Part shown: piece by piece, positions 1 through 38,175 of the stretch | How the letters are laid out: each line of letters starts with the position of its first letter | Position numbering within the stretch: position 1 is the stretch's first letter | Assembly (NCBI GenBank): GCA_011390635.1 | Contig: JAABSA010000035.1 | Span: 1 to 38,175, forward strand | Direction: 5' to 3' | Origin: Desulfotignum sp. | GTDB lineage: Bacteria; Desulfobacterota; Desulfobacteria; Desulfobacterales; Desulfobacteraceae | Length of the DNA stretch: 38,175 nucleotides | Translations under genes and position numbers: made by a program | Notes under the pieces: model-generated | What the model was told of the DNA's origin: nothing | The model's database searches: none | What the model saw: the letters and a program-made list of their open reading frames with translations, nothing else

Positions 1-582
1 GGTCCAGTCAGCGCCCACGGTGTGCAGGATCTTCCACAAAGGTCCCATCTCCTCGGGCTCGGTGACCGGTTCCCTGGAATTCTGGTTGAGTACCATCCGG
101 GCGCCCACCCGGTCCACGGTCACTTCCAGGTCTTCAAACCCGGGGTGGTCTTCTCGGATTTCCTCGGCCACATCCAGGACCGTGAATTTAAAATCCTCCT
201 TGGCCGCGCCCATGGCCGACCCGGTGCGGATATGCTGGTCGCAGGACCCCAGGATGCCCTTGGGCCGTTTTTCCCGGGCCACCCTTGCCCGGATGTTGAA
301 GATGAGCTTTGGTATGTTGATATTCATGGGACAGGCCAGCTGGCACCGCCCACACATGGAACATACCCATTTCCAGTCCGATTTCATGATCTCTTCATCC
401 ATGCCGAAATTGAGCATGCGGATCAGTTTTCTGGGATCCATGCCGAACTGCTCCGATGCCGGACACCCGCCGGTGCAGGTGCCGCAGGTCAGACACAAAT
501 CAAAATTTGCATCCGGCACCTTGTCCAGCACCGCTTCTTTGAGTTCATAATCCAGGGTGTCGATCTTTATTGCCTCTGCCAT
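1..582 (-). CDS. HdrC/HdrD-like 4Fe-4S oxidoreductase subunit, 3' end missing
   Basis: Reading from the ATG at 582 to the window edge gives 194 residues with no stop, so the C-terminal part is missing. Two classical 4Fe-4S motifs are visible: C30-x2-C33-x2-C36-x3-C40-P and C74-x2-C77-x2-C80-x3-C84-P, the spacing of HdrC-type heterodisulfide reductase subunits and related iron-sulfur oxidoreductases. Such proteins usually continue into CCG cysteine-rich domains, which would lie outside the window. A strong Shine-Dalgarno (AGGGGGG) precedes the ATG. The gene lies 50 bp downstream of the MetF-like gene on the same strand, so a role in passing electrons to or from methylene-THF reductase is a reasonable inference. 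The exact class (HdrC, HdrD or DsrK-like) cannot be fixed without the C-terminus. Confidence 0.8.
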   Translation of the reverse strand, partial: MAEAIKIDTLDYELKEAVLDKVPDANFDLCLTCGTCTGGCPASEQFGMDPRKLIRMLNFGMDEEIMKSDWKWVCSMCGRCQLACPMNINIPKLIFNIRARVAREKRPKGILGSCDQHIRTGSAMGAAKEDFKFTVLDVAEEIREDHPGFEDLEVTVDRVGARMVLNQNSREPVTEPEEMGPLWKILHTVGADWT

Positions 583-632
583 GTTGCGCGCCCCCCTGTT
601 TGAATCTTGATGTTATTTTGCTTGACTTGATA

Positions 633-1511
633 TTATCTCAGTTTGGCTGCATTCAGGTACCGGGCCAGCTTGTCTTCCCCGCCGATGGTGACGATATGCA
701 CTCCCTGGCAGATATCTTTCAAACTTTTGACCGTATCCGCAAACAGCTCGATGCTTGCCTTTGTTTTGTCCGGTGCATTCAGCAGCTTCTGGATCACCCA
801 CTCGGGCACCAGTCCGGATTTAAAATGGCGGTTTAAAAATTTGCCCATGCCGGCGGTGCGCAGGATCATCACCTCTGCAATCACCGGTACCCGGAACGGC
901 TGTACCTGTTTCATAAACTTTTCAAACTGGTCCACATCAAAGATGGGGGTGGTGAGAAAATAACCGGCCCCCACGTTGAGCATATCTTCCATCTCCTCCA
1001 TGCCCCGTTTGGGCATCTGTTTTCCCCAGGGGGTTTCCACACCCGATCCCAGGGTGAAATCCAGATTTTTCCCCAGTTCATTGCCTTCGATGGTAACGCC
1101 TTTGCGCAGATGATCCAGGACCGATCCCAGTTTGCCGGAATCCACGTGAAAAAACATGGACTCCTGGAGGCTGTCCCCGGAAATCCGGTAATCCTCGGTG
1201 AACACCAGCAGGTTATCCACCCCCACGTCATGGGCATTGGTCAAATCCTTCTGGAGCTGATACCGGTTCTTGTCCCTGGTGGTGGTCTGGTAGATGGCAT
1301 TGAACCGGTTTTTGCGCAGCAAATCACAGGTCAGAATGCTGTCTCCCACCACGCCTTCCAGTTCCACATCAGAGACAGACACCCCGTCCACCCTTCCTCT
1401 GATCTTGCTCAGGCTCGTCACCAGGGCTTCGGGCTCATCATCGCCAAGGGGTGCCTGAACTTCAGAGGTCACAACAAATCTCTTTTTTTCCAAAGATTCT
1501 TTTAAATTCAT
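633..1511 (-). CDS. metF: Methylenetetrahydrofolate reductase (MetF-like)
   Basis: This 292-residue protein has the length and overall pattern of the MetF TIM barrel, with the N-terminal SEVQAP strand, the FTEDY segment and a C-terminal GGEDKLARYL stretch. MetF interconverts 5,10-methylene-THF and 5-methyl-THF. In sulfate reducers with the Wood-Ljungdahl pathway this step belongs to the methyl branch. The start at 1511 is supported by AAGGAGG seven bases upstream. It sits 14 bp after the HTH-REC regulator and 50 bp before an Hdr-like Fe-S subunit on the same strand, an arrangement reminiscent of acetogen MetF complexes that carry Hdr-type electron-transfer subunits. No MetV-type zinc partner is seen in the window. 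The family call is firm; the electron donor is inferred from context. Confidence 0.85.
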   Translation of the reverse strand: MNLKESLEKKRFVVTSEVQAPLGDDEPEALVTSLSKIRGRVDGVSVSDVELEGVVGDSILTCDLLRKNRFNAIYQTTTRDKNRYQLQKDLTNAHDVGVDNLLVFTEDYRISGDSLQESMFFHVDSGKLGSVLDHLRKGVTIEGNELGKNLDFTLGSGVETPWGKQMPKRGMEEMEDMLNVGAGYFLTTPIFDVDQFEKFMKQVQPFRVPVIAEVMILRTAGMGKFLNRHFKSGLVPEWVIQKLLNAPDKTKASIELFADTVKSLKDICQGVHIVTIGGEDKLARYLNAAKLR

Positions 1512-1525
1512 GATCCGCCTCCTTG

Positions 1526-2098
1526 TTATTTTAGTCCAAGCAATTTTGCGACTTCTTCTTTGAGCTGGTGCAGCGGCAGGGGCTTGGAAAAACAGACATC
1601 CGCACCATTTTCCTTCATCCGGGCGAATTTTTCATCATCCAGATAGGCTGACAGCACAATGATTTTTGTGTGTTTTGTTTCTTCGTTGGTTTTAATCTTT
1701 TTGCAGACATCATACCCTTTGATGTCCGGCATCATGATATCCAGGATCAACAGATCCGGCTTGAAATGATTGACCTGGAGCCCGGCCTCGAATCCGTCGG
1801 AAGCGGAAATGACCTCATAGTCAAATTCATCTTCTTCCAGGGACTGGACAATGGACTCCACAATGATTTCGTCATCATCCACCACCAAAATTTTTTTTCG
1901 GGTGCTGTCATCCTCCACCTCGGGAATGGGGATTCCCTGATCGCGCATAAAGGTTTCCAGATCAGCCTTCTTGATGCGGCGATGGCCGCCCACGGTTCGG
2001 TAGGCCTTGATATGACCGGCCTCCACCCAGTTGATAATGGTTTTTGACGAAACATTGCAGTACTTGCTGGCCGTGAATACAGTCAATGTGTCTTCCAT
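1526..2098 (-). CDS. MerR/excisionase-type HTH fused to a response-regulator receiver domain
   Basis: Residues 1-52 form a MerR/BldC-like winged helix, including the typical TVGGHRRI wing. After a short linker, residues 68-190 form a REC domain with acidic pair D74/D75, phospho-acceptor D120 (LLILDIMMPD), S150 and K172. This order (DNA-binding first, receiver second) is the reverse of most response regulators. It probably binds DNA under control of an unidentified histidine kinase; the PAS kinase encoded upstream on the same strand is a candidate partner. It is the first gene of a compact unit with the MetF-like gene 14 bp downstream, so it may regulate that operon. AAGGAGG precedes the ATG. 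Domain calls are secure; target and signal are unknown. Confidence 0.85.
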   Translation of the reverse strand: MEDTLTVFTASKYCNVSSKTIINWVEAGHIKAYRTVGGHRRIKKADLETFMRDQGIPIPEVEDDSTRKKILVVDDDEIIVESIVQSLEEDEFDYEVISASDGFEAGLQVNHFKPDLLILDIMMPDIKGYDVCKKIKTNEETKHTKIIVLSAYLDDEKFARMKENGADVCFSKPLPLHQLKEEVAKLLGLK

Positions 2099-2133
2099 AA
2101 TGCCTCCTTTGCATTATTGGTTTATAGTTTTTA

Positions 2134-2162
2134 TTGTTATTACATTAAATTCAGACTGTCAA
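2134..2162 (-). promoter_or_regulatory. Possible sigma-70 promoter for the HTH-REC/metF unit
   Basis: On the minus strand a perfect TTGACA (2157-2162) is followed after 17 bases by TAACAA (2134-2139), in a very AT-rich stretch 36 bp before the regulator's ATG. The -35 is perfect but the -10 is weak, so the call is tentative. Confidence 0.35.
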
Positions 2163-2182
2163 GTAAAAAATAATAAATATAA

Positions 2183-2199
2183 TAACTATATTAACTATA
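2183..2199. repeat. Direct repeat TAACTATA x2, possible regulator site
   Basis: TAACTATA occurs at 2183-2190 and 2192-2199 with a 9-bp period, just upstream of the candidate -35 box of the HTH-REC gene. The surrounding 60 bp are almost pure A/T, in contrast to the GC-rich element next to it. The position suits an operator or UP-type element, but nothing shows which protein binds. Confidence 0.3.
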
Positions 2200-2313
2200 C
2201 TATTCAGATGCAGGCAAGGCAATGCTGTTTTCCTGTGGATTCCGGACCTGTGCCTGGTGGTTTCGGCGGAACAAAAGATCCATTCCTGCCCGTACCGGCG
2301 TATCAAAAGACCC

Positions 2314-2727
2314 GTGCCGGGGGGTCCCTGCGGGTCTCACCCTCTGCCGCGTTTGACATGGCGTAGGGCATGGCTGCGCTGAACGGCAAAAACTGCGGGC
2401 AGGTGTGTCCTCAGACAGTTTGCCGTTCTTACCGCTCCGCCATGCCCAACTCCATGTAACAACCGCGTCAGAATGGGATTCAACCCACAGGGACCCCCCG
2501 GCACTAGCCGCTGATGGCAGAGGTGAGCGGAGGTGAAGTCCCGGGCCTGGTTCCTCCTTACACAGGGGAACCTGAAAAGAGGAGTGGAACCGGAAATCAC
2601 TTGTACAACGAAAACCCTGAATAGAGAAGCGGGGGGGACAAAAATGATTCGCACAGCGTTACCCCCACCAGGGGCGGCATCCTGCCGATCAGTCTGAATC
2701 ACCCGGTAATTCAAATCAGAAACCGGG
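2314..2727. ncRNA. Candidate large structured RNA of unknown family
   Basis: This GC-rich stretch between two minus-strand genes holds nested complementary arms. A perfect 17-bp outer stem joins 2314-2330 to 2488-2504. Inside it a long hairpin pairs 2366-2374 with 2439-2447 (9 bp), 2381-2390 with 2419-2428 (10 bp) and 2393-2395 with 2416-2418. Further hairpins follow: 2549-2558 with 2580-2591 (10 bp, 2-nt bulge), a G-run 2631-2637 against C-run 2662-2666, 2675-2679 with 2683-2687, and 2702-2707 with 2722-2727. No convincing gene overlaps it; the only long frame (2337-2741, minus) has no recognisable protein features. The TTGTACAACGAAA segment at 2601-2613 (plus) is loosely reminiscent of group II intron domain I, but no domain V or reverse transcriptase is visible. 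The transcribed strand is unknown. Confidence 0.45.
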
Positions 2728-2759
2728 GAGTAAAGCACCAATACCCGACGGCTGACTGC

Positions 2760-4592
2760 TTATACTCTCAATCCCTGGACCAGGGGCAGTTTTATGGTGA
2801 ACCGGGTCCACTCACCGTATTGTGACTCCACGGTGATATCTCCGTCATGGTCCTTGATGAAGCCATAACAGACCGACAACCCCAGGCCGACCCCCTTGAT
2901 ACTGTCGGTCTTGGTGGTGAAAAAGGAGTCGAACACTTTTTTGAGATACTCGGGTTTGATGCCTGTGCCGGTGTCTTCCACAACAATATGCAGCATCTTT
3001 CCATTGGGTTTTGTGGTGATTGTCAGGTTGCCGCCGTCAGGCATGGCATACATGGCATTGGAAAACATGTTGATGAACACCTGGCGCAGCTGGTCCCTGG
3101 ATGCCATGATCCGGCCCGGGTTTCGGGCAAGCTCCAGAATCAGTTTGATGCTGTTTTCCCGGAAACGTTTTTCATACAGGACCATGAGTTCTTCAATGAC
3201 CGCATTGATATCGAGTTCGGAACGTTCCACCTCATCGGGCTTTGAAAAAGAGAGCATTTTTTTGAGCATGTCCGCCAGGCGGATGGTTTCAGACAGAGAC
3301 ATGTCCAGCAGTTTTCGCCGCTTGTTGGTGGGGGGGATCTCGGTTTTCATCAGCTCAAGGGTATTCATGATGCCGAACAACGGATTGTTCAGTTCATGGG
3401 CGATCTGGGAGGTAAGCCGTCCCATGGCAGCCAGTTTTTCCGACTGCAGCAGGTGCTGCCGGGCATCGGACAATTCCCGCTCGGTTTTAAGCAGTTCCCG
3501 CAGATCCACAAAAAGAGCTACAGTGGCTGTTTCCCTGCCTTTTTCATCATAGAGAAACGAAGCAGACAGGTTGCCTTCCACCACCTGGCCGTCCCTGCGT
3601 TCAAACCTAAGGGGATAGGAATTGAGCTTGCCCACTCCCCCGTATTTTGGATCCCGCATCATCTGTGTGACTTCCGCCGCCACCTCTTTGGAATAAATCT
3701 GCTGGACCGTCATACGTCCCACCACTTCCTCGGCAGGCAGCCCGAACACCTCCTCGGCTCCCTGGTTCCAGAGGATAATTTTGCCGGTCATGTCCATGGA
3801 CATAATGGCATTGGGCGAACAGGAGATGATATTGTCCAGAAAATCATGGGCTTCCTTGAGCTTGTTTTCGCTCTTTTTACGTTCGGTGACATCCACCACA
3901 ATGCCTTCATAACCCAGAATCTGACCCTTGTCATCATACCGTACATTGGACGTCAACAAAATATGGATAACATGACCGTCCCTGCGCCGCCATTTCAGCT
4001 CATAATCCACCACCCGGCCTTTTTTTTCTATCACCTTCTGGTATTTTTCCCGGTCTTCCGGGGTAAGGTACACATCCCGGGCCAGATCCAAGGACAAAAA
4101 TTCATCCTTATCCTGATATCCCAGGATTTTGAGCAATGTGGGATTTACATCCAGAAACCGTCCCTGTTTGCTGGAAATAAACACCCCGCACCCCACATGC
4201 GTGAACAGGCGCTGGTAACTTTCCCTGGAAGACTTGAGCTTGGCTGCCTGTACTTTGCGCCGGGTAATATCCCTGTAAATGGAAAGCTTGGACCGGGTGC
4301 CGTCCCGGTTGGTCACCGGTATTTCCGACAAGGCAAAGGTTTTTCCCACCGATTCCAGAAAAATCTCAGAATGGCGGGTCTCATTTTGTTCAAATATTTC
4401 CCTGTAATTGCACCATTCACAAGGTTTGTCATACCCCAGCAGCACCTTGTGACATTTTTCACCAATCCCTTCTCCGAACAGATTCTTCATGAACCGGTTC
4501 ATGTACTCCACCGTAAAATCCTCGCTGACAATATAGATGCCGTCTTCAAACGCATCCAAAGCATCCAGCAGCTTAGGGGTATGGTCGTTCAT
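2760..4592 (-). CDS. Three-PAS sensor histidine kinase
   Basis: This 610-residue soluble kinase has PAS domains at about 8-112, 122-240 and 248-366, then a HisKA dimerisation helix with phospho-acceptor H399 (IAHELNNPLF). A HATPase_c domain follows with N512, the DTGTGI G1 box (540-545) and GVGLGLSV G2 box (567-574). There are no transmembrane segments, so it senses a cytoplasmic signal. The first PAS carries C47, C58 and C61 (CHK...PCEWC), a cysteine pattern that may bind a metal, Fe-S centre or respond to redox. No receiver domain is attached; the HTH-REC protein encoded downstream on the same strand is a possible partner. A TATAAT-like -10 lies about 40 bp upstream. Domain architecture is clear; ligand and target are unknown. 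Confidence 0.9.
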   Translation of the reverse strand: MNDHTPKLLDALDAFEDGIYIVSEDFTVEYMNRFMKNLFGEGIGEKCHKVLLGYDKPCEWCNYREIFEQNETRHSEIFLESVGKTFALSEIPVTNRDGTRSKLSIYRDITRRKVQAAKLKSSRESYQRLFTHVGCGVFISSKQGRFLDVNPTLLKILGYQDKDEFLSLDLARDVYLTPEDREKYQKVIEKKGRVVDYELKWRRRDGHVIHILLTSNVRYDDKGQILGYEGIVVDVTERKKSENKLKEAHDFLDNIISCSPNAIMSMDMTGKIILWNQGAEEVFGLPAEEVVGRMTVQQIYSKEVAAEVTQMMRDPKYGGVGKLNSYPLRFERRDGQVVEGNLSASFLYDEKGRETATVALFVDLRELLKTERELSDARQHLLQSEKLAAMGRLTSQIAHELNNPLFGIMNTLELMKTEIPPTNKRRKLLDMSLSETIRLADMLKKMLSFSKPDEVERSELDINAVIEELMVLYEKRFRENSIKLILELARNPGRIMASRDQLRQVFINMFSNAMYAMPDGGNLTITTKPNGKMLHIVVEDTGTGIKPEYLKKVFDSFFTTKTDSIKGVGLGLSVCYGFIKDHDGDITVESQYGEWTRFTIKLPLVQGLRV

Positions 4593-4631
4593 GGAAAATC
4601 TCCTTGATGAGTTGGGTGATGGCAGTTGGGT

Positions 4632-4637
4632 ATTATA
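4632..4637 (-). promoter_or_regulatory. TATAAT -10 element upstream of the PAS kinase
   Basis: The minus strand reads TATAAT here, 40 bp before the kinase ATG at 4592. No good -35 lies 16-18 bases upstream, so this is a weak promoter call. The rest of the 297-bp spacer between the two divergent genes (4593-4889) holds a T9 run at 4836-4844 and a TTGACA at 4698 without a matching -10. Confidence 0.3.
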
Positions 4638-4889
4638 TCAAGGGTGACTATGCCATGGGCGTTGTTTCTTGTAAACAAAAAAGGGGAGATGGGCAGGGTT
4701 GACACGGGTAACCGTTCAGGGATTCCTGTTGGTTTCAGGGCTGTGGAAAACGGTATTTGCGGGGTTCAGGCCTGTACCCGAAGGTGGGGGGTGGGCAAAA
4801 AAATCATGCCTGCCGATTTGCCCGCATCTTCTTGCTTTTTTTTTCCGGCTGTTTTATATGGGGTGGTTAACAAACACACAAGGAAACAG

Positions 4890-5282
4890 ATGCCCCTGTC
4901 CAGCCCCCATATTTTTAAGACCCAAATCTATTATGAAGACACGGACCATTCCGGTGTGGTCTATCACGCCAATTACCTGAAATTCTTTGAACGGGCCAGA
5001 GAAGACATTATCGGCATACAGCGCCTGTCTGACATGTGGTACAATGACGGGATCGGGTTTGCCGTGTACACGGCCGACCTGCGGTATCAGGATGGCGCGG
5101 TTTTCGGGGACCTGCTGGAAATCAGGACCAGGTGGGAAAAACAGGGAGACTACCGGGTGGTCTTCTTCCATGAAGCCTGGCGGCCGGAAGGGAAAAAACC
5201 GGCGGTCACCTGCAACCTGGAACTGGTATGCCTGGGACCCCAAAAGCGCCTGCTGCCCATCCCGGACCTGGAAATCTTCTGA
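4890..5282 (+). CDS. YbgC-type hotdog acyl-CoA thioesterase
   Basis: The 130-residue product is one hotdog (4HBT) domain of the YbgC/4-hydroxybenzoyl-CoA thioesterase family. The N-terminal YYEDTDHSGVVYHANYLKF segment carries the catalytic Asp and the typical D-x2-G-x2-Y-x2-Y-x4 spacing. It would hydrolyse acyl-CoA thioesters in the cytoplasm; the acyl chain cannot be told from the sequence. The frame is open upstream to 4626, but the ATG at 4890 is chosen because AAGGA lies just before it and homology begins there; the extra upstream residues look non-coding. It stands alone, divergent from the PAS kinase and upstream of the hydrogenase genes. Confidence 0.85.
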   Translation: MPLSSPHIFKTQIYYEDTDHSGVVYHANYLKFFERAREDIIGIQRLSDMWYNDGIGFAVYTADLRYQDGAVFGDLLEIRTRWEKQGDYRVVFFHEAWRPEGKKPAVTCNLELVCLGPQKRLLPIPDLEIF

Positions 5283-5365
5283 TACAAAAGCCGGGACCCG
5301 AGGCATCTGCTGTATCACTATTTTCAATACAGATTTATCCTGCCATTGATATTTTCTTTTTTCCA

Positions 5366-5392
5366 TTGACAAGGCAGGTGTATCATTATACC
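5366..5392 (+). promoter_or_regulatory. Possible promoter of the hys hydrogenase operon
   Basis: TTGACA (5366-5371) and TATACC (5387-5392) lie 15 bases apart in the spacer before hysB. AGGTGTA occurs inside this promoter region (5375-5381) and again near 5454, as if a regulator could bind twice. Spacing is short for sigma-70, so confidence is low. The remaining spacer (5283-5551) shows no other gene. Confidence 0.3.
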
Positions 5393-5551
5393 TACCTACT
5401 TACCCTTATGTATTTATACCTGTTTATTCTTATGCATATTGATTTGGATAATCAGGTGTACATTTCTGCCACAAAGGTTTCCGGCCCTGCAGGAAACCTG
5501 ACATAGGTACAAAACATGAACCATGTTTTTAACAGCATCAAGGAGGTGCCC

Positions 5552-6511
5552 GTGAAAGACAAACAAACCTTGCCGGAGGTGCAACCGGAAAAAACAGGAA
5601 TTTCCAGGCGGAATTTTCTGAAGACCCTTACAGGAACAGCCGCCGGTATCGGTATTTCTCAGGTGTTCAACCCGGCCCTGATCCAGGCCCTGGAAAAAGG
5701 CCTGACACGCCACCCGGTCATCTGGATCCAGGGACAGGGGTGCACCGGTTGTTCCGTATCGTTGTTGAACAGTGTGGATCCATCCATTGCCGACATCCTG
5801 CTCAAAGTGATCAGTCTCCAGTTCCACCCCACAGTGGGGACCTGTGAGGGTCAACTGGCAATGGAACATGTATATGCAGTTGCCAAAGAATATGAAGGCC
5901 GGTTTTCTTTTGCCATTGAAGGGGCGATACCGGTGGCAGAAAATGGCAAATACTGCATTTTAGGTGAAATGGACCACCGGGAAATAACCATGGTGGATAT
6001 GGTCCAGGAACTGGCCCCCATGGCAGGCTCTGTTCTGGCCGTCGGCACCTGCGCCGCATATGGCGGTATTCCTGCGGCAAAAGGCAATGTCACCGGTGCC
6101 ACCGGTGTAATGGATTTTTTCAAAACCAAAAGCATCACCACTCCTGTGGTGAATATCCCGGGATGTCCGCCCCATCCGGACTGGATTGTAGGTTCCATTG
6201 TTCACCTGCTGGAAAGCGGTATTCCGGAACTGGATTATGACGGCCGGCCCAAACTGTTTTTCGGCAATAATATCCATGACAACTGCCCCAGACTGGACGA
6301 CTATGACGAAGCGTTTATGTCCATGAGCCTGTCCGACCCCAATGGGTGCAGAATGGATGTGGGGTGCAAAGGTCCGGATACCTATGCAGACTGCTACAAG
6401 CGGAAATGGAACTCAGGCCTGAACTGGTGTGTTGACAATGCCGTGTGTATCGGCTGCGTGGAACGGGGTTTTCCCGATGCAATGTCACCTTTTTATGAAC
6501 CCGCTTATTAA
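5552..6511 (+). CDS. hysB: [NiFeSe] hydrogenase small subunit with Tat signal
   Basis: The small (electron-transfer) subunit carries the Fe-S clusters that connect the active site to a periplasmic electron acceptor, usually cytochrome c3. The N-terminus has a Tat signal (SRRNFLK, residues 18-24, then a hydrophobic stretch), so the dimer is exported folded. C64-x2-C67 in GCTGCSVS begins the proximal cluster site, and a cysteine-rich C-terminal third (through CIGCVERGFPD) holds the distal and medial clusters. The start is taken at GTG 5552 because AAGGAGG lies five bases upstream; an in-frame ATG at 5516 lacks a good ribosome site. The mature size of about 270-280 residues is normal for periplasmic group 1 enzymes. 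hysA follows after 49 bp. Confidence 0.93.
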   Translation: MKDKQTLPEVQPEKTGISRRNFLKTLTGTAAGIGISQVFNPALIQALEKGLTRHPVIWIQGQGCTGCSVSLLNSVDPSIADILLKVISLQFHPTVGTCEGQLAMEHVYAVAKEYEGRFSFAIEGAIPVAENGKYCILGEMDHREITMVDMVQELAPMAGSVLAVGTCAAYGGIPAAKGNVTGATGVMDFFKTKSITTPVVNIPGCPPHPDWIVGSIVHLLESGIPELDYDGRPKLFFGNNIHDNCPRLDDYDEAFMSMSLSDPNGCRMDVGCKGPDTYADCYKRKWNSGLNWCVDNAVCIGCVERGFPDAMSPFYEPAY

Positions 6512-6560
6512 TATATTTTAGGTGTTGTATTCTATATTCTGAAACCAAGGAGGTTGTAAC

Positions 6561-8072
6561 ATGGCAGGCTGTAATCCACAAACCGAACCAGCCCAGGCTG
6601 GTAAAAAAATAAAAATCCCCATTGATCCGGTGACCCGGATTGAAGGCCACCTGAAGGCAGAAGTTGAAGTTGCCGGAGGCAGGGTTGTTGATGCCCATGT
6701 GTCCGGCGGCATGTACAGAGGATTCGAGCAGATCCTGATCGGAAGAGATCCCAGGGATGCCACCCAGATCACCCAGAGAATCTGCGGGGTGTGCCCCACA
6801 GCCCATGCCACGGCATCTGCTCTGGCGCTGGACGATGCATTCGGCGTGGAACTGACGGACAACGGACGGATTGCCAGGAACCTGATCCTGGGCGCCAATT
6901 ATCTGCAGTCCCACATCCTGCATTTTTACCATCTGGCAGCCCTGGACTATGTCAATGGTCCGGACACGGCCCCGTTTATTCCCAGGTATGCCAAAAATGA
7001 CGTACGGCTTCCCAAAGAACTCAATGACGTGGCCGTGGGTCAGTACCTGGAAGCCCTGGAGATCCGCAAAATATGCCATGAAATGGTGGCGCTTCTGGGC
7101 GGCAAAATGCCCCATGTACAGGGTATCGTGGTGGGCGGTTCCACTGAGATACCCACAAGGGAAGCTTTGGATGCCTATGCAGTGCGCTTTCAAAAAGTCA
7201 GACAATTTATCGTTGAAAAATATGTTCCGCTTGTCTACCTGCTGGCCGGCCCGTACGGCGACCTGCTAAAGACTGGTGTGGGCCACAAAAACCTGGTTTC
7301 CTGGGGTGTCTTCCCCTTGGACAACAAGGGCAACACCCTGCTCAAGCCGGGTGTTTACACCGACGGCAAAGACTATGCAGTGGATCCGGCCATGATCAAG
7401 GAATATGTGAAATATTCCTGGTTTGAAGATTCCACCACAGGGCTCAACCCCACACAGGGCAAAACCCTGCCCAATCCAAACAAACCCGGGGCCTACAGCT
7501 TTATCAAGGCGCCCCGGTACAATGGCAAACCCCATGAAGGCGGTCCTCTGGCCAGGATGTGGGCCACAAATCCGGAGCTGTCCAAAACCGGCCGGGAAAA
7601 ACTCGGTGTTACAAAACTGCGGGATATCGGCGATGCCTGTTTCTCCATCCTGGGCCGCCATGTGGCACGGGCGGAAGAAACCGCGCTGGTTGCAACGGCT
7701 TTGGAAGAATGGATCTCCCAGGCCCAGCCGGGCAAGGAAACCTTTGTTCCGACACCCATTCCCCAGTCCGCAGAGGGCCTTGGCCTGACAGAAGCCCCCA
7801 GGGGTGCCCTGCTCCATTACATCAATATCAAGGACCAGAAAATTGCCAACTACCAGGTGACATCCGCCACTATCTGGAACGCCAACCCCAGGGATGACAT
7901 GGGGCAGAGAGGCCCCATTGAAGAGGCCCTCATCGGCGTGCCGGTCCCGGATGCTGCAAACCCGGTGAATGTGGGGCGGCTCATACGCTCCTTCGACCCC
8001 TGACTGGGCTGCGCCGTCCACGTGCTGGACGCAGATACCGGTCGGACCATTAAAGTGGAAGTACCCCTCTAA
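6561..8072 (+). CDS. hysA: [NiFeSe] hydrogenase large subunit, selenoprotein (TGA 8001-8003 = Sec481)
   Basis: The large subunit binds the Ni-Fe site and oxidises or makes H2. The proximal motif RICGVCPTAH (C75, C78) is present. The frame meets TGA exactly where NiFe enzymes have the first cysteine of DPCxxCxxH, and coding resumes at once (LGCAVHVLDADTG...) for 22 more residues to TAA at 8070-8072. The product is therefore 503 residues with Sec481 and C484, the hallmark of [NiFeSe] hydrogenases, which tolerate O2 better and favour H2 evolution. The maturation protease should cut after the His of U-L-G-C-A-V-H, removing 15 residues. MAGC at the N-terminus resembles the cysteine reported as lipid-modified in related enzymes. 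A normal gene caller would truncate this gene at 8003. AAGGAGG precedes the ATG. Confidence 0.95.
8004..8034 (+). promoter_or_regulatory. Predicted bacterial SECIS hairpin in hysA
   Basis: Just after the TGA, CGTCCA (8015-8020) pairs with TGGACG (8026-8031) around a 5-nt loop CGTGC, and CTG (8009-8011) pairs with CAG (8032-8034) across a 3-nt bulge. The loop contains the GU expected for SelB binding and starts 17 nt after the UGA, within the known bacterial range. Confidence 0.65.
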
Positions 8073-8080
8073 CCTTTCTT

Positions 8081-8206
8081 GGGGTCAGAAGCAACTCTTG
8101 GGGTCAGGCTTGCGTTATTGTCGTTATTGATTGCCGATGTAAATAATATATAGTTTTTGTTCCAATAACGACAATAACGCAAGCCTGACCCCGGAATTCT
8201 GACCCC
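8081..8206. repeat. 126-bp palindromic repeat, perfect 30-bp inverted arms (REP/MITE-like)
   Basis: The 30-base arm at 8100-8129 is the exact reverse complement of 8163-8192, and an outer pair 8081-8090 / 8197-8206 matches over 10 bases. The 33-nt centre (8130-8162) is AT-rich. It fills the space between hysA and its protease gene and encodes nothing. Such elements are typical of REP/BIME repeats mobilised by RAYT transposases or of small MITEs; no transposase is present here. In RNA it would form a very stable stem and could separate expression of hysA from the downstream gene. Confidence 0.85.
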
Positions 8207-8220
8207 GGCTTATTACACCT

Positions 8221-8688
8221 ATGAAAAAACTGCTGGTACTGGGGGTGGGCAACACCCTTCTCATGGACGAAGGCATTGGCGTGCACGCAGTGCATGAACT
8301 GCTGAAGGAAAAAGAAAGCTGGGACCAGGTGGATTTTATTGACGGGGGTACCTTTACCCAGGATATTTTTTACCTGTTTGAATCATATGAGAACATTCTG
8401 GTTCTGGATATTGTCCGGGCCGGTCATCCCCCCGGAACCATCTTCTGCCTGGAGGAAAATGATCTGCGCAAAGATGAAAAACAGATGCTGTCTCTGCATG
8501 ACATCGATCTGCTGGATTCTTTAGGCATGGCCCAGATGCGGGGCCACCGGCCCTATCTGCGGGTGATCGGAATTCAGCCTGAAAAAATCGACTGGGGCAC
8601 GGAACTTACCCCGACCCTTGCCCGTGCCCTGCCCGCCTTCCTGGATACAGCCCGAAAACATATCACAGACATCCTGGCAGCAACATAA
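8221..8688 (+). CDS. hysD: Hydrogenase maturation endopeptidase (HyaD/HupD family, M52)
   Basis: This 155-residue protein has the family N-terminus VLGVGNTLLMDEGIGVHAV with the nickel-sensing Glu, DGGT near residue 42, the second acidic residue in VLDIV, and the His of SLHDIDLLDSLG near residue 93. Family members remove the C-terminal peptide of the hydrogenase large subunit once nickel is inserted, closing the active site. Being next to hysA, it should process the selenoprotein after the His of UxxCxxH. It is separated from hysA by the palindromic repeat, so it may be expressed less than hysA or from a separate signal. Length is normal for the family. Confidence 0.9.
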   Translation: MKKLLVLGVGNTLLMDEGIGVHAVHELLKEKESWDQVDFIDGGTFTQDIFYLFESYENILVLDIVRAGHPPGTIFCLEENDLRKDEKQMLSLHDIDLLDSLGMAQMRGHRPYLRVIGIQPEKIDWGTELTPTLARALPAFLDTARKHITDILAAT

Positions 8689-8763
8689 TGCAATGGCTGC
8701 ATCTGCAGCTGTTTGAAACTGGATTCAGTGCCGACTGAGGGCACCGGCTGTGCCGCGGAATTT

Positions 8764-8783
8764 ATGCCGGGGCTGCCCGGCAT
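8764..8783. terminator. Hairpin between convergent hysD and hypE
   Basis: ATGCCGGG (8764-8771) pairs perfectly with CCCGGCAT (8776-8783) around GCTG, at the stop codon of hypE. There is no T tract on either strand, so it is at best a weak bidirectional terminator or an mRNA 3'-end stabiliser. Confidence 0.4.
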
Positions 8784-9796
8784 CAGCATATGCGGGGCAG
8801 CTGTTCGCCTGTAAGCATGTCCACCATGCGCCGGCCGCCTATGGCGGTTTCCAGAAACACCTTTCCCGGATGCCGGTCAGTGACTTCCCCGATGATGGCG
8901 GCATCTTTGCCGAACTGGTCGGCCTGGATAATTTCCAGCACCCGGGCGGCATGATTTTCGGGTACCAGGGCAACCAGTTTGCCTTCATTGGCGATATACA
9001 GCGGATCAAACCCCAGCAGCTCACATACCCCTTTGACCGCCCCTTTCACTGGCAGGGCAGATTCAAACAGGGTAATGCCTGCATGGGAGCCTGCAGCAAT
9101 CTCATTGAGGGTGGTGCCCAGTCCCCCGCGGGTGGGATCCCGCAGCACATGGATATCGCACCCTGCATCCAGAATGGATTTCACCATATGGTTCAAAGGC
9201 GCAGAATCTGTTTTCAGATCCGACTCGAATTTCAAACCCTCCCTGGCGCTGAGAATGGCAATACCATGATCCGCAATGGTGCCGCTGAGAATGATTTTAT
9301 CACCGGGAACGGCCCGGCTGCCGGACACATTCACTCCCTCAAAAATGATGCCCACCCCGGATGTATTGATGAAAATCTTGTCTGCCTTTCCCCGGGGCAC
9401 CACCTTGGTATCACCGGTGACGATTTTCACCCCTGCATTTTTTGCCGCCTGTGCCATGGTTTCCAGGATAATCCGGAGATCCTTTATGGGCAGGCCTTCT
9501 TCAATAATCAGCCCCGCACTGATATACAATGGCTGGGCCCCGCACATGGCAATATCATTCACCGTGCCGTTGACTGCCAGATCCCCGATGTTTCCCCCGT
9601 TAAAAAAAATGGGATCCACCACATAGGAATCTGTTGAAAAAGCCATGCGGCCCGCCGGCATTTCACAGATTGCGCCGTCATCCTGCAGTGCCAGCTGATC
9701 ATTGTGGAACAACGGAAGAATCATTTCGGAAAACATGGCATGGGAGGCCTTTCCCCCTGCACCGTGGTCCAGTAAAACAGTATCATCTGGTTTCAT
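8783..9796 (-). CDS. hypE: Hydrogenase maturation protein HypE (thiocarbamate dehydratase)
   Basis: HypE takes the carbamoyl group delivered by HypF onto its C-terminal cysteine and dehydrates it with ATP to a thiocyanate, the source of the CN ligands of the Ni-Fe site. The 337-residue protein has the PurM/SelD-like fold signature (LLDHGAGGKAS at the N-terminus, GDTKVVPRGKAD, RDPTRGGLGTTLNE) and ends in PRIC, leaving the essential cysteine as the last residue. It is the last gene of the hypCFDE cluster, 66 bp after hypD, with a short GGGGTCA hairpin in that gap. Length and motifs are fully typical. Confidence 0.96.
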   Translation of the reverse strand: MKPDDTVLLDHGAGGKASHAMFSEMILPLFHNDQLALQDDGAICEMPAGRMAFSTDSYVVDPIFFNGGNIGDLAVNGTVNDIAMCGAQPLYISAGLIIEEGLPIKDLRIILETMAQAAKNAGVKIVTGDTKVVPRGKADKIFINTSGVGIIFEGVNVSGSRAVPGDKIILSGTIADHGIAILSAREGLKFESDLKTDSAPLNHMVKSILDAGCDIHVLRDPTRGGLGTTLNEIAAGSHAGITLFESALPVKGAVKGVCELLGFDPLYIANEGKLVALVPENHAARVLEIIQADQFGKDAAIIGEVTDRHPGKVFLETAIGGRRMVDMLTGEQLPRIC

Positions 9797-9840
9797 TTTA
9801 TCTGCCTTCTTGAAAGCTGTAAAAGCGGAAAGTAAAAGGC

Positions 9841-9861
9841 GGGGTCAAGAAGCCTGACCCC
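9841..9861. repeat. GGGGTCA hairpin between hypD and hypE
   Basis: GGGGTCA (9841-9847) pairs with TGACCCC (9855-9861) around a 7-nt loop, directly after the hypD stop codon. It repeats the end motif of the long element at 8081-8206 and may be a minimal copy of the same family. Confidence 0.5.
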
Positions 9862-9862
9862 A

Positions 9863-10948
9863 CTATGTGTATTTATAATACGCTGCGCATGCCCCTTCGC
9901 TGGACACCATGCAGGGACCCACCGGTGTCATGGGGGTGCATTTTTTCTTGTAAAGGGCACAGGCTTCAGGGGTTTTCAACCCCATGAGGATGTCACCGCA
10001 GGCGCATCCTTTTGGTTCCGGCACTTCAGGCAGATCCAGGTTGAATCCGGCACCCGCGTCAAAGGAACTGAAGACCTGGTTCAGTTTCATGCCGCTGCCG
10101 GCAATAAAGCCGATACCCCGCCAGGCAGCACCACAGACGTCAAACACCTGGTGCATAACAGCCTTTGCCTTGGGGTTTCCCCGGGTACTCACCGCACGGG
10201 TATAGGCGTTTTCCAGGGCAGGTTTTCCGGTCTCATTCTGCAGCACCAGCAGGTGGATCGCCTGTAAAATGTCAATGGGCTCAAACCCGGCAATAACCGA
10301 GGGGATGTTATATGTCTCAAAGACCGGCCGATATGCATCGATACCCGTGATCACAGAAACATGGCCGGGAAGAATAAACCCGTCAATTTCCACACCTTCT
10401 GTTTCCATGAGGGCAGCCAGAGCCGGCGGGGTAAGCTTGTTGGCCGAATGGATGAAAAAATTATCCAGATCCTGTGCCGCTGCCATAAGAATGCCTGCGG
10501 CAATGGTGGGAATGGTGGTTTCAAACCCCACCGCACAGAACACCACCTGTTTATCCGGATTTTCTTTGGCCATGGTGACCGCATCAAAAACCGAATACAC
10601 AATGCGCACATCCGCACCGGCAGCTTTCTGCCTTGACAGGGTCGTGCCGGAACCCGGTACCTTCATCAAATCCCCGAATGTGGTGACAATCACATCATCC
10701 AGCCGGGAAAATGCCACAAATGCATCAATGTCCTTCTGGGCCGTGACACAGACAGGACATCCCGGGCCGGACAACAACGTGATATTGTCCGGCAGCACAC
10801 TCCTGATGCCATGGCGGAAAATGGCCATGGTATGTGTGCCGCACACCTCCATGAGGCGCAACGGTTTTTTGCTCTTCTGCCGGATGCTTGCTGCCAGATC
10901 CTTTGCCAGGGATGCATCCCGGAACTCTTCAATATATTTCAGGCCCAT
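9863..10948 (-). CDS. hypD: Hydrogenase maturation protein HypD (Fe-S scaffold)
   Basis: HypD with HypC holds the iron while the CN and CO ligands are attached. The 361-residue protein shows the conserved MEVCGTHTMA (C36), GPGCPVC (C64, C67) and, at the C-terminus, the cysteine-rich segment from CACGDILMG to GPCMVSSEGAC that binds a 4Fe-4S cluster. It starts 3 bp after the hypF stop codon, so the two are surely co-transcribed. Nothing is missing; sequence and length match the family. Confidence 0.96.
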   Translation of the reverse strand: MGLKYIEEFRDASLAKDLAASIRQKSKKPLRLMEVCGTHTMAIFRHGIRSVLPDNITLLSGPGCPVCVTAQKDIDAFVAFSRLDDVIVTTFGDLMKVPGSGTTLSRQKAAGADVRIVYSVFDAVTMAKENPDKQVVFCAVGFETTIPTIAAGILMAAAQDLDNFFIHSANKLTPPALAALMETEGVEIDGFILPGHVSVITGIDAYRPVFETYNIPSVIAGFEPIDILQAIHLLVLQNETGKPALENAYTRAVSTRGNPKAKAVMHQVFDVCGAAWRGIGFIAGSGMKLNQVFSSFDAGAGFNLDLPEVPEPKGCACGDILMGLKTPEACALYKKKCTPMTPVGPCMVSSEGACAAYYKYT

Positions 10949-10951
10949 GGA

Positions 10952-13312
10952 TCAGCCTCCTTTTGCGGGAAAATCATTGTTTGGTGAATCTGCAAGCCTG
11001 GCCCCGGCCACCACCACCTGGCCCAGGGAAATGCCCCCGTCACCCGAAGGCACACAGGTATGGGTATACACCGCCAGGCCCTTTTGTTCCAGTGCCTGGA
11101 TCATGCGGGTCAGGATATACTCATTGTGAAACACCCCGCCGGACAACACCACCTTGTCAAGGCCCGTCGTTCCGGCAATCTTTTCTGCTGCCCGGACAAA
11201 TGCAGCCACAATGGTCTGGTGAAACCGTCTGCTGATGCGCGGTGCCGGCACCTGTGTTTTAATTTCTGCCACAATGTCCAGGACACAGGGCATCATGTCA
11301 ATGATAAACGCGGGTTCAGCGGTTTCATCCAAGGGCTCGGGCTGCCGGTCCAGACAAAAGGCATAAGGCGCCACCGTTTCTTTGCCGAAATCCTGTGCTG
11401 CCACTGTCTCCAGTTCCATGGCAGCCTGGCTTTCATGGGAGATGACATGGCAAATGCACAGCAAAGAGGACACTGCATCAAACAGCCGGCCGCAGCTGGA
11501 TGTCATTGGCGTGTTGATCTGTTTTTCCATCATCTGACAGATAAATGCCAGTTTTTCTTTATCCCTCTGCCGGATAAAAGGAATGTCCAGGTCCAGAAAA
11601 GATCTGCCCATGGCTGTATACAAAACAGAGGCAGCCATGCGCCAGGGTTCCAGAACAGCGGCATCCCCTCCGGGCATGGGCACATAGCCCAGATGGGCCT
11701 TGCGCAGGAAGGTTTTTTGTGTGGCAGCCAGGATTTCCCCGCCCCAGATATGGCCGTCAGTCCCGTACCCGGTGCCGTCCAGGGTGATGGCGATCACCGG
11801 CCCGTCCAGATGGTTTTCCGCCATGCAGGACACGGCGTGGGCATGGTGATGCTGCACCGCCACCAGGGGGATACCGGCTGCGGCAGCATAGGCTGTGCTC
11901 ATATATCCGGGATGCAGATCATGGGCCGCCGCCTGTGGTGCAGCATCCAGAATTTTGGTAAAATGGGCGATGGTGTGGGTATAAAATGCATAGGTTCTGT
12001 CATTTTCCAGGTCCCCGATATGCTGGCTTACAAAGGCCTGGCTGCCCCGGGTCAGGCAGATGGTGCTTTTCAGACCTGCCCCGCATCCAAGCACAGAAGG
12101 CAGAGGGGCTGCCAGCTGAATCGGCAGCGGGGCATATCCCCGGGAACGACGGACAAACCGGGTCTTTTCTGCCTGGATCCGGACAATGGAATCATCCGCC
12201 CGAAAATAAATATCGCGGTTGTGCAGGAGAAAAAAGTCCGCAATATGGGAAAATGCATCCAGGGCATCCTGGTTGTCAATGGACAAAGGCTCCCCGGACC
12301 GGTTTCCCGATGTCATCACCAGGATATCGGGTCCGTGTTCCAAAAGCAGACAATGCAAAGGGGTATAGGCAAGCATGATGCCAAGGCAGGTGTTGCAGGG
12401 TGCCAGGGCCGGAGAAAGTCCGGCACAAAGTCCATCTGCTTTTTTCTCTGCCAGGACAATGGGCCGGTGATAACACTGGAGCAGCTCTTTTTCATCATCG
12501 GATAATTGCACATGGTCCAGCAGCACAGCCACAGATCCGGCCATGAGGGCAAAGGGTTTGCTGGGGCGGTGTTTTCGCTGCCGCAGCAAACGGACTGCCC
12601 GGTCATTGGCGGCATCAGCAGCCAGATGAAACCCGCCCAGCCCTTTGATTGCCAGGATTTGGCCTGTTTTGAGCAGGTCTGCAGCCATGGCAATGGCATT
12701 GTCAGCCCCGGCCATCTGTCTGCCCTGGTTGTCCGTTAAAAACACCCTGGGACCGCATTCCGGACAGGCATTGGGCTGGGCATGAAACCTGCGGTTTGCG
12801 GGATCTTCGTATTCGGCCCGGCAGTTTGCACACATGACAAAGTCCTTCATGGAGGTTTTGGGCCGGTCATAGGGGATATCATTGATGATGGTGAATCTGG
12901 GGCCGCAATTGGTGCAGTTGATGAACGGATATGCATGCCGCCGGTTTTCGGGATCATGCATTTCCGCCAGGCAGTCGCTGCACACACACACATCCGGTGA
13001 TATCAGGGTGGCCCGGCTGCGGGATGCACGGCTGGGGATGATGTGAAAGTCTGTAAACCCTGTGACTGGTATCCGGGTAGTCTGAACCCGGTCCACCCGG
13101 GCCAGAGGCGGCGGTGTCCCTGTGATGTCCGACACAAACCGATCCAGGCTGCAAGCGGGACCTTCCACCCGGGCCAGGACTCCGCCGGCGGCATTGGAAA
13201 CCTCTCCTTTTATGCAATACTTTTGTGCAAGGGCGAACAAAAAGGGCCTGAAACCAACGCCCTGGACGACGCCGCTGATATCAAGCTGTTTTGCGATGCA
13301 GGGCGAATTCAT
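10952..13312 (-). CDS. hypF: Hydrogenase maturation carbamoyltransferase HypF
   Basis: HypF activates carbamoyl phosphate to carbamoyl-AMP and passes the carbamoyl group to HypE. All domains are visible in the 786 residues. An acylphosphatase-like N-terminus (VQGVGFRP, 16-23) comes first. A double zinc finger follows with CxxC pairs at C111/C114, C133/C136, C161/C164 and C183/C186. Then come a YrdC-like domain (about 200-390) and a Kae1-like carbamoyltransferase domain containing the HHHAHAVSCMAEN motif. Its ATG overlaps the hypC stop by four bases (ATGA), implying translational coupling. Full length and intact. Confidence 0.97.
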   Translation of the reverse strand: MNSPCIAKQLDISGVVQGVGFRPFLFALAQKYCIKGEVSNAAGGVLARVEGPACSLDRFVSDITGTPPPLARVDRVQTTRIPVTGFTDFHIIPSRASRSRATLISPDVCVCSDCLAEMHDPENRRHAYPFINCTNCGPRFTIINDIPYDRPKTSMKDFVMCANCRAEYEDPANRRFHAQPNACPECGPRVFLTDNQGRQMAGADNAIAMAADLLKTGQILAIKGLGGFHLAADAANDRAVRLLRQRKHRPSKPFALMAGSVAVLLDHVQLSDDEKELLQCYHRPIVLAEKKADGLCAGLSPALAPCNTCLGIMLAYTPLHCLLLEHGPDILVMTSGNRSGEPLSIDNQDALDAFSHIADFFLLHNRDIYFRADDSIVRIQAEKTRFVRRSRGYAPLPIQLAAPLPSVLGCGAGLKSTICLTRGSQAFVSQHIGDLENDRTYAFYTHTIAHFTKILDAAPQAAAHDLHPGYMSTAYAAAAGIPLVAVQHHHAHAVSCMAENHLDGPVIAITLDGTGYGTDGHIWGGEILAATQKTFLRKAHLGYVPMPGGDAAVLEPWRMAASVLYTAMGRSFLDLDIPFIRQRDKEKLAFICQMMEKQINTPMTSSCGRLFDAVSSLLCICHVISHESQAAMELETVAAQDFGKETVAPYAFCLDRQPEPLDETAEPAFIIDMMPCVLDIVAEIKTQVPAPRISRRFHQTIVAAFVRAAEKIAGTTGLDKVVLSGGVFHNEYILTRMIQALEQKGLAVYTHTCVPSGDGGISLGQVVVAGARLADSPNNDFPAKGG

Positions 13313-13560
13313 ACATCTGCGGCAGAAGCCCCGTCCCGGGTCCCGTCGGCCGCCAGAATGCTGCGCATGTCCTCCAGGGTCTGGAGTGCAGACTGTTCAT
13401 CCAGTTTGCTGATGGCAAAACCGGCATGTACGATGACATAATCACCGATTTTCATATCATCCAGAAGCAGCAGACTGGCTTCTCTGACCACCCCGTCCAC
13501 CTCCACCCTGGCAAGACTGTCCTGGATTTCAATTATTTTTGAGGGTACGGCCAAACACAT
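13309..13560 (-). CDS. hypC: Hydrogenase maturation chaperone HypC
   Basis: HypC/HupF proteins shuttle the Fe(CN)2CO unit from HypD to the large-subunit precursor and need a free cysteine at position 2. The start is therefore taken at the ATG at 13560, giving 83 residues beginning MCLAVPSKI. An in-frame ATG nine bases upstream would add MGC and bury the cysteine. The rest (VEVDGVVREASLLLLDD, IGDYVIVHAGFAISKLDE) is typical. It is the first gene of hypCFDE and overlaps hypF by four bases. Its partner may be the hysA precursor, the only hydrogenase in the window. Confidence 0.95.
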   Translation of the reverse strand: MCLAVPSKIIEIQDSLARVEVDGVVREASLLLLDDMKIGDYVIVHAGFAISKLDEQSALQTLEDMRSILAADGTRDGASAADV

Positions 13561-13601
13561 ACATCCCATCCCTTTTATGCATTAATAACAGTTAACCACT
13601 T

Positions 13602-13630
13602 ACTATACCGGGAGGGCAGGGATTGGGCAA
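13602..13630 (-). promoter_or_regulatory. Sigma-70-type promoter of hypCFDE
   Basis: The minus strand reads TTGCCC (13625-13630), a 17-base spacer and TATAGT (13602-13607), ending about 40 bp before the hypC start. Spacing is ideal and the -10 matches five of six bases. This makes the hyp genes a separate unit from flgB upstream. Confidence 0.5.
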
Positions 13631-13667
13631 TACTTATTTTACATCGATACAACCGCTATCGGTGATT

Positions 13668-14078
13668 TTATTTGCCGCCTTCATCTATGGCATAATTTGT
13701 TATGGTGGATTTTCGCGATCTCAACTCTACTACTGTCCGATATTTGATGTTATTTTCCATAAGATGCATCATTTCGGTATCAATATTCACGGAATCCAGG
13801 TGATAAATATCAACGTCTTCGCTGTTTTCACCGGGCATGGCAAAGGAATCTTCCCCCTGGACCGGCAGATGTTTCGGATGGGTTTTGGCAATATAATCGG
13901 GTTCTTTCCCCGCCATTGCCCGATTGAGGGTGTCGTTGAAATCAAGATCCCTGGGTTTGTAGCCAATGGTATCCATATTTGCGATGTTGCCGGTAATCAG
14001 GTTATGACGTCTGGCTGAAACATCCAATGCCTTTTCAATCATTTTTGATGTATAGCCGAATATCCGTGAATCTCCCAT
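13668..14078 (-). CDS. flgB: Flagellar basal-body rod protein FlgB, solitary
   Basis: FlgB is a proximal rod subunit of the bacterial flagellum. The 136-residue product has the family N-terminus (ARRHNLITGNIANMDTIGYK, with the ANxDTxGYKPRDLDF signature) and the C-terminal NNIKYRTVVELRSRKST segment that packs as coiled coil. Length is normal, so the gene looks intact. The start is taken at ATG 14078, which has GGAG upstream; an in-frame ATG at 14108 would add ten residues without family support. FlgB normally heads a flgB-flgC-fliE-fliF operon, but the next gene here is hypC and no other motility gene is seen in the window. Confidence 0.85.
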   Translation of the reverse strand: MGDSRIFGYTSKMIEKALDVSARRHNLITGNIANMDTIGYKPRDLDFNDTLNRAMAGKEPDYIAKTHPKHLPVQGEDSFAMPGENSEDVDIYHLDSVNIDTEMMHLMENNIKYRTVVELRSRKSTITNYAIDEGGK

Positions 14079-14250
14079 TTTTCTTTCTCCATCAAGTTCC
14101 ATTTTCAATTACCTTTGCATACAGCACCCACGATAACCAAAGAGATGCAATTTATATGCCGGAAATCCAATATGATGCTGTCTGATCTACACAGTGACGG
14201 ATTTTTTGTGCAGTCGGACACGTAAAAAAACAGGCAACCTGGGCCACAGA

Positions 14251-14304
14251 AGCCGCCCATGCCGGTATCCTGTGCCCGGAACAAGATCCCGGGGGCTTTT
14301 TTTT
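14251..14304 (+). terminator. Orphan intrinsic-terminator-like structure
   Basis: AGCC-G-CCC (14251-14258) can pair with GGGGGCT (14291-14297), with smaller CCGG pairings inside the loop, and is followed at once by a run of eight T. It is orientated on the plus strand, yet no plus-strand gene lies upstream. It could end a small RNA, an antisense transcript or an attenuated leader of the radical SAM operon. Confidence 0.35.
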
Positions 14305-14343
14305 GGGCATTCCGGCTGGGCATTCCGGCTGGGAAAACCGGCT
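14305..14343. repeat. Three tandem copies of a 13-bp unit
   Basis: GGGCATTCCGGCT occurs twice in a row (14305-14317, 14318-14330), followed by a diverged third copy GGGAAAACCGGCT (14331-14343). It lies just after the T8 run in non-coding DNA. Confidence 0.7.
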
Positions 14344-14634
14344 GGGACTGCTGATTTTGTCACTCTTTTGACGTGTCAGCCGTCAATTTCCATCAGGTTC
14401 AACCACCCAATATTTGCAATAATGGATTGTGCTCTGTGGATACGCTGGTGGGCGGTCCGGGCACAGGACACCGCCAGGAAAGGGGATTTGACCAAACCAC
14501 TGCCGGGAAAGATCAAAAAGCCGGCACATATATGGCAATTGTCCAGATCCGTCAGGAAACACTTGACAGAGAGCCTGCAATATAATTAGAGTTTGTCCAG
14601 TCTGATTGGCTTGATACAAAAACAATACACCAGC

Positions 14635-14647
14635 GGAGGCTGCCATC
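14635..14647 (+). promoter_or_regulatory. Strong ribosome site followed by ATC instead of ATG
   Basis: GGAGG (14635-14639) lies five bases before ATC (14645-14647), which is in frame with the radical SAM gene and opens a plausible 12-residue extension (IAHINKQILTAV). The first standard start is GTG at 14681, with no ribosome site of its own. Either ATC is used, or a G-to-C change hit the original ATG. Confidence 0.45.
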
Positions 14648-14680
14648 GCCCATATCAACAAACAGATCCTTACCGCGGTT

Positions 14681-15940
14681 GTGGCCGCTGAAAATGGTGA
14701 AATATTTGAACTGGAAGGCTTTGGCGCAGCCGGGTATGCCGGCGACCGCCCTGTGGTGCTTACCAGAACCGATACCATTGCCATGCCCCACGGCAGCGAG
14801 CTGATGATGCTGCCGGGCCGTTCCCCCATGATATACGATGTTGCGGCAGACCGTTTTGAGACCCTGTCCAGAAATCCCTTTGCCCCGGATGAAAAAATTT
14901 TTCCGGTGGCGGTCTTCAACTCACCTGGATATGTAAACCGGCATTTTTGTGCCTATACCTGTGAAAAAAATGCCGGCACCCTTCCTCTTTTTTCATATGG
15001 AGCTGTGGGTTTCGGCAAAAACGGATTCCGGTCCGCTGCCCTGCAGGTGGATACTGAACCACGACAGGATCTGCGGCTGATGCCCCAAAAGAAAATAGTT
15101 CGGGGTGTGGGCAGGCTGCGCAAAAAATATCCGGACAACCGGCTGATGCGCCACCTGGAAACCTGCGCCCTGCAATACGGGTGTCCGGCAGGAAAAAATT
15201 TTTTCCTCCAGCGGTATGAAGCCCCTTTACCCACCTCCAGGGTCTGCAATGCCCGGTGCCTGGGGTGTATTTCCCTGCAGCCGGACCCCGGATTATGCGC
15301 CTGCCAGGACCGCATTGCCTTTACGCCCACTGCCACAGAAATTTTCCAGGTCGGCCTGGAGCATATCAGCCATGTGCCCCGGGCCGTTGTCAGTTTTGGC
15401 CAGGGATGCGAAGGCGAGCCCCTGACGGCATACGATGTCATCCGGCCGGCCATTGAGATGATCAGGCACGCCACGGACAAAGGCACCATCAACCTTAACA
15501 CCAATGCCAGTATGCCCGGCCATGTGAAAAATCTGTGCAAAACCGGCCTGGACAGCATGCGGGTGTCCATGAATTCCGTGCGCAAAAAAATCTATACCGC
15601 CTATTTCAGACCCGCATCCTATGGCTGGGAAGATGTCTGCAGAAGTATTGATACTGCCAGGGAACAGGGCCGGTTTGTGGCAATCAACTACCTCAACTGC
15701 CCCGGGGTTACAGATGCACAAAAAGAGGTGGATGCATTGTTTGATTTTGTCCGGGACCATGACATAAACATGATCCAGTGGCGCAATCTCAATTATGATC
15801 CCCGGGCATATATTGCAGCCATGGAGGCCGTGGAACCCGGGGGTCCGCCCATGGGGATGGCCCGCCTGATCGATGCCATGACGAAGGCGTTTCCCTCTCT
15901 GGTCCACGGCTATTTCAACCCCTACCTTGGTGGGGAGTGA
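14681..15940 (+). CDS. Radical SAM protein of unknown function
   Basis: The product (419 residues from GTG 14681, or 431 from the unusual ATC at 14645) has a radical SAM motif C189-x3-C193-x2-C196 (VCNARCLGC) and a GGEP-like motif (QGCEGEPLT) further on, so it should make a 5'-deoxyadenosyl radical. About 185 residues precede the motif, an unusually long N-terminal domain that I do not recognise, including an SELMMLPGRSPM segment. Extra cysteines follow the motif (GLCACQ), perhaps for a second cluster. The gene is translationally coupled to a DRE-TIM enzyme (stop TGA at 15938-15940 next to its ATGATG), so both probably act in one pathway. The substrate is unknown. The enzyme class is secure, the role is not. 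Confidence 0.8.
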   Translation: MAAENGEIFELEGFGAAGYAGDRPVVLTRTDTIAMPHGSELMMLPGRSPMIYDVAADRFETLSRNPFAPDEKIFPVAVFNSPGYVNRHFCAYTCEKNAGTLPLFSYGAVGFGKNGFRSAALQVDTEPRQDLRLMPQKKIVRGVGRLRKKYPDNRLMRHLETCALQYGCPAGKNFFLQRYEAPLPTSRVCNARCLGCISLQPDPGLCACQDRIAFTPTATEIFQVGLEHISHVPRAVVSFGQGCEGEPLTAYDVIRPAIEMIRHATDKGTINLNTNASMPGHVKNLCKTGLDSMRVSMNSVRKKIYTAYFRPASYGWEDVCRSIDTAREQGRFVAINYLNCPGVTDAQKEVDALFDFVRDHDINMIQWRNLNYDPRAYIAAMEAVEPGGPPMGMARLIDAMTKAFPSLVHGYFNPYLGGE

Positions 15941-15942
15941 TG

Positions 15943-17052
15943 ATGAAAATTGCAGTGATTGATCAGACCATCAGAGAGGGCATGCAATACCAGGGTCTTG
16001 TATTTTCCCTGGACCAGCGCATGAAGCTCCTTGCATTCCAGGAACAGCTGGGTGTGGATGTCTGCCAGGCCGGATATCCTTCCGCCCACCCCCGGGAAGC
16101 TGCCATGGTCCGCCACATGGCAGACCATGCCCGAAAAAATGGATACCGGATCCGGGTGGCGGCCCTGGGAAGGGCCTTTATGCAGGATGCAGACATTCTG
16201 TTGAACACCGGGATACATGATGTACACCTGCACTTGCATATAAAAGATACCGCCGCACATGCCCAAGTGGAAAAAACATATGCCGGCCTTGGCACTGTCG
16301 TTGATCATATCCGTAACACCTGTCCGGATGCGGCCATTTCCGTGGCCATGCTGGACATGGGCAGAACAGGGCCTGCACTTTTGGACTCATGCATCCGGTT
16401 TCTGTGCCGGGACCTGAAAATTGATATATTGTCTTTGCCCGACACCTCGGGCATCATGGCCCCCAATCAGGTGGCGGAGCGCATCAAAAATGCGGCCTGC
16501 CTTGCAGAAGACACCGCCATTTCCATCCACTGCCACAATGATTTCGGTATGGCCTCGGCCAATTCAATAATGGGAATTGTGGCCGGTGCAAAGGTTCTGG
16601 AAGTCTCCGTTTTAGGGATCGGGGAACGCAACGGCATCGGTGATCTATATACCGTTACAAAACTTCTGGCTGACCAGGGAATACACTGTGGTTTTGATCA
16701 TGAAAACATGGCGGCAATTACCGCCTATTATGCATTTGTGGATGCCATCGTCAAAGAACAGACCGGACAGGGCCTGATTTCTCCCGCAACCCCGGTGTTC
16801 GGCCAGGCCGTGCACACCCACGTGGCCGGCACCCATGCCGACGGTGCATTCGGCATTTCATCCACCCCGGAGTTTCATTTGAACCTGCTGTGCGGCAGGC
16901 GCATGGTGCAAAAATATCTGGCGCTGCATGCCATCGCATACAACCCGGCGCAACTGGATGACATCACCCGGGCAATAAAAAATGCGAGCATACAAAAATG
17001 CCGGCGCCTGGAAAAAACGGAAATCCAGGAAATTGCCGCATCCCTGCCCTGA
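15943..17052 (+). CDS. DRE-TIM enzyme (isopropylmalate/homocitrate synthase-like)
   Basis: This 369-residue TIM-barrel protein has the family's active-site start VIDQTIREGMQ (matching D-x-T-x-R-D/E-G) and the metal-binding HCHNDFGMA. The usual GERAGN...LEEV stretch is replaced by GIGERNGIGDLYTV. These enzymes join acetyl-CoA or another acyl-CoA to a 2-oxoacid, or cleave the reverse. It is shorter than IPMS, lacks the leucine-binding regulatory domain, and is closer in size to homocitrate or re-citrate synthases. Start ATG 15943 follows GGGGAG; the ATG at 15940 is an alternative. It overlaps or abuts the radical SAM gene and is followed by a 126-bp gap. The precise reaction cannot be told. Confidence 0.75.
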   Translation: MKIAVIDQTIREGMQYQGLVFSLDQRMKLLAFQEQLGVDVCQAGYPSAHPREAAMVRHMADHARKNGYRIRVAALGRAFMQDADILLNTGIHDVHLHLHIKDTAAHAQVEKTYAGLGTVVDHIRNTCPDAAISVAMLDMGRTGPALLDSCIRFLCRDLKIDILSLPDTSGIMAPNQVAERIKNAACLAEDTAISIHCHNDFGMASANSIMGIVAGAKVLEVSVLGIGERNGIGDLYTVTKLLADQGIHCGFDHENMAAITAYYAFVDAIVKEQTGQGLISPATPVFGQAVHTHVAGTHADGAFGISSTPEFHLNLLCGRRMVQKYLALHAIAYNPAQLDDITRAIKNASIQKCRRLEKTEIQEIAASLP

Positions 17053-17178
17053 GATGTCGATCCCTGTGCCAAATATCCAGTTCCTTGAAATTCTTCGAAA
17101 AAAAAATTGCAAAAAAAAGGCGTATCTGATTTAATAGCGGTTTAGCTGATTTTTTACAAAAGAGACAAAGGAAACACC

Positions 17179-17862
17179 GTGAACATGGATTTCACAGGCA
17201 TCGTGGTGGTGGCGGGCAATTACGGAAGCGGAAAAACCGAAACCGCCATCAACCTGGCTGCCGCCTGCCGAAAAACCGGCATGGCTGTGAATATTGCGGA
17301 CCTGGATCTGGTCAATCCCTATTTTCGGACCAGGGAAGCCAGAATACCCCTGGAAGCACTGGGCATAAAGGTCATCCTGCCCGACCGGCAATATCTTTTT
17401 GCCGATCTGCCCATTTTGTCCCCGGCAGTGGCGGACATTATCCGGCAGCAATCCGATTTGACCATTCTGGATGCCGGCGGAGATGATGTGGGGGTAACCG
17501 TACTGGCGGCCCTGGCATCTGTTTTACAAGACAGACCTGTGCGCATGCTCCAGGTCATTAATGTGTTCAGGCCCTTTACCAATGATGTGGCCGGGTGCAT
17601 TAAAATACAACAGGAAATCGAAGCATCGGCCAAATTACCCATCACCGGACTGGTTTCCAATGCCAATCTTCTGGATGAGACCACACCCGACCACATATAC
17701 CAGGGATATGACCTGGTTGAAAAAGTGTCGGCCGAAACCGGGCTGCCGGTGGATTTTATAACCGCCGGCCAAAAGGTTCTGCCGTTACTTGACATGCACC
17801 GGTTTTCATGTCCGGTGCTGCCCATTGACAGAAAACTGCTGCCGCCCTGGAAGCGCATCTGA
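17179..17862 (+). CDS. MinD/CobQ-like P-loop ATPase
   Basis: The 227-residue protein has a Walker A GNYGSGKTET (13-22), a switch region DLDLVNPYFRTREA and a Walker B-like LDAGGDDVG near residue 96. This places it among SIMIBI P-loop proteins (MinD, CobQ, Mrp-like). There are no extra domains or membrane segments. It starts at GTG 17179, with AAAGGA six bases upstream; the ATG at 17185 is an alternative. It stands directly before the ferredoxin and VOR/KOR genes on the same strand, so it may help to assemble or regulate that oxidoreductase. That role is inference from position. Confidence 0.8.
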   Translation: MNMDFTGIVVVAGNYGSGKTETAINLAAACRKTGMAVNIADLDLVNPYFRTREARIPLEALGIKVILPDRQYLFADLPILSPAVADIIRQQSDLTILDAGGDDVGVTVLAALASVLQDRPVRMLQVINVFRPFTNDVAGCIKIQQEIEASAKLPITGLVSNANLLDETTPDHIYQGYDLVEKVSAETGLPVDFITAGQKVLPLLDMHRFSCPVLPIDRKLLPPWKRI

Positions 17863-17950
17863 TAACAGGACGGCAAGACAAAATATTACATAAAAACATA
17901 GATATGCATAAAAATACTAAAAAGACAGACACCTACAAGGAGTAAGACGT

Positions 17951-18169
17951 ATGGCATTTCAACACATAATTGATGACGAGCGCTGCAAAGGCTGCGGACT
18001 TTGTGTCAATTTCTGCCCCAAAAATGTTCTGGAGATCACTGACAGGGTAAATGCCAAAGGGCATTTTCCCGCGTATCAGGCAAGGCCCGAAGATTGTATC
18101 CACTGCACCATCTGCTGTATCATGTGCCCGGATGTGGCCATCAATATTGTCGAAACCCGGACTGCCTGA
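17951..18169 (+). CDS. vorD: 2[4Fe-4S] ferredoxin-type delta subunit of a 2-oxoacid oxidoreductase
   Basis: The 72-residue protein has two 4Fe-4S motifs: CKGCGLCVNFCP near the N-terminus and CIHCTICCIMCP near the C-terminus. It is the electron-transfer subunit of the four-part VOR/KOR-type complex encoded downstream, taking electrons from the TPP subunit to soluble ferredoxin. AAGGAG lies before the ATG. The 47-bp gap to the next gene carries a CTGACCCC half-site (18194-18201). Confidence 0.9.
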   Translation: MAFQHIIDDERCKGCGLCVNFCPKNVLEITDRVNAKGHFPAYQARPEDCIHCTICCIMCPDVAINIVETRTA

Positions 18170-18216
18170 AAAAAAAAGGTAAAAAAATTAACTTCTGACC
18201 CCAAGGAAAAAAGATA

Positions 18217-19284
18217 ATGGCAAAAGTGCTAATGAAAGGAAATGAGGCCATCGGTGAGGCTGCCATACGGGCAGGCTGTAAAAATTATTTTGCATATCCC
18301 ATCACCCCCCAGTCCGAGGTGGCGGAATACCTGGTGAAACGGCTGCCGGAAGAAGGCGGGGTGTTTCTCCAGGGAGAAAGTGAAGTGGCGGTGGGGTATA
18401 TGATTTTCGGGGCTGCCGGTGCCGGCGAACGGGTCATGACCACCTCCTCTTCTCCGGGCATCAGCCTGATGAGTGAAGCCATCTCCTATATTGCGGCGGC
18501 CCATTGTCCGGCGGTATTTGTCAATATCGTCCGGGGCGGGCCGGGTCTGGGCGGAATTCTGCCCTCCCAGGGGGATTATTTCCAGGCCACCAAAGGCGGG
18601 GGTCACGGGGATTACCACCTGCTGGTCATGGCGCCGGACGGGGTGCAGGAAGCCGTGGAAATGACCATGCTGGCGTTCACCCTGGCGGAAAAATACAGAG
18701 GCCCGGTCATGATCATGGGAGACGGTCTCATCGGACAGATGATGGAGCCGGTGGAATTTCCCGATGATTTGAAAACCGAACCCACCAACAAGGATGAGTG
18801 GGCCACCAGCGGCATGGATTTTCGAAAAAGCAAAAAGCGCAATCTGGTGAAATCCCTGTTTCTGGATCCCACGGCCCTCAATGACAACAACCTGGCCCTC
18901 AAAGCCAAGTACCAGCAGATGAAAGAAGAGGAGGTGCGGTTTGAACTGTACAACGGTGACACCGACTACCGGGTGTTGATCACCTCCTACGGCACCATGA
19001 GCCGGGTGTGCAGAACCGCCATTGACATGCTCAAGGAAGAGGGCATTGAGGTGGCAATGCTCCGGCCCAAAACCCTGTTCCCCTTTCCGGAAAAAGCCGT
19101 GTTTGAAGCTGCATGCAAAGACAGCTGCAAGGCGGTGATCAGCATTGAAATGAGCATGGGCCAGATGGTGGAAGATGTGGAGCGCTGCGTCAAAGGCAAA
19201 CGCCCTGTGGAATTCTATGGTGAATGCGGAGGGGACATCCCGTCACCGGAAAAAATTATCGACATTATCAAAGGACTGTTATAG
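18217..19284 (+). CDS. vorB: 2-oxoacid:ferredoxin oxidoreductase alpha subunit (VorB/KorA type)
   Basis: The 355-residue protein begins KGNEAIGEAAIRAGCKNYFAYPITPQSE and contains the conserved GESEVA, SSSPGISLMSEA and RGGPGLGG segments of the pyrimidine-binding (alpha) subunit. The complex oxidatively decarboxylates a 2-oxoacid with CoA to an acyl-CoA, CO2 and reduced ferredoxin, or runs in reverse. The sequence is closest in my reading to the 3-methyl-2-oxobutanoate (VorB) group, which fits ilvE and an acyl-CoA dehydrogenase nearby; a KOR function is not excluded. It is separated from the beta subunit gene by nine bases. Confidence 0.88.
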   Translation: MAKVLMKGNEAIGEAAIRAGCKNYFAYPITPQSEVAEYLVKRLPEEGGVFLQGESEVAVGYMIFGAAGAGERVMTTSSSPGISLMSEAISYIAAAHCPAVFVNIVRGGPGLGGILPSQGDYFQATKGGGHGDYHLLVMAPDGVQEAVEMTMLAFTLAEKYRGPVMIMGDGLIGQMMEPVEFPDDLKTEPTNKDEWATSGMDFRKSKKRNLVKSLFLDPTALNDNNLALKAKYQQMKEEEVRFELYNGDTDYRVLITSYGTMSRVCRTAIDMLKEEGIEVAMLRPKTLFPFPEKAVFEAACKDSCKAVISIEMSMGQMVEDVERCVKGKRPVEFYGECGGDIPSPEKIIDIIKGLL

Positions 19285-19293
19285 GAGCTCAGC

Positions 19294-20031
19294 ATGGGAA
19301 AAACATTTACCACACCGAAAGCGCTCAGCAAAAACCACACCCACTACTGCCCGGGCTGTACCCACGGCATTGTCCACCGCCTGGTGGCAGAGGCCATAGA
19401 TGACCTGGGCATCCAGGGAAAAACCGTGGGCATCGCCCCGGTGGGGTGTGCGGTTCTGGCGTATAATTATTTTGACTGCGACTTTCAGGAAGCAGCCCAC
19501 GGCCGGGCACCTGCCATGGCCACGGGCATCAAGCGGGTGCGGCCGGATCTGATGGTCTTCACCTACCAGGGAGACGGGGATCTGGCCTCCATCGGCATGG
19601 GAGAAATCATCCATGCAGCCAACCGGGGAGAAAAATTCACCACCATCTTCATCAACAATGCCATCTACGGCATGACCGGCGGCCAGATGGCCCCCACCAC
19701 CATGGGCGGCCAGCGGGCCACCACCGCCCCCGCAGGAAGAGACACCGCCGACACCGGCATGCCCATCCGCATGGCCAACCTGCTGGCAGAACTGGTCACC
19801 CCCGGGTATATCACACGACAGGCCGTGCTCAAGCCCCAGCAGGTGAACAAGACAAAAAAAGCCATCAAACAGGCGTTTCAATACCAGATGGAAAACCGGT
19901 GCTTCAGTTTTGTAGAAGTGGTTTCCACCTGTCCCACCAACTGGGGCCTGACACCGCTGGATGCCCTGAAATGGGCCGAAGACACCCTGCTTCCCTATTA
20001 TGAACTGGGTGATTTTAAAGTCCCTGAATAG
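19294..20031 (+). CDS. vorA: 2-oxoacid:ferredoxin oxidoreductase beta (TPP) subunit
   Basis: The 245-residue protein carries the thiamine diphosphate/Mg site GDGDLASIGMGEIIHAANRG with the distal N of NNAIYGMTGGQ, and the CPGCTHG start typical of the beta subunit. It catalyses the decarboxylation step. The ATG follows GGAGCTCAGC (GGAG eight bases away). The gene is complete and lies between alpha and gamma genes, with small gaps throughout, so the whole 17951-20619 block is one operon. Confidence 0.9.
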   Translation: MGKTFTTPKALSKNHTHYCPGCTHGIVHRLVAEAIDDLGIQGKTVGIAPVGCAVLAYNYFDCDFQEAAHGRAPAMATGIKRVRPDLMVFTYQGDGDLASIGMGEIIHAANRGEKFTTIFINNAIYGMTGGQMAPTTMGGQRATTAPAGRDTADTGMPIRMANLLAELVTPGYITRQAVLKPQQVNKTKKAIKQAFQYQMENRCFSFVEVVSTCPTNWGLTPLDALKWAEDTLLPYYELGDFKVPE

Positions 20032-20079
20032 GCAGACATCCCATATGCTTCCTTTACCCTAATATGTTTGGAGAAACCA

Positions 20080-20619
20080 ATGCAGACGGAAATAAAATTC
20101 GCAGGATTCGGCGGCCAGGGGATCCTGCTCAGCGCAAAGCTTCTGGCCTATGCAGCAATGAAACAGGGATACTTTGTAGCCTGGGTGCCATCCTACGGCC
20201 CTGAAATGCGCGGGGGAACAGCCTATTGCACGGTGGTGATCAGTGACAAACTCATCGGCTCTCCCATTATCAAAAACCCCACCCATCTGGTGGCCATGAA
20301 CCTGCCTTCTTTGGAAAAATTTGAAAATGATGTCAAACCAGGCGGTATCATTTTCATCAATTCTTCTTTGATCCCCGTGACAAGCAAGCGCACCGACGTG
20401 ACCCAGCTGGTGGTACCGGTCAATGATATCGCCATGAAAGCCGGCTCTGTCCGGGCTGCCAATATAGTGGCATTGAGTGCGTTTGCCGCCAAAAGCAAAC
20501 TGGTGGACCTGGATCTGCTCAAGGAATGTGTGAAGGAAGAATTTGCCGCCAAGGCCAAAATCATTCCCTTGAACATGGAAGCGTTTGACCAGGGGGTAAA
20601 GAGCGCTCAGACAGCCTGA
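20080..20619 (+). CDS. vorC: 2-oxoacid:ferredoxin oxidoreductase gamma subunit
   Basis: The 179-residue protein starts MQTEIKFAGFGGQGILLSAK and contains YGPEMRGGTAYC and a later AANIVALSAFAAKS, all typical of the gamma subunit, which binds the CoA or acyl-CoA part. The ATG at 20080 is chosen because GGAG lies six bases upstream. The frame is open to TTG 20068, but those codons (LEKP) are outside the family. It closes the four-subunit set. Confidence 0.9.
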   Translation: MQTEIKFAGFGGQGILLSAKLLAYAAMKQGYFVAWVPSYGPEMRGGTAYCTVVISDKLIGSPIIKNPTHLVAMNLPSLEKFENDVKPGGIIFINSSLIPVTSKRTDVTQLVVPVNDIAMKAGSVRAANIVALSAFAAKSKLVDLDLLKECVKEEFAAKAKIIPLNMEAFDQGVKSAQTA

Positions 20620-20670
20620 GATTTTTGTGAATGCAACAAACAACCCATGCACATAAAGGGGGCAAAAGCT

Positions 20671-21162
20671 ATGATCAGAATCGAAATATCGTTGTTTCTC
20701 AAGAACGTGCCCGGTGAACTGGCACATCTTACGGCCCTGTTTGGAGAGGCCGGCATCAATATTGATGCCATCACCATCCAGGATGCGTCCTCCTATGTCC
20801 AGAACCTGTTTGAAGCCAGGGGAAAATCCTTGAAGCGGCTGGCATCGTCTGCCAGTTACAGCTCCATGCGCAGGGATTCTGCCGAATTTGCCCTGGTGCG
20901 CCTGCTCACGGACAACCCCGAGGCATCGGTGGCCCTGCTGAAAGAAAACGATTATCTGTTTGATACCAAAGAAGTGATCGCGGTGGATATTACCAACAAA
21001 CCCGGTGAGTTTGCCAAAATCACCAAAAAATTCGGTGAAGAACAGATCAATATCAATTATGTGTATGGATCCGTGTCCGATGCCGACGGCAAATGCCTGT
21101 TTGTGTTCTGCCCGGAAGATGTAGCCTTTGCCGAATCCATTTTCAAAGACGGCACCTACTAG
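20671..21162 (+). CDS. Tandem ACT-domain protein
   Basis: The product is 163 residues from ATG 20671, which follows GGGGG nine bases upstream; the ATG at 20647 lacks a ribosome site. It has two ACT domains: residues 1-70 (EISLFLKNVPGELAHLTALFGEAGINIDAI) and about 85-160 (DITNKPGEFAKITKKFGEEQININYVYG). No catalytic domain is attached. ACT domains bind amino acids, so it probably senses a branched-chain or aromatic amino acid and acts on a partner. It follows the VOR operon by 51 bp on the same strand, which hints that it controls flux through that step. Function is inferred. Confidence 0.82.
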   Translation: MIRIEISLFLKNVPGELAHLTALFGEAGINIDAITIQDASSYVQNLFEARGKSLKRLASSASYSSMRRDSAEFALVRLLTDNPEASVALLKENDYLFDTKEVIAVDITNKPGEFAKITKKFGEEQININYVYGSVSDADGKCLFVFCPEDVAFAESIFKDGTY

Positions 21163-21237
21163 CGATAGCAGGCGACAGGTCCAGAGAAGATCTGAATATC
21201 CTGGAACCTTGACCCCGTCTGACAAATTTTGACAGAG

Positions 21238-21309
21238 CCCCCTGGGGATGCCGTGTGACAGGACCGTCAGATGACAATCTCGGGCCGGTCAAACGGCACC
21301 CACAGGGGG
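21238..21309. terminator. Inverted repeat between convergent ACT and acyl-CoA dehydrogenase genes
   Basis: CCCCCTG (21238-21244) pairs with CAGGGGG (21303-21309), and TGCCGT (21249-21254) with ACGGCA (21293-21298). An inner GACCG/CGGTC pair is also possible. It sits in the 207-bp spacer of two convergent genes, where a bidirectional terminator would be expected, but it lacks T tracts. A TTGACCCC half-site lies at 21209-21216. Confidence 0.4.
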
Positions 21310-21369
21310 CGGGGTATCAATCAAGCTGAACAGGTTGTGGTTACATGTGACGTCCCTGAGTATAAGATA

Positions 21370-22524
21370 TCAGGGCTTGCGCTTGTCTTTCAGTATATTG
21401 TTGGATATCACGATGCGCTGTATCTCCGAGGTGCCCTCGTAAATGGTGAACACCCGGGCATCCCGGTACAGCCGCTCCACCACATAATCTTTGGTAAACC
21501 CGTATCCCCCGTGGATCTGAATGGCCCTGGCCGTAACTTCATTGACCATTTCCGAGGCAAACAGTTTGGCAATGGAGGCTTCTTTGGTATAGGGTTCTTT
21601 TCGGTCCTTCATGGAGGCGGCGGAAAACACCAGCTGCCTGGCTGCTTCAATCTGGGTGGCCATATCTGCGATCTGGAAGCGGATGGCCTGGTGCTTGATG
21701 ATGGGCACCCCGAACTGCCGTCTTTTTGTTGCATATTTCACCGCCGCATCAAAGGCGGCCTGGGCCACGCCCAGGGACTGGGCTGCAATGCCGATGCGGC
21801 CGCTGTCCAGACCGGACATGGCGATTTTGAATCCATCTCCTTCTTTTCCCAGCATCTGGGACACAGGGACCCGGCAGTCTTCAAAAATCAGGTCCGTGGT
21901 ATCCGAGGCCCGCAATCCCATCTTGTCTTCTTCATGGCCCACTATCAAACCCTTTGTTCCCTTGGGCACAATAAAGCAGGAAATCCCTTTGTGGCCGGCA
22001 TCGGGATCGGTTTTGGCCGTCACCAGCACCACTTTTGCATTACTGCCTGAAGTGATAAACCGCTTGGTGCCGTTGATGACAAAATGGTCCTTGTCCCGGA
22101 CAGCAGTAGCGGCCTGGGAAACCGGATCCGATCCCGCATCTGGCTCGGTGAGCCCGAAAGCCCCGATGATTTCTCCGGAAGCCAACGGTTGTAAAAACCG
22201 CTGTTTCTGGTCTTCGGTACCGAACTTGTACAGGCTTTCACATACAATAGAGTTCTGGACAGACATGACCACGGATGTCGAGGCACAGGAATAGGCGATT
22301 TCCGACAGTGCCAGTACATAGGAAACCGTATCTGCAGACTCTCCGCCGTATGCTTCGGGAATCATCATGCCCATCAGGCCGAGTTCCCCCATCTGTTTGA
22401 AATTATCCGCCGGAAATTCCTTGGTCTGGTCCCGTTCCGCCGCCTTTGCTGCAACGACTTTTCTGGAAAACTCCCTGACCATGTTCTGGATCATTTTCTG
22501 TTCATCTGTCAGTTTACACAACAT
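21370..22524 (-). CDS. Acyl-CoA dehydrogenase
   Basis: This 384-residue FAD enzyme has the family hallmarks in order: AYGGESAD, FGLTEPDAGSDP, FITSGSNA, RRQFGVPI, ARAIQIHGGYGF and, near residue 366, IYEGTSEIQRIVIS with the catalytic glutamate. It makes a trans-2-enoyl-CoA and passes electrons to ETF. The catalytic Glu is in the short-chain/butyryl-type position, not the isovaleryl/long-chain one. Substrate specificity cannot be read from the sequence, but the neighbours (ilvE, VOR) make branched or short acyl-CoA plausible. The ATG has GGAGGTG upstream, and the gene follows the cupin regulator by 18 bp. Confidence 0.9.
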   Translation of the reverse strand: MLCKLTDEQKMIQNMVREFSRKVVAAKAAERDQTKEFPADNFKQMGELGLMGMMIPEAYGGESADTVSYVLALSEIAYSCASTSVVMSVQNSIVCESLYKFGTEDQKQRFLQPLASGEIIGAFGLTEPDAGSDPVSQAATAVRDKDHFVINGTKRFITSGSNAKVVLVTAKTDPDAGHKGISCFIVPKGTKGLIVGHEEDKMGLRASDTTDLIFEDCRVPVSQMLGKEGDGFKIAMSGLDSGRIGIAAQSLGVAQAAFDAAVKYATKRRQFGVPIIKHQAIRFQIADMATQIEAARQLVFSAASMKDRKEPYTKEASIAKLFASEMVNEVTARAIQIHGGYGFTKDYVVERLYRDARVFTIYEGTSEIQRIVISNNILKDKRKP

Positions 22525-22542
22525 CGCCGGACACCTCCATAT

Positions 22543-23088
22543 TTAGGGTACATACACAACCACGATCAACACGGCATCTGTATCTGCTGTATTGCGCAGG
22601 TCATGTTTGATCCCTGAATTAAAATGAAGAGAATCCCCGGCAGCCAGAACATTGACATGGTCCCCCACCTGGACTTCCACCTGTCCTTCCAGCACATGGA
22701 CAAATTCCTCACCCTCGTGCTGGAACCCTACCCCCTCATGGCGGGTACCGGCTTCCACCACAATACGAAACGCCTTTAAATGTTTGTTTTGCGCCCCTGG
22801 TGTCAGGGGGGTGTAGGCATATTTATCGGTTCTTTTGGTGTAGGCATCAGACCGTTTTTCCCGGGCTTCTTCCGTGTCCTTGAGCAAAAAATCGGAATCC
22901 AGCTGCAGCACTTTCGACATCTGGAGCAACGTACCCACAGAAGGCCGTTTTGCACCACTTTCTATCTGTTTGATAGCATCCTTGGACAACCCGGTCTCAT
23001 TGGCCATGGTGTCCAGGGTGATTTTTCTGTCCAGCCTGGCCCGCTTGATCCGTTTTCCGATAGGGGTGGTTTTTTTATTTACAACCAT
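22543..23088 (-). CDS. XRE-family regulator with C-terminal cupin domain
   Basis: Residues 7-63 form an XRE-type helix-turn-helix (GKRIKRARLDRKITLDTMANETGLS, then QIESGAKRPSVGTLLQMSKVL). Residues about 105-181 form a cupin_2 barrel (HEGEEFVHVLEGQVEVQVGDH, SLHFNSGIKHDLRN). Such regulators (PuuR-like) sense a small molecule in the cupin and repress neighbouring metabolic genes. It lies 18 bp before the acyl-CoA dehydrogenase and 70 bp after ilvE on the same strand, so it may control that group. GGAG precedes the ATG. The ligand is unknown. Confidence 0.9.
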   Translation of the reverse strand: MVVNKKTTPIGKRIKRARLDRKITLDTMANETGLSKDAIKQIESGAKRPSVGTLLQMSKVLQLDSDFLLKDTEEAREKRSDAYTKRTDKYAYTPLTPGAQNKHLKAFRIVVEAGTRHEGVGFQHEGEEFVHVLEGQVEVQVGDHVNVLAAGDSLHFNSGIKHDLRNTADTDAVLIVVVYVP

Positions 23089-23126
23089 TGCATCTCCAAT
23101 AGTCTGAAGGTCATTGCCAGATCATA

Positions 23127-23140
23127 CCTGCCGGGGCAGG
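23127..23140. repeat. Short hairpin between ilvE and the cupin regulator
   Basis: CCTGC (23127-23131) pairs with GCAGG (23136-23140) around CGGG, just after the ilvE stop. It has no T tract. It may stabilise the ilvE mRNA end or do nothing. Confidence 0.3.
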
Positions 23141-23158
23141 ATTTACGGCAAAGCACTG

Positions 23159-24223
23159 TTAATCAACCTTTTCAATCCAGTTTTGGGTATCTTCCGCAGT
23201 GCCATACTGGATAGATGTCAGGGCATCATAAAATTTCATGGCTACCTTGCCGGGCTTGCCGTCTCCCATGTGGATCACCTGATCGCCATAACAGATTTCC
23301 CCCACCGGTGAGATCACGGCGGCGGTGCCTGATCCGAATACTTCGGTGAGGGTGCCTTTGGCATGGGCATCAAAGACCTCATCAATGCTGATTTTACGTT
23401 CCGACACCTGCATACCCCATTTTTTTGCAAGATCAATGACCGAAAACCGGGTGATACCAGGCAGGATGCTGCCTGTGAGATTGGGGGTTACCAGTTCATC
23501 TCCCATGAGAAAAAAGATGTTCATGGCCCCCACTTCTTCAATGTATTTTCGTTCCAGGGCATCCAGCCACAACACCTGGGCATACCCCTTTTTTTTGGCG
23601 ATTTCACCGGCATTCAGGCTGGCTGCATAATTGCCTGCGGTCTTGAATTCTCCCACCCCGCCGGGCACTGCCCTGACATGGTCTTTGGACACCCAGATTT
23701 TTACCGGTGCCAGCCCGCCGGCATAATAGGCACCCACCGAGGACAGAATAATAAAAAACGTAAAGGTAAAAGAAGACCTGACCCCTAAGAAGGGATCCGT
23801 GGCAATGATAAAGGGCCGGATATACAAGGATGTACCCAGGGTTTCGGGAATCCAGTTTTTTTCCAGTGTAAGCAGCTGTTTCAAGGCATCCATGACAAAA
23901 TCCACATCTATCTCAGGAATGCACAGCCCCCTTGCCGAACGGTTCAACCGGGCAAAATTATCCCGGGCCCGGAACAGCTGAATTTTTTTATCCGGTGTTT
24001 TGTAGGCTTTGAGGCCCTCAAAAATCGCCTGGCCGTAGTGATACACCATGGCAGCCGGTGACAGGGAAAAGGGAGCAAACGGCACAATGCGCGGATCATG
24101 CCACCCTTTTTCATTTGCATACTCCATCACAAACATATGGTCAGTGAACACCGTCCCAAATCCCAGGTCTTCATCCTTTGGCCGGGTACCGGTCTCGGAC
24201 ACCCGGGTTACTGTAATTTCCAT
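23159..24223 (-). CDS. ilvE: Branched-chain amino acid aminotransferase (type II)
   Basis: This 354-residue PLP enzyme interconverts leucine, isoleucine or valine with their 2-oxoacids. Recognisable parts are the N-terminal FGTVFTDHMFVMEY, the HYGQAIFEGLKAY and RLNRSA segments, TAGNYAASL, the YIEEVGAMNIFF segment and GSGTAAVISPVGEI near the end. The catalytic lysine is the K of the EFKTAGNYA stretch. The start at 24223 is chosen because AGGAGG lies five bases upstream; an in-frame ATG at 24244 has none. The 2-oxoacids it makes are the expected substrates of the VOR complex encoded about 3 kb away. Confidence 0.93.
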   Translation of the reverse strand: MEITVTRVSETGTRPKDEDLGFGTVFTDHMFVMEYANEKGWHDPRIVPFAPFSLSPAAMVYHYGQAIFEGLKAYKTPDKKIQLFRARDNFARLNRSARGLCIPEIDVDFVMDALKQLLTLEKNWIPETLGTSLYIRPFIIATDPFLGVRSSFTFTFFIILSSVGAYYAGGLAPVKIWVSKDHVRAVPGGVGEFKTAGNYAASLNAGEIAKKKGYAQVLWLDALERKYIEEVGAMNIFFLMGDELVTPNLTGSILPGITRFSVIDLAKKWGMQVSERKISIDEVFDAHAKGTLTEVFGSGTAAVISPVGEICYGDQVIHMGDGKPGKVAMKFYDALTSIQYGTAEDTQNWIEKVD

Positions 24224-24546
24224 TCTTTCCTCCTGAAAATGCAATCAGATTACCCCTTGCACGTTACAATTTAGGTTAAAACTTTTCGTATAAGAACGTT
24301 TCACATGTGCTTTGTCAAGTATATTTTGCCCGGCCGGGATATTTGCCGTCAGCATGCCGGGTTTTCGACCAGATCTGTGCAGTGCGCTGTATCCGCAACC
24401 CCTCTTGGAAGTGTCCTCCAAAATTTTTGCTGGCCAACAAGCTGTTTCCATATTATGATGAAAGCATGACACATTTTTATCACAACTATTTGGACTGACA
24501 ATAGTAAAGTTGATCCTCAAACGTTGTGTTTTGGAGGAGAAAAATC
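24224..24546. other. Divergent spacer between ilvE and the zinc-ribbon gene
   Basis: These 323 bp hold no gene that I can support. The ilvE-side carries the promoter-like pair described separately. On the zinc-ribbon side I see only the GGAGG ribosome site at 24532-24536 and no convincing -35/-10 pair. Confidence 0.5.
24288..24318 (-). promoter_or_regulatory. Possible ilvE promoter
   Basis: The minus strand has a perfect TTGACA (24313-24318) and TTATAC (24288-24293) 19 bases apart, 65 bp before the ilvE start. The spacing is long, so confidence is modest. Confidence 0.35.
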
Positions 24547-24744
24547 ATGGCTGAAAAAAAATTCAAACAGGTATGTACCTGTGAAAACTGCGGCAATGAA
24601 GCGGAAATGGTTGTCACCTGCAAGTGGGTTGAAGTGGAAGAAGCCCGGGAAAAACAGCAGGCCGATCACAAACCCCATAAGGTAAAAGGCACCGGCACCT
24701 GCACCAGCTGCGGCAATGAAGCGGAAGCCTGGGTGGACCTGTAA
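24547..24744 (+). CDS. Small protein with two CxxCGNEAE zinc-ribbon knuckles
   Basis: The product is 65 residues. CENCGNEAEMVVTC lies near the N-terminus and CTSCGNEAEAWV at the C-terminus. The repeated CxxCGNEAE unit suggests one zinc ribbon built from two knuckles, separated by a charged EEAREKQQADHKPHK stretch. GGAGGAG precedes the ATG at 24547. The gene is followed after 33 bp by a response regulator on the same strand. I do not recognise the family; a regulatory or metal-binding role is only a guess. Confidence 0.7.
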   Translation: MAEKKFKQVCTCENCGNEAEMVVTCKWVEVEEAREKQQADHKPHKVKGTGTCTSCGNEAEAWVDL

Positions 24745-24777
24745 CCCACAGCGTTACAAAAAAGAAAGGCAAATGCA

Positions 24778-25275
24778 ATGGATGACCGCCGGATACTGGA
24801 AGACAAGCTCATCCTGGTGGTGGATGATGAACCCGATATCCTGGAAACACTGGAAGAGCTGCTTTATATGTGCCGGGTCCATACAGCAGGATCTTTTGAA
24901 GCAGCTGTGGATCTTTTGAAAACCAACACCTATGATGCCGCCATATTTGATATCATGGGGGTCCAGGGGTACCAGCTGCTGGAAATCACCCGCCGGTTGA
25001 ACATCCCCACCCTTATGCTCACGGCCCACGCGCTGACACCGGAAAACCTGAAGACTGCCATTGAAAAAGGGGCAGACGCCTATGTTCCCAAAGACAAACT
25101 GGTGGATATCACCATGTTTGCGGCAGATGTTTTGACCGCACGGAAGCAGGGAAAGCAGGCCAATGCTGACTGGTTTTCCTTTGTGAGACCCGTGTTCGAC
25201 AGATTGTTCGGGTCGGGATGGCGGAAAAGCGACCAGGATTTCTGGGATGCCTTTGACAAACAGCGGAAGGAATAG
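24778..25275 (+). CDS. Stand-alone receiver-domain protein with C-terminal WF/GW/FW tail
   Basis: The 165-residue product has a REC domain with D16/D17, phospho-acceptor D58 (AIFDIMGVQGY), T82 and K105. After it comes a 40-residue tail with WFSFVRPVFDRLFGSGW and DFWDAF. There is no DNA-binding domain, so it acts by protein contact. It is a close paralogue of the receiver and tail of the Usp-REC protein at 37279 (both have VVDDEPDILET, TAGSFEAA, MLTAHALTPENLK, KGADAY and the same tail). A histidine kinase gene lies convergent downstream and is a natural partner. AAAGG precedes the ATG. Confidence 0.85.
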   Translation: MDDRRILEDKLILVVDDEPDILETLEELLYMCRVHTAGSFEAAVDLLKTNTYDAAIFDIMGVQGYQLLEITRRLNIPTLMLTAHALTPENLKTAIEKGADAYVPKDKLVDITMFAADVLTARKQGKQANADWFSFVRPVFDRLFGSGWRKSDQDFWDAFDKQRKE

Positions 25276-25300
25276 GGGCCAGAAGGTATCTTTTGACCCC
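25275..25300. terminator. GGGGYCA hairpin between convergent regulator and kinase genes
   Basis: GGGGCCAGAAG (25275-25285) pairs with CTTTTGACCCC (25290-25300) over 11 positions, two of them G-T, around the 4-nt loop GTAT. It links the stop codons of two convergent genes and can work on both strands. It shares the GGGGTCA end motif with the repeats at 8081-8206 and 9841-9861. Confidence 0.5.
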
Positions 25301-26040
25301 TACAGCGGAATTACCACCTTGAATTCAGCCCCCCGGCCGGAATCTGAATCAAGTACCAGTTTTCCCCCCATGTCCCTGAGCAGCACCATGACACCTGCCA
25401 GTCCCAGGCCATGGCTCTGGATGGCATCTTCAATGGAACCGCCCGTGGTGAAATAGGTTTCAAATATCCGCTGCTGGTCTGATCTGGGAATGCCCCGGCC
25501 GTCATCCTTCACCCACAACGTCAGCCGGTTTTCACGTATCACGCCCCGGATATCCACCCGGTCGGCCCGGTGTTTGAACGCGTTGGTAACAAGGTTTCGC
25601 AGAATCTGGCGGACTTTTGCCGCATCCAGACAGACACAGGTTTCCCAGGTCTGCTGCGCAAAATCAAGGGTCACCCCGGCTGTCCCAATAGCCGCCTGGA
25701 GTCGGGGATATGATGCGGCATTCCGGATGGCATCCGCCACATTGGGGTCGGCCAGGTCGAACACTTCCACCAGTACACCCACCACCAGGGATGCCACGGT
25801 GAATTGTGAACATATTTTCACCCCTTCCCTGGAACGTCCCAGCTCCAGGACATCATTGACCAGGTGCTGGGTGGCCAGGGTGTTGCGCACAATCCGCTTG
25901 AGCACCTTGATCTGTTTTTCCGTGAGCGGACCATAGGCATCCTGTCGTTCCAGCAGGGATCTGGCCCCGGCATTGATCACGGAAATCGGCACTTTTAAAT
26001 CATGGATGAGAATTTCGGTCTTGATATTGGTGTCAGGCAT
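25300..26040 (-). CDS. Sensor-less histidine kinase
   Basis: The product is 246 residues. HisKA comes first with H13 (LIHDLKVPISV), then HATPase_c with N-box LVTNAFKH, DDGRGI, an IFETYFTT F-box and GLGLAGVMVLL. There is no visible input domain, so it must be controlled by a partner, for example the stand-alone receiver encoded by the convergent gene. The start is uncertain: ATG 26040 follows AGGGGTG nine bases away, while GTG 26052 and TTG 26079 are in-frame alternatives. Kinase assignment is secure. Confidence 0.85.
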   Translation of the reverse strand: MPDTNIKTEILIHDLKVPISVINAGARSLLERQDAYGPLTEKQIKVLKRIVRNTLATQHLVNDVLELGRSREGVKICSQFTVASLVVGVLVEVFDLADPNVADAIRNAASYPRLQAAIGTAGVTLDFAQQTWETCVCLDAAKVRQILRNLVTNAFKHRADRVDIRGVIRENRLTLWVKDDGRGIPRSDQQRIFETYFTTGGSIEDAIQSHGLGLAGVMVLLRDMGGKLVLDSDSGRGAEFKVVIPL

Positions 26041-26158
26041 CTTGTTGTTCACCCCTAAAATCCTTGCAATTTGATTCAATGATTTTATATAGTGGCAATA
26101 TCAAATCACAATGGTTATACGGGGATAGTTGAATCTTGTAAAGTCTTTTGGAGTTTTT

Positions 26159-28495
26159 ATGGACAACAGCCGCAATGTCAGCACTGCCCTGGAAAAGAAG
26201 ATTGCCGCACTGGAAGAAGAAAACCAGCTGCTCAAAAACATCATTCACAAAGCCCCGATCCCCATATTTGTTCTGGACAGATCCCATCGAATATCCCATT
26301 TCAATGAGGCTTTGGAAAAACTGAGCGGGTTTCGCGCAGCAGATATGATCGGCACCGATTTTCAGTGGAAAGCATTTTATGGCCAAAAACGGCCGGTCAT
26401 GGCAGATCTGATCATTGATGATGCACCGGATGAGCAGATCATTGCCCTGTACGGTCCCAAATACAAAAAAGCGTTTTCCGACAGAAAATTATCCGCAGCC
26501 ACCGATTTTTTCCCGGACCTTCCCCCCCATGGCAAATGGCTGTTCTTTACCGCAGCAGCCGTAACCGACACCAGAGGAGAGATTGCCGGAGCCGTGGAAA
26601 CCCTCCAGGATGTTACGACTGAGAAGACAAGAGAGCAGGAGGTTTTTGAGCTTTATCAGACCTATCAAAAGGTCCTGGAATTCATTCCCTATCCCATCAT
26701 CCTGTATGATGCAAACGGGTTTGTTACCTATGTCAATCCCGCTTTTTCAACGGTTTTCGGGTGGACCCTGGAGGAAATCAAAGGCGCAATACTGCCGTTT
26801 GTACCGGAAAATTTGAAGGAAGAAACCACCCAGATGCTGGACCGGTTCAAGGAAGAGCAGCGGCTCACCCGGTATGAGACCCAGCGCCTTACCAAAGACG
26901 GCAGGCGCAGGGATGTGGTCATCTGGGCCGCGTCCCACACCTGGTACAAGGGACGGCCGGGTGAACACTTTGTGATTTTACGCGACATCACCGAAGAAAA
27001 ACGCCTGGCAGCCAACAACCGCTCCATCATGCGCATCAGTGCGGCCCTGCCTGAATACCCGGAACTGGAAGACCTCATGGATTATATTACCCGGGAAATC
27101 AAGGAACTTCTGCATACAGAAGGTGCGGTGGTGCTGCTCTATGATGAGATCAAAAACGATCTGTTTTTTTTGGGCGCATCCTATGATGACTCTGATACGG
27201 AACAGCGGGCCCGGAAAATCCGGTTTGCCCTGGATGAAGTGCTTGCCGGAAAAGTACTGCAAACCGGACGACCGGCGGTGGACAACCAGGCGGATAAAGA
27301 CCTGGAATCCTATCCGGAAAGGGAACGCAAACTCGGGTACAAAACCAGAAGTATCCTGTGTGTACCCATCAGAAGTGACAGCCGCATCACAGGCATCCTG
27401 TGCGCCATCAACAAAAAACAAAACCCCTTTGACGACAATGACATGGAATTGATGACCATGATTGCCGGCACCGTGGGCATCTCCATTGAAAACGCCCGGT
27501 TTGCCCAGGCCCTGAAAGAAGCCTACCTGGATGTGGCTTCCATGAACCGGGCCAAGGACAAAGCCATCAACCATTTGTCCCATGAACTCAAAACCCCGGT
27601 GGCGGTGCTCACCGGATCACTGCAGATCCTGGAAAAAAAACTGGCAGACCTGCCCCAGGTCAAGACCGCCTCCACCCTGAACCGGATCCAGCGGAACCTG
27701 AACCGAATCGTACAGATCCAGGAAGAAACCGCTGACATCATGGATAAAAAAATATACGGGGCCAAAGACTTTCTCCTGGTCATGCTCCAGACCTGCAAAG
27801 ACGAGCTGGAAACGGTGATTGAACAGCACCTGGACGAAGAAAACCCCATGGAGGTGGTGCAGGCGGTCATTGAAAAAGAGTTCGGTAGCCCCGAGCTCAA
27901 CTACAGGGACATCACTTTTTCACAGGCCTTTGACACCCTGTTTGACAGCCTGAAACCTGCTTTTGATTTTAGGAACCTGGACATCCGCATTACCATGGAT
28001 TAAAACCTCCCCAAAATCCGCCTGCCCAAAGATGTGCTGGAAAAGACCATAACCGGCCTGATGAAAAACAGCATTGAAAACACCCCGGACCATGGACGTA
28101 TCGATATCTTTGCCCGCAGCAAAGACAACGGTATCCTTTTTGGTGTGCATGATTTCGGGGTGGGCATTGAAACGGAAGACCAGAAACGCATATTTGAAGG
28201 ATTTTTCTCCACCCAGAAAACGGCTGATTATTCCACCAAAACCCCTTTTGATTTCAATGCCGGCGGCAAAGGCGTGGACCTTTTGCGCATGAAACTGTTT
28301 GCCGACCGCTTAGGGTTCTCCATTCACATGGAATCCAAACGCTGCTGTTTTCTGCATGACAACCCGGGTGAGATCTGTCCGGGAAACATTTCCCGATGCC
28401 GGTTCTGCACTGATCCTTCAGACTGCCGTAATTCGGGATATTCCATATTTACGGTATTCTTTCCCCATGAAAAAAAAATTACAAAAAGTCTTTGA
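26159..28495 (+). pseudogene. PAS-PAS-GAF histidine kinase broken by an in-frame TAA
   Basis: From ATG 26159 (GGAG upstream) the frame encodes a coiled start, PAS at about 28-170, PAS at about 175-285, GAF at about 300-455 and HisKA with H475 (LSHELKTPVAV). Codon 615 is TAA (28001-28003). The same frame then runs on without a break to 28495 and encodes the missing HATPase_c: NSIENTPDHGRIDIF N-box, HDFGVGIETED, then a cysteine-rich insert (CPGNISRCRFCTDPSDC) and FTVFFP. A single nonsense change thus splits a normal kinase, so the truncated product cannot bind ATP. It is either a recent pseudogene, a sequencing error or a two-piece kinase restarting at GTG 28034, which lacks a good ribosome site. 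Confidence 0.85.
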
Positions 28496-28547
28496 CAAAC
28501 CAGAATCAATTGCATTACAACTAAAGTTGTGTTGAGACTGAGCGCTC
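28492..28547 (+). promoter_or_regulatory. Possible promoter and GAGCGCTC palindrome upstream of the ligase gene
   Basis: TTGACA (28492-28497) lies 18 bases before TACAAC (28516-28521), and the palindrome GAGCGCTC sits at 28540-28547. The palindrome, about 110 bp before the acyl-CoA synthetase, could be a TetR-type operator. The -10 match is weak, and the -35 overlaps the end of the preceding gene. Confidence 0.25.
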
Positions 28548-28657
28548 GTTCTGATTTGATGCGGTTGTTCCGGCTCTTGCAGTGATACAGATATTGACAC
28601 AGGCATTGGAAAGCAGTATGTCATCATACATCTTTATGGTAAGGAGGGTACGGGTCC

Positions 28658-30157
28658 ATGAACAACAGTGTGCGGCACCTAAGCTTTTTTGACATCTATG
28701 AAAAAAATGCCCGGAATCTGAAAAACGCCTGTGCCCTTCACTGGAACCATCAGGACACCTCCCATGCCGACCTGTTTGATCAAACCGCGCAACTGGCAGC
28801 GGGCCTGGCTTTTCTCACACCCGAAACCAGGATCGCTGTGCTGTGCAAAAACCTTCCGGTATTTTTTCACCTGTTCGGGGCTGCCGCAGCGTTGAACCTG
28901 ACCCTGGTGTTGATCAACCGGCGGCTGTCTGACAGTGAAATCCGCCATATTATAGAAGATACCACCCCTTCCATGATATTTTGCGACAATGACATGGCAG
29001 AGAAGGCATCAGAACTGACTGCTGCATTTTCCTTTCTGGATCACTGCATTGTGGTGGACGGTCCGAATGAAAATCTGTCGCCCCTGTACCGGGACAGCAG
29101 CAATATGATCCCGGTACCCTTTCAAAAAGATGACCCCTTTGTCATCATCCACACCGCAGCAGTCCAGGGCAAACCCAGGGGAGCGGTGTTGAGCCAGGAA
29201 AACATTTTGCTGTCCAACATGCAGGTGATTCATTATTACGGCCTGGACCAGGCCGCATGCCATGCCAATATTCTGCCGCTTTTCCATATCATGGGCCTGA
29301 ACATGGCCCTGGCAACCCTCCAGGCCGGGGGCAAAAACGTTATCATGGAAAAATTCGACCCCCAACAGACCCTTCATCTTATCCAGGAACAAAAAGTCAC
29401 CCTTTTGGGTTCCTTTCCCCCCATATTAACCACCCTTGCAGACACCATTGAAAAAGGCGATTATGACCTGACAAGCCTTACGATCACAGCAGGCCTGGAT
29501 GCCCCGGACACGGTCAAAAAATGGGAGACTGCCACCGGCACCACCTTCTGGACCATGTACGGACAGACCGAAACTTCCGGTTTGATCACCTTTGCCCCGT
29601 ACTTTGAGCACCCGGGATCTGCAGGCTCCATATCCCCTTTGGCCCATGTGAAAATAGCCGATGACCTTGACCGTTTTCTGGCAACCGGTGAAACCGGTGA
29701 AATCCTTGTCAAAGGCCCCCTGGTATTTCAAGGGTACTGGAATGCCCCTGAGCTCAATGCCCATACCTTCCGACAGGGCTGGCACCATACGGGAGATCTG
29801 GGCATGATCGATCCGGACGGGTTTTTGTTTTTCAAGGGCAGAAAAGCAGAAAGGGAACTGATCAAGCCCGGCGGAGAAAATGTCTTCCCCGCTGAAGTGG
29901 AAAAAGCGATCATGCAGCACGGGTCAGTCAGAGAGGTGTGTGTGTTCGGCGTGCCGGATCCGAAATTCGGTGAAGGCATCAAAGCTGTCTGCAGCCTGCA
30001 CCCAGGAGAAAACCTGACAAAAGAGGAATTGATCCAGTTCACCGGATCCGTTATTGCCGGTTACAAAAAACCCCGGTATGTGGAATTTGTCCCGGATCTG
30101 CCCAAAACCGAAGACGGAGCCATTGACCGCACGGCAATAAAGCAGATGTTTGCTTGA
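28658..30157 (+). CDS. Atypical acyl-CoA synthetase lacking the catalytic lysine
   Basis: This 499-residue ANL-family protein has MYGQTETSG (A5), HHTGDLG (A7) and GRKAERELIKPGGENVFP (A8). The P-loop, normally TSGTTGxPKG, is HTAAVQGKPRG (165-175) and has lost its Ser/Thr/Gly pattern. In the A10 motif LPKTEDGAIDR the catalytic lysine after glycine is Ala488. Since that lysine is needed for adenylation, the protein may only do the thioester half-reaction, have another role, or be inactive. It precedes the Liv transporter operon by 205 bp, a spacer with only weak hairpins. The start ATG has AAGGAGGG about nine bases upstream. Confidence 0.85.
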   Translation: MNNSVRHLSFFDIYEKNARNLKNACALHWNHQDTSHADLFDQTAQLAAGLAFLTPETRIAVLCKNLPVFFHLFGAAAALNLTLVLINRRLSDSEIRHIIEDTTPSMIFCDNDMAEKASELTAAFSFLDHCIVVDGPNENLSPLYRDSSNMIPVPFQKDDPFVIIHTAAVQGKPRGAVLSQENILLSNMQVIHYYGLDQAACHANILPLFHIMGLNMALATLQAGGKNVIMEKFDPQQTLHLIQEQKVTLLGSFPPILTTLADTIEKGDYDLTSLTITAGLDAPDTVKKWETATGTTFWTMYGQTETSGLITFAPYFEHPGSAGSISPLAHVKIADDLDRFLATGETGEILVKGPLVFQGYWNAPELNAHTFRQGWHHTGDLGMIDPDGFLFFKGRKAERELIKPGGENVFPAEVEKAIMQHGSVREVCVFGVPDPKFGEGIKAVCSLHPGENLTKEELIQFTGSVIAGYKKPRYVEFVPDLPKTEDGAIDRTAIKQMFA

Positions 30158-30362
30158 CAATCATCTAACGGGTTGATGGTAAACACGGTTTCGGGGTTGA
30201 CACCGAACCGGTCGTTTATCAAGGGGAATCGGTAGGGTACCTGACTGAAGATTTTTCAGCTGTTGAACAGTATCATTTTTTGTAACCAAACCGGCAGGGG
30301 GGACTGCCACATGCGGCAGGAGCAGATATTTTTCCAGTTAACGCAAAACATTTGGATTCTTT

Positions 30363-31124
30363 ATGGCGCATTTAAGAGTTTCAGACGTGACCCTTTCTTT
30401 TGGCGGGCTCAAGGCCCTGTCCCATGTGGATATGGCCATTGAACCGGGGTTGATCACATCCATCATCGGTCCCAACGGGGCGGGTAAAACAAGCATGCTC
30501 AACTGCATCTCCGGATTTTACCACCCCACCAAAGGCAAAATCCTTTACAAGGACAAAGACCTGACCCATGCATCCCCCCACCAGGTTTCCACCATGGGCA
30601 TCGCCCGGGCCTTCCAGAACCTGGAACTGTTCTCCGGGCTGTCGGTTTTAGACAACCTGCTGCTGGCCCGGCACCAGAACCTGACCTATTCGTTTTTCCA
30701 GGCCGCCATATTTTATGGAAAAGCCTCCCGGATCGAAGCGGAAAACAGGGCAGCCGTGGAAGATGTCATTGATTTCATGGAACTGGAGCCGGTGCGCAAG
30801 CACATGGTGGGGAGTCTGAGCTACGGGTTTCAAAAAAAAGTGGAGGTGGCCCGGGCCCTGACCATGGATCCTGAGATTCTGCTGCTGGACGAACCCATGG
30901 CCGGCATGAACATCCAGGAAAAAGAAGATATTGTCCGGTTTGTCATGGATATCCAGAAAGAGCGCAATATCACCGTGGTTCTGGTGGAACATGACCTGGG
31001 GGTGGTCATGGATATTTCCGACCGGATCTATGTACTGGATTTCGGACAGGTCATCGGATCAGGAACCCCGGAGGAAGTCGCCAATAATCCCAAAGTAATT
31101 GAAGCCTATATCGGGGAGGACTGA
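30363..31124 (+). CDS. livG: Branched-chain-type ABC transporter ATP-binding protein (LivG)
   Basis: The 253-residue ATPase has Walker A GPNGAGKTS (36-44), a Q-loop AFQNLELF, a signature LSYGFQKKVEVARAL (the usual LSGGQ is degenerate) and Walker B LLLDEPMAGM, with the EHD switch His. The C-terminal EEVANNPKVIEAYIGED is a LivG marker. It powers uptake of a small organic solute with LivHMF and the binding protein. The ribosome site is poor (GGA, eight bases). The next gene, a ligase, starts five bases after it. Confidence 0.93.
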   Translation: MAHLRVSDVTLSFGGLKALSHVDMAIEPGLITSIIGPNGAGKTSMLNCISGFYHPTKGKILYKDKDLTHASPHQVSTMGIARAFQNLELFSGLSVLDNLLLARHQNLTYSFFQAAIFYGKASRIEAENRAAVEDVIDFMELEPVRKHMVGSLSYGFQKKVEVARALTMDPEILLLDEPMAGMNIQEKEDIVRFVMDIQKERNITVVLVEHDLGVVMDISDRIYVLDFGQVIGSGTPEEVANNPKVIEAYIGED

Positions 31125-31129
31125 TCACC

Positions 31130-33055
31130 ATGAGCAACAATGAACACCTGCTGAATTTCTCCATCCCCCAGCTGCTGCGGTGGCGGGTGGCTGAATCCCC
31201 CAAACGCACCGCCCTGCGGGAAAAGGATTACGGCATCTGGAATGCCTACACCTGGGAAGAATATTATGATTATGTGAGAAAAACCGGCATGGGATTGCGG
31301 GCCCTCGGCCTGGGCAAGGGAGATACCATTGCCATTATCTCAGACAATATTCCGGAGCTTTTGTTCATGGCCATCGGGGGCCATGCCATCGGCGCCATAT
31401 CCGCCGGCATATACCAGACCACCATGCCCGCTGAAATCGCCCAGATCATCCAGTACCTGAAAATCTCTGTCGTATTCTGCGACAACCAGGAACAGGTGGA
31501 CAAGGTTCTGGAGGTCCGGGACCAGATCCCCGATGTAAAAAAGGTCATTTTCGAAGACCCCCGGGGCATGCGCGATTATATGTCCGATGACTGGTTCATC
31601 AACATCCGGGACCTGTTTGAGATGGGGGATGCAGCCCATGCAAAAGACCCGGACCTGTTCGAAACTTTGGTGGACCAGGGCAAACCAGATGATGTGTGCC
31701 ACCTGTGCCTGACCTCCGGCACCACAGGACTGCCCAAGGGCACCATGATGACCCACCAGAACTATATCAACATGGGTGTCAGAATCACCCAGGTGGATCC
31801 CCTGGAAGAAACCGATGAATATGTCTCGTTTCTGCCCTTTGCCTGGATCGGGGAACAGATGAACTCCTTCGGCGTGGCCATGGCAACAGGCATCACCATC
31901 AATTTTCCGGAATCCGTTGAAACCGCCATGTCGGATTTAAAGGAGATCGGCCCCCATTTCATGTTCGGGGCCCCCAGGATCTATGAAGGCATCCGGTCGG
32001 AAATCTGGCTGAAAATCGACCAGTCCTACTGGTTCAACAAACTGATGTACAACTATTTCATCAAAGTGGGGATTGCGGCGGCAGGGTACCGCATGACCGG
32101 CAAACCCATGCCGGCGATGCTCCGGTTCAAAGCCTGGCTGGGCAGACAGTTCATCTTCCGGCCCCTGGTGAACCAGATCGGACTGCTCCGGCTGCGGCGG
32201 GCCTATACCGGCGGGGCCGCCCTGGGACCGGAACTGTTCACCTTTTACCAGGCCATCGGGGTCAACCTCAAACAGATTTACGGCCAGACAGAAATCACCG
32301 GTATCGCATACATGCACAGAGACGGGGATATCCGGCCGGAAACCGTTGGCAAGCCATTGCCCGGCACAGAGTGCAAAATTGCCGATGACGGGGAGATCCT
32401 GTCCAGGTCCCCCTCGGTATCACCCGGGTATTTTGAACTGCCGGAAAAAACCAAAGAGCTGCTGGAAGGCGGATGGCTGCACTCCGGAGATGCCGGATTC
32501 ATAGATGAACACGGACACCTGGTGGTCATTGACCGGGTGTCTGATGTGATGCACAACAACAAGGGGGAGATGTTCTCGCCCATGTTCCTGGAAAACGCCC
32601 TCAAATTCAGCCCCTATATAAAGGAAGCTGTTATTTTCGGCAACAAAAAGGATTTTGTGGCGGCCCTCATCAACATCGATCCCATTGTAGTGGGCAAATG
32701 GGCCGAAGACAGAGGCCTGTCCTACACCACCTACATGGACCTGTCAAAGAAAAAAGAGGTGGCGGACCTGATCATGGAACAGGTGCTGGATGTCAATTCC
32801 AGAGCGGAAAAAGAACATTTCAAAATCAAGCGGTTTGCCCTGCTGTATAAGCTGCTGGATGTGGATGACGGCGAGTTGACCAAAACCGGAAAAATCCGCC
32901 GCAAATTTGTACAGGAGCGCTATCAGAACCTGTATGAGGCCCTGTATGATGAAACTGTTGACACAAAAGAGGTCGAAGCGTCCTTCCAGTACCAGGACGG
33001 GCAGTCGACACTGGTGAAAACCCGGATCGCATTTTACACGGTGAAAGGAGTCTGA
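31130..33055 (+). CDS. Long-chain-type acyl-CoA synthetase embedded in the Liv operon
   Basis: The 641-residue AMP-forming ligase shows the full ANL set: LTSGTTGLPKGTMMTH (A3), SFLPFAW, YGQTEITG (A5), LHSGDAG (A7), DRVSDVMHNNKGEMFSP (A8) and LTKTGKIRRKF (A10 with the catalytic lysine). It would activate a carboxylic acid to its CoA thioester. It starts five bases after livG and its stop overlaps the livH start by one base, so it is made together with the transporter. The natural reading is that the transporter imports an organic acid which this ligase traps as CoA ester; the acid is unknown. It resembles long-chain fatty acid ligases more than benzoate ligases. Confidence 0.9.
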   Translation: MSNNEHLLNFSIPQLLRWRVAESPKRTALREKDYGIWNAYTWEEYYDYVRKTGMGLRALGLGKGDTIAIISDNIPELLFMAIGGHAIGAISAGIYQTTMPAEIAQIIQYLKISVVFCDNQEQVDKVLEVRDQIPDVKKVIFEDPRGMRDYMSDDWFINIRDLFEMGDAAHAKDPDLFETLVDQGKPDDVCHLCLTSGTTGLPKGTMMTHQNYINMGVRITQVDPLEETDEYVSFLPFAWIGEQMNSFGVAMATGITINFPESVETAMSDLKEIGPHFMFGAPRIYEGIRSEIWLKIDQSYWFNKLMYNYFIKVGIAAAGYRMTGKPMPAMLRFKAWLGRQFIFRPLVNQIGLLRLRRAYTGGAALGPELFTFYQAIGVNLKQIYGQTEITGIAYMHRDGDIRPETVGKPLPGTECKIADDGEILSRSPSVSPGYFELPEKTKELLEGGWLHSGDAGFIDEHGHLVVIDRVSDVMHNNKGEMFSPMFLENALKFSPYIKEAVIFGNKKDFVAALINIDPIVVGKWAEDRGLSYTTYMDLSKKKEVADLIMEQVLDVNSRAEKEHFKIKRFALLYKLLDVDDGELTKTGKIRRKFVQERYQNLYEALYDETVDTKEVEASFQYQDGQSTLVKTRIAFYTVKGV

Positions 33056-33948
33056 TGAGTTATTTTTTTCAAATTGTAGTCAGTGGTATCGTGGTGGGCT
33101 CCATCTATGCCCTGGCCGCCCTGGGACTGGTACTGGTCTACAAATCCAGCCGGGTGGCCAATTTCGCCCACGGCCAGATCATTGCCGCCGGTGCGTTTAT
33201 CACCTTTTTCCTCACCGTCCGGCTGGGGGTACCCATCTTTTTCTCATTTCTGGCCTCCATGCTCATCACCTTTTTCCTGGCCATGAGTGTGGAAAGAATC
33301 TTTTTAAGACGGCTCATCGGGGAGCCCATCATTTCGGTGATCATGGTCACCATCGGGCTGGCATCCATTTTTGACGGCCTGATCTACCTGACCCCCTTCG
33401 GCTCCGAGAATTTTTCATTTCCCACATTTCTTCCCACCGAATCCATCGTAGTGGGCGGGGTATCCATTTCCTGGACACAGCTGGTGGGGGTGATCATCAC
33501 CTTTGTGCTCATCGGGTGCTTTTCCTGGTTTTTTAAAAAATCCACGGTGGGGATCTCCATGCGGGCCGTGTCGGACGACCAGTTCGGTGCCATGTCCGTG
33601 GGCATTTCGGTTCCCCGGGTGTTCGCACTGGCCTGGGCCACGGCCGGGTTGTCCGCGGCCGCTGCCGGGTGTATCATCGGCAACATCACGGGCCTGAATT
33701 TCGAGACCCTGCATGCCTTCGGCATCGTGGTGTTTCCCGTGGTGATCCTGGGGGGCCTGGATTCCATTTTAGGGGCGGTGGTGGCCGGCATCATCATGGG
33801 CCTGATCCAGCAGTTTGCCTCAGGATACCTGGACGGCAATTTCGGGCTCAACGGCACAGGCGATGTCATGCCCTATATTATTTTGTTGATCATCCTTCTT
33901 TTCAAACCACATGGATTGTTCGGTATCCATGAAATCGAGCGGGTGTAA
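33055..33948 (+). CDS. livH: Branched-chain-type ABC transporter permease (LivH)
   Basis: The 297-residue membrane protein has about eight hydrophobic spans. It carries the family start VVGSIYALAALGLVLVYKSSRVANFAHGQ, a DDQFGAMSVGISVPRVFALAW segment that interacts with the ATPase, and a GGLDSILGAVVAGIIMGLIQ end. It is the first of two permeases of the importer. Its start codon overlaps the ligase stop (ATGA), implying coupled translation. Confidence 0.94.
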   Translation: MSYFFQIVVSGIVVGSIYALAALGLVLVYKSSRVANFAHGQIIAAGAFITFFLTVRLGVPIFFSFLASMLITFFLAMSVERIFLRRLIGEPIISVIMVTIGLASIFDGLIYLTPFGSENFSFPTFLPTESIVVGGVSISWTQLVGVIITFVLIGCFSWFFKKSTVGISMRAVSDDQFGAMSVGISVPRVFALAWATAGLSAAAAGCIIGNITGLNFETLHAFGIVVFPVVILGGLDSILGAVVAGIIMGLIQQFASGYLDGNFGLNGTGDVMPYIILLIILLFKPHGLFGIHEIERV

Positions 33949-33951
33949 CCT

Positions 33952-35046
33952 ATGTCACAGAATCGGTGGTTAGCGACGGGAAATTTTTTCACCTCCTACA
34001 AACAAGAACAGCGAACCTTTTTCACCCACCTGGACCGGACCATATTCACCTGTTTTCTGGTCATTCTGTTCGGGTGGCCCCTGGTATTCGAGATCAGTAA
34101 CAAGTACATGCTGGTACTGGACAATATCCTGATTGCCATTGTGGCGGTCATGGGCCTGAATCTTCTGCTGGGATTTGCCGGGCTCATCTCCATCGGCCAT
34201 GCCGCCTTCGTGGGCATCGGGGCCTATACCGTGGCATCCGTGTGTCAGGTCATCGGGGAAAACCACGTGATCGTCACCCATTTCTGGCCGGTGCTCATTG
34301 TGGTTGCCGGCATCATGGGGGCAATTTTCGGTGCGTTTGTGGGGCTGCCGGCCCTGCGGCTCAAACATCTGTACCTGGCCATTGCCACCCTGTCCTTCCA
34401 GATGATCTTTGAATGGTTCATCCAGTTCATGAGCTTTTTCAACCAGGGCCAGACCATCTATGTGGGACGGGCCCACTGGTTCACCGGCCAGGTGGGCAGA
34501 AACGACCATTACCTGTTCTGGTACTATATCATTCTGACCATTGTGGTGGTCCTGGGGTTCGGTGTCAGAAATCTGCTGAAAACCAAATACGGCCGGTGCC
34601 TGGTGGCGGTGCGGGACAATGACCGGGCCGCCGATGCCATGGGCATGAACCCGGGGCTCACCAAGGTGTATGCCTTTGCCCTGGCCGGCTTTTTTGCCGG
34701 CGTGGCCGGGGCTCTGCATGCCTATCTCTACCGGGGGGTGGGGTTTGACTCTTTTACCCTGCATCACTCGGTGGCCTATCTGGCCATGGCCATTGTGGGC
34801 GGACTGGGCACCCTGAACGGCATCTTCTGGGGCCCGGTGGCCATCAAATACCTGGATCTGCAGGTGGAGCAGTTCTCGGAACTGGCCGGGCACTACCTGA
34901 CCTATGCCCCGAACGTGGCCACGGCCTTGAAACCCCTGAGCTTTGGTCTGGTTATTGTATTGTTTCTGATGTATGAACCCCGGGGCATTGCCAACTGGTG
35001 GCGTATTGCCAAATCCTACACCAAGCTGTGGCCGTTCCGCTACTGA
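33952..35046 (+). CDS. livM: Branched-chain-type ABC transporter permease (LivM)
   Basis: The 364-residue second permease has an extra N-terminal soluble stretch of about 30 residues, then spans with the family motifs LNLLLGFAGLISIGHAAFVGIGAY, LRLKHLYLAIATLSF and RDNDRAADAMGMNPGLTKVYAFALAGFFAGVAG. It starts three bases after livH. A YEPRGIANWWR end is typical. With LivH it forms the transmembrane pore. Confidence 0.94.
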   Translation: MSQNRWLATGNFFTSYKQEQRTFFTHLDRTIFTCFLVILFGWPLVFEISNKYMLVLDNILIAIVAVMGLNLLLGFAGLISIGHAAFVGIGAYTVASVCQVIGENHVIVTHFWPVLIVVAGIMGAIFGAFVGLPALRLKHLYLAIATLSFQMIFEWFIQFMSFFNQGQTIYVGRAHWFTGQVGRNDHYLFWYYIILTIVVVLGFGVRNLLKTKYGRCLVAVRDNDRAADAMGMNPGLTKVYAFALAGFFAGVAGALHAYLYRGVGFDSFTLHHSVAYLAMAIVGGLGTLNGIFWGPVAIKYLDLQVEQFSELAGHYLTYAPNVATALKPLSFGLVIVLFLMYEPRGIANWWRIAKSYTKLWPFRY

Positions 35047-35114
35047 CCCATGGCGGGACTGCGGCAGCTTTAACCATATCACAGGTCATAACCCAAACCG
35101 AGGAGGCACGTATC

Positions 35115-36341
35115 ATGAAAAGCAAAACCGCATTAATTTTCAACGCATTACTGGTTATTGTGTTCGTGTTTGCATTCACTCTGCCGGCATCTGCCGGCAC
35201 CACATACAAACTGGGGATGTCCCTGGCCATAACAGGTCCCACATCCGATGCCGGGAACCCCTATGCCAAAGGGGCGGAAGACTGGTTCAAGTTTGTCAAT
35301 GAAACCGATTATCTGGGAGACGGAGACATAATCGACTGCCCCATCCGGGATGACCAGTACAAAAATGACACCACCAAGCGTTTTTTTGAAGAATTTCTGG
35401 ATGACGGTATCCTGATTTTCTTAAGCTATGCCACCGGCGGCAACCTGGCATTGAAACGCGATTTTGAAGAGGTACAGATCCCGGTTATTCCCGCCTCCTA
35501 CCATGAAGGCCTGATCGTGGATGCCAACTACACCTTCATGCCCGTGGCCACCTATTCGGAAAACGCCGTAAGTCTGGCCGAGTATGTGGTGGGCAAACAC
35601 GAAGGGACGGATACCCCCAAGGTCGCTTTCTTTATCCATCCATCCGCATTCGGCAGGGGACCGCTGGAAGATACCCAGAAAGCCGTTTCCCTGGGCCTGG
35701 GAATCGACATTGTTGAAGTGGTGGAACACGGCACAGACCTGGACAACACCGCCATGCTCCAGCGCCTGGAGAGCAAGGGGGTCCAGTATGTGATCTGTCA
35801 CACGGTGCAGACCCCGGTGGCCACCATGCTCACCGATGCCCAGCGCTTAGGGGTGACGGCCGCCACTTTTGGTGAAAAAGGCAAGCTCACCTTTCTGGGT
35901 GCCCACTATACCGGCGGATCCGATCTGATCGCCCTGGCCGGCACCGCCACAGAGGGGTACATCTGGGCCGACTCCTACAACCTGACCTCGGAAAACAATG
36001 AAGGGGCCAAAAAACAGCTGGAACTGGCAGAACGGTACGGCCGGGATGACAAGGCCGCCAACTCACACAATTACGGTGCCGGCATCCTGGCGGCCCAGAT
36101 TGCCACCGAAGCCATCAAAGAAACCAAGAAAGCCGGACTGAAAGTCAACCGGGAAAATATCTACAAAACCATGCAGACATTGAATTTTCAGTCCTTTGCT
36201 GCGGCCGGACCGGTGACCTATTCTCCCACCGAACGGATCGGGGTGGATGTGCAGAACATTTACGTGGCTGAAGGCGGCGTATTCAAAAAGATCCAGTCCT
36301 TTGAATCCCAGTACATCCAGAAAGTCCGGGCCGACCGGTAA
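35115..36341 (+). CDS. Periplasmic substrate-binding protein of the Liv-type transporter
   Basis: The 408-residue protein has a Sec signal peptide (residues 1-27, cleaved after ASA). A periplasmic binding protein type 1 fold follows, with LGMSLAITGPTSDAGNPYAKGAEDW and two lobes. It has no lipobox, so it is soluble in the periplasm. The ligand may be an amino acid or an organic acid; the embedded ligase favours an acid. The start ATG 35115 follows GAGGAGG by eight bases; the frame is open upstream inside livM, but those codons are not part of it. A strong hairpin lies after the gene. Confidence 0.92.
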   Translation: MKSKTALIFNALLVIVFVFAFTLPASAGTTYKLGMSLAITGPTSDAGNPYAKGAEDWFKFVNETDYLGDGDIIDCPIRDDQYKNDTTKRFFEEFLDDGILIFLSYATGGNLALKRDFEEVQIPVIPASYHEGLIVDANYTFMPVATYSENAVSLAEYVVGKHEGTDTPKVAFFIHPSAFGRGPLEDTQKAVSLGLGIDIVEVVEHGTDLDNTAMLQRLESKGVQYVICHTVQTPVATMLTDAQRLGVTAATFGEKGKLTFLGAHYTGGSDLIALAGTATEGYIWADSYNLTSENNEGAKKQLELAERYGRDDKAANSHNYGAGILAAQIATEAIKETKKAGLKVNRENIYKTMQTLNFQSFAAAGPVTYSPTERIGVDVQNIYVAEGGVFKKIQSFESQYIQKVRADR

Positions 36342-36386
36342 CGTGATCTGTATCAAGCATAACACTGCATACACAAGGTAACCCCG

Positions 36387-36420
36387 CCTTCCCGGGAACA
36401 GGTTCCTGTTTCCGGGAAGG
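36387..36420 (+). repeat. 15-bp perfect intercistronic hairpin
   Basis: Positions 36387-36401 pair with 36406-36420 (one G-U) around the loop GTTC. No T tract follows, so it is not a terminator. Hairpins after binding-protein genes commonly block 3' decay and raise the level of that protein over the rest of the operon. Confidence 0.6.
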
Positions 36421-36447
36421 TCAACCACCAAGCCAGAGAAAGCGCAT

Positions 36448-37254
36448 ATGGAAACAAATCTGCTGGAAGTCAACAACATTGAAGTGGTCTACAATGATAT
36501 CATCCAGGTTTTGCGGGGGGTCAGCCTCCATGTACCCAAAGGCAGCATTGTCGCCCTTCTTGGTACCAACGGCGCCGGAAAGACAACCACTTTGCGGGCC
36601 ATATCAGGATTGCTGAAACCGGAAAACGGGGCCATCCGGGAAGGACGTATCACCTTTGAAGGCACAGACACCACCCAGATGCTGGGAACCGCTGTGGTCA
36701 AACTCGGGGCCGTGATGGTACCGGAAGGCCGGCGGGTGTTCAAGCACCTGACCGTGAATGAAAACATCATTGTGGGCTCCATCACAAGAAAAGACGGGGC
36801 TGCTGCCATTAAAAAAGACAATGAGCTTATGTACAAGCACTTTCCCCGGCTGTCCAATGTCACCAACCGCATGGCAGGATACAGTTCCGGCGGGGAACAG
36901 CAGATGATCGCCATTGCCAGGGCCCTGATGGCGGCCCCGAAAATGCTCATGCTGGACGAACCCTCCCTGGGCCTTGCCCCGCTGCTGGTAAAGGAAATTT
37001 TTGACAATATCCAGCGCATCAACAAGGAACTGTCCACCACGATTCTGGTGGTGGAGCAGAATGCCAAGGTGGCCCTGGCGGTGTCGGACTATGCCTATAT
37101 CATGGAAACGGGCAAAATCGTGCTGGAAGGCCCCTCAAAAGAGCTGCAGAAAAACCCGGATGTCAAGGAATTTTACATGGGCATCACCAAAGGGGGTGGA
37201 CGCAAATCCTTTAAAGATGTAAAATCCTATAAACGGCGCAAACGCTGGATGTAA
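36448..37254 (+). CDS. livF: Branched-chain-type ABC transporter ATP-binding protein (LivF)
   Basis: The 268-residue second ATPase has GTNGAGKTT (Walker A), YSSGGEQQMIAIARALM (signature), MLMLDEPSLGLAPLLV (Walker B) and the DNIQRI...VVEQNA region typical of LivF. The C-terminus has about 25 extra basic residues (KSFKDVKSYKRRKRWM) not usual in LivF. It is the last transporter gene, 24 bp before the Usp-REC gene. Confidence 0.93.
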   Translation: METNLLEVNNIEVVYNDIIQVLRGVSLHVPKGSIVALLGTNGAGKTTTLRAISGLLKPENGAIREGRITFEGTDTTQMLGTAVVKLGAVMVPEGRRVFKHLTVNENIIVGSITRKDGAAAIKKDNELMYKHFPRLSNVTNRMAGYSSGGEQQMIAIARALMAAPKMLMLDEPSLGLAPLLVKEIFDNIQRINKELSTTILVVEQNAKVALAVSDYAYIMETGKIVLEGPSKELQKNPDVKEFYMGITKGGGRKSFKDVKSYKRRKRWM

Positions 37255-37278
37255 GACCAACAATTTTAGGAGCACAAC

Positions 37279-38175
37279 ATGAATATACTGGTGGGATATG
37301 ATGGCGGAGAAGAAGGACGGCTGGCACTGGCACTGGCCCGGGATACTGCGGTTTTCCACAAAGCGTTTGTCCATGTGATCACCTCCATGGAAGGGGGCAG
37401 CGCAGAAAAACAGGCGGATATCCAGAAAGCGGAAAAAGACCTTGCATTTGCAAAAACCCTTCTGGAAAACTCCGGCATCCCGTGTGACTGCCAGCAGAGC
37501 GTCCGGGGCATGTCCGCAGGCGAAGACCTGGTGAAATTTGCCCAGGAAAACGATATCAGCCACATCTTTCTGGGCATCCGCAAAAAATCCCGGGCCCAGA
37601 AAGCCATCCTGGGCTCCACTGCCCGGTTCGTGATCCTCAAGGCCCCCTGCCCCGTGACAACGGTAAAATTCGACCTGGACACCATCTCCACCCAGGACCT
37701 GCTCAAGGACCGCCGCATCCTGGTGGTGGATGATGAACCCGATATCCTGGAAACCATTGAAGAACTCATGGACATGTGCATCCTTGACACAGCCGGCTCC
37801 TTTGAAGCTGCCAGAAAAAAACTGGATGAAACCGCCTACGACCTGGCCATCCTGGACATCATGGGCGTCAACGGCTATGAAATCCTGGCCCTGGCCAAAG
37901 AAAAAGACCTGCCCGCCCTCATGCTCACCGCCCATGCCCTCACCCCGGAAAACCTCAAGGAATCCATCAAAAAAGGGGCCGACGCCTACATCCCCAAAGA
38001 TGAACTGGCCAACCTGCAAACCCACGTGGCAGACGTGATCCGCACAAGAATCCAGGGCAACCAGGGCTACGGCGCCTGGTTCTCCAAACTCAAACCATTC
38101 TTCGACAAATCCTTCGGCACAGGCTGGCAGGACAAGGACAAAACCTTCTGGAACTCCTTTAACGACAAGTACGGC
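37279..38175 (+). CDS. Universal stress protein fused to a receiver domain, 3' end missing
   Basis: The first 299 residues run to the window edge with no stop. Residues 1-130 are a UspA domain (MNILVGYDGG, then the ATP-binding motif GIRKKSRAQKAILGSTA at 99-115). Residues 145-257 are a REC domain with D151/D152, phospho-acceptor D193, T217 and K240. A WFSKLKPFFDKSFGTGW tail follows. The REC and tail are paralogous to the stand-alone regulator at 24778. It starts 24 bp after livF with GGAG upstream, so it may be the last gene of the transporter operon. Both phosphorylation and ATP binding look possible. Confidence 0.88.
   Translation, partial: MNILVGYDGGEEGRLALALARDTAVFHKAFVHVITSMEGGSAEKQADIQKAEKDLAFAKTLLENSGIPCDCQQSVRGMSAGEDLVKFAQENDISHIFLGIRKKSRAQKAILGSTARFVILKAPCPVTTVKFDLDTISTQDLLKDRRILVVDDEPDILETIEELMDMCILDTAGSFEAARKKLDETAYDLAILDIMGVNGYEILALAKEKDLPALMLTAHALTPENLKESIKKGADAYIPKDELANLQTHVADVIRTRIQGNQGYGAWFSKLKPFFDKSFGTGWQDKDKTFWNSFNDKYG

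Follow-up and report, generated by a model that had tools for sequence, protein, structure and literature searches.

The Spacer and Its Features

The window, i.e., the whole stretch of 38,175 nucleotides analysed here, comes from a Desulfotignum sp. contig. Near its left end two minus-strand genes border a spacer: a protein with HTH and receiver domains at 1526-2098 and a PAS/HisKA/HATPase kinase at 2760-4592, both recognised by Pfam as the initial annotation had named them. Three of the open reading frames that touch the spacer (134, 111 and 54 aa) gave no Pfam match at E 0.01, in agreement with the earlier view that it holds no credible gene. The following features were delineated, with the strand where one is assigned.

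2310..2507, minus (probable folded strand): module A hairpin repeat (own-genome copies, alignment A1, covariation, strand polarity)
2314..2335, no strand: 5' arm of the outer stem (inverted-repeat search; helices 1 and 2)
2483..2504, no strand: 3' arm of the outer stem (inverted-repeat search; covariation)
2356..2390, no strand: 5' side of the inner stems, ACATGGCGTAGGGCATGGCTGCGCTGAACGGCAAA (inverted-repeat search; helices 4 to 6)
2418..2457, no strand: 3' side of the inner stems (inverted-repeat search; covariation)
2391..2417, minus: conserved tip, or head (pattern shared across Desulfobacterales; core alignment A2)
2508..2659, no strand: variable linker between both hairpin modules (length and sequence differ among copies)
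2660..2688 (about), no strand: remnant 3' arm of module B, TACCCCCACCAGGGGCGGCATCCTGCCGA (second dispersed hairpin repeat)
2208..2755 (approximate), no strand: sequence present here and missing from the orthologous spacer of relatives (locus comparison; ends placed by eye, uncertain by some tens of bases)

On the plus strand module A reads ACCCGTG...CACTAG, and its tip reads AACTGCGGGCAGGTGTGTCCTCAGACA, corresponding to TGTCTGAGG...CCGCAGTT on the strand that we infer to be folded. The perfect 17-bp outer stem reported initially was recovered as the core of 22-nt arms (2314-2335 and 2483-2504) that are 95% complementary, and the inverted-repeat search also returned the arms of the second, enclosed hairpin (2356-2379 with 2434-2457, and 2381-2390 with 2419-2428). 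Further hairpins had been described up to position 2727. The structure is present, but the sharp-ended repeat unit covers 2310-2507, and the hairpins past 2508 are part of the variable linker or of the module B 3' arm.

The linker contains a short hairpin (CCGCTGATGGCAGAGG) and the word TTGTACAACG, which had been likened to domain I of group II introns. The motif TTGYACARCR was found at most 400 nt downstream of 18 of 64 module A copies and upstream of none of them; TTGTACAACG is part of this recurrent linker and is not evidence of an intron domain. In 22 of the 64 copies a signature of module B follows downstream. Module B itself (GGAGCCCC...GGGGCGGC) appears to be a second dispersed hairpin family, seen for example at L025:1835-1940, with apparent compensatory variation when inspected by eye.

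Folding and Covariation

The plus strand of segment 2300-2760 folded at -216.2 kcal/mol, compared with -163.1 +/- 6.1 kcal/mol for 100 shuffled sequences (z -8.7); none of the 100 shuffles reached this energy, which bears out the initial judgement that such nested stems are improbable by chance. The reverse strand gave a z of -7.8 against shuffles.

Across the whole window no Rfam family reached its curated threshold. Up to E 10, the spacer matched three microRNAs, one snoRNA and one Nitrosomonas sRNA, the best at E 0.45 and all far below threshold. Models of group II introns and of HEARO were absent both at the Rfam thresholds and among these matches, and ARAGORN found no tRNA or tmRNA-like structure in the window and in 12 loci.

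Covariation on the stems, which had been proposed as a check, was measured in two alignments. Alignment A1 comprises 68 copies, 66 of them from Desulfotignum, with the window copy as its first row; five rows (L032, L036, L060, L090 and L091) were trimmed manually on the right, back to the first CACT[AG], and 63 were left untouched. Double changes were present at 36 of its 55 pairs and 96.5% of the cells pair. The covariation score was 0.238, compared with 0.063 after shuffling and 0.026-0.050 with slid partners. The pair cells consist of 3,511 Watson-Crick pairs, 19 GT, 72 AC outside one constant pair, and 71 others. Alignment A2 holds 43 diverse cores from several genera (46 representatives minus L207 and L208, apparently broken by insertions, and one L064 row). 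Here covariation was seen at 16 of 19 pairs with a score of 0.518 against 0.169 for shuffled columns, and the number of further pair types was equalled by 54 of 500 shuffles. When all column pairs were ranked by APC-corrected mutual information, exact stem pairs made up nine of the top ten among 21,321 in A1 and eight of the top ten among 3,916 in A2. The structure of module A is under constraint, or at minimum it is maintained as complementary. Template-switch correction of quasi-palindromes can give compensatory change without selection.

Copy Number and Distribution

In its own genome, a BLASTN search with the spacer located parts of 2308-2572 in seven further places, and the apical covariance model R2 found at least eight copies of module A. 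The BLASTN search for homologues suggested in the initial annotation gave matches in all 12 congeners, 3 to 27 in each, palindromic self-matches being counted in. Sixty-five near-full copies were collected, about 194-198 nt long, starting with ACCCGT (63 exactly) and ending with CACT[AGC]. Their flanks are mostly unlike each other, bar a few common insertion sites and short common words. The window feature is thus a high-copy interspersed hairpin rather than a single-locus structured RNA: of the new structured RNA first suggested, the covarying stems and the lack of an Rfam family at threshold hold, and the single locus gives way to a dispersed repeat.

The full-length covariance model R1, built almost wholly from Desulfotignum copies, had hits in 72 of the 241 genomes examined from the class, spread over 28 of its 110 genera, and R2 matched 63 of 242 genomes of the order. 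Copies per genome are lower bounds, 10 (R1) or 18 (R2) candidates being scored in each. A scan of public contigs with the tip pattern returned at least 112 stretches. The 80 listed records belong to Desulfotignum, Desulfobacula, other Desulfobacteraceae and Desulfobacterales, Desulfarculaceae, a few unplaced proteobacteria and one record labelled Marinimicrobia (L147), which is perhaps misbinned. In the genomes G220 and G127, 14 of 20 stretches around copies were interrupted by a contig end.

BLAST of the window element against phages and plasmids gave no match, and the type I head pattern was not found in viral contigs; a phage or plasmid origin was discarded on these two results. Nothing was found either with a 66-nt hairpin of another class against plasmids and phages, with the MITE form against plasmids, or with the stretches L408 and L412 against phages. 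Against plasmids, L412 gave four matches of 36-43 bases, all off the hairpin.

Presence, Absence and Ends of the Element

Nine of the 12 congeners carry both genes flanking the window's spacer on one contig, and the element is missing in all nine. In G001 the conserved flanks are just 4 nt apart. The letters were seen in seven of these congeners; G010 and G012 (opposite strand) were judged by the gap only, of about 150 and 70 nt, respectively. The strict type I head pattern occurred in 0 of the 9 readable congener loci. At other sites some hairpins have been deleted with part of one arm left behind (scars L361, L362 and L364-L366). Since such deletions leave scars, some absences at those sites are losses, and absence is not always ancestral. 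The scars are useful in themselves for the mutational behaviour of long palindromes.

Copies in G246, G250, G160, G127 and G220 form palindromes of about 191 bp (190-193 bp), many with TGATGNNNTCGTAAAAAGTC-like ends and their complement. The full-length model R1 (1-196) aligned end to end with one of them, G250:C40:11551-11736, whose terminal inverted repeat (TIR) starts at 11550. In these other families near-identical copies are flanked by target duplications. Among the 14 head-bearing elements that fit the TGATGNNNTCGTAAAAAGTC end pattern and have both flanks present, nine have the same 4 bp on both sides, within a 6-bp duplication of the form ANNNNT; the 4-bp test was passed by 100 of 5000 mispaired flanks. 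In the Desulfotignum/Desulfobacula form a target duplication was seen in 1 of 73 elements of normal length, against 27 of 3000 in the control (L188, a mispairing with negative length, was left out of 74). As no target duplication is seen above this background, mobility of the Desulfotignum form rests on presence/absence and on copy number. The ends differ by lineage, ACCCGT...CACTRG in one case and TGATGNNNTCGTAAAAAGTC in the other. Of the characters by which MITEs are recognised, a short, non-coding, dispersed and multicopy element and terminal inverted repeats were found. In G246, the TIR TGATGNNNTCGTAAAAAG (157 sites) bounds several different small elements of 50, 60, 91, 163 and 191 bp, some of them tipless.

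The Conserved Tip and Its Strand

On the probable folded strand the tip reads CTGTTTGA-[stem-loop]-GAGTT, with slight variation, and it is constant while the stems change across genera. Two types were distinguished on the plus strand, AACTSCGG..C..GT..GTCCTC..ACA and AACTCGG....CCTCAAACA. Part of this constancy stems from searching with the tip pattern; yet R2 recovered the second type, although this type falls outside the search pattern. We consider it possible that the tip forms a kink-turn.

Mismatches inside the helices are unevenly distributed. With a wobble-blind arm aligner, 132 A.C and 51 G.T were counted in 74 clustered representatives of 175 elements, and 265 A.C and 137 G.T in all 175. 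The ratio 132:51 corresponds to a p of about 2e-9 under independence, the representatives being only partly independent. The A1 count, with one pair set aside, goes in the same direction (72 A.C, 19 G.T). Since an A.C mismatch becomes G.T when the opposite strand is read, the folded strand is probably the one reading CTGTTTGA, the minus strand of the window. Against this assignment, 67 of the 68 A1 rows have one tip pair as G.T on the plus strand, which makes it A.C on the minus strand and slightly lowers our confidence in the overall reading, and the A2 table is without strand bias (16 G.T and 13 A.C cells). A folded reading of the minus strand nevertheless appears likely, because the tip is fixed on free stems and wobbles are tolerated mainly there.

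Two kinds of interruption were observed in the hairpins. In one Desulfotignum genome (G006), several module A copies (L131, L144, L168, L235 and L237-L239, at contig ends) are interrupted at one site of the tip, TCCTCAAACAG|ATAATATGAGAAGG... and ...AGCCTTCTCATGGA|AGTTTGCC. The interrupting sequence has the look of an insertion sequence that carries subterminal inverted repeats and targets the tip, and it may resemble the IS1111-type elements, which target attC or REP hairpins. Some Desulfobacula-type hairpins (L123, L126, L134, L143 and L152) have the short word ACCTGAAGGTCACACG, or one close to it, inserted in one arm or the other, which looks as though the word could itself move.

Beyond the order, the tip is carried by hairpins from other classes and from IMG/VR contigs. 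The pattern CTGTTTGAGN{6,18}GAGTT matched 152 of 395 genomes of the phylum, a tally that includes many chance matches and is meaningful only for genomes far above the reversed-pattern control. Such an excess was observed in G033, of the same order (42 matches, 0 for the control), and outside the order in G570 (201 and 3), G604 (21 and 0) and G471 (17 and 3). Of 20 phylum loci opened, eight had flanks complementary at 7 or more of 8 bases, compared with 24 of 475 when flanks were mispaired; several of the remaining loci sit in genes and are due to chance. In IMG/VR, 12 stretches contained CTGTTTGAGCGNAGCGAGTT. In all 12 it sits on a stem whose flanks are complementary at 7 or more of 8 bases, a level reached by 51 of 461 mispaired combinations, and four (L410, L412, L414 and L416) possess the second internal loop of the Desulfobacterales elements, GCGTTAA(G)...TTTAGC. 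In a Pasteurella multocida record, a hairpin that by eye seems related but differs in its tip lies between dapF and a DUF484 gene.

Gene Context and the Search for a Mobilising Enzyme

For the 135 intergenic heads of all families (20 of 155 heads lie within ORFs and were dropped), the upstream gene was in the same orientation in 62 cases and opposite in 56, and the downstream gene in 61 and 64, respectively. When the count was restricted to the 65 Desulfotignum copies, one side showed a 38:21 skew in gene orientation. A cis-regulatory leader was rejected on the near-even orientation over all families, despite this skew; the same evenness and the nine congeners whose spacer lacks the element make it unlikely that the regulatory RNA considered earlier has a role specific to the present promoter.

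Around the copies, ORF clusters were shared by 7 of 80 loci at most. The largest, nine ORFs in 7 of 80 loci, resembles by eye the sensor kinase of the window, which is of a paralogue type that is common, and a cassette with a common neighbour gene was rejected on this count. Y1 (HUH) transposases handle hairpin repeats. The Y1 family PF01797 was present in 12 of 14 genomes, and in 10 of the 14 the frame is open over 220 aa or more; two copy-rich drafts, G010 and G127, gave no Y1 match. In 30 opened loci, out of 35 PF01797 matches, no head was found within up to 1.5 kb, and comparison of these loci with the modules gave only matches of 14-27 nt, at chance level. Two pairs of TIRs lie 0.8-1.1 kb apart, and no transposase was recognised among the ORFs of the longer pair, viewed by eye. 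A mobilising gene was found neither among the opened Y1 loci nor among the ORF clusters.

Interpretation and Alternatives

The superfamily has dispersed copies, is present or absent at an orthologous site, and has covarying stems, with TIRs and target duplications in the other families. We propose that the window copy is probably a non-autonomous, hairpin-forming, MITE-like mobile repeat belonging to a superfamily widespread in Desulfobacterales, the folded strand of which is recognised. Since it has no visible coding sequence, the element would be moved in trans. At some step the minus strand of the window would be read in folded form, the putative reader most likely being a transposition or processing protein and its substrate either extruded single-stranded DNA or a read-through transcript. 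The conserved tip suggests that some cell factor recognises the folded strand. A wider proposal, which we make tentatively, is that CTGTTTGA-[variable stem-loop]-GAGTT, which occurs throughout Desulfobacterota and on hairpins in apparently unrelated contigs, may be a hitherto undescribed motif for recognition. It would be read as folded single-stranded nucleic acid by a machinery that spreads hairpins of otherwise unrelated stems and ends.

The covariation could have a purely mutational origin. Quasi-palindrome correction during replication would keep the arms of an ordinary MITE complementary, and the stems would covary without structural selection. The very small number of wobbles of both kinds in A1 (19 GT, 72 AC) and the palindrome deletions observed would be expected in that case; the explanation leaves unaccounted for a fixed tip on free stems over many genera and the 132:51 strand bias, and we regard it as doubtful as an alternative to a recognised MITE-like repeat. 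The same tip and the strand polarity would also suit a REP-like element of a Y1 (HUH) tyrosine transposase, of RAYT or TIRYT type, reading hairpins on one DNA strand, as would the lack of target duplication in the Desulfotignum form and the frequency of PF01797 (12 of 14 genomes, long frames in 10 of 14). The HUH chemistry does not fit target duplications, so that those of the TIR forms speak against such an enzyme; moreover heads adjoin none of the 30 Y1 loci, module matches there are at chance level, and copy-rich G010 and G127 (drafts) are without a Y1 match. An origin of this kind is therefore unlikely.

A third possibility places the function in RNA: a multi-copy family of non-coding or regulatory RNAs, for which the minus strand would be transcribed and which would act in cis or in trans. 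It would account for the strong covariation in A1 and A2, the conserved unpaired residues, the strand polarity of the wobbles and the 38:21 skew in Desulfotignum. It is distinctly improbable, given the near-even orientation to genes over all families, the spacer empty of the element in nine congeners (the locus is not conserved), the target duplications beside near-identical copies in other families, copy flanks that differ beyond short common words, and the lack of an Rfam match at threshold. A truncated group II intron or an omega-type guide RNA, both put forward initially, must be considered extremely improbable: the resemblance of the word TTGTACAACG speaks for them, while no such model appears at the Rfam thresholds or among the five matches up to E 10, and ORF clusters next to the copies reach 7 of 80 loci at most. 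We therefore retain a MITE-like repeat, recognised on its folded strand, as the probable nature of module A.

No paper on the present repeat was found by our searches of the open-licence PMC literature, one of them made with sequence letters and several judged by the titles listed. A passage on D. phosphitoxidans reports 120 transposable elements and contains neither the term MITE nor the word intergenic (PMC4046663). Long interspersed hairpins seem to have been little studied. The fixed tip on drifting stems leads to a clear, testable prediction, a protein that binds the tip on one strand. If true, the proposal would define a system, for transposition or for RNA processing, in which structure and not sequence is recognised, and it would explain a class of repeats that breaks assemblies.

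Comparison with Known Systems

With group II introns and HEARO the element shares a long helical RNA in a spacer, and differs from them in having no covariance-model match. REP and REPIN sequences too are intergenic hairpins, possibly read on one strand, and long Y1 proteins are encoded in 10 of 14 genomes. REP/RAYT repeats flank their Y1 gene, whereas the present element adjoins none of 30 Y1 loci. The REP unit is given as 20-40 bp in the relevant passage of PMC3733652, as opposed to 194-198 nt here. A REP sequence bears a GTAG or CGTC tag at one of its ends; those of module A read ACCCGT...CACT[AGC]. Y1 genes flanked by atypical structures or by long TIRs, with copies in the genome, are described in parts of PMC6006769 and PMC3733652; they may be regarded as the nearest precedent for a hairpin-reading enzyme, and not as evidence of membership. 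The MITEs NEMIS, RUP, ERIC, Bcr1 and Nezha, as presented in a section of PMC3733652, resemble module A in being gene-free, 70-300 bp long, bordered by TIRs, dispersed and robustly folded, and MITEs share target duplications with the TIR forms of the present superfamily. Unlike them, the present element keeps an internal tip fixed across genera while TIRs and stems differ, and it combines this tip with a strand-biased wobble and lineage-specific ends.
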